Of a DNA stretch of 64,000 bases, positions 1-64,000 are shown piece after piece (within the stretch, counting starts at the first letter, position 1; the number at the start of each line of letters is the position of its first letter). The notes below the pieces were generated by a model. That model ran no database searches and was not told where the DNA came from. It was given only the letters and a program-made list of their open reading frames with translations. The stretch is from Actinocorallia populi (GTDB lineage Bacteria > Actinomycetota > Actinomycetes > Streptosporangiales > Streptosporangiaceae). The DNA is taken from NCBI RefSeq assembly GCF_002995495.1, contig NZ_PVZV01000004.1, forward strand, positions 496,001 through 560,000, read 5' to 3'. The position numbers and the translations under genes were made by a program.

Positions 1-478
1 GTTCGCCGAGTTCGAGGAGAAGATCGAGGCGATCTTCCAGAGCGCCCCGGTGAACGCGATGGCGTTGTGCCAGTACGACACCCGCTGGTTCGGCCGCCGC
101 TCCCTGGAGTACCTCCTGGGCGTGCACGGGAGCGGCAACGTGCGGGCCGACGACGTCTACGACGACGGCGTCCTGCGCATCTCCCCGCTCTTCCTGCCGC
201 CGGGCCTGTCCCTGCACGGCGCGGTCGAGGAGTCGACGTTCGCGGCGCTGGCCGCGGCGATGAAGCGGCTCGGCGAGCACACCGACCTGCTCTGCCTCGA
301 TCTGGCGGAGGTCGACTTCTGCGACATGGCGGGGCTGCGCGTGATGCTCGACGCCCGCACGTCCGAGGAGGGCGGGCAACGCCAGTTGATGCTCCGGGAG
401 GTACCCGAGCCGGTCGCGGAACTGATCCATGCGGCAGGGTGGGGGGAGATGCCGGGAATCCACGTGGAGGAGGCCTAG
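1..478 (+). CDS. MEDS-STAS sensor/anti-anti-sigma-like protein (5' end outside window)
   Basis: The reading frame is open from base 2, so the visible 158 codons are the C-terminal part of a longer gene. The first residues (…APVNAMALCQYDTRWF) match the end of a MEDS sensory domain, the fold also found in DcmR. A STAS domain follows, with the typical core LDLAEVDFCDMAGLRVML, as in SpoIIAA/RsbV-type anti-sigma antagonists. The stop is 3 nt before the next gene, which carries MEDS plus an anti-sigma-type ATPase, so the two look like a partner-switching pair. The internal GTG at 50 is not the true start, because the MEDS signature runs upstream of it. Confidence 0.8.
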   Translation, partial: FAEFEEKIEAIFQSAPVNAMALCQYDTRWFGRRSLEYLLGVHGSGNVRADDVYDDGVLRISPLFLPPGLSLHGAVEESTFAALAAAMKRLGEHTDLLCLDLAEVDFCDMAGLRVMLDARTSEEGGQRQLMLREVPEPVAELIHAAGWGEMPGIHVEEA

Positions 479-481
479 CCG

Positions 482-1384
482 GTGCCCGCTGTCCGGAACG
501 ACCAGAGGTCTCTGGTCCACCGTCATTTCTCCTACCGGGAGGAGGCGGAGTTCCTGACGGCGGGCGGCGCGTTCTTCGGGTCGGCCGGGCACGGCACCCG
601 TCTCGTCGCGGTGGCCTCGCCGCGCAGGCTCGACGCGTTGCGCGAGGTCGTCACCGGGGAGCTGGAATGCCACCGCGCGGACGACTGGTTCGGCACTCCG
701 CCGCGCGCGCTGGCCGCGCTGATGACCGAGGGCCGGGAGCGCTGGTGGCGCGACGGCACCGCCAGCATCCTGGTGGAGCAGCGGTGGGTGGGTCGCTCCC
801 GGCGGGAACTGCGCGAATGGAAGAGGTACGAGGCACTGCTCAACGTGGTGCTGGCCGGCACCCCCACCCGGATGCTCTGCGCCTTCGACGCCGAGCGCGT
901 CCCTGCCGACGTCCTGCGCGCGGCGCCCCGCACCCATCAGGGCGAGGACTACACCGATCCCGCCGCGTTCGTCGCCGAGTGCGACGCCTCCCCCCTGCCC
1001 GTCCCCCGCGACCCGGTCGCCGTGCGGCACTTCCGCCGCGGCGACCTGACGTCCCTGCGCGCGTTCGCCGACCAGCACGCCCGCGCCCTGGGCCTGCGCC
1101 GCACGATGCCGATGCTCCTGTCGGTCAACGAGGTGGCCACCAACATCCTCAAGCACGGCGGCGGCGAGGGCGTCCTGTGCGTCTGGTCCGACGGCGCCTC
1201 GGTGGTCTGCGACCTGATCGACCCGGCCTTCGTCCTGGCCGACCCGTTCCTCGGCTTCATCCCCCCGCGTGCGGACCGCACGGGCGAGGCGGGCATGTGG
1301 GCGGTCCGCCAGCTGTGCGACCTGGTCGAGATCCGCTCGGGCCGCGACGGCACCGTCTTCCGCCTCCACGTGCACCTCGCCTGA
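482..1384 (+). CDS. MEDS domain plus anti-sigma-type ATP-binding protein
   Basis: This 300-residue protein has an N-terminal MEDS domain (about residues 10-150, with HRHFSYREEAEFL) and a C-terminal HATPase_c_2 domain (about 180-298). The N box is NEVATNILKHG around residues 216-226. A late GMWAVRQLCDLVEI segment resembles the G-box region of RsbW/SpoIIAB-type serine kinases. The GTG start lies 3 nt after the upstream MEDS-STAS stop, implying co-transcription. The likely role is a cytoplasmic switch controlling a sigma factor or anti-anti-sigma protein in response to a ligand or redox cue. The cue itself cannot be read from sequence. Confidence 0.85.
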   Translation: MPAVRNDQRSLVHRHFSYREEAEFLTAGGAFFGSAGHGTRLVAVASPRRLDALREVVTGELECHRADDWFGTPPRALAALMTEGRERWWRDGTASILVEQRWVGRSRRELREWKRYEALLNVVLAGTPTRMLCAFDAERVPADVLRAAPRTHQGEDYTDPAAFVAECDASPLPVPRDPVAVRHFRRGDLTSLRAFADQHARALGLRRTMPMLLSVNEVATNILKHGGGEGVLCVWSDGASVVCDLIDPAFVLADPFLGFIPPRADRTGEAGMWAVRQLCDLVEIRSGRDGTVFRLHVHLA

Positions 1385-1540
1385 CCGGCCGCCGCGGTGT
1401 TAAGGAGTGTCACTGAAAGGGTAGGTCTGTTGCCGATAGCGGCATGGTGGGAGATAAGACCCATTCATGGTCTGTTTGGCGGGTAGTGGTGTTGTCAGCC
1501 GGCCGGGCCGTCGGCGGCCGGGTGACGAAGGGGGCTCCGC

Positions 1541-3370
1541 GTGCTCGACACCGATCCGCCGTTCCGGCCGGTCCGCCGGTGGGAGGGGTACCCGCCGCTG
1601 GAGGACCTCGGCCTCATCGGGGACGGCACGACGGCGGCGCTGGTCGGCCTGGACGGGTCGATCCCGTGGTTGTGCCTGCCCCGGTTCGACGGGGAGCCGC
1701 TGCTGTGCGGCCTGCTGGACCACGAACGGGGCGGGCATTTCACGCTGACGGCGGAGGACCTGCGCGAGGCGCGGCAGTACTACGAGCCGGACACAGCGGT
1801 GCTGGTGACCGAGCTGCGCAGCTCGACCGGGCTGGTGCGGATCACCGACGCGCTGGTCCTGCACGCCGGCGCCGACCTCAGCGACGACGCGGGCGCGAGC
1901 CGGGGCGAGCTCGTCCGCTCCGCGCGGGTCCTGGACGGGACCGTCCGCCTGCGGGCGGAGCTGGCGCCCCGCGGCGGCGCCCGGGTCCGGGATCTGGGCA
2001 GCGGTCTGGAGGTACTGGCCTCCCGGCGGCCGGAGCTGCGGCTGCACCTGCGCTCCGACCGCCCGCTGACCGGCCTGCGCACCGCCCACGACCTGGAGCG
2101 GGGCGACCGCCTCGACCTGGTGCTGGCCTGGGGCCGCGTTCACCGCCACCACCGGTTCGATCCGGAGGCGCTGCTGGCGGACACCGCCGCGGCGTGGCGG
2201 CGCTGGATGCGCAGGTTCCATTACGACGGCCCGGAGGAGCCGCTGGTCCGGCGCTCCGCGATCACCTTGAAGCTGTGCGACGACTGGGCCAACGGGTCGA
2301 TGGTCGCGGCGCCCACGTCCTCGCTGCCCGCGCCGGTCGGCGGGGTCCGCAACTGGGACTACCGCTACGCCTGGATCCGGGACGCCGCCTACGCCGTGTT
2401 CGCGCTGCGCCGCGTCGGCTTCGCGGGGGAGGCCGACGGCTTCCTCGGCTGGGTCCTCGACTCCTTCGAACGGAGCCGCCGGCCGCGGATCATGTACAGC
2501 CTCTGCGGAGATCCCGTGCCCGAGGAGGTCCAGGACGCCGAACTGGCGGGCTACCGCGGCTCCGCCCCGGTGCGGTGGGGCAACGGCGCGGCCGACCAGC
2601 GCCAGCACGACGTGTACGGCGAGGTGCTGGACTGCGCCTACCAGTGGCTGCGCTCGGGCGGTGAACTGCAGCCGGGGCTGTGGTCCGGCCTGGCGGAGCT
2701 GGCCGGGACCGCCGCGACCGCGTGGCGGCAGCCGGACCAGGGCATCTGGGAGGTACGCGACGAAGGACGGGTCTTCACCTACTCGGCGGGGATGTGCCAG
2801 GTGGCCCTGGACCGGGCCGCGACGATCGGCGAACGGTGCGGACTCCCCGGGCCGGTCGCCTCCTGGCGCGCCACGGCCGACGAGCTGCGGCGGCTCATCG
2901 TGGACGAGGCGTGGAACGAGGAGCTCCAGAGCCTGAGCGAGCACCTCGACGGCCGCGGAGGGCTGGACGCGAGCCTGCTGGCGCTTCCGCTGCGGAAGAT
3001 CGTCCCGGCCGGCCACCCCCGGATGGCGGCCACCACCGCGGCCATCGCCGAACGCCTGTCCGCCGGCGACGGCCTGCTCCACCGCTACCTGCACGACCGG
3101 TCGCCCGACGGCCTGCCCGGCGACGAGGGCGCCTTCGTCCTGTGCAGCTTCTGGCTGGTCGACAACCTGGTCATGCAGGGCCGTGCCGAGCAGGCCGGGG
3201 AGCTGTACGCCTCCCTGTGCGCCCGCGCGTCCCCGCTCGGCCTGCTGCCGGAGCAGATCGACCCGTCGACGGGCACGTTCATGGGCAACTTCCCCCAGGC
3301 CTTCAGCCACATCGGAGTCATCTCCAGCGGGGTCAACCTCGCACGAGCGGAAACGGGGGAAACGAAATGA
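1541..3370 (+). CDS. Glycoside hydrolase family 15 protein (glucoamylase/trehalase type)
   Basis: A 609-residue cytoplasmic protein of the bacterial GH15 family, which splits alpha-glucosidic bonds in trehalose or glucans with inversion and releases free glucose. The N-terminal beta-sandwich begins with YPPLEDLGLIGDGTTAALV, typical of this family. The (alpha/alpha)6 catalytic domain carries NWDYRYAWIRDA at about residue 271, and the C-terminus has the family-type FPQAFSHIGVI. Length is normal. No signal peptide is seen. The GTG start has GACGAAGGGGG upstream. Its stop overlaps the next start (ATGA), so it is translationally coupled to the G6PDH-like gene. Trehalose versus maltose/dextrin specificity cannot be decided here. 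Confidence 0.92.
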   Translation: MLDTDPPFRPVRRWEGYPPLEDLGLIGDGTTAALVGLDGSIPWLCLPRFDGEPLLCGLLDHERGGHFTLTAEDLREARQYYEPDTAVLVTELRSSTGLVRITDALVLHAGADLSDDAGASRGELVRSARVLDGTVRLRAELAPRGGARVRDLGSGLEVLASRRPELRLHLRSDRPLTGLRTAHDLERGDRLDLVLAWGRVHRHHRFDPEALLADTAAAWRRWMRRFHYDGPEEPLVRRSAITLKLCDDWANGSMVAAPTSSLPAPVGGVRNWDYRYAWIRDAAYAVFALRRVGFAGEADGFLGWVLDSFERSRRPRIMYSLCGDPVPEEVQDAELAGYRGSAPVRWGNGAADQRQHDVYGEVLDCAYQWLRSGGELQPGLWSGLAELAGTAATAWRQPDQGIWEVRDEGRVFTYSAGMCQVALDRAATIGERCGLPGPVASWRATADELRRLIVDEAWNEELQSLSEHLDGRGGLDASLLALPLRKIVPAGHPRMAATTAAIAERLSAGDGLLHRYLHDRSPDGLPGDEGAFVLCSFWLVDNLVMQGRAEQAGELYASLCARASPLGLLPEQIDPSTGTFMGNFPQAFSHIGVISSGVNLARAETGETK

Positions 3371-4761
3371 TCAACAGGCTCGTCGTCTTCGGCGCGACAA
3401 GCGACCTCAACGCGCGCTACCTGCTGCCGGCGCTGGCCGCCCTGCGCGCGGCCGGCCGGCTCGACGACCGGTTCGAGCTGACGTGCACCGGCCGTAAGGA
3501 CTGGAGCGACGACCGGTACCGGCAGTGGGCGGCCGACCGGCTCGATCGGCACGCCGCCGCCTCGCCCGCCGAGGCCAGGAAGGCCGTCGCCGACCGCGTG
3601 CGCTACCGCAGGGCCGACGCCACCGACGCCGCCGACGTCGCGTCGGTCATCGCCGGAGACGGGCCCGTCGCCGTCTACCTCGCCCTCCCGCCGGGCGTCT
3701 TCGCCGCCGCGGTCACCGCCCTGCACCGGGCGGGGCTGCCGCAGGGGAGCCGGATCATCCTGGAGAAGCCGTTCGGCGAGGACCTGCGCAGCGCGGTGGA
3801 GCTGAACCGCCTGCTGTCCGCCGTCGTGCCGGAGCAGGCCGTGTTCCGCGTCGACCACTTCCTGGCCATGACGACCGTCCAGAACGTGCTCGGCGTCCGG
3901 CTGGCCAACCGCGTCCTGGAACCCATCTGGAACAGCGCGCAGATCTCCGAGGTGGAGATCGTCTGGAACGAGACCCTGGCGCTGGAGGACAGGGCGGGCT
4001 ACTACGACGGCACCGGGGCGCTCAAGGACATGGTGCAGAACCACCTGCTCCAGGTGTTGTGCCTGGTGGCCATGGAGCCGCCGCTCAGCCTCGGCGAACG
4101 CGACTTCCGCGACCGCAAGGTCGACGTGCTGCGCTCGATCCGCCCTCTCACGGAAGACGACGTCGTACGCCACACCCGCCGCGCGCGTTATCTGGCCGGC
4201 CGCATCGGGGACCGCGAGATCCCCGCCTACACCGACGAGGAGGGCGTGGATCCCGAGCGCGGCACCGAGACGTTCGCCGAGGTGGAGCTGCGGCTGGAGA
4301 GCTGGCGCTGGTCCGGCACCACCTTCCGCCTCCGCACCGGCAAGGCGATCGAGGACGACCGGAAGGAGATCGCGGTGCGCTTCAAGCCCGTGCCCGGCCT
4401 GCCTTTCGGCGACACGGTGCAGGCGGCCCCCAACGTGCTCCGCTTCGGCCTCGAGCCGCAGGACGTGTCCCTGTCCCTGACCGGCCTGGGCGCCCAGCCG
4501 CACACCCTGGCGCCCTTGGAGCTGTCCTCCTCGCCGAGACCGCCGGCCCTCCCGGCCTACAGCCGCCTGATCCTGGACGCGCTGAACGGGGACGCCGCCC
4601 TGTCCATCCGGGCCGACGAGGCGGAGGAGGCGTGGCGGGTCGTCACTCCCGTGATCTCGGCCTGGTCCAGCGGCCTCGTGCCGCTGGAGGAGTACCCGGC
4701 GGGTTCGGCCGGTCCGCCCGTCAGGGCTTCCGGGCCAGGTCGGGGTGGGCCCGGCCGGTGA
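3367..4761 (+). CDS. Divergent glucose-6-phosphate dehydrogenase-like oxidoreductase
   Basis: 464 residues with full-length G6PDH architecture: an N-terminal Rossmann domain (VVFGATSDLNARYLLPAL) and a large C-terminal domain with GALKDMVQNH (catalytic-type His) and FRLRTGKAIEDD. Two conserved lysines are changed. The Rossmann-loop RKL is RYL (Y18), and the substrate motif RIDHYLGKE is RVDHFLAMT (M168 where the phosphate-contacting Lys normally sits). The second glycine of the dinucleotide loop is Ser12. It starts inside the stop of the GH15 gene (ATGA), linking it to released glucose. It may act on glucose-6-phosphate weakly, or on another sugar. The last 41 bp overlap the convergent gene downstream. 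Confidence 0.85.
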   Translation: MINRLVVFGATSDLNARYLLPALAALRAAGRLDDRFELTCTGRKDWSDDRYRQWAADRLDRHAAASPAEARKAVADRVRYRRADATDAADVASVIAGDGPVAVYLALPPGVFAAAVTALHRAGLPQGSRIILEKPFGEDLRSAVELNRLLSAVVPEQAVFRVDHFLAMTTVQNVLGVRLANRVLEPIWNSAQISEVEIVWNETLALEDRAGYYDGTGALKDMVQNHLLQVLCLVAMEPPLSLGERDFRDRKVDVLRSIRPLTEDDVVRHTRRARYLAGRIGDREIPAYTDEEGVDPERGTETFAEVELRLESWRWSGTTFRLRTGKAIEDDRKEIAVRFKPVPGLPFGDTVQAAPNVLRFGLEPQDVSLSLTGLGAQPHTLAPLELSSSPRPPALPAYSRLILDALNGDAALSIRADEAEEAWRVVTPVISAWSSGLVPLEEYPAGSAGPPVRASGPGRGGPGR

Positions 4762-5782
4762 TCAGGGGCAGGTCGAGGTAGGTCTTGACGCCGGGTTCGG
4801 CGGCGCACACGTACGGGATCGAGTTGACGCAGTGCGCCGAGGCCACCACGACGCCGGGGTTGCGCGCCAGGCCCTCCTCGATGGTCCTGGCGTGCCAGCC
4901 GTGGATGGTCACGAACGCGGGCGGGTCGCCCTGCACCTCCACCTCGAACCGCTGGCCGCCCGGCCCGAGCGTCCAGGCGGGGTCGAGGTCCTCCTCGCCC
5001 ATGAGCCAGGTGGCGCCGACCCGGACCACGACCTCGTCGCCGATCACGGCGTCCCAGTGGAGCCGCTCGCCGGCGACCTGCCCCGGCTCGATCGTCCCGA
5101 AGGGGCAGTCGATCGGCGCGGTCGCCACCGCCAGTTCGAGGGTGGGCCGGATCTCGGCGTCGGCGAAGCCGAGCGCGTCCAGGCACATCCGTACGGACTG
5201 GGTGTACCCGTGGCCGATCCGCTCCAGCAGCGGGCTGTCGCGCACGTACTCGGGCGAGTGCCCGAACCCCATGACGTCGCGCAGGACCTCGGGGGTGTTG
5301 TAGTCGCGCAGGTCGCTGAACTCCTCGCCGCGCACGAAGGTCACCGCCGACGACAGCGCGGCGAACATCAACGGGTGCAGGTCGGTGGCGCCTCCGGGGT
5401 CGACGCCCGTCCCGTGGAGCGTGGCGCCGCCCTCCAGGCAGGCGTCCCGCACCCGCGCGGCGTCCTCGGGCGTGGGGTAGAACCAGTTCAGCGGGGTGAC
5501 GACGTTCTTGCCCGAGCGCAGCAGCGCGGCGATCTCCCTGGTGCGGGAGAACGCGGGCGCGTAGATCACCGCGTCGGCCTCCATCGCCAGGATCTCCTCG
5601 ACGCTGCCGGTCGCGATCACCCCGATCGGCTCGGTCCCGATGATCTCGCCCACGTCCCGGCCCTGCTTGTCCGCCGAATGCACCCAGCAGCCGACCAGTT
5701 CGAGCTCCGGGTGCTTCAGGATCATCTCGATGGCGGCCCTGCCGACGCCGCCGGTCGCCCACTGGATGACACGCAAGGTCAA
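4721..5782 (-). CDS. NAD(P)-dependent dehydrogenase, dihydrodipicolinate reductase/2,4-diaminopentanoate dehydrogenase family
   Basis: 353 residues from a TTG start preceded by GGAGGAGG at 5 nt spacing. The longer upstream frame has no supporting signal. The N-terminus LRVIQWATGGVGRAAIEMIL is a Rossmann fold of the DapB_N type; the rest matches the 2,4-diaminopentanoate dehydrogenase C-terminal family. Members are common in actinomycete steroid and terpenoid catabolic neighbourhoods, although substrates are mostly undefined. It is divergent from a sugar porter, with a KstR-like operator between them. Its 3' end overlaps the convergent G6PDH-like gene by 41 bp. Confidence 0.8.
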   Translation of the reverse strand: MTLRVIQWATGGVGRAAIEMILKHPELELVGCWVHSADKQGRDVGEIIGTEPIGVIATGSVEEILAMEADAVIYAPAFSRTREIAALLRSGKNVVTPLNWFYPTPEDAARVRDACLEGGATLHGTGVDPGGATDLHPLMFAALSSAVTFVRGEEFSDLRDYNTPEVLRDVMGFGHSPEYVRDSPLLERIGHGYTQSVRMCLDALGFADAEIRPTLELAVATAPIDCPFGTIEPGQVAGERLHWDAVIGDEVVVRVGATWLMGEEDLDPAWTLGPGGQRFEVEVQGDPPAFVTIHGWHARTIEEGLARNPGVVVASAHCVNSIPYVCAAEPGVKTYLDLPLITGRAHPDLARKP

Positions 5783-5871
5783 CGGATCCTCCTCCGCAGC
5801 ACGGCCGCCGGCCGAAATCCGGCCGCGCCCGCACACCCTATTCCGGCAAGCGGTCCACTTCCAGACTTTTC

Positions 5872-5885
5872 TAGAACACGTTCTA
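5872..5885. promoter_or_regulatory. KstR-like palindromic operator
   Basis: TAGAACACGTTCTA, inside a 16-bp perfect inverted repeat (5871-5886), fits the TNNAACNNGTTNNA consensus known for KstR, the TetR-family repressor of cholesterol catabolism in mycobacteria and rhodococci. It lies about 90 bp upstream of the minus-strand dehydrogenase and 111 bp upstream of the plus-strand porter, so it could control both. The match is seen directly; regulation by a KstR homologue is inferred. Confidence 0.6.
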
Positions 5886-5996
5886 GTGAAGGACGGGGCC
5901 GCTGTTTTCGAACGATCACGCAGGGTAGTTGAACCCTGGGTGCCGGGACGGGCGCGGGGCCGCGGCCGGTGGCGGGCCCGCCGGAGAGGACACGAC

Positions 5997-7397
5997 ATGG
6001 CGGACGCCCCTGGGGCGCCGGACGGGCCGCCGGAGGTCCCGGCGGCGGACGAGCGCAGGATCCGGTTCTGGGCCGTCCTGATCGCGGTCGGCGGCTTCCT
6101 GTTCGGGTTCGACACCGGTGTCATCTCGGGCGCGCTGCTGTTCATCAAGACCGAGTTCCGGCTGAACGCCTTCGAGCAGGGCAGCGTGGTCAGCGTGCTG
6201 GTCCTGGGGGCGATGGCGGGCTCGCTGGCGGCCGGCCGGATCGCCGACCGGATCGGCCGCAGGAGGCTCGTCGGGCTGGAGGGCCTGGTGTTCCTCGCCG
6301 GAACGCTGATCGCCGTCCTGTCCGCCGACTACCTGACGCTGATGGCGGCCCGGCTGGTGCTCGGCCTGGCCGTGGGGGCGGCCTCGGCGACGGTGCCGCC
6401 CTACCTCTCGGAGATCTCCCCGAAGGAGATCAGGGGCCGGCTGCTCTCCCTCAACCAGCTCATGATCACCGTGGGCATCCTGGCCGCCTACGTGATCAAC
6501 CTGGTGTTCTCGGGCTCGGGGAACTGGCGGGCGATGATCGGCGCCGGCGCGGTCCCCGCGCTGCTGATGGTCGCCTCCTCGCTGTGGATCCTGCCCGAGT
6601 CGCCGGCCTGGCTCGCCGCCCGCGGCGGGGCCGGCGGGCCGCGCCGCCTCCACGGCCGTCCCGGCGGCGGCGCGACGGTCGAGCGCGTCGTCGCGCTGCG
6701 CGAGGAGGAGCGGCGGGAGGAGACCCGGCAGGACCGGAACCTGCGCACGGGGTGGGGCGTCCTGCTGGACCGGGCGGTCAGGCCCGCCCTGGTCGTCGGG
6801 CTCGTGCTGGCGGCCGCCCAGCAGTTCGGCGGGATCAACACGATCATCTACTACGCGCCGACCATCATCGAGCAGACCGGGCTGACCGCCTCCAACGCCA
6901 TCTTCTACTCGATCGCCATCGGGGTCATCAACCTGGCGGCGACCCTGGTGGCACTCCGGCTGATCGACCGGGCCGGCCGCCGGGCCCTGCTGCTCTTCTC
7001 CTTCGCGGTGATGACGGCCACCATGGGCCTGCTCGGCCTCTCCCTGGTGCTCGGCTGGCACCCGGTGGTGACGCTGGTCTTCATGGTGATGTACATCTCC
7101 GGGTACGCGGTCGGGGTGGGACCCGTGTTCTGGACGCTGATCGGCGAGGTCTTCCCGCCCCAGGCGAGCGCGGTCGGAGCGGGCGTCTCCACGGCCGTGA
7201 ACTGGACGTCGAACTTCGCCGTGACCCTGGTGTTCCTCTCGGTGGTCCAGGCCATCGGCGAGGGCCAGACCTTCTGGATCTTCGCCGTCGTCTCAGGACT
7301 CGCCCTGCTGTTCTCCGCCAGGTTCGTCCCCGAGACCAAGGACCGCGATTTCCCCGCCATCGACAGCGACCTCCGAACCCGCTTCGGCCGCCCCTAG
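5997..7397 (+). CDS. MFS sugar porter (GLUT/XylE-type)
   Basis: 466 residues with about 12 membrane segments and the hallmarks of the sugar porter family: GGFLFGFDTGVISGALL in TM1, DRIGRRRLVG in the loop after TM2, PESPAW before the central loop, QQFGGINTIIYYAPTI in TM7, and a final VPETKDRD. It probably imports a hexose, pentose or inositol by proton symport. The ATG at 5997 is chosen because GGAGAGGA precedes it and the upstream frame is not protein-like. It is divergent from the dehydrogenase across the KstR-like operator, which suggests one shared regulon. Confidence 0.9.
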   Translation: MADAPGAPDGPPEVPAADERRIRFWAVLIAVGGFLFGFDTGVISGALLFIKTEFRLNAFEQGSVVSVLVLGAMAGSLAAGRIADRIGRRRLVGLEGLVFLAGTLIAVLSADYLTLMAARLVLGLAVGAASATVPPYLSEISPKEIRGRLLSLNQLMITVGILAAYVINLVFSGSGNWRAMIGAGAVPALLMVASSLWILPESPAWLAARGGAGGPRRLHGRPGGGATVERVVALREEERREETRQDRNLRTGWGVLLDRAVRPALVVGLVLAAAQQFGGINTIIYYAPTIIEQTGLTASNAIFYSIAIGVINLAATLVALRLIDRAGRRALLLFSFAVMTATMGLLGLSLVLGWHPVVTLVFMVMYISGYAVGVGPVFWTLIGEVFPPQASAVGAGVSTAVNWTSNFAVTLVFLSVVQAIGEGQTFWIFAVVSGLALLFSARFVPETKDRDFPAIDSDLRTRFGRP

Positions 7398-7469
7398 CCG
7401 ACCCCCCCGCCCGCCCTGTCCCCCAGGACGCGTCGCCGACGCCGCCCGCCGAGGACGCCCCCGGCCACC

Positions 7470-7631
7470 ACCGCCGACGCGCGCAAAGTCGCCTGCCACG
7501 AGCTGGGCCATACCGTCGGGTTGCGGCACAATTCCAGCAAGGGCACCTGCATGTACCAGGCTCCCGCCGCGGCCGACTCCGCCACCCTGACGTCGACCGA
7601 ACGGTCCGAGATCAACGGGAACTACTCGTGA
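7470..7631 (+). pseudogene. C-terminal remnant of a zinc metallopeptidase (HExxHxxGxxH)
   Basis: The frame reading TTADARKVACHELGHTVGLRHN contains the complete HELGHTVGLRH zinc motif of matrixin-like (metzincin) peptidases, ending NGNYS with TGA at 7629-7631. No start codon or N-terminal domain is found. The sequence before about 7465 is unlike protein, so only about 50 C-terminal codons survive. The stop overlaps the GTG start of the following lipoprotein gene (GTGA), so an intact ancestor may have been coupled to it. Confidence 0.6.
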
Positions 7632-8308
7632 GAAGTCTCATCGCCGTCGCCCTCGTGCTGGCCCTTGCCAGCTGCGCGTCCTCTACTCCGGTACGGACCG
7701 CGCCCGCGCCCGCGTCGCCGGTGCTCTCCGATCTGGACGTTCCGCGTCCTGCCGCGATCGAGTTCTTCTCCCGCTGCCGCGTCTCGGGCGCGATCGAGGC
7801 GGATCTGCACGAGACCCTCAAGGGGGCCGTCCGCGACTCGACCGCCGTGATGATCGCCGCGGTGGCGGGGGAGGAGCCGGGTCGTGACATCGTCGGCGAG
7901 GTCCCGTCCGACGTCGTCCGGCTCTCCGCCTACCGGCTGAAGATCGATGAAGTCCTCTGGGGCGAACTGCCCTCCGAGCACCGCCGGGAACTCGTCATCG
8001 AGTTCGTCGGCGCGCCCGAAGGGACTTCCTTCCCCGAGGGCAAGGCCATCTGGTTCCTCCACCGCAAGGGCGATCCGACCCGGCACCTGCCGGACCCGCC
8101 GCCCGTCGATCCCGCCGAACGCGGCTTCTACCGGGTTCTCTCGTCCCAGGGCCTCTACCTTCAGGGCACGGACGGTGTCGTCGCGCCGCTCGCCGAACGC
8201 CACTCCGACGCCGGCTCCCCGCGTGGCCGTACCGACGGTGCGGCGGCCGAGGGCGAGAAGTCCACCAAGCTCAGCGAACTCGCCACCAGGATCAAGAAGA
8301 CCGGCTGA
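7628..8308 (+). CDS. Predicted secreted lipoprotein of unknown function
   Basis: 226 residues from GTG, beginning MRSLIAVALVLALASC. This is a short type II signal peptide with lipobox LASC, so the mature protein should be lipid-anchored outside the membrane. The body is about 150 residues with no recognised catalytic motif, and a charged C-terminal tail (EKSTKLSELATRIKKTG). The start overlaps the stop of the metallopeptidase remnant, so it may once have been the partner or exported inhibitor of that enzyme. That pairing is inference. Function is not recognised. Confidence 0.7.
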   Translation: MRSLIAVALVLALASCASSTPVRTAPAPASPVLSDLDVPRPAAIEFFSRCRVSGAIEADLHETLKGAVRDSTAVMIAAVAGEEPGRDIVGEVPSDVVRLSAYRLKIDEVLWGELPSEHRRELVIEFVGAPEGTSFPEGKAIWFLHRKGDPTRHLPDPPPVDPAERGFYRVLSSQGLYLQGTDGVVAPLAERHSDAGSPRGRTDGAAAEGEKSTKLSELATRIKKTG

Positions 8309-8347
8309 GGTCGCACGCACCCATGGTCGGCGGGTTCCGAAGAAGGC

Positions 8348-8689
8348 TCAGCGCGTCGGCTGGTTCAAGTTCGCTGTCGCCCACGTGCAGATTGCGGCCA
8401 AAGGCTCCTGGAGGGTCTTGCCGAGAGCGGTCAGGGAGTATTCGATGTGTTGTGGCGTGCTCTCCTTGAGGACTTCACGTCGCACCAGGCCGTCCGTCTC
8501 CATACCGCGCAACGTCTCCGTCAGCATCTTCTGAGTGATGCCGGGAATCCGTCGGCGCAGCTCCGAATGGCGTTGCGGCCCCGCCAGGAGCCCGTAGATG
8601 AGCAGGATCCGCCACTTCGAACCCAACCGTTCCAGGGCTTGGCGCGTGGAGCATGTCTCCTCGAGAACATCCGGTATCACCAGTGACAT
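8348..8689 (-). CDS. HxlR-family transcriptional regulator
   Basis: 113 residues forming one winged helix: an N-terminal Cys (EETCSTRQAL) as in many HxlR sensors, then LGSKWRILLIYGLLAGPQRHSELRRRIPGITQKMLTETLR, which is the family signature split around the recognition helix, and LTALGKTL in the wing. ATG at 8689 is preceded by GGGGAGA. It is divergent from a hydrolase gene, with a perfect inverted repeat between them. It probably represses that hydrolase in response to electrophiles or aromatic compounds. The inducer is unknown. Confidence 0.88.
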   Translation of the reverse strand: MSLVIPDVLEETCSTRQALERLGSKWRILLIYGLLAGPQRHSELRRRIPGITQKMLTETLRGMETDGLVRREVLKESTPQHIEYSLTALGKTLQEPLAAICTWATANLNQPTR

Positions 8690-8709
8690 GAGATCTCCCC
8701 GCGTTGAAG

Positions 8710-8725
8710 GGCACTTGAAAGTGCC
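8710..8725. promoter_or_regulatory. Probable HxlR operator
   Basis: GGCACTTGAAAGTGCC is a perfect 7-bp inverted repeat with a 2-bp centre. It sits 21 bp upstream of the HxlR start and 40 bp upstream of the divergent leader ORF. This is the expected place for autoregulation and repression of the hydrolase. Confidence 0.55.
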
Positions 8726-8764
8726 TTCTTTTCGATTGGGAACGGGCGGTCTAGCGTCCCTTTC

Positions 8765-8830
8765 ATGACAGATCTTAAAGTCCGCGTTCATCCGGCCGAA
8801 GTCGCTGCCGAACTCGCAGGGGAGCGCTGA
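8765..8830 (+). CDS. 21-residue leader peptide or remnant coupled to the hydrolase
   Basis: ATG at 8765 opens a 21-codon frame (MTDLKVRVHPAEVAAELAGER) whose TGA overlaps the ATG of the hydrolase (TGATG). The reading is clean and the codon bias is coding-like. It could be a translational-coupling leader, or the N-terminal stub of a once longer gene. The overlapping stop/start argues that it is translated. No function is recognised. Confidence 0.4.
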   Translation: MTDLKVRVHPAEVAAELAGER

Positions 8831-9693
8831 TGGAACGCCTTGTCTTCGGATCCGCCGGACTCGTAGGAGCCCTGCGCCTCCCTTCGGGAACGGGCCCTTG
8901 GCCCGGCGTCGTCCTCACCGGCCCGTTCACCGGCGTGAAAGAGCAGGTCGTGGGGCTGTACGCCGAGCGCCTGACGGCCGAGGGCTTCGCGACGCTCGCC
9001 TTCGACCACCGCGGTTTCGGCGAGAGCGGCGGACGGCGCGGCCATGAGGACACCCAGGGCAAGCTGGAGGACCTCCGCGACGCCGTGAACGTCCTGACGG
9101 CCCGGCCCGATGTCACCGAAATCGCTGTTGTCGGCATCTGCCTGGGCGGTGGATACGCCGTCCGCGCTGCGGCCTCCGATCCGCGGATCAAAGCCGTCGC
9201 AGGCATCGCGGGCGCCTACAACAGTCCCGCTCACATCGTCGAGGCGATGGGAGTGGCGAGCTACCGGTCGGCCCTGGCCGGTTTTCTCGATCGCTACGAC
9301 GAGTTCCTGCCCGCCGTGGCGCCCGACGGGGGAGAGGCGGCGATGGGCGGCGACGAGCCCTACGCCTACTACGGCACGTCCCGCTCGGCCTCCCCGTACT
9401 GGGACGGCCAGGTCACCCGGGGCTCACTCCATTCCCTGATGACCTTCGACGCCCTGAGCGCCGCCGACCTCCTCGGCACCACCCCTCTCCTGGTCGTCCA
9501 CGGCCGCACCGACGCCTACTGCTCTCCCGACCTCGCCCGCGCCCTCCACGCCCGCTCTCCCGGCCCCAAGGAGATCCACTGGTTGGACACCCGGGAACAC
9601 ATCGACCTCTACGACGTCGAACCCCACGTCACCACCGCGATCGATGCCGCCTCGGCCTTCCTGCGCCGCGTCCTCGAACGCCCGGCGGCGTGA
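8830..9693 (+). CDS. Alpha/beta hydrolase, dienelactone hydrolase-like
   Basis: 287 residues with an alpha/beta-hydrolase core. The nucleophile elbow reads GICLGGGYA, with Cys instead of Ser, as in dienelactone hydrolases. The acid lies in VVHGRTDAY and the His in TREHIDLYD. DHRGFGESGG follows strand 4. No signal peptide is present. It is divergent from the HxlR regulator and shares an operator region with it. It is probably a cytoplasmic hydrolase of lactones or esters made during detoxification. The substrate is unknown. Confidence 0.82.
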   Translation: MERLVFGSAGLVGALRLPSGTGPWPGVVLTGPFTGVKEQVVGLYAERLTAEGFATLAFDHRGFGESGGRRGHEDTQGKLEDLRDAVNVLTARPDVTEIAVVGICLGGGYAVRAAASDPRIKAVAGIAGAYNSPAHIVEAMGVASYRSALAGFLDRYDEFLPAVAPDGGEAAMGGDEPYAYYGTSRSASPYWDGQVTRGSLHSLMTFDALSAADLLGTTPLLVVHGRTDAYCSPDLARALHARSPGPKEIHWLDTREHIDLYDVEPHVTTAIDAASAFLRRVLERPAA

Positions 9694-9790
9694 ACGCTCC
9701 CCGGCATGCGAGCGCTCCCGTTCGGGGTTCGTGGCCGCTTCCGCGAGTGGTTACGATCGGGAGCCACGGTTGCTTCAGCGGAAGGGAATC

Positions 9791-10021
9791 ATGTCCGATC
9801 AGTACAGAGCGGTCTTCGCCCGATACGACACCGACGGGGACGGACGGCTCACCGCGGACGAGGTGGCTGCGGCGATCGCGGGCATGTTCCCGACGACCGA
9901 ACTGAACGACCTGTCGGGGATCGTCCGCGCCCTGTTCGCCGAGTACGACACCGACCACGACGGACGGCTGTCCGTGACCGAGTTCGTCCCGCTGGCCCAG
10001 AACCTCCCCGAACTCGGCTGA
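9791..10021 (+). CDS. Small EF-hand calcium-binding protein
   Basis: 76 residues containing two canonical EF-hand loops, DTDGDGRLTADE and DTDHDGRLSVTE, separated by about 37 residues as in calerythrin/calmodulin-like pairs. Acidic residues occupy positions 1, 3, 5 and 12 of both loops, so calcium binding is expected. No signal peptide or membrane segment is seen, so it is a cytosolic calcium sensor or buffer. It stands alone between a hydrolase and a convergent Nudix gene, giving no contextual hint of a partner. Confidence 0.88.
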   Translation: MSDQYRAVFARYDTDGDGRLTADEVAAAIAGMFPTTELNDLSGIVRALFAEYDTDHDGRLSVTEFVPLAQNLPELG

Positions 10022-10109
10022 CCGCCCGGCCGGGTCTCCACCGGCCGGTCCGGGGCGGAGCTGCGGCCCGGCCTACGAGCGCGCCGCCGCCCTGGGCGGA
10101 GAAGGGCCT

Positions 10110-10721
10110 TCAGGAGATGGTCCAGTCGGGCTGGAGAAGGTCGGCCACGCGCAGGGGGTTGCCGAGGAGAACGCTCTCGCGGAACTGGAGGAGGATGGCG
10201 CCCGTGGGGGCGTGGATGGTGGTGCCGGGGCCGAGGCGCATCTGCAGGAGCGGGCCCTGCGGGGTGTCGAGGAAGTGGACGACGTCGTCGGCGGCCAGAC
10301 GGGCCAGGGGTATGTGGTGGACCGAGCCGACCTCGTCGGGGTTAGGCGCGAGCGGGCCGAGGCTTTCCGGGACCGCGACCACCGGGGAGATGACGAATCC
10401 GGAGAAGGCGGGGAAGTCGTCGAGGCGTCCCAGGACGTCGGCCGGGGCGAGGGCGACACCGAGTTCTTCGTGGAGTTCGCGCAGGGCGGTCTGCTCGACG
10501 GTCTCTCCCGGTTCCCTCCGGCCGCCGGGCAGGGCCCACTGCCCGGGGTTGCGGCCGCGCATGGCGCGGCGGATCAGCAGGACGCAGGGTTCTCCGTCCT
10601 GTTCGGTGACGCAGACGACGACGGAGGCGCGGCGCATGCCGGGGCTGTCGCCGATCTCGACGTGGCCGGACTCCGTCAGGCGCTGGGCGATCTGTTGCCG
10701 TCTCTCTCTCATGCGGGACAT
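10110..10721 (-). CDS. Nudix hydrolase (CoA pyrophosphatase-like)
   Basis: 203 residues with a full Nudix box beginning GGRREPGETVEQTALRELHE and ending ELGV, which binds the divalent metal for diphosphate hydrolysis. The preceding LLIRRAMRGRNPGQWALPGG resembles CoA/acyl-CoA pyrophosphatases of the NudL/Nudt7 type. It lies back to back with a TetR/acyl-CoA dehydrogenase group, which fits a CoA-related role. The start could also be the second Met (10712). Substrate specificity is inferred only. Confidence 0.85.
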   Translation of the reverse strand: MSRMRERRQQIAQRLTESGHVEIGDSPGMRRASVVVCVTEQDGEPCVLLIRRAMRGRNPGQWALPGGRREPGETVEQTALRELHEELGVALAPADVLGRLDDFPAFSGFVISPVVAVPESLGPLAPNPDEVGSVHHIPLARLAADDVVHFLDTPQGPLLQMRLGPGTTIHAPTGAILLQFRESVLLGNPLRVADLLQPDWTIS

Positions 10722-10856
10722 TGTCCTTCACGCCGGCACGGGAGTTAATGCACCCGCACCATCCTGCCGTCGACGGGCGCCCGGAGCACCGGTCGCCGGC
10801 GGCCCGGGAGCGGACGGCATGGGAACGGCGGCCGCGCATGGAGTAGAACTGTCGCC

Positions 10857-11474
10857 ATGTCCAACGCGGTGCCCGATGCCCTGATCAGTGCGGCCGAGCG
10901 GCTCTTCGCCGAGCGCGGCTCCGACGCCGTCAGCCTGCGGGAGATCAACGCCGCGGCCGGCTCCACCAACGCCAGCGCGATCCAGTACCACTTCGGCGGC
11001 CGGAGAGGGCTCATGCGGGCGGTGCTGGACAAGCACGAGGTCCACATCGAGCGCCGCCGGCACGCGATGCTGGACGCCTACGAGGCGGGCGGCGCCCCCG
11101 GGCCCCGCGCGCTGTCCGCCGCGCTGGTCGAGCCCCTGGCCGCCGAGCTCGGGACCGACGGCGGGCCGGGCTACCTCCAGCTGATCGCGGACCTGTACAA
11201 CCAGCCCGACCCGAAGTTCGACCTCGACGCCATGGAGGACCGGATGTCGAGCTACGTGCGCTGGCGGGCCCTGGCGCTTCCGCTGCTGAGCCCCGAGGCC
11301 GTCCGGCTGCACCGCCGGTTCGACGCGCTGCGGTTCGCGGCCTCGGAGCTGGCGCGCCGCGCCCGGACGGGGCGGCGCGACCACCGGCTCTTCACCAGCC
11401 AGCTCACCGACCTCGTCACGGCGCTGCTCGGCGCTCCCGTCTCGGACGAGACGCGGCGGCTCCTGCGGTGTTAG
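10857..11474 (+). CDS. TetR-family transcriptional regulator
   Basis: 205 residues with an N-terminal TetR helix-turn-helix: ALISAAERLFAERGSDAVSL, then a recognition helix in the SAIQYHFGGRRGLM region, and a variable ligand-binding C-terminus. It ends 42 bp before an acyl-CoA dehydrogenase gene. An AATGC(N4)GCATT palindrome sits in that gap and a close half-match lies upstream of this gene, so it probably represses itself and the fatty-acid genes. An acyl-CoA effector is plausible. Confidence 0.88.
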   Translation: MSNAVPDALISAAERLFAERGSDAVSLREINAAAGSTNASAIQYHFGGRRGLMRAVLDKHEVHIERRRHAMLDAYEAGGAPGPRALSAALVEPLAAELGTDGGPGYLQLIADLYNQPDPKFDLDAMEDRMSSYVRWRALALPLLSPEAVRLHRRFDALRFAASELARRARTGRRDHRLFTSQLTDLVTALLGAPVSDETRRLLRC

Positions 11475-11478
11475 GGTC

Positions 11479-11492
11479 AATGCACTCGCATT
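11479..11492. promoter_or_regulatory. Probable TetR operator before acyl-CoA dehydrogenase
   Basis: AATGCACTCGCATT has perfect 5-bp arms (AATGC/GCATT). AATGCACCCGCA occurs at 10747-10758, between the Nudix and TetR genes, and shares the left arm and centre. Two related sites flanking the TetR gene are the expected pattern for autoregulation plus control of the downstream gene. Confidence 0.5.
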
Positions 11493-11515
11493 AAGGTGAC
11501 CACGGGAGTGCTGCC

Positions 11516-12796
11516 ATGGCCTGGGATTTCCACACCGAACCGGAGTTCCAGGAGAAGCTGGACTGGATCCAGCGGTTCTGCGAGGAGAAGGTGGAGCCGC
11601 TGCACCACGTGTTCCCCCACGCCGCCCGCCTGCCCGATCCGGCGGTGAAGGCCTACGTCAGGGAACTGCAGCAGGAGGTCAAGGACCAGGGGCTGTGGGC
11701 GCTGTTCCTCGACGAGGAGCTCGGCGGCCCCGGCCTCGGCCAGCTGAAGCTGGCCCTGGTCAACGAGATCCTGGGCCGGTACCCGGCCGCGCCGCAGCTG
11801 TTCGGCGCCGCCGCGCCCGACACCGGCAACATCGAGATGCTCGCCGCCTACGGCACCGAGGAGCAGAAGAAGCGGTGGCTCGAACCGCTCCTCGACCAGG
11901 AGATGTTCTCGGCGTACTCGATGACCGAGCCCCAGGGCGGGTCCGACCCGAGCCTGTTCCGGACCCGCGCCGTGCGCGACGGCGACGAGTGGGTGATCAA
12001 CGGTGAGAAGTGGTTCACCTCGGCCGGGCGGGTGGCCGACCTCCTCTTCGTGATGTGCGTGAACGGAATGTTCGTGGTGCCGCGCAGGACGCCGGGCGTC
12101 GAGATCCGGCCCGAGCCCCGCAACCACAACCACATCGTCTACCGGGACGTCCGGGTGCCGCTCGACCACCTCCTCGGCCCCGAGGACGGCGCCAGGACGC
12201 TGGCCCAGCGCCGGCTGGGCGGCGGCCGCATCCACCACGCGATGCGCACGATCGCCCAGTGCAGGCTGGCCCTCGACATGATGTGCGAGCGGGCGCTGTC
12301 GCGCGAGTCGCACGGGTCGGTCATCGCGGAGCACCAGATGGTGCAGGAGAAGATCGCCGAGTCGTACGTGAAGCTCAAGATGTTGCGGCTCTACGTGCTG
12401 GAGACCGCGTGGAAGATCGACCGGACCTCGACGAAGGAGGCACGGACCGACATCGCCGGGGTGAAGTTCACCATGGCGCGGGTGCTGCGCGAGATCTCCT
12501 TCGACGCCCTGCACATCCACGGCTCCCTCGGCACCACCGACCTCACCCCGCTCCACGACATGTACGCGTCCGCGCCCACGATGGGCCTGGCCGACGGCGC
12601 CGACGAGGTGCACAAGGCCACGGTCGCCCGCCGGCTGCTCAAGGGCTACCAGCCCCACGAGGGCCATTTCCCCCGCGAGTTCCTTCCCTACAAGCGGGAG
12701 CAGGCGTGGGAGAGGATGCAGCCGGTCTTCGCCGACCGGCCTGAACTCGCCGAGGCGGCGGAGAACTGGAAGAGGTTCTTCACCACCCGCTCATAG
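11516..12796 (+). CDS. Acyl-CoA dehydrogenase
   Basis: 426 residues with complete acyl-CoA dehydrogenase domains: an N-terminal helical domain, the FAD-contacting MTEPQGGSDPSLFRTRA and GEKWFTSAGR segments in the middle, and a C-terminal helical bundle ending in IHGSLGTTDLTPL and GADEVHKATVARRLL. The overall pattern is closest to ACAD10/11-type and long-chain bacterial enzymes. It catalyses FAD-dependent alpha,beta-desaturation of an acyl-CoA in beta-oxidation. It follows a TetR gene and a palindromic operator, and an acyl-CoA ligase gene lies downstream. Chain length is not predictable here. Confidence 0.92.
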   Translation: MAWDFHTEPEFQEKLDWIQRFCEEKVEPLHHVFPHAARLPDPAVKAYVRELQQEVKDQGLWALFLDEELGGPGLGQLKLALVNEILGRYPAAPQLFGAAAPDTGNIEMLAAYGTEEQKKRWLEPLLDQEMFSAYSMTEPQGGSDPSLFRTRAVRDGDEWVINGEKWFTSAGRVADLLFVMCVNGMFVVPRRTPGVEIRPEPRNHNHIVYRDVRVPLDHLLGPEDGARTLAQRRLGGGRIHHAMRTIAQCRLALDMMCERALSRESHGSVIAEHQMVQEKIAESYVKLKMLRLYVLETAWKIDRTSTKEARTDIAGVKFTMARVLREISFDALHIHGSLGTTDLTPLHDMYASAPTMGLADGADEVHKATVARRLLKGYQPHEGHFPREFLPYKREQAWERMQPVFADRPELAEAAENWKRFFTTRS

Positions 12797-12938
12797 CCGC
12801 AGAAGTATCACCGTTCACGGTCGTGCCGCCCTCTGGCGCCGGGATCGCATCGCTCGTAACCTCGAACGTATGCGTGCTTGAAGGTCTCCGGTGGATCCCG
12901 GAACCGTGCCGCTCGCTGCGGAGCCCCGAGGAGGAAGC

Positions 12939-14672
12939 ATGAAGGTGCCGGATTCCAACGGGTCGCTGAGGCTCGAGACGGAGCCTGCGATGTCGTGGCC
13001 GGAGGTGGAGGCGACACTCACCGCCCCCGGGGAGATGTTCGAGATCGTCGAGGCGGAGGTGCGCGGGGAGCGGCTGCGGGTATGGAAGAACGCGCCGTCG
13101 AGCCTGCGGGAACTGCTGGAGATCTCGCGGCTGCACGGTGACAGGACGTTCCTCGTGTACGAGGACGAGCGGACGACGTTCGAGGAGCACTTCCGGCAGG
13201 TCGCGACGCTCGCGCACCGGCTGGTGGAGCACTACGGCATACGCAAGGGTGACCGTGTCGCGATCGCGATGCGCAATTTCCCGGAGTGGTCGGTGGTGTT
13301 CTGGGCCGCTGCCGCGGTCGGCGCCGTCGTCGTGCCGCTGAACGCGTGGTGGACCGCGCCGGAGTTGGTGTACGGGCTCACCGATTCCGGCTCGAAGGTC
13401 GTGTTCGTCGACGGAGAGCGGCTCGACCGGCTCGCGCCCGAACTCGCGGGGCAGGCCTCGGCGGTGGTCGTCGCACGCGCGGAAGGCGAGATCCCGGAGG
13501 GCGTCGCGCGGTACGAGGACGTGCTCGGCGACGTACCGGACGGCGTCACGCTGCCCGCGGTGACCCTCGGGCCCGAGGACGACGCCACGATCTTCTACAC
13601 GTCCGGCACCACCGGCGCACCCAAGGGAGTGTTCGGCACGCACCGCAACATCTGCGGCAACCTCCTCTCGCTCGCGTACGCGCGGACCGCCGCGGCACTG
13701 CGATCGGGGACACCGACGGGTGCTTCCGCATCCGACGCCCAGCGGCCGTCGTACCTGCTTTCGGTTCCGTTCTTCCACGCGACCGGCTGCCACTCGGTTC
13801 TCGTCGCGAACCTCGCGATCGGCGGGAAGCTCGTGCTGATGCGCAAGTGGAACCCGGAGCGCGCGCTGGAACTGATCGAGCGCGAGCGGGTGACGACGTT
13901 CGGCGGTGTGCCGACGGTGGTGTGGCAGGTTCTGCAGTCACCGGACTTCGGCAGGCGCGACACCTCCAGCGTCACCTCCGTCGGGTACGGCGGCGCGCCG
14001 GCACCGCCGGAGCTGGTGCGGCGGATCGAGGAACTGCTGCCGGGGCGGGTGCCGAGCAACGGTTACGGGCTCACGGAGACGTCATCGCTGACGACGATGA
14101 ACGCCGGGATCGACTACCTGCGCAAGCCGGACAGCGTCGGCAGGCCCGTGCCGGTGGTCGACGTGCGGGTCGTCGACCACGAGGGCCGCGCGCTGCCGGT
14201 CGGGGAGGTCGGCGAGCTCTGGATCCGAGGGCCGAACGTCGTGAAGGGGTACTGGAACAAGCCCGAGGCGACCGCGGCGGCGATCACCGACGGCTGGCTG
14301 CACTCCGGTGATCTCGCGCGCCTCGACGGCGAAGGCTCGGTGTACATCGTCGACCGCGCGAAGGACATGCTGATCCGCGGCGGCGAGAACGTGTACTGCG
14401 CGGAGGTCGAGGCCGCGCTGTACGAGCACCCCGCGGTGTACGACGCGGCCGTGATCGGGATCCCGCACCGGGAGCTCGGTGAGGAGGTCGGCGCGGTCAT
14501 CCGCCTCAAGGACGGCGCCCCGGCATCGGAGGACGAGCTGCGCCGGCACGTCGGGGAACGACTGGCGGCGTTCAAGGTGCCGGTGAAGGTGTGGTTCGTC
14601 GATGACGAGCTGCCGCGCAACCCCGCGGGCAAGCTGCTCAAGCGCGAGCTGCGCGACAGCCTGCTCGGCTGA
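12939..14672 (+). CDS. Acyl-CoA synthetase (class I adenylate-forming enzyme)
   Basis: 577 residues. ATG at 12939 is preceded by GAGGAGGAAGC, so the upstream in-frame start at 12891 is less likely. Adenylate-forming motifs are clear: IFYTSGTTGAPKG at about residue 218 (P-loop-like), SNGYGLTETSS, the DGWLHSGDLARLD hinge-proximal motif, and PRNPAGKLLKREL with the catalytic C-terminal Lys near 567. It activates a fatty or aromatic acid as acyl-AMP and then acyl-CoA. It lies downstream of the acyl-CoA dehydrogenase in the same direction, so it probably feeds that enzyme. Confidence 0.9.
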   Translation: MKVPDSNGSLRLETEPAMSWPEVEATLTAPGEMFEIVEAEVRGERLRVWKNAPSSLRELLEISRLHGDRTFLVYEDERTTFEEHFRQVATLAHRLVEHYGIRKGDRVAIAMRNFPEWSVVFWAAAAVGAVVVPLNAWWTAPELVYGLTDSGSKVVFVDGERLDRLAPELAGQASAVVVARAEGEIPEGVARYEDVLGDVPDGVTLPAVTLGPEDDATIFYTSGTTGAPKGVFGTHRNICGNLLSLAYARTAAALRSGTPTGASASDAQRPSYLLSVPFFHATGCHSVLVANLAIGGKLVLMRKWNPERALELIERERVTTFGGVPTVVWQVLQSPDFGRRDTSSVTSVGYGGAPAPPELVRRIEELLPGRVPSNGYGLTETSSLTTMNAGIDYLRKPDSVGRPVPVVDVRVVDHEGRALPVGEVGELWIRGPNVVKGYWNKPEATAAAITDGWLHSGDLARLDGEGSVYIVDRAKDMLIRGGENVYCAEVEAALYEHPAVYDAAVIGIPHRELGEEVGAVIRLKDGAPASEDELRRHVGERLAAFKVPVKVWFVDDELPRNPAGKLLKRELRDSLLG

Positions 14673-14688
14673 GCCGGCGCGCGACGGC

Positions 14689-15297
14689 TCAACGCGCCGA
14701 GCGTGCGGCTTCGACGAACGCGGTGATCAGGGCGGGGTCCTTGACGCCGCGGCTGCTCTCGACCCCGCTGGAGACGTCGACGCCCCAGGGACGGGCGGAC
14801 CGTACGGCCTCCCGGACGTTCCGGGGGGACAGGCCTCCGGCGAGGAGCCAGCGTTCGCCGGGCTCGGTGAGGCCCTTCACCGTCCAGTCCCAGGTGGAGC
14901 CGGAACCGGGGACGGGCGCGTCGAGCAGGAGAAGGTCCTCGCCGAACCCGCCGTGACGCGGCGAGCCCTCCCGGTAGGAGGTCGCACGGATCAGCGTCAG
15001 CCCGTCGCGCCGGAGCGCGGCGTAGTGGTCCGGGCCTTCGCTTCCGTGGAGCTGGATCCCGCGGACCCCGGCGAGGTCGGCCAGCCGCCGAACCTCGTCC
15101 GCGGGCTGGTCGCGGAACACCCCCACGGTGAGCACGTTCTCGGGCACCCGGCGCGCCAGCCTCGCCGCCGCCTCGGCGTCGACGCGCCGGGGGCTCTCGG
15201 CGAAGACGAACCCGATGGCGTCCGCCCCGGCCTCGACCGCGGTGTCCACGTCACGTTCCAGGCGCAGCCCGCACACCTTGACGAACAACTTCTCCAT
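14689..15297 (-). CDS. trpF: Phosphoribosylanthranilate isomerase
   Basis: 202 residues forming a TrpF (beta/alpha)8 barrel: the N-terminal FVKVCGLRLERDV carries the catalytic Cys, followed by IGFVFAESPRRV, GIQLHGSE and the phosphate-binding LAGGLSPRNV with GVDVSSGVESSRGVKD. It isomerises N-(5-phosphoribosyl)anthranilate in tryptophan biosynthesis (or serves as PriA-like backup). No other trp gene is near, so this is an orphan copy. Many actinomycetes use bifunctional PriA instead, which makes a dedicated trpF notable. It may belong to a specialised pathway. Confidence 0.92.
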   Translation of the reverse strand: MEKLFVKVCGLRLERDVDTAVEAGADAIGFVFAESPRRVDAEAAARLARRVPENVLTVGVFRDQPADEVRRLADLAGVRGIQLHGSEGPDHYAALRRDGLTLIRATSYREGSPRHGGFGEDLLLLDAPVPGSGSTWDWTVKGLTEPGERWLLAGGLSPRNVREAVRSARPWGVDVSSGVESSRGVKDPALITAFVEAARSAR

Positions 15298-15333
15298 ACC
15301 GCCATCGTTCCCTCATCGCCCCGCGAACGCCAA

Positions 15334-17148
15334 TTACCTCCCGGCCCGCGCCGTGGAGTCGTCGTCCTCGGTGAGGAAACCGCCGGACTGGTGGTGCCAG
15401 AGGCGGGAGTAAGGGCCGCGGGTCTCGAGGAGTTCGCGGTGCGAGCCCTGCTCGACGATGCGCCCCCGGTCGAGGACCACCAGGTGGTCCATGCGGACCA
15501 CGGTGCTCAGGCGGTGCGCGACGACCAGGGCGGTCCGGTCCTGCATCAGGCGCCACAGCGCCTCCTGGACGAGGACCTCGCTCTCGGAGTCCAGGGCGCT
15601 CGTCGCCTCGTCGAGCAGCAGGATGGGGGCGTCCCGCAGGATGGCGCGGGCGAGCGCGACCCGCTGCCGCTGCCCGCCCGAGAGCTTGACGCCGCGCTCC
15701 CCGACCAGCGTGTCCCATCCGGCGGGCAGGTCCTCGGTGAACTCGGTGACGTGCGCCGCCCGCGCGGCCCGCAGCACCTCGGCGTCGGTGGCGCCCGGCC
15801 GGGCGAAGGCGATGTTGTCCCGGACCGACCGGTGGAACATCGCCGGCTCCTGCGGGACGTAGGAGATCAGGCTGCGCAGGTCCCGCTGGCGGAGCCGCGC
15901 GATGTCCTGGCCGCCGATGAGGATGCGGCCTCCGTCGACGTCCATGAGGCGCAGCAGCAGCCGGGTCAGGGTGCTCTTGCCGCCGCCCGAACGGCCCACG
16001 AGCCCGACCTTCGACCCGCTGGCGATGTCCATGTCGAGCCCGTCGAACAGGGGGGAGGCGCCGCCGTGCGAGAAGCGGACCCGTTCGAAGCGGACCGCCG
16101 CGTCGGCCGGCCGCAGCGGCTGGGGATCATCCTGGTCGACGACGGTGGGCGGCTCCAGCAGCAGCTCGGTGAACTGGGCTGCCTCGGTCAGGGTGCTCTC
16201 CAGGCGCCGGTACACCTGGTTGAACTCGAACATGATCCGCGTCGCGTTCGAGTAGTACGCGAACGTCACCACGATGGCCTCGGCGCCGAGCCCCCCGCGC
16301 AGCGCCGCCGCCAGCAGCAGCCCCACCGCGCTGGTGAGGACCGACATCGGGGCGACGACGGCGTCGACCCGCAGGTTCCCGTAGTCCCAGGCGCGCAGCG
16401 CGAGCCGGCTCTGCTCGGCCAGCCTCTCCCGGTACTCGGCGGCCTCCCTCTCCTCGGCCGCGAACGCCCGCACGGACTCCATGTTGGTCAGGACGTCCGC
16501 GACATGCCCCGACACCCGGACCTTCGCGGCCTCCCGGGCGTTCACCAGCGCCTGCCGCCGCCGGATGAACGGCGTCGCCACCAGCCCGGTGACCACGATG
16601 AGGCCCACGAGCGCCAGGACCAGCACCGGATCGTAGAACCACAGCACCACCGAGGCGAACAGCACCGGGATCACTCTGGCCATGATCGAGAAGGTGAGGG
16701 TGTCGGCGAAGGACTCGAAACCTCCGCAGTACCCCAGGACCCGCTTGGTCAGCGACCCGGCGAAGGAGTTCTGGAAGAACGCCGTGTCCTTGACCAGCAG
16801 CGCGTCCATTCCCTGCACGCCGAGCCGCTCGATGCCCCGGGCGCAGGTCCGGTTGAGGAAGTGCAGCCCGCCCCGCCACAGCACCTCCCCGGCGAGCAGC
16901 ATCCCGCCGAAGCCGAGCACGTACGGCAGCAGTTCGCCCGCCGTGCCCCCGCGGCCCTCGGCCAGCCGTCCCACGAGCGCCCCCACGAACAGCGGGGCCA
17001 GGTAGAACAGGCAGACGTTGCCCAGGGCCGGAAGCATCAGCGCGGGCAGCGTCACCTTCCACTGGCGCCTCATCTCCCCGAGATACCGGCGCACCACCAG
17101 CAGCATCGCCCGCTTCCGCACGGATCCGGATTCCCCGGACTCTTCCAT
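15334..17148 (-). CDS. ABC transporter with fused permease and ATPase
   Basis: 604 residues. The ATG at 17148 is chosen over the upstream start at 17241 because GGGGAGGGCGG precedes it. About six membrane segments occupy residues 15-300. The C-terminal ATPase has Walker A GRSGGGKST near 390, the signature KLSGGQRQR, Walker B ILLLDEATSALD and the H-loop VAHRLSTV. It is an exporter-type half transporter that should work as a homodimer, since no partner half-transporter is adjacent. The exported substrate is unknown; lipid, peptide or drug are all possible. Confidence 0.92.
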   Translation of the reverse strand: MEESGESGSVRKRAMLLVVRRYLGEMRRQWKVTLPALMLPALGNVCLFYLAPLFVGALVGRLAEGRGGTAGELLPYVLGFGGMLLAGEVLWRGGLHFLNRTCARGIERLGVQGMDALLVKDTAFFQNSFAGSLTKRVLGYCGGFESFADTLTFSIMARVIPVLFASVVLWFYDPVLVLALVGLIVVTGLVATPFIRRRQALVNAREAAKVRVSGHVADVLTNMESVRAFAAEEREAAEYRERLAEQSRLALRAWDYGNLRVDAVVAPMSVLTSAVGLLLAAALRGGLGAEAIVVTFAYYSNATRIMFEFNQVYRRLESTLTEAAQFTELLLEPPTVVDQDDPQPLRPADAAVRFERVRFSHGGASPLFDGLDMDIASGSKVGLVGRSGGGKSTLTRLLLRLMDVDGGRILIGGQDIARLRQRDLRSLISYVPQEPAMFHRSVRDNIAFARPGATDAEVLRAARAAHVTEFTEDLPAGWDTLVGERGVKLSGGQRQRVALARAILRDAPILLLDEATSALDSESEVLVQEALWRLMQDRTALVVAHRLSTVVRMDHLVVLDRGRIVEQGSHRELLETRGPYSRLWHHQSGGFLTEDDDSTARAGR

Positions 17149-17310
17149 CCGCCCTCCCCGCAGCAGCCGCAGCCCCCATGCTGCCCCGGCCCCGCCGTCC
17201 CGGTCGACTCGTCGAAGGCCGAACAGCGGGCTGCGAGACACAGCTCTATCCGGCGGGGAAAGGGTCGCGGGGCGTCCGGACGGGCCGGGCGCCCCGCGGT
17301 GATCAGAGGG

Positions 17311-18735
17311 TCAGAACAGGTCGAACTGGGTCTGCGGGTTCATCTCCCGGTAGGTGTGGCGCTTGGCGCGGTCGGTGCGCCGGTCGGTGAGGTCGAGGAC
17401 GTCGAAGCCCTTCTGGATGTCGTTGGAGAAGATGTGGCCGTTGTAGTAGTACGACGACCACGAGCCGCCCACGATCAGGGACGTCTCCGACAGCGGACCG
17501 CGCTCGAAGAACGCGATCTCCTTCGGCTTGCGCGAGTCGGTGAAGTCCCAGACCGAGATCCCGCCCTGGTACCAGGCCTGGACCATGATGTCCTTGCCCC
17601 TGACGGGGAGCAGGTTGCCGTTGTGCGCGACGCAGTTCTCGGTGTCGGCGTTCGCGCGCGGGATCTTGAAGTAGCTGCGGAAGACCAGCTTGCGGCGGTC
17701 TCCCTTGCCGACGATGTCGTAGACGGCGTTGGCGCCCTTCTCGGGGCCGATGGCCGCGTTGCAGGTCGCCGTGCCGCCGCCGCCGAGCTCGTCGGTGAAG
17801 ACGACCTTGTCGGCCTTGTTGTTGAAGGTGGCGGAGTGCCAGAACGAGAAGTTGGCGTCGTCGCGGACCGCGGTGATCAGGCGCGGATCCTCCCGGTCGG
17901 AGATGTCGAACAGCGCGCCGTCGCCCATGCAGGCCCCGGCCATCAGGTTCTTCTCCGCGTAGACGGTGAGGTCGTGGCAGCCGGTGGTCTGGGCGGTGTC
18001 CTCGGGGTAGGGCAGGCCGTCCCCGGGGTTGCCGCCGTCGCTGAACAGGACGGGCTCGGCGACCAGCGACGCCTTGTCCGGCGTTCTCACCGGCACCTTG
18101 ATCACGGAGATCTTGTCGTGCGGGTAGGAGCAGTCCGGCCCCACGCTCGACTCGCCGAGCAGGTAGGACGAGACGTACAGGTAGACGGTCCGCTTGCTCT
18201 GGGCCGGCACCAGGGTGTGGGTGTGCGACCCGCACTTGGTCTCGACCGCCTTGACGTAGCGGGGGTTCGCCGGGTCGCTGATGTCGAAGATCTTGATGCC
18301 CTCCCAGGCGGTCGGATCGGTGACCGGCTTGGCGGCGCTCTGGCAGGAGTCGTCGCTGCGGGAGGAGTCCGTCGACAGGAACAGCAGGTTCCCGCTGACG
18401 GAGATGTCGTTCTGCGATCCGGGGCAGAGCACCTGGCTGACGACCTTGGGCTTGGCCGGTCTGCTGATGTCGTACACCGTGAAGCCGTTGTAGTTGCCGG
18501 CGAACGCCAGGTCGCCCTTGAAGGCGAGGTCGGAGTTCAGGGCGTTGACCGAGGCGAACGGCCCCTGCTTGGGGATGTTCGCGATCTGCTTGAGGTTGGG
18601 GCTCGACACGATCTCGTCGACGCCCGGGATGGACGGGGCGGCGGACGCGGAGACGGCGCCGAGGACGAGGGCGAACGAGGCGAGCACGGCGGTCAGGATG
18701 CGGGCTGTCGGTCTGTGCGTGACTCTGGAGGCCAT
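17311..18735 (-). CDS. Secreted LVIVD-repeat protein
   Basis: 474 residues. A signal peptide (about residues 1-32, with the ILTAVLASFALVLGAVSA core and an ASAAP cleavage region) directs secretion. The mature part has several blocks such as NGFTVYDISRPAKPKVV, GIKIFDISDPANPRYV and GALFDISDREDPRLI. These are LVIVD repeats predicted to form a beta-propeller. Such proteins occur on actinomycete surfaces and in spores, and their functions are poorly known. It is divergent from a DUF305 lipoprotein, with a 14-bp palindrome between them. Confidence 0.88.
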   Translation of the reverse strand: MASRVTHRPTARILTAVLASFALVLGAVSASAAPSIPGVDEIVSSPNLKQIANIPKQGPFASVNALNSDLAFKGDLAFAGNYNGFTVYDISRPAKPKVVSQVLCPGSQNDISVSGNLLFLSTDSSRSDDSCQSAAKPVTDPTAWEGIKIFDISDPANPRYVKAVETKCGSHTHTLVPAQSKRTVYLYVSSYLLGESSVGPDCSYPHDKISVIKVPVRTPDKASLVAEPVLFSDGGNPGDGLPYPEDTAQTTGCHDLTVYAEKNLMAGACMGDGALFDISDREDPRLITAVRDDANFSFWHSATFNNKADKVVFTDELGGGGTATCNAAIGPEKGANAVYDIVGKGDRRKLVFRSYFKIPRANADTENCVAHNGNLLPVRGKDIMVQAWYQGGISVWDFTDSRKPKEIAFFERGPLSETSLIVGGSWSSYYYNGHIFSNDIQKGFDVLDLTDRRTDRAKRHTYREMNPQTQFDLF

Positions 18736-18808
18736 ACAGGGATCTCCTTCGAGGGACACTGATCGATCGCCGTGAGTATCGCCCGCTTTTTCGCTTTCGG
18801 GGGAGTCC

Positions 18809-18822
18809 TTACAACGTTGTAA
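18809..18822. promoter_or_regulatory. 14-bp perfect palindrome between divergent secreted-protein genes
   Basis: TTACAACGTTGTAA is its own reverse complement. It lies 74 bp upstream of the LVIVD gene and 85 bp upstream of the DUF305 gene. It is a plausible operator for a dimeric regulator that is not encoded nearby. Confidence 0.45.
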
Positions 18823-18906
18823 CGATGTTGGTACGATTCGGCAGCCCTGTCCGAGGCGCGCGGAAGGTACCTTCACGTCGTCGAAGGACGAAGGGGAGTG
18901 CTTCAC

Positions 18907-19527
18907 ATGAGCGTCTCTGAACCCGGTCTCCGCGCCCTGGCCCTCGTGGTGCTGGCGGCCTGGCTGCTCACCGCCTGCAGCGACGGCGACGCCCCGGTCG
19001 AGGGCCCCACCGCGACCATGCTGGCCCCCGGCCACCCCGGCGAGCCGAACGCCACCGTCACCGCCGGCCCCACGGCCGTGCCCGAACCCGCCGAAGCCGA
19101 CGTCACTTTCATGCGCATGATGGTCGTCCACCACGGCCAGGCGGTCGTGATGTCCGAGCTGGCCCCCACCCGGGCCGCCGACCCCCGCGTGAAGTCCCTC
19201 GCCTCCCGTATCAGCGCCGCCCAGGCCGGCGAGATCACCCTGATGCGCGACTGGCTCCGCCGCAACGAGAAGCTCCCCGCCACCGGCCACGACCACCACT
19301 CCATGCCCGGCATGATCACCCCCGCCGAGCTGGAGGACCTCGAGTCGTCCACCTCCACGACCTTCGACCGGCTCTACCTCACCCTCATGATCAAGCACCA
19401 CGAGGGCGCCCTGGAGATGGCGGACACCGTCCTGGCCGACGGCACCGACACCACCGCACTCCAGCTGGCCAAGGACGTCGTGGCCACCCAGCAGGCCGAG
19501 ATCAACCGCATGCGCGCCCTGCTCTGA
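18907..19527 (+). CDS. DUF305 lipoprotein
   Basis: 206 residues from ATG, with GGGG upstream. The N-terminus has a type II signal peptide with lipobox LLTAC. The DUF305 ferritin-like four-helix region follows: FMRMMVVHHGQAVVMSELA and, later, LYLTLMIKHHEGALEMADTV. The repeated HH…E/M pattern suggests metal binding. Family members are surface proteins often found with copper or redox genes. The partner here is the divergent LVIVD protein. The exact role is unknown. Confidence 0.88.
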   Translation: MSVSEPGLRALALVVLAAWLLTACSDGDAPVEGPTATMLAPGHPGEPNATVTAGPTAVPEPAEADVTFMRMMVVHHGQAVVMSELAPTRAADPRVKSLASRISAAQAGEITLMRDWLRRNEKLPATGHDHHSMPGMITPAELEDLESSTSTTFDRLYLTLMIKHHEGALEMADTVLADGTDTTALQLAKDVVATQQAEINRMRALL

Positions 19528-19841
19528 CGGCCCCGACCGGCCCGTCCTGAGGAACACGCCGCTGCGCGAGGCGGTCGTCTTCTGTGCCCGTTCTGTGCCC
19601 GCCGGGGGTGTTTCCGGTCCAGGTTTCGGGAATCCGGACGGCGGGTGGCTTTTCGTGCGCCCATCGGGCTCACGGCGATCTTCACGGGCCGTTCGCGCGC
19701 CGCGTCCAGCCGGTCGGCGGCCGCGGGACGCTTGGCTGCGGAAGATCCGGATTTGGGGCGGTGACAGCAGTTTGCTGGGCTTTGTCTGTCGTTTCCGTTG
19801 TGTACTTGAGTGGAGCGTGTGGGCGCTGTTAGCTTCGCCCT

Positions 19842-20834
19842 GTGGACCCTATGCGTGCACGGGCGGAGACGATCAAGGACTTCGCGGCGGCTCTTCGGGA
19901 ATTGCGCGACTCGGTCGGCAATCCATCTTTTCGGGAAATGTCCGGCCGGTCAGGGGCGATCTCCCACACGACATTGCACGAGGCCACGAAGGGCAACCGG
20001 CTTCCGAGCTGGGAGACCACCGTCGAGTTCGTCAAGGCCTGCGGCGCCGACCCTGCCGCGTACCGCGAACGCTGGGAACGGGCGAACCTGCCGGTCAGAT
20101 CGACGAGGGCCTGGAGCCCCGAGGAGCGCGCGGGCGTCCCGGCGGCCGGCCCTCCCGGCGAGCTCGCCTTCTCCTCCGCGGGCGAGGCGGAACACCACGG
20201 CGCGCGCGCCGCCGGCGAGTCCCGGACGCCCCCGCCCGCAGGCGAGGCCTCGGCGCCCGCGGCCTCGCCGCCCCCGCCGCCCGATGAGATCGTGAGCGAT
20301 GTGGAACCCGCCCTTCCCGTGCCGGGGAACCGAAGACGGCGCCGTCTGGCCGTCCCGGCCGCGGCCGTGCTCGCGACAGCGGCCGTCGCCGTCGGAACAG
20401 CGGTAGCCGTCGAGCGTCGGCCCGAATCCCCGCCCCGGACGCCCGCAGCACCGTCCCAGACGCCGACCGAGCCCAGAATTCCCGGCGACATAAGCCAGTT
20501 CCTCGCCGACGTCACCATTCCCGACGGCACCGTGGTGAGTCCGGGCGAACGGTTCGTGAAGACCTGGGAGATCCTCAACGCGGGCACCGTCACATGGCGC
20601 GGCCGCTTTCTGGCCCGCGGCGCTTACCCGGCGGACAATGGAACCTGTGAAACACCGGCGAAGGTGCCCGTTCCCGTTACGAAGCCGGGCGAGAAAGTGC
20701 GGGTGAGCGTGCCTGCGACGGCTCCGAGTACACCCGGATCGTGCTGGGTCGGCTGGAAGATGGTCGATGGCGAGGGCATTCCGTTCCTGCCGGGGGCCCG
20801 GCCTATCTTCTTCGTGGTGCATGTCAGGAATTGA
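19842..20834 (+). CDS. HTH-transmembrane protein with extracytoplasmic NBR1-like Ig domain
   Basis: 330 residues in three parts. Residues 1-85 are an XRE-like cytoplasmic region (FREMSGRSGAISHTTLHEAT, typical of actinomycete HTH/transmembrane proteins). A Pro/Ala-rich linker follows. One membrane segment lies around residues 168-190 after an Arg cluster. The C-terminal about 110 residues (FLADVTIPDGTVVSPGERFV, then KTWEILNAGTVTW) form an NBR1-type Ig-like domain outside the cell. It may pass an envelope signal to DNA or to a partner. It stands upstream of, and convergent with, the cell-wall hydrolase operon. GTG is the chosen start; ATG at 19851 is possible. Confidence 0.8.
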   Translation: MDPMRARAETIKDFAAALRELRDSVGNPSFREMSGRSGAISHTTLHEATKGNRLPSWETTVEFVKACGADPAAYRERWERANLPVRSTRAWSPEERAGVPAAGPPGELAFSSAGEAEHHGARAAGESRTPPPAGEASAPAASPPPPPDEIVSDVEPALPVPGNRRRRRLAVPAAAVLATAAVAVGTAVAVERRPESPPRTPAAPSQTPTEPRIPGDISQFLADVTIPDGTVVSPGERFVKTWEILNAGTVTWRGRFLARGAYPADNGTCETPAKVPVPVTKPGEKVRVSVPATAPSTPGSCWVGWKMVDGEGIPFLPGARPIFFVVHVRN

Positions 20835-20906
20835 GCCCGCCTGCGTCGCTGAACGGCGGTTCCCCGCCGTGCGCGACACGGCGGGGAACCCGGAGAGGGA
20901 CGGGGT

Positions 20907-21848
20907 TCAGGAGAGAACGATCCGCGTGTAGTAGGCCTTGAGGATGGTCAGGTGGTTCTGGCCCGCGTTGGCCTTGTCGCGGGAGCCGTACTGCGACATC
21001 CAGTCCCCGCTGACCCACGCGCCGCACGCCGTCGTCGTCGCGCAGTAGTGGGCTTGCAGGATCTTTCCGTCACGGGTCATGCGGGTGTTCCACGTCGCGT
21101 CCACCGCGGCGCTCGTCGCGGCCGTCGCGGAGCCGGGCCTGTACACCTGGCTGGCCGTGTCGTCCCTGACGTCGTAGCACTCGCCCCACGACGTCTTGCG
21201 CGTCGAGGTCAGCGCCCAGTGCCAGCCGAAGCTCTTGACGGCCATCGCACCGGCCTTGAGGGACTCCGCCGGCCAGCTCGGCACCCACTCGTTGGGGAGG
21301 ACGTTCTTGACGTAGGTCTTGAAGTCGACCCTGTCCACGCGGCCCAGGGACACCCGGTGGACGAGGATCGTCGTGGGCAGCCTGCTGTGCGTGCCGTCGG
21401 TCGTGCACCCGGTCGGCCCGGAGGCCAGGAAGCGGTGCGAGGCGTTCTGGTTCTTGAGGGTGGCGTTGAGGTTGACCTTGGCGCCGGGGGCGAGGTCCTG
21501 GTAGCTGCCCGCGTAGCCGCTGTTGTAGTGGACGCGGACTGTGGTGCTGCTGCGGTTCCAGGCGGAGGCGGCTTCGTTCTTGATGCACAGGCCCTGGCCG
21601 GCCCCGGCGCTCTTGAACTCGTAGCACGAGGGCTGCTCCGTGCCGTAGTCATCGAGGGAGCCGGTGAAGTCGGAGAGAGACCCGGTGTGGTTGCTGTTGT
21701 AGTAGTAGCAGAACTCGCCGCTGTCGCAGACGCCGTCGCGGGCGGCCGCCGAGGCGGGCGTCGCGGTGGCGATGACCGTTCCACCGAGGACGATCGCGGC
21801 GGCCGCAGCGGTGAGCCGCGAGATCAGCCGTGTGATGCGTGAGGACAC
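20907..21848 (-). CDS. Secreted I36-type inhibitor/crystallin-like domain fused to SpoIID/LytB domain
   Basis: 313 residues. Signal peptide 1-35 ends at ATPASAAA. Residues about 38-130 are a peptidase-inhibitor-I36/beta-gamma-crystallin-like module (CDSGEFCYYYNSNHTGSLSD, with paired cysteines). Residues about 150-310 are a SpoIID/LytB-type domain: YVKNVLPNEWVPSWPAESLK with the candidate catalytic Glu, then MSQYGSRDKANAG near the end. SpoIID enzymes are lytic transglycosylases acting on peptidoglycan. It is the third gene of an operon of three exported wall-acting proteins. The first 115 residues are nearly identical to those of the preceding gene. Confidence 0.85.
   Translation of the reverse strand: MSSRITRLISRLTAAAAAIVLGGTVIATATPASAAARDGVCDSGEFCYYYNSNHTGSLSDFTGSLDDYGTEQPSCYEFKSAGAGQGLCIKNEAASAWNRSSTTVRVHYNSGYAGSYQDLAPGAKVNLNATLKNQNASHRFLASGPTGCTTDGTHSRLPTTILVHRVSLGRVDRVDFKTYVKNVLPNEWVPSWPAESLKAGAMAVKSFGWHWALTSTRKTSWGECYDVRDDTASQVYRPGSATAATSAAVDATWNTRMTRDGKILQAHYCATTTACGAWVSGDWMSQYGSRDKANAGQNHLTILKAYYTRIVLS
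21435..21777 (-). repeat. 343-bp duplicated I36 module, copy A
   Basis: This block repeats 22368-22710 in direct orientation at a constant offset of 933 bp with no gaps and only scattered differences. It covers the end of the signal peptide and the whole I36-like module, and stops where the catalytic domains begin. This points to recent domain duplication or gene conversion. Confidence 0.85.
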
Positions 21849-21881
21849 AGGAGGCCTTTCCCTTCTCGTGCGGCCGTGGTG

Positions 21882-22769
21882 CTAGCGGACGTTGTAGCCC
21901 TGGCTCTGCCAGAACGAGTTGGGGTTCGGGTTGTCCAGGACCGGGTCGTTGACGCTCTTGGAGGCATGGGTCTGCCTTCCGAAGCGCATCTCGACGTGGG
22001 TGTGCGCGCCCGAGCTGGACGAGACCCCGCGCCACGCCTCGTCGGCGATGACCTGGCCGCGGCTGATCTGCTGGCCCACGGCCAGGGAGGACCGCGGAGC
22101 GGTGTGCAGGTAGATGATCGACTTGTTCAGCGAGGAGTTGTAGATGGAGATCGTGGAGAGTCCGCCGCTGCCGTTGGCTCCGCGCGCGATGTAGATGACC
22201 TGGCCGCTCACCAGGGCGCGGACGTCCGCGCCCACGGCCTTGGCGAAGTCGATGCCCTCATGCCGGCCGGGGGTGGTGGTGTACTGGTCGAAGTAGCAGG
22301 TGACCCTGCCGCCGCCGCCCGAGTAGAGCGCGTCCGACAGGTCGGTGCGCGTCGACGGGTTGAACTCGTGCGAGGCGTTCTGGTTCTTGAGGGTGGCGTT
22401 GAGGTTGACCTTGGCGCCGGGGGCGAGGTCCTGGTAGCTGCCCGCGTAGCCGCTGTTGTAGTACACGCGGACGGTCACGCTGCTGCGGTTCCAGGCCGAG
22501 GCGGCCTCGTTCTTGATGCACAGGCCCTGGCCGGACCCGGCGCTCTTGAACTCGTAGCAGGAAGGCTGCTCCGTGCCGTAGTCGCCGAGGGAGCCGGTGA
22601 AGTCGGAGAGGGATCCGGCGTGGTTGCTGTTGTAGTAGTAGCAGAACTCGCCGCTGTCGCAGACGCCGTCGCGGGCGGCCGCCGAGGCGGGCGTCGCGGT
22701 GGCGATGACCGATCCGCCGAGCGCCAACGTGGCGGCCGCAGCGGTGAAGATCCTGTTGAGCGTTCGCAT
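21882..22769 (-). CDS. Secreted I36-type domain fused to M23 metallopeptidase
   Basis: 295 residues. ATG at 22769 is preceded by AGGAGAACGGC. A signal peptide is followed by the same I36-like module as the downstream gene (CDSGEFCYYYNSNHAGSLSD). The C-terminus is an M23/LytM endopeptidase with both zinc motifs, HEGIDFA and HTHVEMR, so it should cleave peptide cross-links of peptidoglycan. It is 33 bp upstream of the SpoIID-type gene and 41 bp downstream of the M15-type gene, so the three are probably one transcript. The I36 module may bind the wall or keep the enzyme quiet; neither is shown. Confidence 0.88.
   Translation of the reverse strand: MRTLNRIFTAAAATLALGGSVIATATPASAAARDGVCDSGEFCYYYNSNHAGSLSDFTGSLGDYGTEQPSCYEFKSAGSGQGLCIKNEAASAWNRSSVTVRVYYNSGYAGSYQDLAPGAKVNLNATLKNQNASHEFNPSTRTDLSDALYSGGGGRVTCYFDQYTTTPGRHEGIDFAKAVGADVRALVSGQVIYIARGANGSGGLSTISIYNSSLNKSIIYLHTAPRSSLAVGQQISRGQVIADEAWRGVSSSSGAHTHVEMRFGRQTHASKSVNDPVLDNPNPNSFWQSQGYNVR
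22368..22710 (-). repeat. 343-bp duplicated I36 module, copy B
   Basis: This is the counterpart of 21435-21777, encoding the I36-like module of the M23 gene. The two copies differ at a few third positions and a handful of residues (for example NSNHT versus NSNHA). Outside the block the two genes share no obvious similarity. Confidence 0.85.
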
Positions 22770-22810
22770 GCCGTTCTCCTTCTGTCTGCAGATGGGGGTC
22801 GCGGACGGGA

Positions 22811-23656
22811 TCAGAGACGCTGGTACTCCTCCCAGGTACGGATGGTCACCTTCGGGCCGTCGTCCGGGCCGCGGCCGGAGAGCCCGTTCAGTCCGAGGTA
22901 GTAGTCGCCCGCCTGGTGCTGGGCCTGGCTGGAGAGGTCGGTGTCGCTGAGGGCGACGGCGTGGATGTGCCAGGGCCAGTCGCCCTGCGCGGGGCTGCGC
23001 ACCCATGCCGCGAAGCCGACGCGGCGCAGCGCGCGGGCGGCCGCGGTGCGGGCGGCGGAGGTCATCCCCTGGACCGAGATGTCGACGACGCCGCCGCCGT
23101 CGTGGGTGCCCGCGGATGTGGGGTCGCCGCCGGGGTTGTACGAGCCCTGCTCCAGCACGAGCCCGTGGCCGAGCAGCCGCTCCGCCTCGGCCAGCATGCC
23201 CTGCGTGCGGGCGTTGACGACGAAGCCCTCGTCGGTGGGGACCCGGGGGCCCGGGGTGATGACCCGCGTGACCTTGAAGCGGTCCGTGCCGAGCCCGGTG
23301 AGCGATGTCCTGCCCGGAAGGCCGTTGGCGTCGAGACCCGTGTAGCCGAGCGACTTCTGGTACTTCGCGTAGGCGGCGATCGTCGTGGTGCCGAAGTAGC
23401 CGTCCACCCACTGCGCGTCGAGGAGGCCGCGGTCGCGCAACGCCTGCTCGACGAGGAGCACGCTGTCCCTGGCGCCCGGGGTCAGCGTGCTGTCGGCCCG
23501 CCGCGGGTCGATCTGGGCCGCCTTGACGGTGGCCTCCATGTCCACGTTCGGAAGGACCTTGACGGCCGCCTGCGCCGCCGGCGCCCGGCACACCCCGGCC
23601 GCGGAGCCGATCAGGACGGCCACCGCGAGGGCGGCGGCGCGTGAGGGCAGCTTCAT
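22811..23656 (-). CDS. Secreted peptidoglycan-binding plus M15-like peptidase
   Basis: 281 residues with a signal peptide (LAVAVLIGSAAGVCRAPAAQA). Residues about 60-125 form a peptidoglycan-binding domain (VEQALRDRGLLDAQWVDGYFG and YAKYQKSLGYTG). The C-terminal half has M15-type zinc ligands: SAGTHDGGGVVDIS and WPWHIHAVAL. It is expected to trim wall peptides outside the cell. It is the promoter-proximal gene of the three-gene wall-hydrolase operon, and its start is divergent from the glutamate dehydrogenase gene. Confidence 0.82.
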   Translation of the reverse strand: MKLPSRAAALAVAVLIGSAAGVCRAPAAQAAVKVLPNVDMEATVKAAQIDPRRADSTLTPGARDSVLLVEQALRDRGLLDAQWVDGYFGTTTIAAYAKYQKSLGYTGLDANGLPGRTSLTGLGTDRFKVTRVITPGPRVPTDEGFVVNARTQGMLAEAERLLGHGLVLEQGSYNPGGDPTSAGTHDGGGVVDISVQGMTSAARTAAARALRRVGFAAWVRSPAQGDWPWHIHAVALSDTDLSSQAQHQAGDYYLGLNGLSGRGPDDGPKVTIRTWEEYQRL

Positions 23657-23870
23657 CGTTCCTCCTGTCGCGAGTGCCGGGGCGCTTCGTCCGCGGCAGC
23701 TTCACGGTCACGGAACGCACTCGGTTCCACAAGAAGATCGGTGTTGTCAGCTCATCTGACGGCGTCCCTTACAGCCGTACGCGCCGTCAGGGGAGCGCGC
23801 TGACCTCAATGTTTCCCCCATGGAAACGGGAGGGCGCGTCTGGTTCGCCATGTACTGCCCGTAAAGTTAG

Positions 23871-25241
<1,371 letters not shown>

Positions 25242-25367
25242 ACCACCACCCGCCCTCCGCGCCCGAAACCAGCCCGCCCCGCTGCACCGCGATGCTCCCC
25301 GCCGGGAGCGGGGCGGCGAGCCGGTGCGGGCCGAGGACGAGAACGCCGAACCCGGCCTGGAGGTCGC

Positions 25368-25397
25368 GGACCCGCGGTTCGTTCTCACCGCGGGTCC
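25368..25397. terminator. Hairpin terminator between gdhA and lysR
   Basis: A perfect 10-bp stem (GGACCCGCGG/CCGCGGGTCC) with a 10-nt loop lies between two convergent genes and could end transcription from both sides. No long T-run follows, as is usual in actinomycetes. Confidence 0.6.
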
Positions 25398-25429
25398 GGC
25401 TGCGGTGACCGGATGCCGGAGGGCCGCCT

Positions 25430-26299
25430 TCACGGGGTGGTCGGGCTCATGCGTGCCGCGAGCCGTTCCAGGAGGAGTTCGGTGGCGGGGGTGCGTACGT
25501 CGGGGTGGCTGATCAGGCCGACGCGCACGCTCGTCTCGGTGCCTTCGGCGTCGAGGACCACGGAACCGCCGTCCGGGGCGAGGCTGCGGGGGACGACCAG
25601 CAGGCCCATGCCGCGGGAGTAGAGGTCCCACGCCATGCCGGGCGTCGAGACCTGGACGGCGATCTCGAGGTGGACGCCGGCCCGCCGCGCGGCGGATTCG
25701 AGGGCGTTGCGCGAGCCGGCACCGGCGTCGAGGACGACCAGCGGCCGGGTGCGCAGGTCGGTGATCGGGACGGAGGCGGTCGCGGGCGGCAGACCGACCA
25801 CCGTGAGCGGATCGCGCATCAGCTCCCTCCACCGCAGCGGCGTCTGACCCGTGCGCACCACGATGGCGATGTCCAGTGTCCCGGCGGACACCGCCTGCTC
25901 CAGGTCGGAGGACGAGGCGGAGGTGACGACGAGCTCCACGCCGGGGAACTCGGCCGCGAACGCGGCGAGGACCTCGCCCAGCTCGAGGATGTCGGCACCT
26001 GCCACCAGCCCCAGCCGCACCCTTCCGCGGCGGATCCCCGCGACGTCGTCCACGGCCTGGCGCACGCCGTCCAGCGCGGCCAGCGCCGCACGGGCCTTCG
26101 GCAGCGCCGCCTCGCCGGCGGGCGAGAGCCGGACCTGGCGGCTCGTCCGGGCGAACAGCCGCTGCCCCAGGAAGGACTCGAGCTCCTTGATCCTCGAGCT
26201 GACGGTCGACTGCGCCACGCGGAGCCGGGCGGCGGCGATACCGAAGGACTCCTCCTCGGCCACCGCGACGAACGCCTCGAGTTTGAGGGTATCCATCAT
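25430..26299 (-). CDS. LysR-family transcriptional regulator
   Basis: 289 residues. The N-terminal winged helix-turn-helix (LEAFVAVAEEESFGIAAARL, RVAQSTVSSRIKELE, LGQRLFARTSRQVRLSPAG) is typical LysR. The remainder is the two-lobed periplasmic-binding-like effector domain. It is divergent from a small operon (membrane protein, hemerythrin-like, NAD-binding), with an inverted repeat between them. It probably activates that operon and represses itself. Effector unknown. Confidence 0.92.
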   Translation of the reverse strand: MMDTLKLEAFVAVAEEESFGIAAARLRVAQSTVSSRIKELESFLGQRLFARTSRQVRLSPAGEAALPKARAALAALDGVRQAVDDVAGIRRGRVRLGLVAGADILELGEVLAAFAAEFPGVELVVTSASSSDLEQAVSAGTLDIAIVVRTGQTPLRWRELMRDPLTVVGLPPATASVPITDLRTRPLVVLDAGAGSRNALESAARRAGVHLEIAVQVSTPGMAWDLYSRGMGLLVVPRSLAPDGGSVVLDAEGTETSVRVGLISHPDVRTPATELLLERLAARMSPTTP

Positions 26300-26314
26300 G
26301 TTTTTCGATTCTAG

Positions 26315-26329
26315 CGATCAATTCGATCG
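26315..26329. promoter_or_regulatory. Inverted repeat in LysR divergent promoter
   Basis: CGATC-AATTC-GATCG lies 16 bp upstream of the LysR start, with a GATTAATC palindrome close by (26334-26341). The AT-rich interrupted dyad fits a LysR recognition site in the usual divergent arrangement. Confidence 0.4.
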
Positions 26330-26383
26330 GTTGGATTAATCGACTGCGGCCGTCCAGACTGGATCCGACACGAAGGAGGGCGC

Positions 26384-26728
26384 ATGTCGAAGCTCGAGGA
26401 CAAGGTGGCGGCCGGTCTGCCGTGGCTTTCGGCCGCCGGGGCCGTCGCCATGACCGGAGCGGCCGTGGCGAAGTGGCCGAAGCTCGACGCCGTGAACCGG
26501 GTGGCGTTCGGCCTGGACGCGGTCGTGTACGCGGCGGCCGTCCTGCCCCTGGCCCGCCGGAGCCCGGCTGGCTGGTGGGCGCTGTACCTGGCCACCGTGC
26601 TGCAACCGGTCTTCGGCGGCATCGAAGCCGCTCAGGACCGTGCCCGATGGCCCTCCGCCGCCGGCCGGACGGCGGGCGCCGTGGTCGTGGCGGCCGGCCT
26701 GCTCGGGATGCGGAAGAGCTATGCCTGA
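26384..26728 (+). CDS. Small membrane protein, unknown function
   Basis: 114 residues from ATG, with GGAGGG upstream. Hydrophobic stretches (LPWLSAAGAVAMTGAAVA, AFGLDAVVYAAAVLPLA, WWALYLATVLQPVFGG, AGAVVVAAGLLGM) predict four membrane segments. No named family is recognised. It overlaps the next gene by 8 bp, so it is translationally coupled to a hemerythrin-like protein under the divergent LysR regulator. A role in redox or ion stress at the membrane is possible but unproven. Confidence 0.7.
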   Translation: MSKLEDKVAAGLPWLSAAGAVAMTGAAVAKWPKLDAVNRVAFGLDAVVYAAAVLPLARRSPAGWWALYLATVLQPVFGGIEAAQDRARWPSAAGRTAGAVVVAAGLLGMRKSYA

Positions 26729-27416
26729 CGACCTGGCGAGGCCCGCCGACACCCTGACGATGTCGCTGTTCCACGCGGCGCTGCGCCGCGACCTCGAACG
26801 CGCCGTGATCCTGCTGGAGAATCCCGGCGCGCTCTCACCCCGCCGGAGCCGCCGCCTCGGCCGCCACCTCCTCTGGCTGACGGGCAACCTCCGCTGGCAC
26901 CACGAAGGAGAGGACCACTACCTGTGGCCGCTGCTCCTCGAACGCGACCCGGACGGCTCGGCCGTGCTCGACGCGATGAAAGCCGAGCACGACGCGATCG
27001 ACGAACCCTTGCTGCGGCTCGAATTCCACGCACGCGGACTCGTCGCCGGCCGCACCGGACCGAGTGAGGCTCTCACCGCGCTGAACGCCCTCATCAAGCC
27101 GCTCACGGAGCATCTGGCACATGAAGAGGGAGAGGGCATGGCGATCGCTTCCCGGGTGCTCAGCCACCGGGAATGGAAGGAATTCGAGCAGCGCGCGTGG
27201 ATCGACGGTTTCACAGCGGCGCAATCCGTCCGCTTCCTCGCCTGGATGGCCGACGGCGTCGAGTGGCAGGAGCCGGTCCGCCGCCGGGCCGGTCTGCCGG
27301 CCCCGCTCTACTGGACGGTGGTGAAACCGCTGTCGCTCATCGCCCGCGTCCCGGGACCGAGCGTCTGGGCCGGCACGCCCGCAGCCCGGATCAAGAGCCG
27401 GATGGCGCCCGCATGA
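26721..27416 (+). CDS. Hemerythrin HHE-domain protein
   Basis: 231 residues. The N-terminal two thirds carry the iron-ligand pattern of cation-binding hemerythrins: SLFHAALRRDLER, then LRWHHEGEDHYLWPLL, KAEHDAIDEPLL and ITEHLAHEEGEGM-like spacing (EHLAHEEGEG). A C-terminal extension is basic and Pro-rich. It is a cytoplasmic di-iron protein that could bind O2 or NO. It overlaps the preceding membrane-protein gene and precedes an NAD-binding protein, suggesting a small LysR-controlled stress operon. Confidence 0.85.
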   Translation: MPDDLARPADTLTMSLFHAALRRDLERAVILLENPGALSPRRSRRLGRHLLWLTGNLRWHHEGEDHYLWPLLLERDPDGSAVLDAMKAEHDAIDEPLLRLEFHARGLVAGRTGPSEALTALNALIKPLTEHLAHEEGEGMAIASRVLSHREWKEFEQRAWIDGFTAAQSVRFLAWMADGVEWQEPVRRRAGLPAPLYWTVVKPLSLIARVPGPSVWAGTPAARIKSRMAPA

Positions 27417-27435
27417 CCTTCCGAAGGCACACCGG

Positions 27436-28089
27436 ATGGGAGACCCCGTGAAACTGACCGTCTTCGGCGCGACCGGCGGCACCGGCCGCCTGCTCGTCCG
27501 GCAGGCACTGGAAGCCGGTCATCACGTGACCGCCGTCGTGCGCGACCCGGCCCGCCTGCCGATCGACCATCCGGCACTGGACGCCGTCGTCGCCGACGTG
27601 CTCGACGCCGCCTCCCTGCGACCGGCACTGGACGGCCGGGACGCCGCGCTGTCGGCGCTGGGCCCGCACGGGCGCAAGGACACCGCCGGTGTCTGCTCGT
27701 CCGCGATCAGCGCCATCCTCGAAGCGATGGAGACCGCCGGAGTGCGCCGGGTGGTCGCCCTCAGCGCCCAACCCGTCCTCCGCACCGGGGCGGGGGAGCC
27801 GCTCTGGTCCCGGATGACCGTCCGTCCACTCGTCCGGGCGGTCTACCGCAACGTCTACGCCGACCTCGACCTGATGGAGAGGAGACTGACGCGCAGCGGA
27901 TCCGACTGGACCGTCCTCCGCCCCCCTTACCTCACCGACGCCCCCGCGACCGGCGGCTACCGCTCCGCCGTCGATGCCAACGTCCCCGGCAGCATGACCC
28001 GAGCCGATCTCGCGAGAGCCCTCCTCGACGTCCTCGACGAACCGGCCACGATCAGGCACGCGATCGGCGTCGCAAGCCTGCGCCGGTGA
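27436..28089 (+). CDS. NAD(P)-binding (NmrA/SDR-like) protein
   Basis: 217 residues beginning VKLTVFGATGGTGRLLVRQAL, the GxxGxxG Rossmann motif of atypical short-chain dehydrogenases of the NAD(P)-binding/NmrA type. A VVADVLDAASL segment follows. The active-site YxxxK is weak: the nearest is YRNVYADLDLMERRL. It may be a flavin or quinone reductase-like or regulatory protein. It sits 19 bp after the hemerythrin gene, likely the last gene of the operon. Confidence 0.82.
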   Translation: MGDPVKLTVFGATGGTGRLLVRQALEAGHHVTAVVRDPARLPIDHPALDAVVADVLDAASLRPALDGRDAALSALGPHGRKDTAGVCSSAISAILEAMETAGVRRVVALSAQPVLRTGAGEPLWSRMTVRPLVRAVYRNVYADLDLMERRLTRSGSDWTVLRPPYLTDAPATGGYRSAVDANVPGSMTRADLARALLDVLDEPATIRHAIGVASLRR

Positions 28090-28233
28090 CCACGCACGGT
28101 GCGCCGCCAGGGACTCCGTCCCCGGACCCACCGCTCGGGAGCCCGCTCGCTACAGCGCCGCTCACTGCCGGGACATGATCCATCAGCCGATGCGCGTAGA
28201 CGTGCGGCTTGGGGACCGGAAGAATGCGGGGCC

Positions 28234-29127
28234 GTGCGAACACCGCCCCCGCCCTCGGACATCACGGCGTTCTTCCCGGCCCTGCGCGGCCACGAGCGCA
28301 CCACCACGATGCTGCACCCGACTCCCGGCGATCCCGGGGTGTGGGACAGTTCGATCGGCGGGCCGCTGCTGTGGCCGGCCGGGGAGCCGTGGCCGTGCCA
28401 CCCCTACGGCTGCAGGACCGACCGGGCCCCGCAGACCGAGCCGCTGCCGCTCATCGCGGTGGCCCAGCTATGGGTCCGCGACCTGCCCGACCTGCCCCAT
28501 CCGCCCGGGGCGGACCTGCTGCAGGTGCTCTGGGTTCCCGACGACTCCGTCGACTGCCTGTACGGGTCGAGGCAGGGCGACCCGGTCGACGAGTGCTTTC
28601 AGGTCCGCTGGCGCACCGCCGCCGACGTCACAGACCCGTTGCCCAACCCGCCGCGGCCCGGCCCCGGCGACGGCATCCTGCTGGAAGAGGAATACCTGCC
28701 GGTGCCGTGCACGCTGCATCCGGAACGGGTCGGCGAGTACCCGCCCGCCTGGGTCCTCGGCAAGGAGTTCTACGACCACGTCGCAGAACAGGACGAACGC
28801 CTGGGCACCTGGTACCTGGGCGTCCGCTCCTACGCCGACGGCTGCAAAGTCGGTGGATGGCCCGCCGACTCCAACATCGGCGGCCCTTACGACGGCTGGT
28901 TCACCTGCGACTGCGGTACGCCCCTCGAAGCGCTGCTCACCATCGCGAGCATGGAGGTCCGCCACACGCCGGACACCGCTCCGTCCTCCTACCGCGTCCC
29001 CGCCGAAGAGCCCGCGGGAAAGGCTCTGACCGAACCGACCGGCCTGGCCGTCGGCGACCACACGTACCTGCAGGTCTTCTACTGTCCCGCCTCCTGGGAC
29101 CACCCGATCCGGCGCCGCCCCATGTGA
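28234..29127 (+). CDS. DUF1963-like protein
   Basis: 297 residues from GTG at 28234. The longer upstream frame is Arg-rich and unlike protein. The sequence has the DUF1963/YwqG flavour: SIGGPLLWPAGEPWPCH, then PLIAVAQLWVRDLPDL, and a late SNIGGPYDGWFTCDCGTPLEALLTI. DUF1963 proteins are intracellular, and some are neighbours of toxin-immunity genes, but no such partner lies here. There is no signal peptide or membrane segment. Function is unknown. Confidence 0.7.
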   Translation: MRTPPPPSDITAFFPALRGHERTTTMLHPTPGDPGVWDSSIGGPLLWPAGEPWPCHPYGCRTDRAPQTEPLPLIAVAQLWVRDLPDLPHPPGADLLQVLWVPDDSVDCLYGSRQGDPVDECFQVRWRTAADVTDPLPNPPRPGPGDGILLEEEYLPVPCTLHPERVGEYPPAWVLGKEFYDHVAEQDERLGTWYLGVRSYADGCKVGGWPADSNIGGPYDGWFTCDCGTPLEALLTIASMEVRHTPDTAPSSYRVPAEEPAGKALTEPTGLAVGDHTYLQVFYCPASWDHPIRRRPM

Positions 29128-29239
29128 GGCGCCCTGAAGAGGACCGGCAAGGCGTACCTGGGAAACGCTTCCACCTCGGAGTCACCTGATCTCACGGGCG
29201 CCCGGTTCACCGCGTCTTCGCTGCCCGGATCACGCTTCG

Positions 29240-29830
29240 TCAGTGCGGGTGGCGCAGTCCCGCGATGAGGAGCTCGACCAGTCGGCGCGGGTCGTAGCGG
29301 GGGTCGCTGTCCGCGCCGATGCAGAGGTTGCCGACACCGCGCATGAGCTCGTAGGCCTCCAGGCCGGAGCGGATCTCACCGGCGGCGGCAGCGGCTTCGA
29401 GCAGCTGGGCGCACACGGGCACGAGGCGGTCGAGGAAGTAGGCGTGCAGGGTGTCGAAGCCCGCTTCGTCGGATTGCAGCACGGAGGCGAGCCCGTGCTT
29501 GGTGACCAGGAAGTCGACGAAGAGGTCGATCCACTGCCCCAGCGCGGCGTGCGGAGTCGCCCCGGTCGCCAGCAGGGCCGGTCCGGCCTCGGCGCAGGCG
29601 TCGACCTGGTGCCGGTAGACGGCGATGATGAGATCCGCCCTCGTCGGGAAGTGCCGGTAGATCGTGCCCAGCCCGACACCGGCCTTGGCCGCGATGTCGC
29701 GTACCGGCGCCTCCACGCCTGACGCGACGAAGACCGCGGCCGCCGCGTCGAGCAGGGCCTTCTCGTTGCGCCGGGCGTCCGCCCGTTTGGGCCGGGCCGG
29801 GCGTTCCGCGCCCCTGTCTCCGTCGTTCAC
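29240..29830 (-). CDS. TetR-family transcriptional regulator
   Basis: 196 residues from GTG at 29830, which has GGAGGG upstream. A TTG at 29887 would place one of two operator copies inside the coding region. The N-terminal helix-turn-helix reads LLDAAAAVFVASGVEAPVRD, then GVGLGTIYRHFPTRADL, a classic TetR recognition helix. It is divergent from an aldo/keto reductase gene, with tandem palindromes between them, so it probably represses both. Confidence 0.9.
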   Translation of the reverse strand: MNDGDRGAERPARPKRADARRNEKALLDAAAAVFVASGVEAPVRDIAAKAGVGLGTIYRHFPTRADLIIAVYRHQVDACAEAGPALLATGATPHAALGQWIDLFVDFLVTKHGLASVLQSDEAGFDTLHAYFLDRLVPVCAQLLEAAAAAGEIRSGLEAYELMRGVGNLCIGADSDPRYDPRRLVELLIAGLRHPH

Positions 29831-29863
29831 CGCGCCGTTCCCTCCGCTGCCGGACTTGCCAAG

Positions 29864-29903
29864 CGGAACCTTGTTCCGTATCTTCAAACGGGACAGCGTT
29901 CCG
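29864..29903. promoter_or_regulatory. Tandem TetR operators
   Basis: CGGAACCTTGTTCCG (29864-29878) is a perfect 6-bp inverted repeat with a 3-bp centre. CGGGACAGCGTTCCG (29889-29903) is the same site with one mismatch. The centres are 25 bp apart. They lie between the divergent TetR and aldo/keto reductase genes. Confidence 0.6.
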
Positions 29904-29983
29904 CTTGTTCATGATGCCAGACCGGGGACCGGCGGCCAAGCCGCGCGTCACCCCGCACCCATCCGCAACGGAGGAGAACGATC

Positions 29984-31003
29984 ATGCAGTACCGCACCTT
30001 GGGCCGTACCGGCGTGCAGGTCAGCTCACTCGCGCTCGGCGCGATGAACTTCGGCCAGATCGGACGCACCACCCAGGACGAGGCCACCGCCATCGTCGAC
30101 GCCGCCCTCGAGGGCGGGATCAACCTCATCGACACGGCCGACATGTACGGCGGCGGCGAGTCGGAGGAGATGGTCGGCAAGGCCGTCGCCGGCCGCCGCG
30201 ACGACCTCGTGCTGGCCACGAAGGCGGGCATGCCCATGGGCGAGGAGCGCAACCACCGTGGCGGTTCACGCCGCTGGCTGGTCACCGCGCTGGACGACAG
30301 CCTGCGCCGGCTCGGCGTCGACCACGTCGACCTCTACCAGATCCACCGGTGGGATTCGAGCACCGGAGACGAGGAGACCCTGTCGGCGCTGACCGACCTG
30401 CAGCGCGCGGGAAAGATCCGCTACTTCGGCTCCTCGACCTTCCCCGCCTACCGCATCGTGCAGGCCCAGTGGGCCGCCCGCGAGCACCACCTGGGCCGTT
30501 ACGTCACCGAGCAGCCCAGCTACTCGATCCTGCAGCGCGGGATCGAGGCCCACGTGCTGCCCGTGGCCGAGCAGTACGGGCTCGGCGTGCTGGCCTGGAG
30601 CCCGCTGGCCTCGGGCTGGCTGTCGGGCGCGGTCCGCGCGGGCAGGGAGATCACCACCAGCCGCTCGACGTTCATGCCGGAGCGTTTCGACACCGCCCTC
30701 CCCGCCAACCGGGCCAGGCTCGACGCCGTCGAGCGGCTGGCCGGTGTCGCCGACGAGGCCGGCCTGACCATGATCCAGCTCGCGCTCGGATTCGTGACCG
30801 CGCACCCCGCCGTGACCAGCGCGCTCATCGGCCCCCGCACGCCGGACCACCTGCGCTCGCAGCTCGCCGCCGCCGACACCGTGCTCTCCGCCGACGTGCT
30901 CGACGCGATCGACACGATCGTCGCCCCCGGCGTCGACCTGGCCGCGCACGAGAAGTACGACACCCCGCCCGCGCTGCTCGACCCGTCACTGCGGCGCCGC
31001 TGA
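29984..31003 (+). CDS. Aldo/keto reductase
   Basis: 339 residues with an AKR (beta/alpha)8 barrel: MQYRTLGRTGVQVSSLALG at the start, the Asp and Tyr of the catalytic tetrad in NLIDTADMYGGGESEE, Lys in LVLATKAG and His in DLYQIHRWD. It should reduce aldehydes or ketones with NADPH, probably as a detoxification enzyme induced when the divergent TetR repressor releases its tandem operators. An LLM-class oxidoreductase follows 19 bp later in the same direction, so the two are likely co-transcribed. Confidence 0.92.
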   Translation: MQYRTLGRTGVQVSSLALGAMNFGQIGRTTQDEATAIVDAALEGGINLIDTADMYGGGESEEMVGKAVAGRRDDLVLATKAGMPMGEERNHRGGSRRWLVTALDDSLRRLGVDHVDLYQIHRWDSSTGDEETLSALTDLQRAGKIRYFGSSTFPAYRIVQAQWAAREHHLGRYVTEQPSYSILQRGIEAHVLPVAEQYGLGVLAWSPLASGWLSGAVRAGREITTSRSTFMPERFDTALPANRARLDAVERLAGVADEAGLTMIQLALGFVTAHPAVTSALIGPRTPDHLRSQLAAADTVLSADVLDAIDTIVAPGVDLAAHEKYDTPPALLDPSLRRR

Positions 31004-31022
31004 CCGCGAAAGGACCGGCACC

Positions 31023-31898
31023 ATGCCGCACACACCCCCGACCCGCTTCGGGATCATGACCGCCCCCGCGCAGGTCGGCTACCACGACGTCCTGCGGGTC
31101 TGGCGCGAGGCGGACACGATCCCGCAGATCGAGCACGCGTGGCTGTTCGACCACCTCATGCCGATCGGCGGCGATCCGGACGGACCGGCCTACGAGGGCT
31201 GGACCCTGCTCTCGGCCCTCGCCGCCCGCACCCGGCGGCTGCGGCTCGGCGTGATGGTGACCAGCAACCGGTTCCGGCCGCCCGCGATGCTGGCCAAGAT
31301 CGCCGCGACCGTCGACGCCGTCTCCGGCGGGCGGCTCGATTTCGGCATCGGCGCCGGCTCACGCCCCGGCCACCCCCGGGCCCGCCGCGAGTACGAGGCC
31401 CACGGCCTGCCGTACCACGACTCCGCACACGCCGTGGAGAGCCTCGCCGAAGCCTGCACGGTGATCCGGCGGTTGTGGACCGAGGAGAAACCGTTCGACT
31501 TCCACGGCGCCCACCACCACCTCACCGGAGCGTTCGGCAACCCCAAACCCGTCCAGCGCCCCCACCCGCCGATCCTCGTCGGCGGCCGCTCGTCCCCGAC
31601 ACTGCGCGTGGCCGCCGAACACGCCGACCTCTGGAACATGCCGGGCGGCGACATCGCCGACGCCGCCCGCCGCAGCGCACTGCTCGACCGCCACTGCGCC
31701 GAGATCGGCCGCGACCCCGCCTCGATCACCCGCTCGATCCTCCTACCCGTCTCCTACGACCGGCCCGACGCCACGCGGAACACGATCGGCGAAGCGACCG
31801 ACGCCGGCTTCCACCACCTGGTCCTCGGCCTACCGGCCCCCTACCCCGACAACGTCGCACGCTGGGTCGCCGACGAACTCATCAACACCCCGCCCTGA
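31023..31898 (+). CDS. LLM-class flavin/F420-dependent oxidoreductase
   Basis: 291 residues of the luciferase-like monooxygenase barrel: an RFGIMTAPAQ start, HAWLFDHLMPIGGDP, RLRLGVMVTSNRFR and SGGRLDFGIGAG. Actinomycete members mostly use F420 rather than FMN. It lies just downstream of the aldo/keto reductase under the same TetR control region. This is the last core-like gene before the tRNA-Lys accessory island, so it marks the island's left border. Substrate unknown. Confidence 0.88.
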   Translation: MPHTPPTRFGIMTAPAQVGYHDVLRVWREADTIPQIEHAWLFDHLMPIGGDPDGPAYEGWTLLSALAARTRRLRLGVMVTSNRFRPPAMLAKIAATVDAVSGGRLDFGIGAGSRPGHPRARREYEAHGLPYHDSAHAVESLAEACTVIRRLWTEEKPFDFHGAHHHLTGAFGNPKPVQRPHPPILVGGRSSPTLRVAAEHADLWNMPGGDIADAARRSALLDRHCAEIGRDPASITRSILLPVSYDRPDATRNTIGEATDAGFHHLVLGLPAPYPDNVARWVADELINTPP

Positions 31899-31947
31899 AC
31901 CACCGAGGAGAGCACCCGGGGGCACGGCGGCCGCGCTCATCGGGTGC

Positions 31948-32064
31948 GTCGCCGAAGTCGGCGACCAGGTCGAGGCGGCCGCCGAGCGTCGCGACGTATC
32001 GGGCGATGACGTCGATGGAGGTCACTTCGCCGTAGATGCACGTGGCGCTCACACCCATGGCGAC
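31948..32064 (-). pseudogene. Fragment of a HigA-like antitoxin
   Basis: About 115 bp encode GEVTSIDVIARYVATLGGRL followed by DLVADFGD, nearly the same as the C-terminal part of the intact antitoxin at 33332-33682 (also in the same direction). The helix-turn-helix is mostly lost and no start or toxin partner is found. It is a scar of an earlier copy of the same toxin-antitoxin element at this tRNA-Lys hotspot. Confidence 0.65.
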
Positions 32065-32182
32065 GGGTAGGTCCAGGTGAGTCCGCCGTTCCCGCGCGCT
32101 CCGGCTTCGTCCTCGGGGGAGAGCCTCCTGCATCGTGGGGTTCTCACTCCAGGACCTCCCACCGTGCCGTATCGGATCGCGG

Positions 32183-32500
32183 TCAGACGATCGCGGTGAT
32201 GTCACCGTTGTCGAAGTAGATGGCCTGGTGGAAACGTCCGCCGAGGGCGGCGGCGTAGCGGGCGAGCACTTCCTGCCCGGAGATCTCGCCTTGTTCGATC
32301 TGGGAGAGCCGTCCCTTGGTCACGCCCATCCGTTCGGCGACCTGTTCCTGGGTGAGGCCGCGGGCCCGCCGGATCTCCGCGAGCCGATGCCCGAGGACTT
32401 CGGCGAGGAGCTCCTTTCTACCTTCGGCCACGGCGGCTTCTCCGCCCGCCCGCTCGACGTGCTCTGCCCGGATGTCACTCCACCGTGAGTGACCGCTCAT
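32183..32500 (-). CDS. XRE-type antitoxin (HigA-like)
   Basis: 105 residues from ATG at 32500 with GGAGGGAGAC upstream. The helix-turn-helix (EIRRARGLTQEQVAERMGVT, then KGRLSQIEQGEISGQEVLARYAAALG) is a Cro/C1 type like the antitoxin at 33332. Its start overlaps the end of a broken toxin gene (ATGA), giving the toxin-first order of higBA. The antitoxin appears intact while the toxin is not. An orphan antitoxin can be kept as a protector against related toxins. Confidence 0.8.
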   Translation of the reverse strand: MSGHSRWSDIRAEHVERAGGEAAVAEGRKELLAEVLGHRLAEIRRARGLTQEQVAERMGVTKGRLSQIEQGEISGQEVLARYAAALGGRFHQAIYFDNGDITAIV

Positions 32501-32740
32501 CGCCTGTCTCCCTCCTCTTCCGTGCGGGACTGCAGATAGATCCCATGCCGCTTTTCGGCCAGCGGGATCGCCTTGTCGTACCCTTCGTTCCATCGATCGG
32601 CCTTGTCGCCGACCACCAGCAGAATGCTGGATCTCCGGGGATCGAACGCAGGATCCGTACGGTGCCCGGCCACAGCTCCTTGAGATTCTTGGCGGTTCCG
32701 TCGACCAGCCTCAGGCGAGGTGTCCGCCGCACGCGGGAAG
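32497..32740 (-). pseudogene. Truncated and frameshifted HigB/Gp49-like toxin
   Basis: The 3' part reads FDPRRSSILLVVGDKADRWN and IPLAEKRHGIYLQS. The preceding part, LRLVDGTAKNLKELWPGTVRIL, is in another frame, so a frameshift lies near 32635. Both align with the intact toxin at 33685-34047 (LVDRLKGGNLHHLKELRPG; FDPTRSALLLLGGDKAGNWE). The first about 50 codons are missing; the repeat block begins there instead. The product should be inactive. Confidence 0.75.
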
Positions 32741-32760
32741 CCCAATGCTGGCGGCTCATC

Positions 32761-33120
32761 TCCATGGACGAGTCCTTCACGCCGTTCTTGGACGGGCGGA
32801 CCTTGGACGTTCTGGAAGGCCGGGGCGCAGGGGGCCGACGGGGTTTGGGGGCTCGGCCCTCAATGAGCACAGTCCCGAGCGGAGCGAGGGGCCATGCGTG
32901 TGGAAGGCGAGGGGCCTGAAGGCGGGTGGACCTCGGACGACGGCTGTCAATCGAATGATCGTTGTGCCGGATGGGCGGCGGTCGAGCTGACATGGAGCCG
33001 ACCCGAGCGACGAACCACCCCATGAACGCCACCAGCGCGCCCACGGTCGAAATCATGACCGTGCTGGTGAACGTTTGGTGCGCCGCCAGGTATTCGAACC
33101 CCGGACCCGTTGATGAAGAG
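32761..33120. repeat. tRNA-Lys att-like direct repeat, copy 1 (diverged)
   Basis: About 360 bp resembling 34311-34721 and 44559-44964 in the same orientation. It ends in a degenerate 3' part of tRNA-Lys (CGCCGCCAGGTATTCGAACC through GATGAAGAG). It is the most diverged copy, consistent with the oldest integration junction. About 30 bp beyond the tRNA part also resemble copy 2 (ACCCATGATC…TGCTGG). Confidence 0.75.
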
Positions 33121-33331
33121 CCCGATCGACCCATGATCCACGAGTGCTGGACGGTGCTCGGCTGTGCTGTTTTGTCTCGTCCTGGACGTTGTCTGCCAGG
33201 TCCAGGTGGTCGGGCAGCACCGGGCTCTGACGGCTAATGATCAGCCGTTGGAGCTGACGTGGAGCGAACGGTCGTCGGTGATGCGCACCGAAGGGGGCAC
33301 GCGTTCGCTCGTACGGCGACGCGGCTCGATG

Positions 33332-33682
33332 TCATGCGGCGGTACCGGTGGACCGGTCACTGACGGGCAGCCGCATGGTGTGGTCGCCGAAGTCGGCGAC
33401 CAGGTCGAGGTGCCCACCGAGCGCTTCGACGTATCGGGCGATGACGTCGATGGAGGTCACTTCGCCGTGCTCGATCTGGGAGATGCGCGCGATGCTCACG
33501 CCCATGGTGGCGGCGAGGTCCTTCTGGGTGAGCCCTGCGTGCTTGCGTGCCTCGGAGAGCCGATGTCCGCGTGTCTCGGCGAGCAGCCGGCGTGCTCCGG
33601 CTTGCACCTCGGCGGGGGAGACACCCGCGTCGTACAGCTCCTGCTCCAGGATGTCCCAGTCCTGCGGGGTGTGCTTGGGCAT
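33332..33682 (-). CDS. HigA-like antitoxin
   Basis: 116 residues from ATG, with GAGGAG about 6 nt upstream inside the end of the toxin gene. The helix-turn-helix (ARKHAGLTQKDLAATMGVSI, then ARISQIEHGEVTSIDVIARY) is typical of HigA/MqsA-type antitoxins that also repress their own promoter. The toxin stop and this start are separated by only 2 nt. It should bind and neutralise the toxin and bind the 28-bp palindrome upstream of the operon. Confidence 0.88.
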   Translation of the reverse strand: MPKHTPQDWDILEQELYDAGVSPAEVQAGARRLLAETRGHRLSEARKHAGLTQKDLAATMGVSIARISQIEHGEVTSIDVIARYVEALGGHLDLVADFGDHTMRLPVSDRSTGTAA

Positions 33683-33684
33683 GG

Positions 33685-34047
33685 TCACTCCTCCTCTTCA
33701 GCGGTGTAGGCGATGTAGAGCTGTTCGGCCAGCGGGATGTTGTCGCGGTACCACCGCTCCCAGTTGCCGGCCTTGTCGCCGCCGAGCAGCAGGAGCGCTG
33801 AGCGGGTCGGGTCGAAGGCGAAGATGATCCTGATCTCGGACCTGCCGCGTGAGCCGGGCCTGAGCTCCTTGAGATGGTGCAGGTTGCCGCCCTTGAGCCG
33901 ATCGACGAGGGGGCGTCCCAGGGTGGGACCCTCTTCGCGTAGTGCCGCCACGGCTTGGGCCACTTGCGTGGCCGAGCCGAGATCTTCCTTGATCAAGCCG
34001 CGGAACCATGCTGCGTACTCCTCGGTGACTTTCACGGCCCAGGCCAA
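33685..34047 (-). CDS. HigB/Gp49-like (RelE-superfamily) toxin
   Basis: 120 residues from TTG, with GGAGGAG upstream. It has RelE-superfamily features of the phage-derived Gp49/HigB family: RPLVDRLKGGNLHHLKELRP, then RSEIRIIFAFDPTRSALLLL, GGDKAGNW and IPLAEQLY. Family members are ribosome-dependent or free mRNA interferases that halt growth. Toxin-first order with the antitoxin next is the higBA arrangement. A 28-bp palindrome sits just upstream of the ribosome-binding site. Confidence 0.88.
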   Translation of the reverse strand: MAWAVKVTEEYAAWFRGLIKEDLGSATQVAQAVAALREEGPTLGRPLVDRLKGGNLHHLKELRPGSRGRSEIRIIFAFDPTRSALLLLGGDKAGNWERWYRDNIPLAEQLYIAYTAEEEE

Positions 34048-34060
34048 CGATGACTCCTCC

Positions 34061-34088
34061 GCTAGGTTAAGGCTAGCCTTAACCTAGC
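34061..34088. promoter_or_regulatory. 28-bp perfect palindrome, probable HigA operator
   Basis: The sequence from 34061 to 34088 is exactly self-complementary: GCTAGGTTAAGGCT followed by its reverse complement AGCCTTAACCTAGC. It is AT-rich relative to its surroundings and lies 14 bp upstream of the toxin start. It is best read as the autoregulatory operator of the toxin-antitoxin operon, overlapping its promoter. Confidence 0.7.
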
Positions 34089-34310
34089 CCCCTCGGCCAT
34101 ACCGCGCTGATGGACAGCGGAATCGGCATCCGGCAAACCCGGAGTGCTCAGGTGCCGATCGGGCTACCGATCCTCCTGCCGCCTTGACCAATGCCCCCAA
34201 AGCCCAGGAAGCTGCCGGTCATGGTGCCCTTGGCCCTGTCGATGCTCCGCCCGATTCGTTTATAGGAGACGACGCAGAGGAACGATGCCCGGCGCACGGG
34301 ATGGCTGGTC

Positions 34311-34721
34311 TCGGATCGGGGACGGCCTTTCGTCCGGGTGGACGTCTCTGTCTATGGACGAGTCCTTCACCTCGTTCTTGAACGGGAGGACCCTTGACGT
34401 TCTGGAAGGCCGGGGGTGCAGGGGGCGGAGCCCCTTGCCGGGGTTCGGGGGCTCGGCCCCCGATGGGCACGGTCCCGAGCGGAGCGAGGGGCCACGCGTG
34501 CGGAGAGCGAGCCGCCCGGAAGCGGGCGGAGCCCGGATGATGGCCGTCGGCCGGTTGATCGTTTGTGCCGGACGGGCGGCGGTCGAGTCGACATGGAGCT
34601 AACCCGCCGGACGAACTACCCCATAAACGCCACCAGCGCGCCCATGATCGAAATCATGAACGCGCTGGTGAGCGGAAGGTGCGCCGCCAGGGACTCGAAC
34701 CCCGGACCCGCTGATTAAGAG
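34311..34721. repeat. tRNA-Lys att-like direct repeat, copy 2
   Basis: About 410 bp very similar to 44559-44964 over most of its length, including GC-rich hairpins near 34425-34480, the CATGAT-CGAA-ATCATG hairpin, and the 3' 41 nt of tRNA-Lys (34681-34721). Identity with the tRNA stops in the anticodon loop, as expected for a tyrosine-recombinase att site. The truncated tRNA lacks its 5' half and cannot function. Confidence 0.85.
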
Positions 34722-35001
34722 CCAGCTCCACCCATGATCAACCCATGCTGGCATTTGATCGATGATGCCGTTTGATACCTCGGTGCCCCGCATTCACACA
34801 GTTCGGCTTACCGGTGGGTGTCGCCTGCTGACAGCCGGTGCCATGGCGATGGAGCCAACATGGAGCCAACACAGGTGGCCGTGTATGGATCACGCGGCGG
34901 GTTTCTGCTAGTCACGGCGTGGCTACTGACTTTGAAGGGGTAGGTTTCCGTAGCGTCACCGGCTAATCACTTTGGTGTGTTTTCGCTGTACAACCGGTGG
35001 T

Positions 35002-35304
35002 GTGAGATATCCCGATGGTGGCGGGCTGACGGCTGAAGGCCGTGCCGGGCGGGAGCGGGCGGGCCTGGAGACGGCCGAGATGTTCGCGGCCGGCATGAGC
35101 ACATCTGCAGTAGCGGTGAGGCTGCGGGTGACCCGGCAGGCGGTGAACGGCTGGCGGCGGGCCTGGCAGGCCGATGGGACGGCCGCGCTGCTGTCGAAGG
35201 GGCCGGGTGGCTCGGCCCCCAAACTTGACGAAGGGCAAGTCGCGGTCCTTCAGGCCGAGTTGCGGCGGGGCCCGGCCGCTTATGGCTGGGACGACCAGCG
35301 ATAA
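35002..35304 (+). pseudogene. IS630-type transposase N-terminal fragment
   Basis: About 100 residues with VRYPDGGGLTAEGRAGRERA and MFAAGMSTSAVAVRLRVTRQ, then AVNGWRRAWQADG and GPGGSAPKLDEGQVAVLQAE, followed by GPAAYGWDDQR and a stop. This is the N-terminal helix-turn-helix part of IS630-family transposases, normally followed by a DDE domain of about 200 residues that is absent. The GTG at 35002 matches the usual family start. It is a dead IS remnant inside the island. Confidence 0.8.
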
Positions 35305-35459
35305 GTATCAGGTCGTGCAACGTTTTTGTGTCGTCCCAATTCGTGTAAGCAGCGCGAACAGCGGCAGAGTAACCACGAAGGTGAACGTTACATAACTCCT
35401 CTTGCGCTTCGCATAGAGGGTTGGAACGATATGTCTCCCGGATTCCGATGGGGGATTAA

Positions 35460-37193
35460 ATGGCACCGCAGAGCAATGATCAACGCCTCCTGGACCGCAT
35501 CCTCGAAGATCAACGGTCCCGCCTCGCTCCCCAGCAGAAGCTTGACGCCTTCTTCAATTACTTCTCCGCGAGTGTTGCGCTACAGGACCTCGACCTAGAC
35601 ATTGACGAGTTGAGAGACGGAATTGTAGACGGCGCCCACGACTGCGGTGTCGACGGCATATGGGTTCTCGTTGATGATCGTTACGTATCCGCGGACATCG
35701 ATCGCCACACTACCCTCAGATCCAAGAAGATCGAGCTTGTAATCCTCCAGGCGAAAACCTCTCCTGGCTATCAGGAAACTGCTTTCGAGAAGCTGTATTA
35801 TCACCTGCCGATTCTGCTTGACATGGGTCGGGATATCGGAAGTTTGGCAGAGTCGACCAATGCAAAGCTGCTCGAACGTACTGGCAGATTCCTTCATGTT
35901 CTGGAGGCGCTGGCCTCATCCTTCCCTGATGTCTCCATTCGGGTAATCTACGCAACTCGCTCGGCAGAACGTCCGCATCCAAATGTAAAGGCAAAAGGAA
36001 ATAGACTCGCGCACGAACTCGGAAAGGTCTCATCTGGGACAAAGTGCGCGATCGAATATCTGGGCGCCGCTGAGCTCCGTGAACTCTCGGGTCGTGGCGC
36101 GGTCGTCGTCTCTGAACTGGTCTTCATGGATACTCCGATGAGTACGTCTCTCGGAGAGGGGTATGTGTGCCTATCGCGTCTGGACGAATACTATAAGTTC
36201 ATCACGTCGAATAATGACGCCCTGCGACTGGAGCTATTCGAGTCGAACGTCAGAGACTACGCCGGTAGGACATCGATCAACACCGCGATCGGCGAGACAC
36301 TGCGTTCCAGTCATCGAGACGACTTCTGGTGGTTCAACAATGGGGTCACGATCGTAGCCGAGGAGGTTCGCATCGCGGGCAAGAAGATCGTGATGAAGGA
36401 TCCTCAGATCGTCAACGGCCTGCAAACCAGCCATGAAATCTATAACTATTTCCAAGAGGCCGGGAATCATTACGACCGTTGCATCCTCGTGAGGATACTG
36501 GTCCCACCCACGTCTGGCAGATCACGCGACAGCATCATCAGGGCGACAAACAGTCAGACGGAGCTCCCTCCCGGAGCTCTCCGAGCCACTGAGCAGATTC
36601 AAAAGGATCTCGAGGAGTCTCTCCAGAGGGACGGCTACTATTATGAGAGGCGCGCAAACTACTACAAGAACCTGGGTTTCCTGCTGGATCAGGTTGTCAG
36701 CATGTCCCGCCTCTCAAGGGAGTTCACTGCATTCGTCATAGGCGAACCGCATTCGGCTCTCAGTTGCTCGGACAGCAGCCTGCTGGCGGACTCCCACTAC
36801 TACAAGGTCTTCTCTGCGGATCATGACCTGGACCTATACCGCCTAGTTCTCGACGTCCATGTCCGGATCGGCGAGTTTTTGACATCATACGCTGAAGACA
36901 ATCCGCTCCTGGGCGACACAGCAGAGAACTGGCGCTTCCACCTGGCCTACATGTCCTCTTTCACGCTGACACGCCTACGCAGACCCTCGCACAAAGACCT
37001 GTTGAACATCAACAGGGAGAACTTGTCCGACGACCTCTTGGAGAAGATGACGAAAATACTCGAAAAAGAGTACAGAACGGCTCTCCGAGGAAGTCGGACC
37101 GAGGGTATAGACAGGATCGCCCGAAGCTCGAGTTTCACTGACAAGATCCGTCAAGCCACCATCGCGACACGCCATTTTGGTATTCTGCGATAG
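35460..37193 (+). CDS. AIPR-family abortive-infection/phage-resistance protein with nuclease-like N-terminus
   Basis: 577 residues. The central AIPR signature is clear near residues 282-330: DDFWWFNNGVTIVAEEVRI, then DPQIVNGLQTSHEIYNYF. The N-terminal third has GVDGIWVLVDD (Asp65) and IELVILQAKTS (Gln97-x-Lys99), the D…QxK pattern of Mrr-like PD-(D/E)xK nucleases. AIPR proteins are associated with abortive infection and phage resistance. The gene is intact, stands alone, and is visibly less GC-rich with rarer codons than its surroundings, so it was probably acquired. Nuclease activity is inferred, not shown. Confidence 0.85.
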   Translation: MAPQSNDQRLLDRILEDQRSRLAPQQKLDAFFNYFSASVALQDLDLDIDELRDGIVDGAHDCGVDGIWVLVDDRYVSADIDRHTTLRSKKIELVILQAKTSPGYQETAFEKLYYHLPILLDMGRDIGSLAESTNAKLLERTGRFLHVLEALASSFPDVSIRVIYATRSAERPHPNVKAKGNRLAHELGKVSSGTKCAIEYLGAAELRELSGRGAVVVSELVFMDTPMSTSLGEGYVCLSRLDEYYKFITSNNDALRLELFESNVRDYAGRTSINTAIGETLRSSHRDDFWWFNNGVTIVAEEVRIAGKKIVMKDPQIVNGLQTSHEIYNYFQEAGNHYDRCILVRILVPPTSGRSRDSIIRATNSQTELPPGALRATEQIQKDLEESLQRDGYYYERRANYYKNLGFLLDQVVSMSRLSREFTAFVIGEPHSALSCSDSSLLADSHYYKVFSADHDLDLYRLVLDVHVRIGEFLTSYAEDNPLLGDTAENWRFHLAYMSSFTLTRLRRPSHKDLLNINRENLSDDLLEKMTKILEKEYRTALRGSRTEGIDRIARSSSFTDKIRQATIATRHFGILR

Positions 37194-37514
37194 CTGCCCG
37201 AATATCGGTCATATATCGAAAGTTCCTGCAGAGGGTCGAATCTCCTCTTGTTGTCCTTCGCTCTGGGGTGGAGCCCTATGAGGGCTTGCACCAAGGTCGA
37301 GGTTAGTCAAGCCTGTACGGGCCGGGCGCATGGGCTAATTCTCTTAATGGGCCGACGCTTCTCTCTTCTTCCCGTGGATTCCGCGGACTCCGTCCCGCGA
37401 CGGTCGGACACGTCTACGTATAAGAGTTTCGGAAGAACGCGCTCTTCGAGGGCCCTGAGGAGAAGCTGGGCCAGCGGATGGATTGCTGGCCCAGCTCCAT
37501 GGAAGGCTGCTGGT
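37194..37514. other. Non-coding stretch with no recognisable feature
   Basis: About 320 bp follow the AIPR gene. Frames on both strands are short or compositionally unlike protein, and I see no RNA gene, clear hairpin terminator or repeat. The base composition is mixed, consistent with a junction of fragments of different origin. Confidence 0.4.
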
Positions 37515-38006
37515 TCACGGTGGCGGAGCGGGTGGGGGCTTCCTCGTGGTGAGGTCGCATTCGATGCTGGTGATGCGGTCGAGGGTGCCGGTGGTGAGTT
37601 CTGCGGTCCAGGCCTTGTGCCAGTGGGTGTTGCTGGCGGTGAGGTCGGCGACGTAGCAGTTGGTCATCTCGTAGAAGGCCCGGACGCCGTGGTCCTTCAT
37701 GTAGGTCCAGTTGAACTGGAGGGAGCGGAGGGCGATGGAGAAGGGGCGTTCGACGATGCCGCGTGCCCAGCGTTCGGACTGGTCTGCGATGTCGAGACGG
37801 GCGGCGCGTTCGTCGAGGATGCTCTACATGCCGCTGATGTCATACTCGATGAGGACCTTGTCCAGGAGGTCTGTGGCGGCGTGGAGGTTGGTGTTCTTGA
37901 AGACGAAGAGGCGCTCGACCTTGGTGTGGGCGGCCTCGGCCGGCTCTTTGCAGGAGGTGTCGATCGCCTGCTTGAGCTGGACGGCGTAGGCCGCTTCCCA
38001 CGGCAT
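37515..38006 (-). pseudogene. Broken unknown gene with in-frame TAG
   Basis: The frame from 38006 reads MPWEAAYAVQLKQAIDTSCK and continues to KVLIEYDISGM, then TAG at 37824-37826. It resumes in the same frame with SILDERAARLDIADQSERWA and ends in TLDRITSIECDLTTRKPPP. Both parts look like genuine protein, so one nonsense change has split a gene of about 163 codons or more. The frame is also continuous with the small membrane ORF upstream through a TAA. No family is recognised. Confidence 0.55.
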
Positions 38007-38054
38007 GTGCTCGCCGAACGTGGCACAGGGGGTCGGGAATCCTCCATCGGCCCC

Positions 38055-38321
38055 TTACCGGAGGACACATGCAACGACTTGTCTGTCTCGGTACTTTCCG
38101 AAAAGGCTCTTCTCCACGATCGTTGTCTGTCTCCACGCGTATGCCGGGGATGGACAGATCTCCGCATACGGCATGATGTTGCCCGGCGCTCCGCGCTCCC
38201 CCACTTCCCCGTCGAACATGCCGGTCACATTGCCGAAGTACAGGGCTAGCGCGACCCCGGCAAGAGCGCTCAAAAGGCAGGCGAACGGGGTGACAAACGG
38301 ATGCACTCGTCTTGTCGACAT
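38055..38321 (-). CDS. Possible small membrane protein or first part of a broken gene
   Basis: 88 residues from ATG with one membrane segment (FACLLSALAGVALALYFG), then an extracytoplasmic-looking tail. It ends at TAA (38055-38057) in the same frame as the broken gene that follows. It could be a real small membrane protein, or the N-terminus of that gene before a second nonsense change. No family is recognised. Confidence 0.35.
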   Translation of the reverse strand: MSTRRVHPFVTPFACLLSALAGVALALYFGNVTGMFDGEVGERGAPGNIMPYAEICPSPAYAWRQTTIVEKSLFGKYRDRQVVACVLR

Positions 38322-38541
38322 GCCGGAACGCTAACGATAATTGTGCCAGAACCTCGGCACCGTGTCTGTTCTGCGGCACAGTCGTTACGGCGGACAAGTC
38401 GGAATCGGTACCCCTCAAGTACGCCATGCTCTCTGAGCTTCCCCTAGAGTGCGGACATCATCCTTGCGGCCTGCATGGGCTGCCACGATCACCGGATGTT
38501 GGTCACGTAACGGTTTTTGTTTTTGCTGATGTGCACGGTCC

Positions 38542-39150
38542 TCACTGCCAGGTGCCGTCGACTAGATCGCTGGGGACGATGTCGTGGGCTGCGAGGCGGC
38601 GGTTGATCTCTTCCCACTCGCGGATGACGCGGCGTTTGCCGTCCGGAATGGTGAGCCAGTTGGTCCTGGTAACGGGTTGTCCATGATATTCCGGTTCCCA
38701 GCCGAGCGCGTAGAAGCCGCCGAGGCCGGGGGTTTGGATTTTGAGGGCGTGGACGGTGCGGCGGTGGAACCACTTGCTGACGGCGGTGATCTTTAGTCCG
38801 GCAGCGAGGGCCTCGTGGATGAAGGGCGCGGCGTTCTCGACGTTCTGCCAGGTGTTGGCGGAGGCGTCTTCGACGCGGATGTCCTCGTCGGGGACACCGT
38901 TCTCGGTGAGGACACGATGGAATTCACGGCCTTCGATGATGCCGGTGTGTCGGTTCACGCCGCCAGTGACGATGATCAGGGGAGCCAAGCCGCGTTTATG
39001 GCGTTCGGTGACGAGGACCGTGACGGGCATGAGTTGGTTGGTGCCGAAGATGAAGTGTGCGGTGGGCAGGTCGTCGGGCGGTGGGGCTTGGATGTCGACG
39101 AAGGCGGTGATGGCAGCGGCTTGTTCGGCGGAGATCTCTCTGTCGGACAT
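38542..39150 (-). CDS. YdcF/DUF218-like protein
   Basis: 202 residues. DUF218 features are visible: FIFGTNQLMPVTVLVTERHK, PLIIVTGGVNRHTG, GREFHRVLTENGVPDEDIRV, EDASANTWQNVENA. The family includes YdcF, which binds S-adenosylmethionine, and ElyC/SanA envelope proteins. This one has no membrane anchor, so it is more YdcF-like. Its ATG lies 2 nt past the stop of the XRE-TPR frame, so the pair form an operon divergent from the radical SAM operon. The SAM link to a radical SAM enzyme next door is suggestive only. Confidence 0.75.
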   Translation of the reverse strand: MSDREISAEQAAAITAFVDIQAPPPDDLPTAHFIFGTNQLMPVTVLVTERHKRGLAPLIIVTGGVNRHTGIIEGREFHRVLTENGVPDEDIRVEDASANTWQNVENAAPFIHEALAAGLKITAVSKWFHRRTVHALKIQTPGLGGFYALGWEPEYHGQPVTRTNWLTIPDGKRRVIREWEEINRRLAAHDIVPSDLVDGTWQ

Positions 39151-39152
39151 TT

Positions 39153-40445
39153 TCAGTAGTCCTCTGGGCAGCTGCTGAGCTGGGCGGAGACCTCACGGTA
39201 CCGAGCGCCGAAAGTGGATGCCATCTGTCCTGCCCGGGACGCGGTAAGCGTCCGATCGAGTTGCCTGGCCAGCGCCATCGTCGACCAGACGGGACGATCG
39301 ATGTTGAGCGCGGTGAGCCCGGTTTCGGCGGCTTGGTCGAGGTCTCCTGTTCCGGCTTGGGCCAAGCCGAGGATGAGCAGAGAGCGCGCGTACCCGGAGG
39401 GGTTACCGCCGCCTTACTGGCGGCTTTCGTTCACGTAGCAGCTTTGGATGACGCGTCGGGTGGCTGCTGCGGCTTCCCAGTACTGGTCGGCGAGGAGTAG
39501 AGAAGTTGCGGTGTAGGGAGGGTCTTCGGCGAGGTTGATGGAATACACGCCGGTCGTTGGAGCATCGGTCGGGAGCGCTTTGATCGCAGCGGCCGCGTGG
39601 CATCGGGTCTCGGCCGAGGCGTCGGCGTCTCCGGCCATCGTGGTGGCTCGCATCTGATGGGCGGCGAGTCGGGCATGTGCCACGGTACCCAGGGGTGCTT
39701 TCCGCAGTCCTTTGGCGGCGAGGGCTGCGGATTGGCGGGGGAGTCGTTGGTAGTGGGCGATCATCGCTCTGGTGAGGTAGGCCCATCCAGCGAGCTCAGG
39801 GTGTCTGGCCTGCTCGCTGTAGCGTTCGGCGTCCGAGCACCACAGCCGTGCTGAGGAGTGTTCTCCCATGTCGTGGGCGGCGACCGCCAGGAGCCCGGAC
39901 AGCCAGCCGCAGATGAGGGCGAGGTCGGTTTTGCGCGGTGTCGTATTGGAGCGCTGGAGGACGGAACCGGCGTAGGAGCGGACGGCCAGCAGCTCGTCAT
40001 AGGCGGTGCTGGGCGGGAGCAGGGGGACCGCCTGGGCGTAGTGGTCGACGAGTTCGCCGAGTCCGTCGGTGAGGGTGCCGATGTGGCCGTCTCCGATGAT
40101 GTCCATGGCTCGGACGACGGCTGGGAGCGTGGTCAGGGCGAGTCCTCGTGCGAGGAAGCCTCTGCGCAGCACGTCACTCACCTCTTCCCATCGGTCGGGC
40201 CTGCGCTGGGAGGACGGGACCGGTTCGCACAGGTCGCCGACCTCGACGCCGAGCGCCAGTGCGAGGGCGACCAGCCAGTCGTCCGGGGTGCGGCGTCCAG
40301 TTTCCCATCGGTAGACGTAGTTGGCGGTCACGGTCGCTGTCCCGGTCAGCTCGCGGAGTTTCGCAGCGAGAGCGGCCTGCGACATTCCGGCCTGTATTCG
40401 GTGGAGTTTCAGTCGGGCCGGTGAGAAGGAGAGCCGGGGGTCCAC
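39153..40445 (-). pseudogene. XRE-TPR regulator interrupted by an in-frame TAA
   Basis: From GTG at 40445 (GGGAAGGGA upstream) the product starts with a Cro/C1 HTH (LKLHRIQAGMSQAALAAKLR, YVYRWETGRRTPDDWLVALA). A TPR-like helical region typical of actinomycete XRE-TPR regulators follows. The frame stops at TAA (39414-39416) after YVNESRQ, but continues in the same frame with NPSGYARSLLILGLAQAGTG and LDQAAETGLTALNIDRPVWS to 39153. The last about 87 residues are thus cut off by a single nonsense codon. The 343-residue product may retain DNA binding. Confidence 0.75.
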
Positions 40446-40473
40446 CTGCGAGTCCCTTCCCGTTGAGGATGCC

Positions 40474-40499
40474 TGCCAGCTGCCTGCCTGAGGCTGGCA
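40474..40499. promoter_or_regulatory. Inverted repeat in divergent promoter of the cassette
   Basis: TGCCAGC and GCTGGCA, separated by 12 bp, lie between the divergent XRE-TPR and radical SAM genes. This is a candidate operator for the XRE-TPR regulator controlling both operons. Confidence 0.4.
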
Positions 40500-40587
40500 G
40501 ATTCCATGATGCACGCCGTAGCGGTTCGGTTACCGGTGAACGCCCTACCGAATGCCCTGCCGAGGCAGGCGAGCCAGGAGGCAACCG

Positions 40588-41799
40588 ATGCCATCGTCCG
40601 AGCGGAAGAGAACCGTCGGCGAGTCACTCGATCAGCCGAGGCGCGGCGATCGCGTGCCGCTGTTGTCCGTGGAGGCGGTTGCTGCACTTCCGTCCCGTGC
40701 CCGGGAGGTGGTGGAGTACCGCAAGTCGGGTCTGTCCTTGAACCACGTACAGGGCTGCCCGCTGGACTGCGCCTACTGCATCAGGCACACCTACGGGCTG
40801 TGGGACTCCCGCCAGCCGCGCGCCCTCATGTCTGATGCGGAAGCGGTCGAGCAACTCGTCAACCACCGCTACTTCCAGGCGGACATCACGCCGGTTCAGA
40901 TCTTCAACCGGGCGACCGACCCGTTCCTTCCCAAGGTGAAGGAGCACCTGTTCGCGTGCCTGGAGGACCTGGACGGCCGGGGCCTGACGAACCACGTTCT
41001 GGTGATCACCAGGTTCCGTGTGACGGAGTCTGACTACGAGCGCCTGCAAGGGCTGGTGAATCTGAAGGTGACGCTGCTGTTCACCTATTCGGGGATCGAT
41101 GACGAGAAGATCGAGCCGTTCCCCTCGACCGTCGCCGCGGATTCGATGATCCTGGCGAGTGGCTACCGGCCCCGTCGGTTCCGGACGGTCTTCTACTGGC
41201 GGCCGCTGGTGCCCGGCCTCAACGACACCCCCGAGCACCTGGCGCGGGCGGCTGAGCTGTCCAAGCATGCCGACGCGGCCGTGTTCACGGGCCTCTTCTA
41301 CCGGAACGAGATCGCGGACTACTACAAGGCGAACGGGCTCCCGGAGCCCTACCAGGGGACGGCGCGGCGGAAGATCGTGCCGGAGACGCTGGAACAGCGC
41401 GTGCTGGAAGCGTTCGCCAAGACCGAGCACGCTGCGACGCTCTTCCGCAAGACCTCCTGCGCGGTCTCCTACGCACACGGCCTGCCCGACTACAACGGGC
41501 ACTTCGGCATCCGAGAGCTGTGCGACATCTGCCCGGTTCGCCAACTCCAGCTTTGCGCGGACGCCCACCGAGTCCCGACAGCGAGCCAACTGCAAGAAGC
41601 CACCGCCGGCCTGCCGGAAGCGGCAGGGTTGCAGGTGCTCGACGTCACCGAACGGGCCGCACGAGTGGAGGGCCTCGCGGACGAGCAACCGCGGTACTTC
41701 CTCCAGCACAAATTCGCCTTCCAGATCCACGACGCCGGGCACCCACACCTGCTGCACCGCCACAGACGCGCCGAGATCGGATGGGAACAGACCTCATGA
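40588..41799 (+). CDS. Radical SAM enzyme, spore-photoproduct-lyase-like
   Basis: 403 residues. ATG at 40588 has AGGAGG upstream. The [4Fe-4S]-SAM motif is GCPLDCAYC (Cys57, Cys61, Cys64), followed by YGLWDSRQPR. The barrel core resembles the SPL-type radical SAM family (HVLVITRFRVTESDYERLQG, VFYWRPLVPGLNDTPEHLAR). A C-terminal CDICPVRQLQLC cluster (C-x2-C-x7-C) could hold a second iron-sulfur cluster. It starts the plus-strand operon, and its stop overlaps the exonuclease start (ATGA). The substrate is unknown; nucleic acid or nucleotide is suggested by its neighbours. Confidence 0.85.
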   Translation: MPSSERKRTVGESLDQPRRGDRVPLLSVEAVAALPSRAREVVEYRKSGLSLNHVQGCPLDCAYCIRHTYGLWDSRQPRALMSDAEAVEQLVNHRYFQADITPVQIFNRATDPFLPKVKEHLFACLEDLDGRGLTNHVLVITRFRVTESDYERLQGLVNLKVTLLFTYSGIDDEKIEPFPSTVAADSMILASGYRPRRFRTVFYWRPLVPGLNDTPEHLARAAELSKHADAAVFTGLFYRNEIADYYKANGLPEPYQGTARRKIVPETLEQRVLEAFAKTEHAATLFRKTSCAVSYAHGLPDYNGHFGIRELCDICPVRQLQLCADAHRVPTASQLQEATAGLPEAAGLQVLDVTERAARVEGLADEQPRYFLQHKFAFQIHDAGHPHLLHRHRRAEIGWEQTS

Positions 41800-42386
41800 G
41801 CACCGCATGGAGCCAGCACCGGTACGCCGTCGTCGATGTCGAGGGCAACGGCCAGCAGCCGCCCGACCTCGTAGAACTCGCCATCGTCCCCATCGCGGAA
41901 GGGGAAGTCGGCCAGGCCCGCTCGTGGCTGGTGCGGCCCCCTCGCCCGATCACCCCGATGGCCCAGCGAATCCACCGCATCACGAACGCCGAGGTCTCCA
42001 CCGCCCCTGCGATGGACGAGGTCGCGGACGAGATCCGCAAAGAACTCGACGGAGCGATCTTCGTCGCGCACAACGCGCACGTCGATCTCGGCGTCCTGAC
42101 CCGCACCCTGCCCGGATACGAACCGGCCGAGGTGGTCGACACTCTCAAGCTCGCGCGTCGACTCGTCCCCGGCCAAGTGTCCTACCGGCTGGGCTCCCTG
42201 GTCGAAGCCTTCTCGCTGGCCGCCGGTCTCGGCCAGGAGCTCCGGCCTCACCGGGCGGCCTATGACGCGCTCGTCTGCGCCCGCCTCCTGGTCCGGCTTG
42301 CGTCCCCGACGGACGAACCCGCGCTGACCTTGGCGGCACTCCTGGGAAAGGAGGCGAGGGATGACGAAGCTGAGACCCTTTTCTGA
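41796..42386 (+). CDS. DnaQ-like 3'-5' exonuclease (DEDDh)
   Basis: 196 residues with all DEDDh elements: YAVVDVEGNG (Asp, Glu), then IFVAHNAHVDLGVL (Asp), and the final HRAAYDALVCARLL (His, Asp). It resembles the proofreading epsilon subunit and stand-alone exonucleases of DNA or small RNA. It has no other domain. It overlaps the radical SAM gene by 4 bp upstream and the kinase gene by 26 bp downstream, so all three should be made together. Confidence 0.9.
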   Translation: MSTAWSQHRYAVVDVEGNGQQPPDLVELAIVPIAEGEVGQARSWLVRPPRPITPMAQRIHRITNAEVSTAPAMDEVADEIRKELDGAIFVAHNAHVDLGVLTRTLPGYEPAEVVDTLKLARRLVPGQVSYRLGSLVEAFSLAAGLGQELRPHRAAYDALVCARLLVRLASPTDEPALTLAALLGKEARDDEAETLF

Positions 42387-43017
42387 GCAGCGGCGCGGCC
42401 TGTTCGTCTCGGTGGACGGCCCGTCCGGAACGGGAAAGTCAACGATCGTCGCGCACCTGGCCGAACTTTTCACCGCTGACGGAGAAGACGTCCACACAAC
42501 CGCCGAACCGTCCGGCAGCCGGATCGGGGTGCTCGCCCGAGAGCTGACCGAGACCGTCACCGGCCCGGCGCTGGCCTGCCTGTACAGCGCGGACCGCTAC
42601 CACCACCTCGACCAGGAGATCCGACCCCGTCTGGAATCCGGACAGCTCGTCATCTGCGACCGGTACGTGCCCTCCGGTCTGGTGATGCAACGCTTCGACG
42701 GCCTCGACCCCGCCTTCCTGTGGGGCCTGAACTCCCACGCCGACCGGCCCGACCTCGCCGTCATCCTGGAAGCCCACCCGCAAACCATCGCCGAACGCCT
42801 CGCCGTCCGAGGTGCCCACAACCGGTTCCAGCTCACGCCGGGCTCCTCCCACGCTGAGACCCATTTCTACCGGCAGGCCTGTGACCGCCTCATCCGAGCC
42901 GGATACGACGTCCTGCCCATCGACTGCACCGACAAGCCCGCCGAAGAACTCGCCGCCACCATCCGCGACCGACTCCGAGCGTTCTTCGCCGTCCCGGATC
43001 AGGAGACCGTGCGATGA
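42361..43017 (+). CDS. Thymidylate kinase-like P-loop enzyme
   Basis: 218 residues. The P-loop is GPSGTGKST (residues 20-28), the DRY motif is CDRYVPSGLVMQRFDGL, and SADRYHHLDQEI matches the helix after it, as in TMP kinases. It is thus a nucleoside-monophosphate kinase, probably acting on dTMP or an analogue. A housekeeping tmk would normally lie elsewhere, next to holB, so this looks like a specialised extra copy. It is coupled to the exonuclease upstream (26-bp overlap) and the aldo/keto reductase downstream (ATGA). Confidence 0.88.
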   Translation: MTKLRPFSEQRRGLFVSVDGPSGTGKSTIVAHLAELFTADGEDVHTTAEPSGSRIGVLARELTETVTGPALACLYSADRYHHLDQEIRPRLESGQLVICDRYVPSGLVMQRFDGLDPAFLWGLNSHADRPDLAVILEAHPQTIAERLAVRGAHNRFQLTPGSSHAETHFYRQACDRLIRAGYDVLPIDCTDKPAEELAATIRDRLRAFFAVPDQETVR

Positions 43018-43853
43018 CCGAACCCGAGTCCTTCCGCATCGGCGGAGACCTCACCGTCAACCGGCTCGGCCTGGGCACGATGTCCTTCACCGGACCCGGA
43101 CACTGGGGCAAGCCGGCCGATCGGCACGAAGCCCTCCGCGTCCTGCGCCGTGCCATCGACCTCGGCGTCAACTTCATCGACACCGCCGACGCCTACGGCC
43201 CCCACACCGCCGAGAACCTGATTGCCGAAGCCCTCCACCCCTACCCGGACGAGCTCGTCATCGCCACCAAGGGTGGACTCACCCGCCAAGGCCCCAACCG
43301 GTGGGCGCCGGTCGGACGCCCCGAGTACCTACGACAGTGCGCGGAGATGAGCCTGCGCCGCCTCCGAAAGGAGACCATCGACCTCTACCAACTCCACCGC
43401 ATCGACCGGAGCGTGCCGCTCGAAGATCAGATCGGCGTCCTTGCTGAGCTGCGGACTGAAGGCAAGATCCGCCATATCGGCCTGTCCAAGGCCACCGTCA
43501 CCGATCTCGAGAACGCTCTGCAGATCAGCCCCATAGCGACAATCCAGAACCGCTACCACTTCCACGACCGGACCAGCCAGGACGTTCTCGACCGCTGCAC
43601 CGTCCTGGGCCTCGGCTTCATCCCCTACGGCCCGCTCGCCCAGGGACGACTCGCCGAGCAGCCCACCGAGACGACTGCTGTCCTCAGCGGTACGCCCAGC
43701 CAACGAGCACTGGCATGGCTCCTCGCCCAGTCGCCCGTCATGCTGCCCATCCCTGGCACTTCCAAGGTCCACCACCTGGAAGAGAACCTCCGCGCGCGAG
43801 GTGTCTACGAAGATCACAGGCTTGACCTTTCCGCACGAGATGTCCGCCCATAG
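43014..43853 (+). CDS. Aldo/keto reductase in the cassette
   Basis: 279 residues, somewhat short for the family, with the catalytic tetrad: Asp and Tyr in NFIDTADAYGPHTAENLIAE, Lys in LVIATKGGL, His in DLYQLHRIDRSV. It should be an NADPH-dependent reductase in the cytoplasm. Its start overlaps the kinase stop (ATGA), so it is a fixed member of the operon. In this setting it may reduce a product of the radical SAM enzyme or a reactive aldehyde. That link is inferred from context only. Confidence 0.9.
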   Translation: MTEPESFRIGGDLTVNRLGLGTMSFTGPGHWGKPADRHEALRVLRRAIDLGVNFIDTADAYGPHTAENLIAEALHPYPDELVIATKGGLTRQGPNRWAPVGRPEYLRQCAEMSLRRLRKETIDLYQLHRIDRSVPLEDQIGVLAELRTEGKIRHIGLSKATVTDLENALQISPIATIQNRYHFHDRTSQDVLDRCTVLGLGFIPYGPLAQGRLAEQPTETTAVLSGTPSQRALAWLLAQSPVMLPIPGTSKVHHLEENLRARGVYEDHRLDLSARDVRP

Positions 43854-43926
43854 GGGCCACAGCCGTCCGCGATATCAGGGCCGGACAGCGGCAGCGGGCG
43901 GCGCTGACACAGGAGGTACGACAAGG

Positions 43927-44406
43927 ATGATCGACAAGACGCCGGGCCATGCCTCGGCGGAGGAATGGCTGACCTGGCCGGGTGCGATGGTGTGGCGTCG
44001 CACCTTCCCGGGCAGAACCGATCAGATCCGCTGCGCACGGAACTTCGCCGCATCCCTTTTCGAGGGATCCAAGCGCCAGGAGGACGTCCGGGAGCTGGTC
44101 TCGGAGCTGGCCGCCAACGCGGTGGTGCACACGCGCTCCGGTCGGCCCGGAGGCTGGTTCGGGCTGGAGGTCATCATCGACAAGCTCGTCCGCATCGCGG
44201 TCCGTGACCTCGGCGGAGCCGGAACCCCGAACGTCCGGATCGAACTGCTCGCCGGGTCAGAGCTGTGCACCAGCGGCCGGGGCCTGTTCTTGGTCCGGGC
44301 GAAGACGGTCGGCATCGGCGTCCACGGAAGCCCCGCTCACGGGCACACCGTGTGGGCCGACATCGACTTGGACACCGAACCCGAAGCACTTCCGGGAGCC
44401 TGGTGA
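43927..44406 (+). CDS. RsbW-like ATP-binding protein
   Basis: 159 residues from ATG, with ACAAGG nearby. It is an HATPase_c_2 domain: VRELVSELAANAVVHTRSGR (N box), AVRDLGGAG (D box region) and TSGRGLFLVRAKTVG (G box). Such anti-sigma-type ATPases are often found beside XRE regulators in actinomycetes. It is 73 bp after the aldo/keto reductase gene and before a terminator, closing the plus-strand operon. It might relay a signal to the XRE-TPR protein. Confidence 0.82.
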   Translation: MIDKTPGHASAEEWLTWPGAMVWRRTFPGRTDQIRCARNFAASLFEGSKRQEDVRELVSELAANAVVHTRSGRPGGWFGLEVIIDKLVRIAVRDLGGAGTPNVRIELLAGSELCTSGRGLFLVRAKTVGIGVHGSPAHGHTVWADIDLDTEPEALPGAW

Positions 44407-44477
44407 AGGAGACCCAGCCTGCCGCTAACAGGCTGGCCCTCCAAGGCCGAGCATAAGGCGCGCAAGCCGTGCTGACC

Positions 44478-44514
44478 GAGGCCCTGCCCGATTTGGGTGG
44501 GGCCTCCTGCTTTT
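44478..44514 (+). terminator. Intrinsic terminator after the cassette
   Basis: GAGGCCC pairs with GGGCCTC (with an inner TGCCC/GGGT helix) and is followed by TGCTTTT. It lies 70 bp after the RsbW-like gene, marking the end of the operon. Confidence 0.6.
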
Positions 44515-44558
44515 GAAGATGCCGGGTGCCCTGAGCTGAACTGTGTGGGGCGACTGAT

Positions 44559-44964
44559 TCGGATCGGGGACGGCTTTTCGTCCCGGGTGGACGTCTCTGT
44601 CTATGGACGAGTCCTTCACCTCGTTCTTGAACGGGAGGACCCTTGACGTTCTGGAAGGCCGGGGGTGCAGGGGGCGGAGCCCCTTGCCGGGGTTCGGGGG
44701 CTCGGCCCCCGATGGGCACGGTCCCGAGCGGAGCGAGGGGCCACGCGTGTGGAGAGCGAGGGCCTGAAGTGGATGGGCCTCGGGCGATGGCCGTCGGCCG
44801 AATGATCGTTTTGCCGGATGGGCGGTCGAGCCGACATGGAGCTAACCCGCCGGACGAACCACCTCGTAAACGCCACCAGCGCGCCCATGATCGAAATCAT
44901 GAACGCGCTGGTAGACGGAGAGTGCGCCGCCAGGGACTCGAACCCCGGACCCGCTGATTAAGAG
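44559..44964. repeat. tRNA-Lys att-like direct repeat, copy 3 (at intact tRNA)
   Basis: About 405 bp matching 34311-34721 closely and 32761-33120 more distantly. It runs from the flank of the island into the anticodon loop of the intact tRNA-Lys gene. It is therefore the junction where the element supplied the tRNA 3' end. Confidence 0.85.
44880..44907 (-). terminator. tRNA-Lys downstream hairpin
   Basis: Reading on the minus strand: CGCG, then CATGAT-TTCG-ATCATG, then CGCG. This is a stable UUCG-loop hairpin 16 nt beyond the tRNA 3' end. It is present in all three repeat copies, with a compensated stem in copy 1, so it is probably a functional terminator or recombination-site structure. Confidence 0.6.
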
Positions 44965-44996
44965 TCAGCTGCTCTAACCAACTGAGCTAGCGGCGC
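44923..44996 (-). tRNA. tRNA-Lys (anticodon CTT)
   Basis: A 74-nt cloverleaf: acceptor GCGCCGC/GCGGCGC with discriminator A, D arm GCTCAGTTGGTTAGAGC, anticodon stem GCTGA/TCAGC with loop CTCTTAA (anticodon CTT), T arm CGGGGTTCGAGTCCCTG. CCA is not encoded. Its 3' end borders the accessory island and is duplicated at two further sites inside it, so it is the attachment gene. Confidence 0.95.
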
Positions 44997-45020
44997 GGAT
45001 GTCTTTCGACGGAGAGAACA

Positions 45021-46292
45021 TTACCGGGGTCCGGGGACTTGTGCGAATCGGCGGACGGTCCGGTGGGCGCGGTGCATCTGCCAGAGGCCGAGGAACCACA
45101 GGGGGTACTGGGCGAGCCAGGCGAGGCGGAAGGCCTCGGGGGTGAAGGTGCCGCCGGAGCCGCCGGCCAGGTCGAGGATGACGCCCATGGCGAGGATGGC
45201 GATGAGGGCGGCGGTGAAGCCGCCGGCGTTGACGATGCCGGTGGCGGTGCCGAGGCGGGCCGGGGGGTTGTGGGTGCGGGCGTGGTCGAAGGCGGCCATG
45301 CTGGCGGGGCCGCCGACGGCGGTGACGATGACGAGGGCGGTCAGGAGCCAGAGGGGGGCGCGGTCGGGCAGGGCCAGGACGGCGGTCCAGGTGAGGATGA
45401 TCGCCCAGATGACGCCGGCGGTGACGCGGAGGTGGTGGGCGGGGTGGGTGCTGAGCCAGCGGCCGATCACCGGGCCGGAGGCGATGTTGGCCAGGACGAA
45501 GATGATCAGCAGGGTGCCGGCGGCGGTGGGGGAGAGGCCCTGGGCGGAGACGAGGTAGGGGTAGCCCCACATCAGCGCGAAGGTGTTGGCGGCGAACTGG
45601 GTGGCGAAGTGCGTCCACAGGCCCAGGCGGGTGCCGGGGTTGCGCCAGGCGTCGGCGAGGTTGGCGCGGGTCTGGCCGAGGGTGGGGGCGGCGGCGGTGC
45701 GGGGCGGGTCGCGCAGGACGGCGAGGCACAGGACGGCGACGAGGACGCCGAGGGCGGCGGCCGAGCCGTAGGCGGCGCTCCAGCCGGGGCCGTGCAGGAG
45801 GGCGACGAGCGGCAGGGCGCTGATCACCTGGCCGCCCTGGCCGAGGAGGCCGGTGAGCTGGGTGATGAGCGGGACCTGCCGGACGGGGAACCAGCCGGAG
45901 GCGAGGCTGAGGACGCTGATGAACGTGGCGGCGTCGCCGGCGCCGACGAGGACGCGGGCGCCGATGGCCGTCCCGACGTCGGGGGCGAAGGCGAGGAGGA
46001 GTTGCCCGGCGGCCATGAGCAGCCCTCCGGCCGTGATCATCACCCGGGGTCCGAACCGGTCGAGCAGCAGCCCCACGGGGATCTGGCAGGCGGCGTAGAC
46101 GAGCACCTGCAGGACGGTGAACGTCGACAGCATGCTCGCGTTGGTCCCGAAGCGCTCGGCGGCCTCGATGCCGGCGACGCCGAAGGACGTGCGGTGCAGC
46201 ACGGCGGTGATGTAGGCGCAAATGCCCACCGCCCACAGGATCCAGGCGAGCCGCGGGGCGCGGGTGCGCTCGGACGGAAGGACGGCGGGCAT
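45021..46292 (-). CDS. MFS transporter
   Basis: 423 residues from ATG at 46292 (a GTG at 46310 is a possible alternative). Twelve hydrophobic segments are visible, with LLLDRFGPRVMITAGGLLMA as the loop 2-3 motif and TGIVNAGGFTAALIAILAMG near the end. It resembles the nitrate/hexuronate/phthalate-permease side of the superfamily (Arg at HRTSFG in TM1). The substrate is not predictable. It lies just upstream of tRNA-Lys and so belongs to the core side of the island border. Confidence 0.85.
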   Translation of the reverse strand: MPAVLPSERTRAPRLAWILWAVGICAYITAVLHRTSFGVAGIEAAERFGTNASMLSTFTVLQVLVYAACQIPVGLLLDRFGPRVMITAGGLLMAAGQLLLAFAPDVGTAIGARVLVGAGDAATFISVLSLASGWFPVRQVPLITQLTGLLGQGGQVISALPLVALLHGPGWSAAYGSAAALGVLVAVLCLAVLRDPPRTAAAPTLGQTRANLADAWRNPGTRLGLWTHFATQFAANTFALMWGYPYLVSAQGLSPTAAGTLLIIFVLANIASGPVIGRWLSTHPAHHLRVTAGVIWAIILTWTAVLALPDRAPLWLLTALVIVTAVGGPASMAAFDHARTHNPPARLGTATGIVNAGGFTAALIAILAMGVILDLAGGSGGTFTPEAFRLAWLAQYPLWFLGLWQMHRAHRTVRRFAQVPGPR

Positions 46293-46526
46293 TTGTGGGG
46301 CGTTTGGCACGATCCAACACTTTATGCCGGATGGGGAAGGTGCCCTGGCCTCGGGGTGCGTGGCCCTGAACACAGCGGCCTCATCGATCACGTCCAATAC
46401 ATGGACGACTGCCCTCCTTCAACTAAAAGAGTAATTTATCGAGGGCAAGCATTCCCCGTTCGGACCCGGCACACTCGGCTTCGGCGCGATTACCCAGGGT
46501 GACAATTTACTCACCGCGGCGCGGCC

Positions 46527-47042
46527 TCAGCCGATGAGCCGCTCGCTCAGCACCCCGCGCCACAACGAGATGGCCGTGGCCCGGTTGGGCACCCCGAGCT
46601 TGGCGTAGATCCGGTTCACGTGGTTCTTCACGGTCTTCTCGCTGAGATACAGCTCGCGGGCGATCTCCCCGTTGGAGCGCCCGGCCGCGATGAGGTCCAT
46701 CACCTCCGCCTCGCGGGCGGACAGCCCGAGCCCGGCCCGGGCCGCCGCCCGCACCGCCCGCACGAAGTCCAGGTGGCCGAAGTCCGCGGCGAGGTCGGTT
46801 CCCAGCACGAGCACCCTGCAGCGCTGGTTCACCGCCGATGCGAAGGCCGGGTCGTCCAGGATGACGACGTCGGGCCGCAACTGCAGGACGAGCGGGAGCG
46901 GGTCGCCGGGGGTGTCACCGATGACGACGGCCTCGCCGCCGGCGTTCAGGCGCACGACCATGGACGCGCGCGCCTCAGGGTCCGCGTGTGTCACCAGGAC
47001 TCTGAGCGGTTCGCGTCCGTCCGTGGTCGTGCCCGTGGCCAT
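46527..47042 (-). CDS. LuxR-type transcriptional regulator
   Basis: 171 residues. The C-terminal HTH is canonical ([20 protein letters not shown], then [20 protein letters not shown]). The N-terminal region resembles a receiver domain ([32 protein letters not shown]) but is short, and the acidic pocket is not fully convincing. It may respond without phosphorylation or to an unknown kinase. It is a stand-alone gene downstream of an LLM oxidoreductase gene on the same strand. Confidence 0.85.
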
Positions 47043-47139
47043 ACCGGTTTCTCCCGATGTCTAAGGCTTTGCCCGTTCGGATAAGCCGGGATCCTAACCG
47101 CCGGTATAGCCTTCTGTCACTGCATTGTGCAGCAATTTC

Positions 47140-48045
47140 TCATAGTTGGGAAAGCACTTCGGAGGCCACCAGATCGAGATGGTCCAGATCAGAAGGATCG
47201 AGGACCTGCAAATACAGCCTTCCGGTGCCGACCTCGGCGAACCGTCCGATTTTGTCCACCAATTCGGAAGGCGTCCCCGCCAGCCCGTCGTTGCGCAGCT
47301 CCTCGGGCGAGCGGCCGGTCGCCTCGGCCCGCCGCGCCAGCTCCGCCTCGTCCCGCCCGCAGCACAGCACCTGCGCCGCGGAGTAGACGAGCTCGCGCGA
47401 CGCCACCGCGCGCACCCGCTCGTACGCCTCGGCGGTCTCGGCGACGGAGTGGAACGGCACGTTGTACTCCGCGGCGTACCGGGCGGCGAGGGCGGGCGTC
47501 TTCTTGCGGCCGACCCCGCCGATGATGATCGGCGGCCCGCCGTCCTGGACGGGCTTGGGCAGTGCGGGCGAGTCCGTCAGCGTGTAGTGCTCGCCGGAGA
47601 ACGAGTAGGGGCCCGAGGCGCGCCACAGCCCCGTGACGATCTCGAGTTGCTCCTCGAGCCGGGCGAAGCGCTCGGCGGTCGGCGGGAACGGGATGCCGTA
47701 GGAGGCGTGCTCGCGTTCGAACCAGCCGGCGCCCAGGCCCAGCTCGACCCGCCCGCCGCTCATCTGGTCCACCTGGGCGACGCTGATGGCCAGCGGTCCG
47801 GGCAGCCGGAAGGTGGCGCTGGTGACCATGGTCCCCAGCCGGATCGTCGAGGTCTCGCGGGCCAGGGCCGCCAGCGTCAGCCAGGCGTCCGTCGGTCCGG
47901 GCAGGCCGTCGCCACCGCCGATGACCTGGTAGTGGTCAGAGCGGAAAAAGGCATCGAAACCACACTCCTCGGCCCGCCTGGCCACCGCGAGCAGCTGTTC
48001 GTAGGTCGCCCCCTCCTGGGGCTCGGTGAAGATACGCAAACGCAT
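47140..48045 (-). CDS. LLM-class F420-dependent oxidoreductase
   Basis: 301 residues of the luciferase-like barrel: MRLRIFTEPQEGATYEQLLA, CGFDAFFRSDHYQVIGGG, IRLGTMVTSATFRLPG, SGGRVELGLGAGWFEREH. The GAGWFE(R/A)EH element is typical of F420-dependent family members. It is an oxidoreductase of unknown substrate in the cytoplasm. It is divergent from the conservon operon, whose promoter region it shares. Confidence 0.88.
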   Translation of the reverse strand: MRLRIFTEPQEGATYEQLLAVARRAEECGFDAFFRSDHYQVIGGGDGLPGPTDAWLTLAALARETSTIRLGTMVTSATFRLPGPLAISVAQVDQMSGGRVELGLGAGWFEREHASYGIPFPPTAERFARLEEQLEIVTGLWRASGPYSFSGEHYTLTDSPALPKPVQDGGPPIIIGGVGRKKTPALAARYAAEYNVPFHSVAETAEAYERVRAVASRELVYSAAQVLCCGRDEAELARRAEATGRSPEELRNDGLAGTPSELVDKIGRFAEVGTGRLYLQVLDPSDLDHLDLVASEVLSQL

Positions 48046-48200
48046 GTTTCATCCCCTTAAGTGTCGTGTAGCTGTATTGTCACGGAAGGTCATGTGTCGA
48101 GATGGTTGCCAATCTGTTTCCGAAGCCTCCTTATGTTTGGCGAAGTCGCACGCTATGATCGATATCTTTGTGAAATGGGTCACATTGGGGGATTGGTGCG

Positions 48201-50423
48201 ATGGGTGGTGAGCAGCGGCGTCCGACCCGTTCCATCCGGCGGTTGATCATCTCGCTGTTGACGGTACCCCTGGCGACGCTGGTCGTACTCTGGGGATTCG
48301 CCGTCTCCGTGGCGCTGAAGGACAGCCTCCGGCTCGTGCGGGCGAACACCTTCCTCACCCATGTCGTGGAACCCGTCGAGACGCTCACCGCCGCCCTGCA
48401 GCACGAGCGGCGCATGTCGATGGCGCTGCTCGCCGACAGCCCCACCGTCGGCGAGGTCGGCCTCAAGGCCCAGCGCTCGCGCACCGACGCGGCGCGCGAG
48501 CGGCTCCTCGCCGTCCACCGCGGCCCCGAGCTCGACGACGTCTCCACCGAGCTGCTCGACCTGCGGGCCGACGCCCTCGTCCAGGACCTCGAGGGGCTGG
48601 ACGTCCTGCGCGCGCAGATCGACCGGCACGCCGCCGACCGCGACGTGATCGACCGGGCGACCGTCCTGGAGCGCTACTCCTCGCTGGTCGCCGCCGGGAA
48701 CATGATCTACGACTCGGCCGAGACCGGCGACGCCACCCTCAACCGCGAGATCCGCATCCACGTCTCCCTCGCCCACGCCCACGAGATCATCTCCTACGAG
48801 GACGCGCTGCTGACCGGCGCCCTCACCGCCGGCGCCCCCACCCCCGCCGAGCACGCCGAGTTCGTCAAGGCGGTCGGCGCCCACCGCTCCCGGTACACCG
48901 AGATCTTCAAGGGCTTCAACGTCGAGGACCGCCTCTACTTCGAACGGCTCCAGCGCTCCGCGCACTACCTGGACTTCCGGGAGCTGGAGGACAGACTGGT
49001 GGCCGACCCGGGCACCGAGGCGGACCCCACCGTCGACGCCGGGCAGTGGCACACTGCCAGCGAGCGCTGGCTGAACGACCTGGTGCGCTTCCACGCCGAC
49101 ACCCGCGCCTCGCTGTCCGTGCGGGCCACCGACTACGCCGGTGGCGTCCTGCTGCGGCTGGCGCTCGCCGGGGGCCTCGGCCTCGTCGCGGTCGTCGTCT
49201 CGATCGTGTTCGGCATCCGGACGGGCCGCCGGCTGGTCCGCGAGAACCGCCGGATGGTCCGCGCCCTGGAGGGGTTCACCAACGAGCGGCTGCCGACCAT
49301 CGCCGAACTGGTGCACGAGGGCGTCGAGATCGACCCGGACGAGGGCGCGCCGCTTCGCGACTTCACCATCACCGAGGTCGCCCAGGTGCACGAGGCCTTC
49401 GCCCAGTCCCGCCGGGCGGTGGTCGCCGCGACCGTCAGCGAGGTCGCCGCGCGGCGCGGTCTCGGCGAGGTGTTCGTCAACCTGGCCCGCCGCAACCAGG
49501 TGCTGCTGCAGCGGCTGCTGCGCCTGCTGGACGCCATGGAGCGCAAGGCCAAGACCCCCGAGGACCTCACCGACCTGTTCGAGATCGACCACCTGGTCAC
49601 CCGGATGCGCCGCCACGCCGAGGGCCTGGTCATCCTCGCCGGGCGGCCCGCCGGGCGGACCTGGCGCCGCCCCGTCCCGGTCGTGGACGTGGTGCGGGCC
49701 GCGGTCGCGGAGATCGAGGACTACCAGCGGGTCAAGGTCCCGCCGATCCCGGACGACCTGGCCGTGGCCGGCACCGCCACCGCCGACGTCGTGCACCTGC
49801 TGGCCGAGCTGATCGAGAACGCCGCCATGTACTCCCCGCCGGAGATGCAGGTGCAGATCACCGCGCAGGCCGTCGCGCACGGCCTGGCGCTGGAGGTGGA
49901 GGACCGGGGTCTGGGCCTGGACGACGACAAGCGCGAGAGCCTCAACCAGACCCTGGCCGAGGCGCCGGACTTCGACCTGTTCGACAGCGCCAGGCTCGGC
50001 CTGTTCGTGGTGGCGAGGCTGGCCCGGCGGCACGACATCAGGGTGCGGCTCCGCCCGTCCCCCTACGGCGGGACGACGGCGATCGTGCTGCTGCCGCCGG
50101 GCGTGCTGGTGACGGCGGAGGAGGAGCCGGCCGTGCCGGAGCCGCGGCCGGAGCCGCGGCCCCGGCCGCGGATGGAGCAGCCGGTCGCGATCCCCGCGGC
50201 CGGGGAGGGCGAGCTGCCGCGGCGGGTGCGCCAGCGCAACCTGGCGCCGCAGCTGCGGGACCAGGGCGAGGCGGGGCCGGCGGCGGTGGCCGGCGGCCCC
50301 GCGGTCCGCCCACCGGAACAGGCGCGCGATCTCATGTCCGCGATGCAGCAGGGCTGGCAGCGCGGAAGGGACGAGGTCGCGTCGCAGGCGCGAGAAGAAG
50401 GACGGGATGACCATGACCAGTGA
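48201..50423 (+). CDS. cvnA: Conservon sensor kinase-like protein (CvnA) with nitrate-sensing domain
   Basis: 740 residues: a membrane segment at about 14-34, an extracytoplasmic NIT (nitrate/nitrite-sensing-like) region about 45-300, a second segment (LRLALAGGLGLVAVVVSIVFG, about 316-336), HAMP-like helices, then an HATPase with N box AELIENAAMYSPP near 533 and G box GLGLDDDK. No standard phospho-acceptor His motif is seen, as usual for CvnA. The C-terminal tail is Pro/Arg-rich. Four downstream genes overlap in series, so this is the first gene of a conservon. The ligand is unknown; NIT suggests a small anion. Confidence 0.9.
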   Translation: MGGEQRRPTRSIRRLIISLLTVPLATLVVLWGFAVSVALKDSLRLVRANTFLTHVVEPVETLTAALQHERRMSMALLADSPTVGEVGLKAQRSRTDAARERLLAVHRGPELDDVSTELLDLRADALVQDLEGLDVLRAQIDRHAADRDVIDRATVLERYSSLVAAGNMIYDSAETGDATLNREIRIHVSLAHAHEIISYEDALLTGALTAGAPTPAEHAEFVKAVGAHRSRYTEIFKGFNVEDRLYFERLQRSAHYLDFRELEDRLVADPGTEADPTVDAGQWHTASERWLNDLVRFHADTRASLSVRATDYAGGVLLRLALAGGLGLVAVVVSIVFGIRTGRRLVRENRRMVRALEGFTNERLPTIAELVHEGVEIDPDEGAPLRDFTITEVAQVHEAFAQSRRAVVAATVSEVAARRGLGEVFVNLARRNQVLLQRLLRLLDAMERKAKTPEDLTDLFEIDHLVTRMRRHAEGLVILAGRPAGRTWRRPVPVVDVVRAAVAEIEDYQRVKVPPIPDDLAVAGTATADVVHLLAELIENAAMYSPPEMQVQITAQAVAHGLALEVEDRGLGLDDDKRESLNQTLAEAPDFDLFDSARLGLFVVARLARRHDIRVRLRPSPYGGTTAIVLLPPGVLVTAEEEPAVPEPRPEPRPRPRMEQPVAIPAAGEGELPRRVRQRNLAPQLRDQGEAGPAAVAGGPAVRPPEQARDLMSAMQQGWQRGRDEVASQAREEGRDDHDQ

Positions 50424-50829
50424 CCTCTCCACGCAGGTCAAGGGGGAACTCAGCTGGCTGCTCGACGCGATGCTCGAGCGGGTGGTGGAGGCTCGGCACA
50501 TCGTGCTGCTCTCCGGCGACGGGTTGCGGATCGCCTCGTCCAGGAGTCTGGAGCGGGAGGAGGCCGAGCACCTGTCCGCCGTCGCCTCGGGGTTCCAGAG
50601 CCTGGCCAGGGGCACGGCCGAGCACTTCCAGGCGGGCGCGGTCCGGCAGACCATCGTGGAGATGGAGCGGGGCTTCCTGTTCGTCACCGCGGCGGGCCAC
50701 GGCGCCTGCCTGGCCCTGCTCGCCGAGGAGGGCGCGGACGTGGGCGTGATCGCCTACGAGATGGCGCTGCTGGTCAGCCGGGTCGGGCAGCACCTGTCCG
50801 CCGAGGCGAGGCAGCCGGGCCCGGCCTGA
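50407..50829 (+). CDS. cvnB: Conservon roadblock/LC7 protein (CvnB)
   Basis: 140 residues forming a roadblock/LC7 domain (ELSWLLDAMLERVVEARHIV, LLSGDGLRIASS, MERGFLFVTAAGHGACLALL). In conservons this subunit binds the GTPase CvnD and acts as a GTPase-activating or scaffold protein. It overlaps the CvnA gene by 17 bp. The ATG at 50413 is an alternative start. Cytoplasmic, membrane-associated through CvnA by analogy. Confidence 0.92.
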   Translation: MTMTSDLSTQVKGELSWLLDAMLERVVEARHIVLLSGDGLRIASSRSLEREEAEHLSAVASGFQSLARGTAEHFQAGAVRQTIVEMERGFLFVTAAGHGACLALLAEEGADVGVIAYEMALLVSRVGQHLSAEARQPGPA

Positions 50830-51200
50830 TGGACGAGCCCGCCTGGGCCGACGAGGACGCCGGCCCGATCGTACGCCCGTACGCGCTGACCGGCGGCCGG
50901 ACCCGGGACGACCTCGGCGGGCGGCTGGACCTGCTCGACCTCGTCGAGACGACGGGCGAGGAGCCGGAGCGGAAGGCGGACCTCGGTCCCGAACACCTGC
51001 GGATCCGGCGGCTCACCGCCGAACCGCTCTCGGTGGCCGAGGTGGCCGCCGACCTGGATCTGCCGCTGGACGTGGTCCGCGTCCTGCTGGGGGATCTGCT
51101 CAGACACGGGCTGGTCCGCCTGCGAAAGCCGGCATCGGTGTCGCGCCTGACGGATGCGCGACTGCTCAAGGAAGTGATCGATGGACTCTCAGCCCTATAG
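50829..51200 (+). CDS. cvnC: Conservon DUF742 protein (CvnC)
   Basis: 123 residues. PIVRPYALTGGRT at the N-terminus and LDLPLDVVRVLLGDLLRHGL in the middle are the DUF742 hallmarks: a winged-helix-like fold whose role in the complex is not settled. Its ATG overlaps the CvnB stop (TGATG), and its 3' end overlaps the GTPase start by 20 bp, the tight packing typical of conservons. Confidence 0.92.
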   Translation: MDEPAWADEDAGPIVRPYALTGGRTRDDLGGRLDLLDLVETTGEEPERKADLGPEHLRIRRLTAEPLSVAEVAADLDLPLDVVRVLLGDLLRHGLVRLRKPASVSRLTDARLLKEVIDGLSAL

Positions 51201-51756
51201 CCACGACCCCGTCGCGATCAAGATCATGATCGCGGGTGGCTTCGGTGTCGGCAAGACGACCATGGTCGGCGCGGTCAGCGAGATCAAGCCGCTGCGCACC
51301 GAGGCCGCCCTGACCGAGAAGAGCGAGGGCGTGGACGACACCGGGCACGTCCGCGGCAAGACGACGACCACGGTCGCGATGGACTTCGGCCGCATCACCA
51401 TGCGGGAGGGCCTGAGCATCTACCTGTTCGGCACGCCCGGCCAGGACAGGTTCTGGTTCATGTGGGACGAGCTGGCGCACGGGGCGCTGGGCGCGGTGGT
51501 GCTCGCCGACACCCGCAGGCTGGCCGAGTGCTTCGCCTCGATCGACTACTTCGAGGGGCGCGGCCTCCCGTTCATCGTCGCGGTGAACTGCTTCGACGGG
51601 GCCAGGCGCCACTCCACCGAGGCCATCAGGACGGCGCTGGACCTCGACCCGAGGGTGCCGATCGTGCTCTGCGACGCCCGCTCCCGCGAGTCGGCGAAGG
51701 AGGCGCTGATCACGCTGGTCGGCCACGTCCTGGACGGAGTGGGGTCGAGGGCGTGA
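51181..51756 (+). CDS. cvnD: Conservon Ras-like GTPase (CvnD)
   Basis: 191 residues. The G1 loop is GGFGVGKTTMVGAV. The KTTTTVAMDFGRI segment is switch I-like, LYLFGTPGQDRFWFMWDEL-type G3 (FGTPGQDRF) follows, and NCFD serves as the G4 region. It is a small GTPase that cycles with CvnB and receives a signal from CvnA. Conservon GTPases influence development and metabolism in Streptomyces. It overlaps the substrate-binding lipoprotein gene by GTGA, which extends the operon. Confidence 0.93.
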   Translation: MDSQPYSHDPVAIKIMIAGGFGVGKTTMVGAVSEIKPLRTEAALTEKSEGVDDTGHVRGKTTTTVAMDFGRITMREGLSIYLFGTPGQDRFWFMWDELAHGALGAVVLADTRRLAECFASIDYFEGRGLPFIVAVNCFDGARRHSTEAIRTALDLDPRVPIVLCDARSRESAKEALITLVGHVLDGVGSRA

Positions 51757-53009
51757 GGAGGGCTCGTCTGGCCGCGGCGGCGCTGCTGCTGGCGCTCTCC
51801 GGCTGTTCGGGGGAGGACGGGCGCGCGGACGCGCGGGGGACGCCGGGCGTCACCGCGGCGCCCTGCCCCGACGCGACCAACCCGGACAACGGCTGCATCT
51901 ACCTCGGCACGCTCACCGACCTCACGGGCCCGTTCAGCGCGATCTCCTCGCCGGCGACCCGGGCTCAGGAGGCGTTCTGGAAACGGGTGAACCAGCAGGG
52001 CGGGATCGGCGGCCACGACATCGACGTCACCCGGTACCTGCGCGACACCGGGTACGACGAGGCGGCGCACGAGAGGCTCTACGCGGAGACCAAGGACCAC
52101 GTCCTGGCCTACGCCCAGATGATCGGCTCCCCGCACACCAACCGCGTCCTGCACGCGATGCTGGCGGAGAAGGTCATCACCACGCCGCTGAGCTGGACGT
52201 CGCAGTGGAACTTCGTCCCGAACGTGCTGGAGGCCGGGGGCAGCTACTGCGTGGAGGCGATGAACGCCGTGGACTACGCGGCCGACACGTTCGCGCGGGA
52301 GAAGAAGCCCTACAAGGTCGAGAGCGTGATGTCGATCGGCTACCCGGGCGAGTTCGGCGCCGACTCCGCCGGCGGGGCGCGGATCGCCGCGCAGCGGCGG
52401 GGCCTGGACTACCACCCCGTCCTCATGGACCAGGGGACGGGCGCGAAGCCCGTCGCGCAGATCCTGAAGCGCAGACCCGACCTGGTCGTCATCGCCGCCG
52501 CTCCCGGCGACACCACCGCGATCGTGAAGGCGGCGGTCCAGCAGGGCTACAAGGGCAGGTTCATCGGCAACAACCCGTCCTGGATCCAGTCGATGGCCGG
52601 GATGCAGGGTTTCCGCGGCCGCTTCTGGCTGGCGGGGCCGTGGCGGCCCTACGCCACCGACTCTCCCGGCCACGCGGCGATGCGCGCCGCGCTCGGCGAC
52701 GTCGCCGAGTCCGACGCCTATGTCAGCGGCTGGACGTACTCCTACGGGCTCAAGGCGGCCCTGGAGAACACGGTGAAGACCGGCCGCCTCACCCGCGCGG
52801 GACTGCTGAAGGCCGCGGGGGAGCTCACGCAGGTCGACTACGAGGGCATCCTCCCGGAGGAGGCGGGGAACATGAGCCACCCCTTCCGGCAGACGGTGTT
52901 CAGCGTGCCGGACAAGCGGCAGTACACCGGGATCCGGGTCGTGGAGGACTTCTACGAGGGACCGACGGCCCGCACCCACGAACTCACGGAGCCGTGCGCC
53001 GAGGCTTGA
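51753..53009 (+). CDS. Branched-chain amino-acid-type substrate-binding lipoprotein in the conservon operon
   Basis: 418 residues from GTG, with lipobox LALSGC at about residues 13-18. The mature protein belongs to the Leu/Ile/Val-binding (Peripla_BP_6) fold: IYLGTLTDLTGPFSAISSPA near the start, QQGGIGGHDIDVTRY and QQGYKGRFIGNNPSW later. No permease or ATPase gene is adjacent, so it is unlikely to serve its own transporter. Its start overlaps the GTPase stop (GTGA), so it is made with the conservon and may be an extracytoplasmic sensor for it. Confidence 0.85.
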   Translation: MRRARLAAAALLLALSGCSGEDGRADARGTPGVTAAPCPDATNPDNGCIYLGTLTDLTGPFSAISSPATRAQEAFWKRVNQQGGIGGHDIDVTRYLRDTGYDEAAHERLYAETKDHVLAYAQMIGSPHTNRVLHAMLAEKVITTPLSWTSQWNFVPNVLEAGGSYCVEAMNAVDYAADTFAREKKPYKVESVMSIGYPGEFGADSAGGARIAAQRRGLDYHPVLMDQGTGAKPVAQILKRRPDLVVIAAAPGDTTAIVKAAVQQGYKGRFIGNNPSWIQSMAGMQGFRGRFWLAGPWRPYATDSPGHAAMRAALGDVAESDAYVSGWTYSYGLKAALENTVKTGRLTRAGLLKAAGELTQVDYEGILPEEAGNMSHPFRQTVFSVPDKRQYTGIRVVEDFYEGPTARTHELTEPCAEA

Positions 53010-53120
53010 CCCGCTGATGCCATATGTCCGCTCCATGCCGGAGCTTTGACAGAGGCGTACTTTCTGCATCTATCCCCAGGGTAAGGACATCACAGATAGT
53101 CACCTTCCGGGGGAGAGGCC

Positions 53121-53894
53121 ATGAACTTCGGCGATACGTTGCGGGACGTGTTCGACACCGTGATCCGGACACTGCCGCAGATCGTGGTGTTCATCGTGGT
53201 GCTGGTCATCGGGTGGATCATCGCGAAGGTGCTGCGGAAAGTGGTCGCCAAGGTGCTGGAGAAGCTGCACTTCAACCGGCTCACCGAGCGCGGCTGGCTG
53301 GGCCGGGCGATGGACCGCAGCGAGTACAGCGCCAGCGGCCTGGTCGCGGCGCTGGTCTACTACGCGATCCTGCTGATCACGCTGCAGCTGGCGTTCGGCG
53401 TGTTCGGCCCCAACCCGATCAGCGAGCTGCTGAGCGCCATCGTGGCCTGGATCCCCAGGGCGATCGTCGCGATCGTGCTGGTCGTGATCGCCGCCGCGAT
53501 CGGGCATGCGATCAGGAACCTCGTGGAGGGGGCGATCGGCCATCTGTCCTACGGGCGGATCCTGGCGGTCATCGCGGAGATCTTCGTGGTGGTCCTCGGT
53601 GTGATCGCGGCGCTGAACCAGGTGGGCATCGCCACCACCGTCACCACTCCGGTGCTGGTCGCGGTGCTGGCCACGGTCGGCGCGGTGATCGCGATCGGTG
53701 TCGGCGGCGGCCTGGTCCGGCCGATGCAGCAGCGCTGGGAGCGCTGGCTGAGCGGCGTCGAGGACGAGACGGCCCGCAAGGGCGGCATCAACACCGGGGC
53801 CGCCCGCACCCGGGGCCGGGAGGACGCCCTGCGCGGCGAGGGCGCGACGTCCGGGACCGCGTGGGAGGCCGAGCAGCGCACCCGCAACATCTGA
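53121..53894 (+). CDS. MscS-related conserved TM-helix membrane protein
   Basis: 257 residues with an ATG preceded by GGGGGAGAGG. It contains the conserved TM-helix repeats of small MscS-like proteins (IVVFIVVLVIGWIIAKVLRK, then SASGLVAALVYYAILLI, and IPRAIVAIVLVVIAAAIGHA). There are about five membrane segments but no full MscS beta/vestibule domain. The C-terminus is a soluble, charged tail. It may be a channel or membrane organiser, and the mechanosensitive role is not established for this short type. It is monocistronic, ending at a very strong hairpin. Confidence 0.82.
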   Translation: MNFGDTLRDVFDTVIRTLPQIVVFIVVLVIGWIIAKVLRKVVAKVLEKLHFNRLTERGWLGRAMDRSEYSASGLVAALVYYAILLITLQLAFGVFGPNPISELLSAIVAWIPRAIVAIVLVVIAAAIGHAIRNLVEGAIGHLSYGRILAVIAEIFVVVLGVIAALNQVGIATTVTTPVLVAVLATVGAVIAIGVGGGLVRPMQQRWERWLSGVEDETARKGGINTGAARTRGREDALRGEGATSGTAWEAEQRTRNI

Positions 53895-53897
53895 CCC

Positions 53898-53946
53898 TGA
53901 CAGGCCGTCCCGCCCGCCGGATCCCGGCGGGCGGGACGGCCTGTCA
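53898..53946. terminator. 22-bp perfect-stem bidirectional terminator
   Basis: Arms TGACAGGCCGTCCCG(CCCGCCG) pair exactly over 22 bp around a 5-nt loop (GATCC). The stem lies between two convergent genes and includes the stop codon of the minus-strand one, so it can end both transcripts. It is unusually long and uninterrupted. Confidence 0.8.
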
Positions 53947-54201
53947 GCTCTGGTCGATCAGCCGCTGGACGGCGAGCATGCGCTGGGCGTGCCAGTCCAG
54001 CCGGGAGCCCAGCCGCCAGCCGGTCTCCTCCAGCGCCTCCAGGAAGCCGTCGAGGTAGTCCCGCAGGGTGGCCCTGGTGACCGGGAGCCCGCTGGCCTCG
54101 ATGATGTCCCGCACCGCGGCGGCGTGCTGGTCGGCGGCGGCGCCCAGGCCGGGGGCCCAGGGGGCGCGGCTCAGGAGGGGGAGGAACGAAGATTCCGGCA
54201 T
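53944..54201 (-). CDS. Small conserved actinomycete protein (DUF6401-like)
   Basis: 85 residues from ATG at 54201; a TTG 9 bp upstream is possible. AADQHAAAVRDIIEASGLPV and RDYLDGFLEALEETGWRL are predicted helical and recall the DUF6401 group of small actinomycete proteins. No catalytic motif or membrane segment is seen. Its stop lies within the shared hairpin terminator. Function unknown. Confidence 0.6.
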   Translation of the reverse strand: MPESSFLPLLSRAPWAPGLGAAADQHAAAVRDIIEASGLPVTRATLRDYLDGFLEALEETGWRLGSRLDWHAQRMLAVQRLIDQS

Positions 54202-54343
54202 AAGCCCCAAAGATAGTCAAAGTTCCGTCATGCTCGCACCGCTCCGGAGTCGCCGGAGCGGGCCTTCTCGCTTCCGCAAAGAATCCGGTAAGGCGAAGAA
54301 TGTCCAGATTCGTGGGTGGAAGCCGCCGGGTACGTCCCGAGCC

Positions 54344-56077
54344 ATGGACTACGACGTGCTGGTGATCGGCTCGGGCTTCGGCGGCGCCGTCGCCGCCCTG
54401 CGGCTCAGCGAGAAGGGCTACCGGGTGGGAGTCCTGGAGGCGGGGCCCCGGCGCGGGGACCACGAGCTGCCCCGCACCACCTGGCGGGTGCGCGACTACC
54501 TGTGGCTGCCCGCCCTCGGCCTGCGCGGCATCCAGCGCTTCCAGCTGCTGCGCGGCCGGCGCGGCCGCGCCCTGCTGCTGGGCGGGGCGGGGGTCGGCGG
54601 CGGCTCCCTCGTCAGCGCCAACCTCCTGCGCCAGCCGCCCGACGACTTCTACGCCGACCCCCGCTGGGCGCACATCACCGACTGGAGGAGCGAGCTCGCC
54701 CCCCACTGCGACCAGGCGGCGCGGATGCTCGGCCTCACCGAGAACCCCTCGACCACCGACGCCGACATCCTGCTCCACGACGTGGCCGAGGACCTCGGCC
54801 TGGCCGCCACCTACCGGCGCGCGCCCGTGGCGGTCTTCTTCAACGAGCCCGCCGGGGCCGAGGTGCCCGACCCCTACTTCGGCGGGGCCGGACCGCCGCG
54901 GCGCGGCTGCATCGAGTGCGGCGAATGCGTGATCGGCTGCCGGCACGGGGCGAAGAACAAGCTCACCGTGAACTACCTCCACCTGGCCGAACGCGCGGGC
55001 GCGGTGATCCACCCCGACAGCGAGGCGGTCCGCGTCCGCCCCCTGCGCTCCGGGGGGTACGCCGTCCGGGCCGTCCGTCCGGGGATGCGGCCGCCCGGCA
55101 CCGGACGGACGTTCACCGCCCGCCAGGTGGTCCTCGCCGCGGGCGCGTACGGCACGCAGCGGCTGCTGCACCGGATGAAGGCGACCGGCGCGTTGCCCGG
55201 ACTGTCCGACCGGCTCGGCGCGCTCACCCGCGTCTACGCCGAGGCCTACGCCGGGGCGGCGCGTCCCAGGCCGACCGGACGGCCCCTGTACGAGGGCGTG
55301 GCCGTCACCTCGTCGCTGCACCCCGAGGCCCGCACGGTCATCGAGGCGTTCCGGTTCGGCCGGGGCTCCGACCTCACCGGGCTGCTGCGGGTCCCGCTGC
55401 TGGACGGGACCGGGCTGCCGCGCCCGCTCAAGCTCCTCGGCTACACCCTGCGCCACCCCTTCCGGGCGCTGGACCTGCGGGACGTGCGCCGCTGGTCGGA
55501 ACGGGGGATGACCGCCCTCGTCCGGCAGCCCTGGGACGCCCCGCTCACCCTGCGCCCCCGGCGTTTCAGCCGCGCCCTGCACGCGGCCGGCCCCGGAGCG
55601 CGCGAGCAGCGGCCCGGATGGATCCCCCTGGCGCACCGGGCCGCCCGGCTGCTGGCCCGGCGCCTGGGCGGCCCGCCGTCCGGCTCGCTCCTCGACCTGC
55701 TCGGCCTGCCGCCCACCGGCCACTTCTTCGGCGGCTGCGCCATCGGCTCGTCCCGCCGGACCGGCGTCATCGACCCCTACCAGCGCGTCTTCGGCCACCC
55801 GTGCCTGCACGTCGCGGACGGCTCCGCCCTCACCGCCGACCCCGGCCCCAGCCCGGTCCTGACCATCCTCGCCCAGGCCGAACGCGCCATGTCCCTGTGG
55901 CCCAACAAGGGCGACCCCGACACCCGACCCGCCCAGGGCGAGCCCTACGCCCGCCTGGCGCCCGTCCCGCCCCGCCACCCCCGGGTCCCCGAGGAAGCGC
56001 CCGCCGCCCTGCGTGTCCGCCTCCCCGGCGTCACCCCCCTCGCCGACCTGGAGAACCTCGCCGGCTGGCCCACCTGA
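54344..56077 (+). CDS. GMC-family FAD oxidoreductase (cholesterol oxidase-like)
   Basis: 577 residues starting MDYDVLVIGSGFGGAVAALR, the FAD-binding GxGxxG. GCIECGECVIGCRHGAKNK near residue 187 is the Cys-rich segment of ChoD-like GMC proteins. The C-terminus has TGHFFGGCAIGSSRRTGVID and LHVADGSALTADPGPSPVLT, the GMC_C signature with the active-site region. The ATG at 54344 is used because the upstream frame is unlike protein. It probably oxidises a sterol or other bulky alcohol. Confidence 0.9.
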   Translation: MDYDVLVIGSGFGGAVAALRLSEKGYRVGVLEAGPRRGDHELPRTTWRVRDYLWLPALGLRGIQRFQLLRGRRGRALLLGGAGVGGGSLVSANLLRQPPDDFYADPRWAHITDWRSELAPHCDQAARMLGLTENPSTTDADILLHDVAEDLGLAATYRRAPVAVFFNEPAGAEVPDPYFGGAGPPRRGCIECGECVIGCRHGAKNKLTVNYLHLAERAGAVIHPDSEAVRVRPLRSGGYAVRAVRPGMRPPGTGRTFTARQVVLAAGAYGTQRLLHRMKATGALPGLSDRLGALTRVYAEAYAGAARPRPTGRPLYEGVAVTSSLHPEARTVIEAFRFGRGSDLTGLLRVPLLDGTGLPRPLKLLGYTLRHPFRALDLRDVRRWSERGMTALVRQPWDAPLTLRPRRFSRALHAAGPGAREQRPGWIPLAHRAARLLARRLGGPPSGSLLDLLGLPPTGHFFGGCAIGSSRRTGVIDPYQRVFGHPCLHVADGSALTADPGPSPVLTILAQAERAMSLWPNKGDPDTRPAQGEPYARLAPVPPRHPRVPEEAPAALRVRLPGVTPLADLENLAGWPT

Positions 56078-56171
56078 GCGCCCCTCCCCGCACCGGGCCC
56101 GGCGGGCCGGTGGCAGGAAACGTCAGGTTCGTGTCCTTGCTGCCATCCGGGCCGGACGGGAACCTGGGGGT

Positions 56172-57107
56172 GTGCGAGTGGTGTTCCTGATCTACCCGGG
56201 GTTCCAGAGCCTCGACCTGACGGGGCCCCTGGAGGTGTTCAGCCTCGCGGGGGGATACGAGGTCGAGACCGTCGGCATGGGCGGGGGCGTGGTGCGGGCG
56301 CACAGCGGGCTCGGGTTCGCGCCGGACCGGGCCGCGCAGGAGTGCGCGGGGCCGATCGACACGCTCGTCGTGGTCGGCGGCGAGGGCACCCGCCAGGCGG
56401 TGGCGGACACGGCGCTGCTGGACTGGGTGCGCGAGGCCGCCGGACGGTCCCGCAGGGTGTCCTCGGTGTGCAGCGGGGCGTTCGTCCTGGCCGCGGCGGG
56501 ACTGCTGGAAGGACGGGCCGCCACGACGCACTGGCGGGCCTGCGGGATGCTCGGGGAGTTCTTCCCCGGGGTGGACGTGCACGAGGACCGGATCTTCGTC
56601 GTGGACGGGCCGCTGTGGACCAGCGCGGGCGTCACGTCCGGGATCGACATGGCGCTGGCCATGGTGGAAAGCGACCTCGGGCCGGAGGCGGCGCTGCGGG
56701 TCGCCCGCGAACTGGTGGTGTTCGTCCAGCGGCCCGGCGGCCAGGCGCAGTTCAGCGCCCAGCTCAGCGCGTCCAGGCCGCGGCACCCCGCGCTGGCCGG
56801 GCTCCAGAGCTGGATCCCCGAGCATCTGGACGCCGACCTGAGCGTGCCCGCCCTCGCCGAACGCGCGGCGATGAGCCCCCGGCACTTCGCCCGGATGTTC
56901 GTCCGGGAGGTCGGCGTGACGCCCGGCTCCTACGTCGAGTCGGTCCGGGTCGAGACCGCCCGCCGGCTGCTGGAGTCCACCGCGCTCCCGGTGGACGTGA
57001 TCGCCCGGACCTGCGGGTTCGGCACCCCCGAGACCATGCACCGGAGCTTCCGGCGCCGCATCTCGGTCACCCCCGGCGCCTACCGGCGCCGGTTCGGCAC
57101 CCACTGA
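56172..57107 (+). CDS. GlxA-type AraC-family regulator
   Basis: 311 residues from GTG at 56172. The N-terminal half is a DJ-1/PfpI domain (VVFLIYPGFQSLDLTGPLEV, VSSVCSGAFVLAAAGLLEGR with the usual Cys). The C-terminal half is an AraC double HTH (ALAERAAMSPRHFARMFVRE; IARTCGFGTPETMHRSFRRR). This fusion is the FtrA/GlxA class. It is followed 11 bp later by a free-standing DJ-1/PfpI protein, which it probably activates. Effector unknown. Confidence 0.92.
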   Translation: MRVVFLIYPGFQSLDLTGPLEVFSLAGGYEVETVGMGGGVVRAHSGLGFAPDRAAQECAGPIDTLVVVGGEGTRQAVADTALLDWVREAAGRSRRVSSVCSGAFVLAAAGLLEGRAATTHWRACGMLGEFFPGVDVHEDRIFVVDGPLWTSAGVTSGIDMALAMVESDLGPEAALRVARELVVFVQRPGGQAQFSAQLSASRPRHPALAGLQSWIPEHLDADLSVPALAERAAMSPRHFARMFVREVGVTPGSYVESVRVETARRLLESTALPVDVIARTCGFGTPETMHRSFRRRISVTPGAYRRRFGTH

Positions 57108-57118
57108 AGGAGGCGCTC

Positions 57119-57751
57119 ATGCGCATCGTCTTCCCCCTCTACCCGAACTTCACCGCGCTGGACGCGATCGGCCCGTACGAGGTGCTCTCCCGGCTGCCCG
57201 GCGCCGAGGCGGTGTTCGCCGCCGTCGAGCCGGGCCCGGTCACCACGGACACCGGCGCCCTCACGGTGCTCGCCGAGACCGCCCTCGCCGACATCACCGA
57301 ATGCGACGTGGTCGTCGTCCCCGGCGGACCCGGCTGCGTGGCCGCGGGGAACGACGCCGCCTACACCGGCTGGCTGGCCGCCGTCCACCCGAAGACCCGC
57401 TGGACGGCCTCGGTCTGCTCGGGCTCGATGCTGCTCGGCGCGGCCGGCATCCTCCAGGGGCTGCCCGCCACCTCGCACTGGGCGGTCACCGAGCTCCTGC
57501 CGGTGTACGGCGCGGCCCCCACGGCCCGGCGCACGGTCTTCACCGGCAAGGTCGTCACCGCGGCCGGCGTCGCCTCCGGCATCGACATGGCGCTGGCCCT
57601 GGCGGCCGAGCTCACCGACCGCGAGACCGCCGAGTCCATCCAGCTCTTCATCGAGTACGACCCCCAGCCCCCCTTCGACACCGGCTCTCCGGCCAAGGCC
57701 CCGGCCCCCATGGTGGAGCGCGTCCGGCAGCAGATCCTGTCCGAGGTCTGA
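57119..57751 (+). CDS. DJ-1/PfpI-family protein
   Basis: 210 residues: RIVFPLYPNFTALDAIGPYE at the start, VVVVPGGPGC, and TASVCSGSMLLGAAGILQG carrying the conserved Cys on the nucleophile elbow; GVASGIDMALALAAEL follows. ThiJ/DJ-1-type proteins include isonitrile hydratases, glyoxalases and chaperone-like deglycases; the ALDAIGPYE start is isonitrile-hydratase-like. It is encoded 11 bp after the GlxA-type regulator, so it is likely that regulator's target. Confidence 0.88.
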   Translation: MRIVFPLYPNFTALDAIGPYEVLSRLPGAEAVFAAVEPGPVTTDTGALTVLAETALADITECDVVVVPGGPGCVAAGNDAAYTGWLAAVHPKTRWTASVCSGSMLLGAAGILQGLPATSHWAVTELLPVYGAAPTARRTVFTGKVVTAAGVASGIDMALALAAELTDRETAESIQLFIEYDPQPPFDTGSPAKAPAPMVERVRQQILSEV

Positions 57752-57822
57752 ACGGGCGGAAACGGACCCGGAACGTCCCTTATCGCGTTGCCGTCCCGCC
57801 GCCGTCGCTGCTTCACTGAGCC

Positions 57823-58686
57823 ATGCGGACATCCGAGGCGAACAGGCCGTTCCGGTGGGACCTGATCCGGGCCGACCGGCTCGGCACCCTCCTCGACGGG
57901 GTGGAGCCGCCGGACCTCTGGTTCCTGGACGAACTCGTCGAGTGCGCCGCCAAGGTCGTCTCACGGTCGGCGGGAGGCGACCTCTACCTCGTGGGGAGGT
58001 CCCCCGACAGCGTCTTCGACCTGCTGAGCGGCGCCTTCAGCGGTACCTCCCGGCAGGACAGGATGTTCCAGCTCCCGCTCTCCCTCTACGGCCGGTCGGC
58101 CGACGACCTCGACGCCGCGGAACGGGACGCGCTCCGCGCGAACCTCGCCGCGCAGGGCCTGTCGCCCGACCGGCTGGCCCACCGCCGCGGCCCGGTCGTC
58201 CTCGCCGACCTGGTCAGCGAGGGATCGACCTTCGAGAACCTGTTCACCTTCCTGGCCCGCTGGGCGGACGACGACCGGATCCTCCGCCGCAGCCTGCGGT
58301 TCGTCGGGATCACCGGCCGGCGCAGGACCAGCCCCCGCACCTGGCGCTGGCACCAGCACGCCGGCTGGACGGACCGGCTGCCCGCACGGTCCGTGACCAA
58401 CGTGTCCATCAGCGGGCGGCTCTGGGACTACCTCGGCAACACCCAGACCAAACTGACGCCCTCGTTCCACCGGAAGCGCTGGCAGGACGAGAAGGTCAGA
58501 GCACCCCGGCACGACCTCGCCACCCGGACCGCGCTCGCCGAGGCCGTCGCCCTGACCGAACGGGGCCGGAGCACCGAGGTCCGCGCGCGACTGGCCCGGG
58601 TGATGGCGTCGGAACCGACCCGCGGCGAGCCCTGGCTGCGCTCCCTGATCGCCGAGCTCAACCGACCCGCGGCCGTCTCGCGATGA
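57823..58686 (+). CDS. Unknown protein with phosphoribosyltransferase-like motif
   Basis: 287 residues, with no named family recognised. Residues about 52-65 (GGDLYLVGRSPDSVFDLL) and 126-141 (VVLADLVSEGSTFENLF) resemble the first strand/loop and the PRPP-binding loop (D-L-V-x-x-G-S-T) of type I phosphoribosyltransferases. A Trp/Arg-rich central region and a helical C-terminus follow. It is monocistronic and cytoplasmic. It could be a PRTase or a degenerate relative; the reaction is unknown. Confidence 0.6.
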   Translation: MRTSEANRPFRWDLIRADRLGTLLDGVEPPDLWFLDELVECAAKVVSRSAGGDLYLVGRSPDSVFDLLSGAFSGTSRQDRMFQLPLSLYGRSADDLDAAERDALRANLAAQGLSPDRLAHRRGPVVLADLVSEGSTFENLFTFLARWADDDRILRRSLRFVGITGRRRTSPRTWRWHQHAGWTDRLPARSVTNVSISGRLWDYLGNTQTKLTPSFHRKRWQDEKVRAPRHDLATRTALAEAVALTERGRSTEVRARLARVMASEPTRGEPWLRSLIAELNRPAAVSR

Positions 58687-58773
58687 CCGGGCCTCCGGCC
58701 CGGGGCGAGCGACCGGCCCGACCTCACTCCGAGGCAGGGCCCGGCTCCCGTGATCTCGTGGCAAGATCGCGGG

Positions 58774-59184
58774 ATGCTGCGACTCACCGACTTCATCATC
58801 GACTGCCCGGACACGATGAGCCTGGCGGCCTTCTACTCCGAGGTGACGGGCCGCCCGATCAAGGAAGGCAGCCACGAGGACTGGGCCGGCATCAAGTTCG
58901 GCGAGATCGAACTGGCCTTCATCCGGGTGGACGACTACCGCGCTCCGCAGTGGCCCGACAGCGAGCACCCCAAGCAGTTCCACCTCGACTTCGAAGTGGA
59001 CGAGATCGAGCCGGAGCAGCGCCGGGTCCTCGACCTCGGCGCGACGCTGCGGCAGGACTTCATCGGCCCCGACGGCTACGGCTGGCGGGTCTACACCGAC
59101 CCGATCGGCCACCCCTTCTGCCTGTGCCGCAACAAGGGCGTCATCTGGACCGACCAGGGCCCGATCTGGCCCGAGCGCGGCTAG
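58774..59184 (+). CDS. VOC/glyoxalase-like protein
   Basis: 136 residues. ATG at 58774 is preferred over an upstream start because the family begins at MLRLTDFIIDCPD. The two halves form a vicinal-oxygen-chelate fold: MSLAAFYSEVTGRPIKE, IKFGEIELAFIRVDDY, HLDFEVDEIE, YTDPIGHPFCLC. It is the glyoxalase-like (PF18029) subgroup, with a possible metal site (His/Glu). Substrate unknown. It is the last core gene before the tRNA-His insertion. Confidence 0.85.
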   Translation: MLRLTDFIIDCPDTMSLAAFYSEVTGRPIKEGSHEDWAGIKFGEIELAFIRVDDYRAPQWPDSEHPKQFHLDFEVDEIEPEQRRVLDLGATLRQDFIGPDGYGWRVYTDPIGHPFCLCRNKGVIWTDQGPIWPERG

Positions 59185-59392
59185 GGCTGTTCCGAAGCCA
59201 CCGAAACACTCCGGTGCCCGGGGGCTCCTCGCGTCGGTGCCCGCGACCAGGCCGTGACCTCTCGTGCCCGGCCTCGCGTTCGGGTCCGTGCTCGGGCTCG
59301 TCCCCGGGCTCCCCGGCGGTCCGGCGGCGGTACGGGATGCCGCTGTCGCGCGGACGGGGCGGGCGGCGCTCCCGTCCCGGCTCCCCCCGGGG

Positions 59393-59494
59393 TCGGACAT
59401 GGCGAAATGCCAGAGGCCCTTCCGCCGGAGCGGAAGGGCCTCTGGGCTTGGGGTGAGTGACCGGGCTTGAACCGGCGACACCCAGGATCACAAC
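59393..59494. repeat. tRNA-His att repeat, left copy
   Basis: 102 bp equal to 61658-61759 except for two bases, at a fixed offset of 2265 bp. It contains the CAGAGGCCCTTCCGC hairpin (59411-59444) and the 3' 46 nt of tRNA-His up to the anticodon loop (…GGATCACAAC). Beyond it, the sequence departs from the tRNA, so this is a truncated att copy. Confidence 0.88.
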
Positions 59495-59942
59495 TAAGAT
59501 CATTTAAGGATGAACACCCTATCGGCCGGCCAAACGCCTGGTAGAAGACGGCAACTGGCATCCGATGACCGCCACTGACCGCACCTGCCCGAGCATGATC
59601 ACCCCCACTTCGCCCCCACGCGGCCAGCCCAGGAAGGGGCCTGGAACTTTATGGTTCCGGTGGGCCGCTACATGTTGGTGCTACGGCGTACGAGGCGTGC
59701 GTGGCCGAGATGCGCGCCCTGGTGCCGTTACGGCGCTGACTTGGTCGGCGAGGCGGCTCATTCCCCAAACACGGTGTCCTCATCGACGACCGCACCAGTC
59801 ATCTTCCCCACAGCTTCCTCTGACAGGCCCGTCCTCCGCAGGTCCGCATGAGCGCGCTCTGCAGATCACCGTCCCGTCACTCGATCACCTGAGTGGCGGC
59901 TCGCTGCGGGCGGTTGGGAAACTGCCGGTTTGGTCGCTCGGG
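59495..59942. other. Decayed stretch with short coding-like fragments
   Basis: Two pieces look like C-terminal protein remnants: ATAYEACVAEMRALVPLRR ending at 59741 on the plus strand, and ADLRRTGLSEEAVGKMTGAV on the minus strand, ending in TVFGE about 59770. Neither has a start. The segment about 59585-59610 (GATCACCCCCACTTCGCCCC) resembles 61633-61655, beside the right repeat, so the two could be arm-type sites. No intact gene is present. Confidence 0.4.
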
Positions 59943-60458
59943 TCAGTAGGAGGTCAGGCGGGGGCCCAGGAGGTGGTGGAAGCCCTGGCCCAGAGTTGGG
60001 GCGGTGGGGCCGGTGGCGGTGTAGCGGACCTGGGTGCCGTCGGTGTGCTGGACGGTGACGGTGAGGGCGCCAGGGGACTGGTGGGCCCATGCCTGGTAGA
60101 TGGTGTGCGACGGGTGGTGCTTGTAGTCGGCCATCCGGAGGGTCTGGGCGGCGCTGGTCAGGAGGGTGAGCCTGGAGGCGGCGAAGGAGAGCAGGGCGTA
60201 AGCGATGCCTACGATGCCGGGGGCGAAGATCAGGGTCTGGGTGGTGCTGGAGGCTCCCTGCTCGCCAGCGAGGATGGCCAGGACGCCGAACGCGACCGAG
60301 CCGATGAGCGCCGAGAGGACGTAGCGAAAACGGAAGAACCGTTCATACCAGTTCTCCATCCGGGTGCTCATGTGGACGCCCTGGACCTCGTAGCCGTGGG
60401 GCACGAATGTGATCGTGACGTTTCCGCCGGGCTCCGCCTGCACTTCGTTGATCCGCAT
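59943..60458 (-). CDS. Membrane protein of unknown function
   Basis: 171 residues. After a short soluble start, two membrane segments follow (YVLSALIGSVAFGVLAILAG and TLIFAPGIVGIAYALLSFAA). The soluble C-terminal part ends with VQHTDGTQVRYTATGPTAPT. The fold is not recognised. It is carried in the tRNA-His insertion, next to another small gene on the same strand. Confidence 0.6.
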   Translation of the reverse strand: MRINEVQAEPGGNVTITFVPHGYEVQGVHMSTRMENWYERFFRFRYVLSALIGSVAFGVLAILAGEQGASSTTQTLIFAPGIVGIAYALLSFAASRLTLLTSAAQTLRMADYKHHPSHTIYQAWAHQSPGALTVTVQHTDGTQVRYTATGPTAPTLGQGFHHLLGPRLTSY

Positions 60459-60518
60459 GTTCGCCCGCCTGCTTCGCCTCAGATCGGGGCTTCAGCCCCA
60501 TAAATTTGAGTTATTAGA

Positions 60519-60890
60519 TCATAGGAAGAACGCCTTCCACGCTTCCGCCTCGGCAGCGTTGAGCAGGTCTTGGAGTTCCTTCGGGTTCTGCGGTTGGCGG
60601 TAGACGATCTCCTGGCCGTGTTCGGTGTACATCACGCGCTTGGGCGCGTGGAGTCGTCCGGTGCCGCAGTTGTCGGTCATCGCCCCGTAGAACGGGCCCG
60701 GGACGTTTCTCCAGTCGCGCTCGGTCCAGAGTCCGTTGAGGTCGTTCTGCGCCAGGACCAGCGGCATCGAGTCCCAATAGAGCGAAGCTCCATCGTCCAT
60801 GGGCGCAACGTAGCGCTCGAACGAAGAGCCACGCCATGCCGTGGACGCCGAGCCCGCTTGACGGGACTTTCCGTTCGTATGCTCGTCCAC
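60519..60890 (-). CDS. Small soluble protein of unknown function
   Basis: 123 residues from GTG; an ATG at 60800 (about 93 residues) is possible. The core LYWDSMPLVLAQNDLNGLWT, RDWRNVPGPFYGAMTDNCGT, GRLHAPKRVMYTEHGQEIVY, RQPQNPKELQDLLNAA is coding-like and recalls unnamed actinomycete proteins I cannot assign. It may be truncated at the C-terminus (…EAWKAFFL). It lies 60 bp upstream of the membrane protein on the same strand, so the pair may be co-transcribed. Confidence 0.55.
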   Translation of the reverse strand: MDEHTNGKSRQAGSASTAWRGSSFERYVAPMDDGASLYWDSMPLVLAQNDLNGLWTERDWRNVPGPFYGAMTDNCGTGRLHAPKRVMYTEHGQEIVYRQPQNPKELQDLLNAAEAEAWKAFFL

Positions 60891-61041
60891 CCCCGAGCTA
60901 ACGACGAGGTGGTCCTCACCTCTTGGACAACCTCGCCTTCCTCGAGGCTCCCGGTCTCATCGACATGAACTCTGAAGCGGTCCGGGTTGGGTGGAGGCTC
61001 TGATGTTCCCCGGCTTGAGCGGCCTCTGACACCATTCGATC

Positions 61042-61494
61042 ATGGGGAACATCTATGAGTACTTCGCTGCGACTGGCGATGAGGTGGCGGTGACCGCGCT
61101 CGAGACAGGGTCTGGGCGAGACCTGGACAGTGCCTTTGACGTGGTGTTCACGAAAGGCATTGATCCAGCGGTGCAGATCGGCACCCTGGAGGAGCTTCTG
61201 GTCGGATGGTCCTTCGAGGAGATTCTGCAGGACCCTAGATCTGCACACTCTCTTGGTCTGAAGGGCGGTGAGGGCGAGCATGGCGTGGTGACGCTCAACG
61301 ATCACATCGTCCAGGCCCTCGCGAAAGCCGACCGGGCGAAGCTCGCCGAGGTCGCGGTGCCATGGTCGCGAACCGAGGAGTTCTGGGGGCAGGGTGACCC
61401 GGAAAACCTGACGGAGTTCCTGGTCGAGCTCGCCGCACTCGCCCAGCGGGCCATCGATCGCGGGCACCGGCTGTACTGCCGGTGGAGCCTCTGA
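61042..61494 (+). CDS. Hypothetical acidic protein
   Basis: 150 residues from ATG. IYEYFAATGDEVAVTALETG, GIDPAVQIGTLEELLVGWSF and SLGLKGGEGEHGVVTLNDHI give an acidic, mainly helical protein without a membrane segment or recognised motif. The composition is less GC-rich than the core genes. It sits at the right end of the tRNA-His insertion, opposite in direction to its two neighbours. Function unknown. Confidence 0.55.
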   Translation: MGNIYEYFAATGDEVAVTALETGSGRDLDSAFDVVFTKGIDPAVQIGTLEELLVGWSFEEILQDPRSAHSLGLKGGEGEHGVVTLNDHIVQALAKADRAKLAEVAVPWSRTEEFWGQGDPENLTEFLVELAALAQRAIDRGHRLYCRWSL

Positions 61495-61657
61495 GGAGAG
61501 GCGTCTCGCCGACCTGGAGTGCATAACCAGTCAACAGAATCCGAGTGATCCCAGCTCAACGCCAACTTCGTTGGATCTACGACCGTGCTCAAGCGCATTC
61601 ACAGTCTGATCCGGACAAGAGATGGGAAGCAAGATCACCCTCAGCTCGCCCCCAGAA

Positions 61658-61759
61658 TCGGACATGCTGAAATGCCAGAGGCCCTTCCGCCGGAGCGGAA
61701 GGGCCTCTGGGCTTGGGGTGAGTGACCGGGCTTGAACCGGCGACACCCAGGATCACAAC
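61658..61759. repeat. tRNA-His att repeat, right copy (at intact tRNA)
   Basis: Right-hand copy of the 102-bp repeat. It includes the downstream hairpin and the 3' half of the functional tRNA-His. Identity ends in the anticodon stem/loop at 61759. Confidence 0.88.
61676..61709 (-). terminator. tRNA-His terminator hairpin
   Basis: CAGAGGCCCTTCCGC pairs perfectly with GCGGAAGGGCCTCTG (15 bp) around a CGGA loop, 5 nt beyond the tRNA CCA end. The same hairpin is copied at 59411-59444 in the left repeat. Confidence 0.75.
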
Positions 61760-61790
61760 CTGGTGCTCTGCCAACTGAGCTACACCCACC
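61714..61790 (-). tRNA. tRNA-His (anticodon GTG)
   Basis: A cloverleaf with the extra G at position -1: acceptor GTGGGTG/CACTCAC, D arm GCTCAGTTGGCAGAGC, anticodon stem CCAGG/CCTGG with loop TTGTGAT (anticodon GTG), T arm CCGGTTCAAGCCCGG. C73 and CCA are encoded. Its 3' half forms the core of the flanking 102-bp repeats. It lies beside orn, the usual order in actinomycetes. Confidence 0.96.
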
Positions 61791-61855
61791 ATGTTCGTCG
61801 CCTCGCCCTGGGGTGAAGCGGCGAGATAAGTGTAGCGCGTTTCGGAGGGTGGTCG

Positions 61856-62467
61856 TCACCGGTTATCGGCGGCCTCGGCGACGATCCTGGCGGAGAGGGC
61901 GCGGGAGGTCTCCGAGTCGGGGCCGGGCTGGGGGACGAAGACGGCGGCGCGGTAGTAGCGCAGCTCGCGGATGGACTCGGTGATGTCGGCCAGGGCGCGG
62001 TGGCCGCCGTTCTTCACGGGGCTGGCGAAGTAGACGCGCGGGTACCAGCGGCGGGAGAGCTCCTTGATCGAGCTGACGTCGATCATGCGGTAGTGCAGGT
62101 GGGCGTCGAGGTCCCGCATGTCCCGGGCGAGGAAGGAGCGGTCCGTGGCGATGGAGTTGCCGCACAGCGGGGCCTTCTTGGGGTCCGGGACGTGGCGCTT
62201 GACGTAGTCCAGGACGGTGGCCTCGGCCTCGGCCAGGGTGACCCCGCGGGGGAGCTCCTCGAGCAGGCCGGAGGTGGTGTGCATGTCGTGCACCACCTTG
62301 TTCATCTGGGCGAGCGACTCCTCGGGCGGCTTGATCACCACGTCCACACCCTCATCGAGGATGTTGAGCTCCGGATCGGTCACCAGGACCGCGATCTCGA
62401 TCAGCGCGTCCCGCGCCAGATCGAGGCCGGTCATCTCGCAGTCGATCCAGACGAGTCTGTCGTTCAT
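61856..62467 (-). CDS. orn: Oligoribonuclease
   Basis: 203 residues with full DEDDh features: [12 protein letters not shown] (Asp, Glu), [14 protein letters not shown] (Asp), and [18 protein letters not shown] (His, Asp). It degrades 2-5-nt RNA fragments and pGpG to mononucleotides and is essential in many bacteria. It is on the same strand as the downstream tRNA-His, 66 bp away. Length and motif spacing are normal. Confidence 0.96.
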
Positions 62468-62503
62468 GCCCTCAACCTTAAGGGCCCCCGGGGGCGGTCC
62501 GGA

Positions 62504-63442
62504 TCAGCCGATCTTGAGGGAGCCGAGGATCAGGGCGAGGTCGCCCTGGTTGGCGTGGCTGTCGGGAAAGGACAGGAACAGCCCGGCGGGCTGGTCGCCC
62601 GGCCGGTCGACCAGGATGATCACGGCGCGCTCGGTGCGGAAGTTCCAGCCCTTGGACTCGGCCTGCGGGAAGGACACGCGCGCCTCGTAGTACCAGGCCT
62701 TCTTGCCGCCGACGCTGTAGGCGCGCGACGAGACGTCCTCGGTGCGGTGCTCGGGGTAGAAGGCGGGCCGGACGAGGCCGAACCAGCTCTTGGCGGCCGG
62801 CTCGAGGTCGCCGTTGGTGTAGAAGACGCTGGTCGGCAGCTCGGCGGAGTAGGCGGAGGCGACGTAGTCGGTGCCGGGCCCGTTGTACTCCTTGTGCACC
62901 GAGGCGACCTGGCCCTTGACCAGGCCGAGCTTGGCGTAGGGGTTGTCGGTCGGGATGGTGGAGGACGTCCACTCGCCGCCGAGCTGCGACCAGGACAGCC
63001 CGGAGGAGGAGTCGGTGATCGTCCCGACGACGGGGGAGCGGTTGTCGTTCGGGGGCTGGAAGGCGGTGCTCCGGGTCGGGTTCGGCCCGGGATCGTCGGA
63101 GTCGAAGGCCCCGGTGGCCAGCAGCACCGCCACGATGACCAGGACGACCACGACGGCGCCGCCGCCGGCCAGGCCCAGGAGCACGGCCTGGTTGCCCTTG
63201 CGCGGCGGCGGGACGGAGCCGGGGGTGGCGGGCGGCGTCCACGGCTGCGGGGTGCCGCCCTGCCCGTGGGCCTGCCAGGGCTGGGGCGTGCCGGGTCCCT
63301 GTTCGGGGGGCGACCAGGGAGCGGGCGTCGGCTGTCCGGCGGGCTGGGTCGACTGGGTCCACTGGGTGCCGTCGAACCAGCGCTGGAGACCGGGGGTCCC
63401 GTAGGGATCGGGGTACCAGCCGGGGGGAGTCTGGCCGCTCAT
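62504..63442 (-). CDS. DUF2510 membrane protein
   Basis: 312 residues; ATG at 63442 begins MSGQTPPGWYPDPYGTPGLQ, the start of the DUF2510 module (GWYPDP…RWFDGTQWT). A Pro/Gln-rich linker, one membrane segment (LLGLAGGGAVVVVLVIVAVL, about 92-111), and an extracytoplasmic domain of about 190 residues follow. Such proteins are typical of actinomycete envelopes; the outer domain is not recognised. It is 36 bp upstream of orn, possibly co-transcribed. Confidence 0.82.
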   Translation of the reverse strand: MSGQTPPGWYPDPYGTPGLQRWFDGTQWTQSTQPAGQPTPAPWSPPEQGPGTPQPWQAHGQGGTPQPWTPPATPGSVPPPRKGNQAVLLGLAGGGAVVVVLVIVAVLLATGAFDSDDPGPNPTRSTAFQPPNDNRSPVVGTITDSSSGLSWSQLGGEWTSSTIPTDNPYAKLGLVKGQVASVHKEYNGPGTDYVASAYSAELPTSVFYTNGDLEPAAKSWFGLVRPAFYPEHRTEDVSSRAYSVGGKKAWYYEARVSFPQAESKGWNFRTERAVIILVDRPGDQPAGLFLSFPDSHANQGDLALILGSLKIG

Positions 63443-63477
63443 GGCACAGACCTTAAGGTAAAAGAATAACAAAGCAG

Positions 63478-64000
63478 TCAAATGCCCCCAGCTGCCTCCA
63501 GTGGTCTCTCCAGCGGCCGGGCGTTCACCCGCCCCAGCGGTTCGCCGTTCGGCCGGGGCCTGGGCGGGCTCGGATCCGGCCCGGTCAGCTTGCCGATGTC
63601 GATCCCGCCGGGCCCCGGCACGCGGCAGTCCGGTACCTGCGAATGCCCGAAGTACCCGCCGCGTGCCCAGAAGCGGCGTTCTCCGAGCGTCTGGTACGCC
63701 GCGGGGACGGCCGGAGGGGGTCCGGCGGGCCAGCGCCGCGCGACACCCCAGGCGTCCAGCCAGTCCAGCACCATGTCGAGATCGCGTAGCGGCCCCAGGG
63801 TGAAGGGGAGGCGCGCGAAGCCCACCACCATGATCTGCAGGCAGGCCCGCCCCTCCCGGCCGGCCTCCCCCGCGATCAGGCGGGCGGCCCGGGTGGCGGG
63901 CACCTGCTGCACGACTTCTCCGCGCAGCGGGTTCCAGACGAGATGGGCGGGCGTCCCGCCGTGCTCCAGCGTCTGGGCCACCGACCGCGCGGAGACCGTC
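63478..64000 (-). CDS. Partial gene, unknown function (N-terminus outside window)
   Basis: The minus-strand frame is open to the window edge; the visible 173 residues begin TVSARSVAQTLEHGGTPAHL and include VWNPLRGEVVQQVPATRAAR. A GTG at 63981 is probably internal. The middle part (ACLQIMVVGFARLPFTLGPL) and a Pro-rich tail (GPDPSPPRPRPNGEPLGRVN) follow. I do not recognise the family. Confidence 0.6.
   Translation of the reverse strand, partial: TVSARSVAQTLEHGGTPAHLVWNPLRGEVVQQVPATRAARLIAGEAGREGRACLQIMVVGFARLPFTLGPLRDLDMVLDWLDAWGVARRWPAGPPPAVPAAYQTLGERRFWARGGYFGHSQVPDCRVPGPGGIDIGKLTGPDPSPPRPRPNGEPLGRVNARPLERPLEAAGGI

What the first reader, a model, noticed from the sequence alone, without database searches (positions are those of the whole stretch)
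38542..44406. Candidate undescribed system: XRE-TPR / YdcF / radical SAM / DEDDh exonuclease / TMP kinase / aldo-keto reductase / RsbW-like ATPase
Two divergent operons share an inverted-repeat promoter. The plus-strand operon has three overlaps (4, 26 and 4 bp) across four enzymes not usually encoded together: a radical SAM protein with an extra C-x2-C-x7-C cluster, a 3'-5' exonuclease, a nucleoside-monophosphate kinase and a reductase. A YdcF-type protein (a SAM-binding family) and a signalling ATPase complete it. The combination suggests production or removal of a modified nucleotide coupled to exonuclease action, such as phage defence or a nucleotide-derived metabolite. It lies in a tRNA island beside an AIPR gene.
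Basis: partly seen in the sequence, partly recalled or inferred. Interest (0 to 1): 0.75.

Follow-up and report, generated by a model that had tools for sequence, protein, structure and literature searches.

The report
Radical SAM–exonuclease–nucleotide kinase gene cassette
Bacteria of several phyla share a mobile set of three overlapping genes (a radical enzyme, a nucleotide kinase and a DNA-proofreading-type exonuclease) that looks like a kit for making a poisonous DNA or RNA building block together with the enzyme that protects its maker; what it really makes has not been shown.

Summary
The genes are real and their core is a conserved, mobile cassette. In 101 loci chosen by their radical SAM (rSAM) protein, a DEDDh exonuclease accompanies it in 99 and a P-loop kinase in 81; the aldo-keto reductase occurs in 36, while the window's XRE, YdcF and ATPase genes are not core. 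Plasmids of Agrobacterium and Sinorhizobium carry the trio near Gabija, Thoeris and CBASS genes. A variant adds a CMP-hydroxymethylase (MilA) homologue and an NDK homologue, so the chemistry concerns a nucleotide. The rSAM scores above no curated cut-off tested, has no solved relative by sequence, and has a second invariant four-cysteine motif. In two samples of 200 genomes all 51 full-length rSAM genes have the exonuclease (50 intact), but 22 of 72 intact exonucleases lack a full-length rSAM: the pattern of a toxin maker and its antidote, with exceptions elsewhere. Most exonucleases end in Leu-Phe or Leu-Trp, like a sliding-clamp-binding tail. Best reading: rSAM and kinase make a polymerase-poisoning nucleotide and the exonuclease removes it from the producer's nucleic acid. 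The 4'-thiothymidine genes (rSAM, kinase, triphosphatase) follow the same logic. Product and use (phage defence or antibiotic) are not shown.

The parts
40654..41799 (+). radical SAM enzyme of an uncharacterised family: CxxxCxxC plus a second invariant four-Cys motif (core of the cassette)
   Evidence: AlphaFold2 model pLDDT 94.2; generic rSAM folds only
41796..42386 (+). DEDDh 3'-5' exonuclease, PolC/DnaQ/ExoX-like, acidic C-terminus ending in Leu-Phe (core)
   Evidence: RNase_T 70.8 bits; nearest solved: PolC exonuclease, ExoX, DinG, DnaQ; tail
42361..43017 (+). thymidylate-kinase-family P-loop nucleotide kinase (core; the slot is held by an AAA_28-type kinase in other lineages)
   Evidence: TIGR00041 108.8 bits against cut-off 83.25; slot exchange
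43014..43853 (+). aldo-keto reductase (accessory; 36 of 101 loci)
   Evidence: Aldo_ket_red 211 bits
43927..44406 (+). RsbW-like HATPase (local neighbour, not conserved with the cassette)
39414..40514 (-). XRE/NsdA-like regulator, divergent (local; the true start may be GTG at 40445)
   Evidence: HTH_31 38 bits; NsdA 74.1 bits against cut-off 75
38542..39150 (-). YdcF/DUF218 protein (local neighbour)
   Evidence: DUF218 47 bits
40473..40500 (.). 8-bp inverted repeat in the divergent intergenic stretch (weak)
35460..37193 (+). AbiU-like (AIPR) gene in the same island, separate from the cassette
   Evidence: PADLOC AbiU 570 bits
34311..34727 (.). left copy of a 420-bp direct repeat holding a 43-base copy of the tRNA-Lys 3' end (att-like)
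44559..44970 (.). right copy of the direct repeat, overlapping tRNA-Lys (44922-44996, - strand)

Best explanation
A self-protected nucleotide-analogue operon. Step 1 (inferred): the rSAM enzyme, using its radical cluster and a second Fe-S cluster, converts a nucleoside or nucleotide into an analogue. Step 2 (inferred from family): the TMK/deoxynucleoside-kinase-fold kinase, with NDK in one variant, phosphorylates it towards the triphosphate. Step 3 (inferred): the analogue enters growing DNA (or RNA) and stalls polymerases of a phage, a competitor or the cell. Step 4 (inferred from family, tail and gene loss): the DnaQ/PolC-like exonuclease, probably held at the replication fork by a C-terminal clamp-binding tail, excises it from the producer's 3' ends and so acts as the antidote. 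AKR, MazG, HD or MilA-type genes tailor or control the nucleotide in variants. Shown here: families, conserved gene order, mobility, the MilA-type variant, and a strongly one-sided pattern of gene loss (exonuclease without rSAM far more often than the reverse).
For: Gene order: exonuclease on the rSAM's strand within 6 kb in 99 of 101 loci, directly downstream in 98; kinase in 81 of 101; stop/start overlaps. Nucleotide chemistry: the TS-like partner in 21 of 101 loci is of the MilA family (402 bits to CMP 5-hydroxymethylase, 75 to the best thymidylate synthase), with cytosine-type Asp, CMP-type Lys and Ala/Gly in 20 of 20 aligned rows (residue meaning from PMC5175136, passages); NDK in 23 of 101. 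The kinase slot holds two sequence-distinct kinases, TMK type in 43 and AAA_28 type in 38 loci; a model of the second matches TMK, NadR and AbmG 8j5f. Gene loss in two samples of 200 genomes: 51 full-length rSAM genes (24 and 27), all with an exonuclease place, 50 intact; exonuclease places without full-length rSAM 18 of 42 and 9 of 36, of which 15 and 7 are intact, so 22 of 72 intact exonucleases. 22 against 1: sign test p 6e-6, or 1e-3 if loss follows gene length. Tails: 79 of 99 exonucleases end LF or LW after a variable linker. Defence neighbours: Gabija 803/748 bits, ThsB 378, dGTPase 487, CBASS cyclase 488. Precedent: thmA-C (rSAM, kinase, triphosphatase) makes 4'-thiothymidine and thmC alone gives resistance (PMC12691670: abstract, passages, sections 7 and 19).
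Against: No product, substrate or phenotype is known. In the rSAM-chosen set, 5 of 96 full-length rSAM genes lack an intact exonuclease: L111 and L038 have none, L086, L133 and L134 have it frameshifted (frameshifts may be assembly errors). Kinase is missing in 20 of 101 loci. MilA-type residues predict CMP, a ribonucleotide, which fits a DNA-type exonuclease poorly, and MilA's ribose-binding Tyr is replaced in 20 of 20 rows, so the substrate is uncertain. Clamp binding is inferred from the tail only. The rSAM fold points to no one function. Related places are not independent, and solitary exonucleases could be kept for another reason.
Confidence: 0.47

Rival explanations
1. DNA hypermodification: the enzymes make a modified dNTP that is built into the host's or element's own DNA as a protective mark, and the exonuclease edits misincorporation.
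For: MilA/dCMP-hydroxymethylase-type and NDK partners resemble phage base-modification sets; plasmid and island location; 9 of 9 IMG/VR contigs with an rSAM relative carry the exonuclease.
Against: Among families counted in 101 loci no DNA-modifying enzyme recurs; the exonuclease is found without the rSAM far more often than the reverse; CMP-type Lys and Ala/Gly in the TS-like enzyme.
Confidence: 0.13
2. Nucleotide or DNA damage repair: the rSAM reverses or degrades a damaged base (like spore photoproduct lyase), the exonuclease removes it and the kinase salvages it.
For: Spore photoproduct lyase 4fhc is among the nearest folds (E 2.3e-5); DnaQ/ExoX-like exonuclease.
Against: Patchy distribution (29 of 200 genomes; 25 of 200 with a match above 500 bits), mobile location and defence neighbours are unlike repair genes; the MilA-type partner makes rather than repairs a base; the SPL match is no better than that to PFL-activating enzyme.
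Confidence: 0.1
3. Antibiotic biosynthesis without a defence role: a secreted nucleoside natural product, with the exonuclease as self-resistance. (Same mechanism as the best explanation, other use.)
For: 4'-thiothymidine precedent; MilA comes from mildiomycin biosynthesis; lanthipeptide-type genes near some loci (match to an FxLD-type methyltransferase, named from recall, in 15 of 101 loci; Lant_dehydr in 2 of 90 sampled flanking proteins).
Against: No transporter was among the recurrent neighbours named (not searched for by itself); alphaproteobacterial copies looked at sit with defence systems.
Confidence: 0.22
4. Viperin-like RNA-directed antiviral: rSAM acts on CMP/CTP and the triphosphate stops RNA polymerases.
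For: CMP-type residues of the TS-like partner; viperin among the weaker fold matches (5vsl E 1.5e-3); kinase of the TMK family, as CMPK2 beside animal viperin (recalled).
Against: No viperin-named match in Pfam, NCBIfam or PADLOC; best exonuclease matches are DNA-polymerase or DNA exonucleases; clamp-like tail.
Confidence: 0.15

Closest known systems
4'-thiothymidine cluster thmA-C of Photorhabdus asymbiotica (PMC12691670; abstract, passages, sections 7 and 19 seen)
   Same: three adjacent genes: rSAM, nucleoside kinase, and an enzyme that protects the producer; product is incorporated into DNA and blocks replication
   Different: protection there is a nucleoside triphosphatase, not an exonuclease; the paper reports it in gamma-proteobacteria; homology of ThmA to this rSAM could not be tested (no ThmA sequence at hand)
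Prokaryotic viperins (recalled; search listings only)
   Same: rSAM with CxxxCxxC; nucleotide substrate; defence role; often a nucleotide kinase nearby (recalled)
   Different: no viperin family match; second four-Cys motif; exonuclease partner
Albomycin thionucleoside enzymes AbmM/AbmG (as told in PMC12691670; AbmG structure 8j5f)
   Same: rSAM plus deoxynucleoside-kinase-fold kinase; AAA_28-type kinase model matches AbmG at E 1.7e-5
   Different: fold-level match only, ranked below thymidylate kinases; AbmM not compared
MilA / CMP 5-hydroxymethylase (5jnh, 5b6d; PMC5175136, passages seen)
   Same: the TS-like partner in 21 of 101 loci belongs here by score and by most active-site residues
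   Different: not present in the window's cassette; ribose-binding Tyr replaced
DNA polymerase III epsilon (DnaQ), PolC exonuclease domain, ExoX
   Same: DEDDh fold and catalytic residues; clamp-type tail in DnaQ (recalled)
   Different: stand-alone 190-200-aa protein encoded with an rSAM and a kinase

Membership tests
radical SAM superfamily | CxxxCxxC motif and partial TIM barrel | tested here: met
   motif Cys in at least 90% of 72 rows; Foldseek to PFL-AE, SkfB, SPL at E 3.7e-6 to 2.3e-5; the Pfam score 22.9 is below its cut-off 29.5
prokaryotic viperin | match to a viperin family model | tested here: not met
   PADLOC 0 families, NCBIfam 0, Pfam Radical_SAM only; that PADLOC 2.0.0 holds viperin models is recalled
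prokaryotic viperin | converts an NTP to a 3'-deoxy-3',4'-didehydro-NTP | not testable with these tools
   needs enzymology
thm (4'-thiothymidine) type cluster | rSAM and nucleoside/nucleotide kinase adjacent, with a protective enzyme | tested here: inconclusive
   rSAM and kinase in 81 of 101 loci; the candidate protective enzyme is of another family, protection not shown
thm (4'-thiothymidine) type cluster | rSAM homologous to ThmA | not tested
dTMP kinase | TIGR00041 above cut-off | tested here: met
   108.8 bits against 83.25, window protein
DEDDh exonuclease | Asp, Glu, Asp, His, Asp catalytic set | tested here: met
   D14, E16, D115, H152, D157 invariant in the 25 rows of A4
CMP hydroxymethylase (MilA), for the TS-like partner of other loci | catalytic Cys, cytosine-type Asp, CMP-type Lys and Ala | tested here: met
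   C146, N177D, R126K in 20 of 20 rows; S167 to Ala or Gly in 20 of 20
CMP hydroxymethylase (MilA), for the TS-like partner of other loci | ribose-binding His and Tyr | tested here: not met
   His kept in 20 of 20, Tyr (ThyA Y209, MilA Y218) replaced in 20 of 20: family by score, substrate open
known anti-phage system in PADLOC-DB 2.0.0 | rSAM, exonuclease and kinase match one system | tested here: not met
   rSAM 0 families; exonuclease matches CRISPR-associated DEDDh and PDC-S48; kinase PDC-M51B 44.7 bits
known anti-phage system | protects against phage | not testable with these tools
   needs plaque assays

The most novel reading that the evidence does not exclude
A widespread mobile chemical defence in which a new rSAM family makes a polymerase-poisoning nucleotide and a clamp-tethered, stand-alone proofreading exonuclease is the dedicated antidote: proofreading used as self-immunity.
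Probability: 0.31. Interest if true: 0.87.

Novelty: new variant of a known kind. Interest (0 to 1): 0.72.

Why it matters
It would be a nucleotide-analogue system whose antidote is a dedicated proofreading exonuclease rather than a triphosphatase. One scan of a genome collection found 275 stretches that encode a relative of the rSAM, and alphaproteobacterial and Streptomyces plasmids carry the cassette. It points to an unexplored rSAM family that may make new nucleosides, and the question 'is the exonuclease the antidote?' can be tested directly with three small genes in laboratory hosts. The paper searches made here (open-licence PMC papers only) listed no description of this cassette.

Tried and rejected
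Viperin membership: no family match. XRE, YdcF and HATPase as system parts: not conserved. Inverted-repeat promoter: weak. Canonical thymidylate synthase for the TS-like partner: rejected for the MilA family. One kinase family throughout: rejected, two share the slot. Repeated swapping of the kinase: the rSAM tree of 99 rows puts all 43 TMK rows in one clade of 52 rows (support 100/99) with no AAA_28 row, so one exchange suffices. Defence enrichment in Actinomycetota: 90 of 120 flanking proteins and 90 of 158 control proteins were scanned; type I restriction, Cas10/Cas7, AbiLi and two mad3 matches against a protein-kinase set (PD-T4-6, mad6, PglW), MkoA and others; PD-T4-6 and mad6 occur in both; only 25 of 55 and 25 of 30 families were shown, so this is suggestive only. 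Relatives in the 'phages' collection: none. A weaker rSAM group (25-28% identity) on Streptomyces plasmids has other neighbours (one locus seen). Copies L043-L045 and L047-L052 were dropped before the 101-locus counts. A first count of the gene-loss pattern (54 of 54 against 25 of 79) was withdrawn: three long rSAM matches lack their N-terminus, one place is cut by a contig end and one exonuclease is frameshifted; confidence was lowered from 0.50 to 0.47 and the novel case from 0.33 to 0.31 for this. The first extraction of rSAM proteins misread minus-strand loci and was replaced.


Full report
WHAT IS THERE. Families: DUF218/YdcF; XRE with NsdA-like region (just under the NsdA cut-off); radical SAM (below the Pfam cut-off); DEDDh exonuclease; dTMP kinase (above the TIGR00041 cut-off); aldo-keto reductase; HATPase (below the Pfam cut-offs). 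A second tmk-like gene lies elsewhere in the genome. The genes sit in an island: tRNA-Lys at 44922-44996, a 43-base perfect copy of its 3' end at 34679-34721, and a 420-bp direct repeat of 92.9% identity on both sides (34311-34727, 44559-44970), with a third, 82% copy at 32749-33120. G+C is 0.635 in the island against 0.70 and 0.71 in the stretches compared outside. The AIPR gene in the island is an AbiU homologue.

THE CORE IS THREE GENES. In a sample of 200 genomes of the window's family, 29 have an rSAM match. One scan of the genome collection found 275 stretches that encode a relative; the best 80 were kept. Plasmid records: 39 with a match, of 30 listed 24 at 46-55% identity (Streptomyces, Nocardia, rhizobia, Labrenzia/Roseibium, Gluconobacter, Nostoc; several are copies of one plasmid) and 6 at 25-29%. 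In 101 loci (window, 9 plasmid loci, 91 genome loci; all chosen by the rSAM) the exonuclease is present on the same strand in 99, directly downstream in 98, the kinase in 81, AKR in 36, NDK in 23, TS-like in 21, MazG in 5. Choosing the start codon nearest a 4-bp overlap gives -4 in 54 and -8 in 22 of 99 rSAM-exonuclease junctions (this choice leans towards overlap). XRE, YdcF and HATPase are local: any XRE match within 6 kb in 13, YdcF in 1, HATPase in 2 of 101.

THE rSAM looks like a family of its own. No NCBIfam or PADLOC family matches the window protein, a profile search of PDB sequences gives nothing (best E 0.18), and a high-confidence model (pLDDT 94.2) matches only generic rSAM folds: PFL-activating enzyme, SkfB, spore photoproduct lyase, NifB, biotin synthase, viperin (viral library likewise). 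Four further Cys are invariant in the 72 sequences of A2, suggesting a second Fe-S cluster. Four Cys ligands are more usual for an electron-relay cluster, three for a sulfur donor (recalled), so sulfur insertion is neither shown nor excluded.

NUCLEOTIDE CHEMISTRY. The kinase slot holds a TMK-family kinase in 43 loci and an AAA_28 kinase in 38. A model of the second (pLDDT 93.6) has the TMK/NadR/deoxynucleoside-kinase fold and also matches AbmG of albomycin biosynthesis. The window-type TMK (66% identity or more) occurs in 8 of 200 family genomes, in all 8 beside the rSAM. The TS-like partner of 21 loci is a CMP 5-hydroxymethylase (MilA) homologue by score (402 against 75 bits). Its residues at the catalytic Cys, the cytosine Asp and the CMP-type Lys and Ala/Gly agree with MilA in 20 of 20 rows, but MilA's ribose-binding Tyr is replaced in 20 of 20 (criteria from PMC5175136, passages). 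A cytosine nucleotide is likely for that variant; CMP rather than dCMP is open.

TOXIN-ANTIDOTE PATTERN. I call an rSAM full-length if one frame covers the profile from position 13 or earlier to 370 or later, and an exonuclease intact if one frame covers it to 169 or later (of 196). First sample (200 genomes of the window's family): 24 full-length rSAM genes, all with an exonuclease beside them, 23 intact; in the one exception (G004:C47, the same locus as L086) the exonuclease is frameshifted near its C-terminus. Of 42 exonuclease places 18 lack a full-length rSAM: 3 beside an rSAM without its N-terminus, 4 beside a broken one, 11 without a match; 15 of these 18 exonucleases are intact. A further long rSAM match (G146) lacks its N-terminus and is followed by an exonuclease fragment. 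Of the 11, L154 keeps a kinase fragment and L160 and L162 keep in-frame rSAM tails, read by eye. Second sample (200 genomes around Saccharopolyspora): 27 full-length rSAM genes, 27 intact exonucleases; of 36 exonuclease places (one more, G385, is cut by a contig end and left out) 9 lack a full-length rSAM, 7 of them intact (by eye; 12 of the 37 places and one rSAM without an intact exonuclease, G389, itself broken, were fetched and scanned). Together: 1 of 51 full-length rSAM genes lacks an intact exonuclease, 22 of 72 intact exonucleases lack a full-length rSAM. Sign test p 6e-6; if loss followed gene length (about 2:1, rSAM the longer) 1e-3; places are related by descent, so this is a guide only. 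In the rSAM-chosen set of 101 the exceptions are more: 5 of 96 full-length rSAM genes lack an intact exonuclease (L038 and L111 none; L086, L133, L134 frameshifted). rSAM and exonuclease co-occur in genomes of the first sample with Fisher p 8e-21 (26, 3, 11, 160).

THE TAIL. Of 99 exonucleases 46 end in LF, 33 in LW, 6 in LL and 4 in FL; 8 of the other 10 have LF a few residues earlier. The linker before it varies and is often acidic or Q-rich. This resembles beta-clamp-binding tails (recalled; not tested) and would place the enzyme at replication forks.

CONTEXT. Agrobacterium plasmid: GajA/GajB, dGTPase, ThsB; Sinorhizobium: CBASS cyclase and phospholipase; Mesorhizobium: HamB-like helicase; Labrenzia: type IIG-like enzyme (8 neighbours chosen because their annotation looked like defence, plus the HD protein, weakly dGTPase-like, and the kinase, no match). 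Actinomycete flanks give only a weak excess of defence matches over control and include regulators (DUF6879 near 41 of 80 loci without and 2 of 21 with the TS-like gene) and lanthipeptide-type genes. All 9 IMG/VR contigs with a relative carry the exonuclease, 7 the kinase and 7 the TS-like and NDK genes; whether these contigs are viral was not tested. Short tree paths between rSAM proteins of different actinomycete families (L085, L089, L091, L092, L103) indicate recent transfer.

READING. The nearest described logic is the thm cluster of Photorhabdus (PMC12691670): rSAM, kinase and a triphosphatase that alone confers resistance; the product enters DNA. Here the protective slot would be an exonuclease. 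I rate 'nucleotide analogue plus antidote exonuclease' at 0.47, with the use (phage defence or antibiotic) open. Function, substrate and product are all inferred.

Noticed in passing
window 32749-33120, 34311-34727, 44559-44970, 28099-28129: Three copies (82-93% identical) of a ~400-bp block that includes the tRNA-Lys 3' end, plus a 31-bp piece, suggest serial integration at this tRNA; I noticed no integrase in the ORF lists of the stretch, but did not search for one.
   Followed up: partly
window 35460-37193: AIPR gene is a full-length AbiU homologue (PADLOC 570 bits), G+C 0.544, well below its surroundings.
   Followed up: partly
window 37250-38430: Overlapping low-quality ORFs on both strands between AbiU and YdcF look like decayed genes.
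   Followed up: no
L035, L078, L112, L115: A DUF5131 (Gp37/Gp68-type) homologue lies near the cassette in four loci, with TcmP in L035: possibly another rSAM-type defence candidate.
   Followed up: no
L112, L115: Very similar rSAM cassettes in MAGs labelled Nitrospirales and Acidobacteriota: recent transfer or binning error.
   Followed up: no
L040:5822-7387: The MilA-like protein is fused to GntR-type DNA-binding domains (two matched stretches), an odd regulator-enzyme fusion.
   Followed up: no
L035:10310-11746, L036:10310-11740: HD-domain protein with weak dGTPase similarity (tested for L035) directly after the kinase in two alphaproteobacterial plasmids; a possible alternative antidote.
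   Followed up: no
L063-L105 (e.g. L075:7207-7482, L096:7576-8001): Small genes (DUF6879 and a ~91-aa protein) lie near the rSAM in about half of the loci without the TS-like gene.
   Followed up: partly
L086, L133, L134: Exonuclease gene split by a frameshift beside a full-length rSAM gene; sequencing error or real loss, not resolved.
   Followed up: partly
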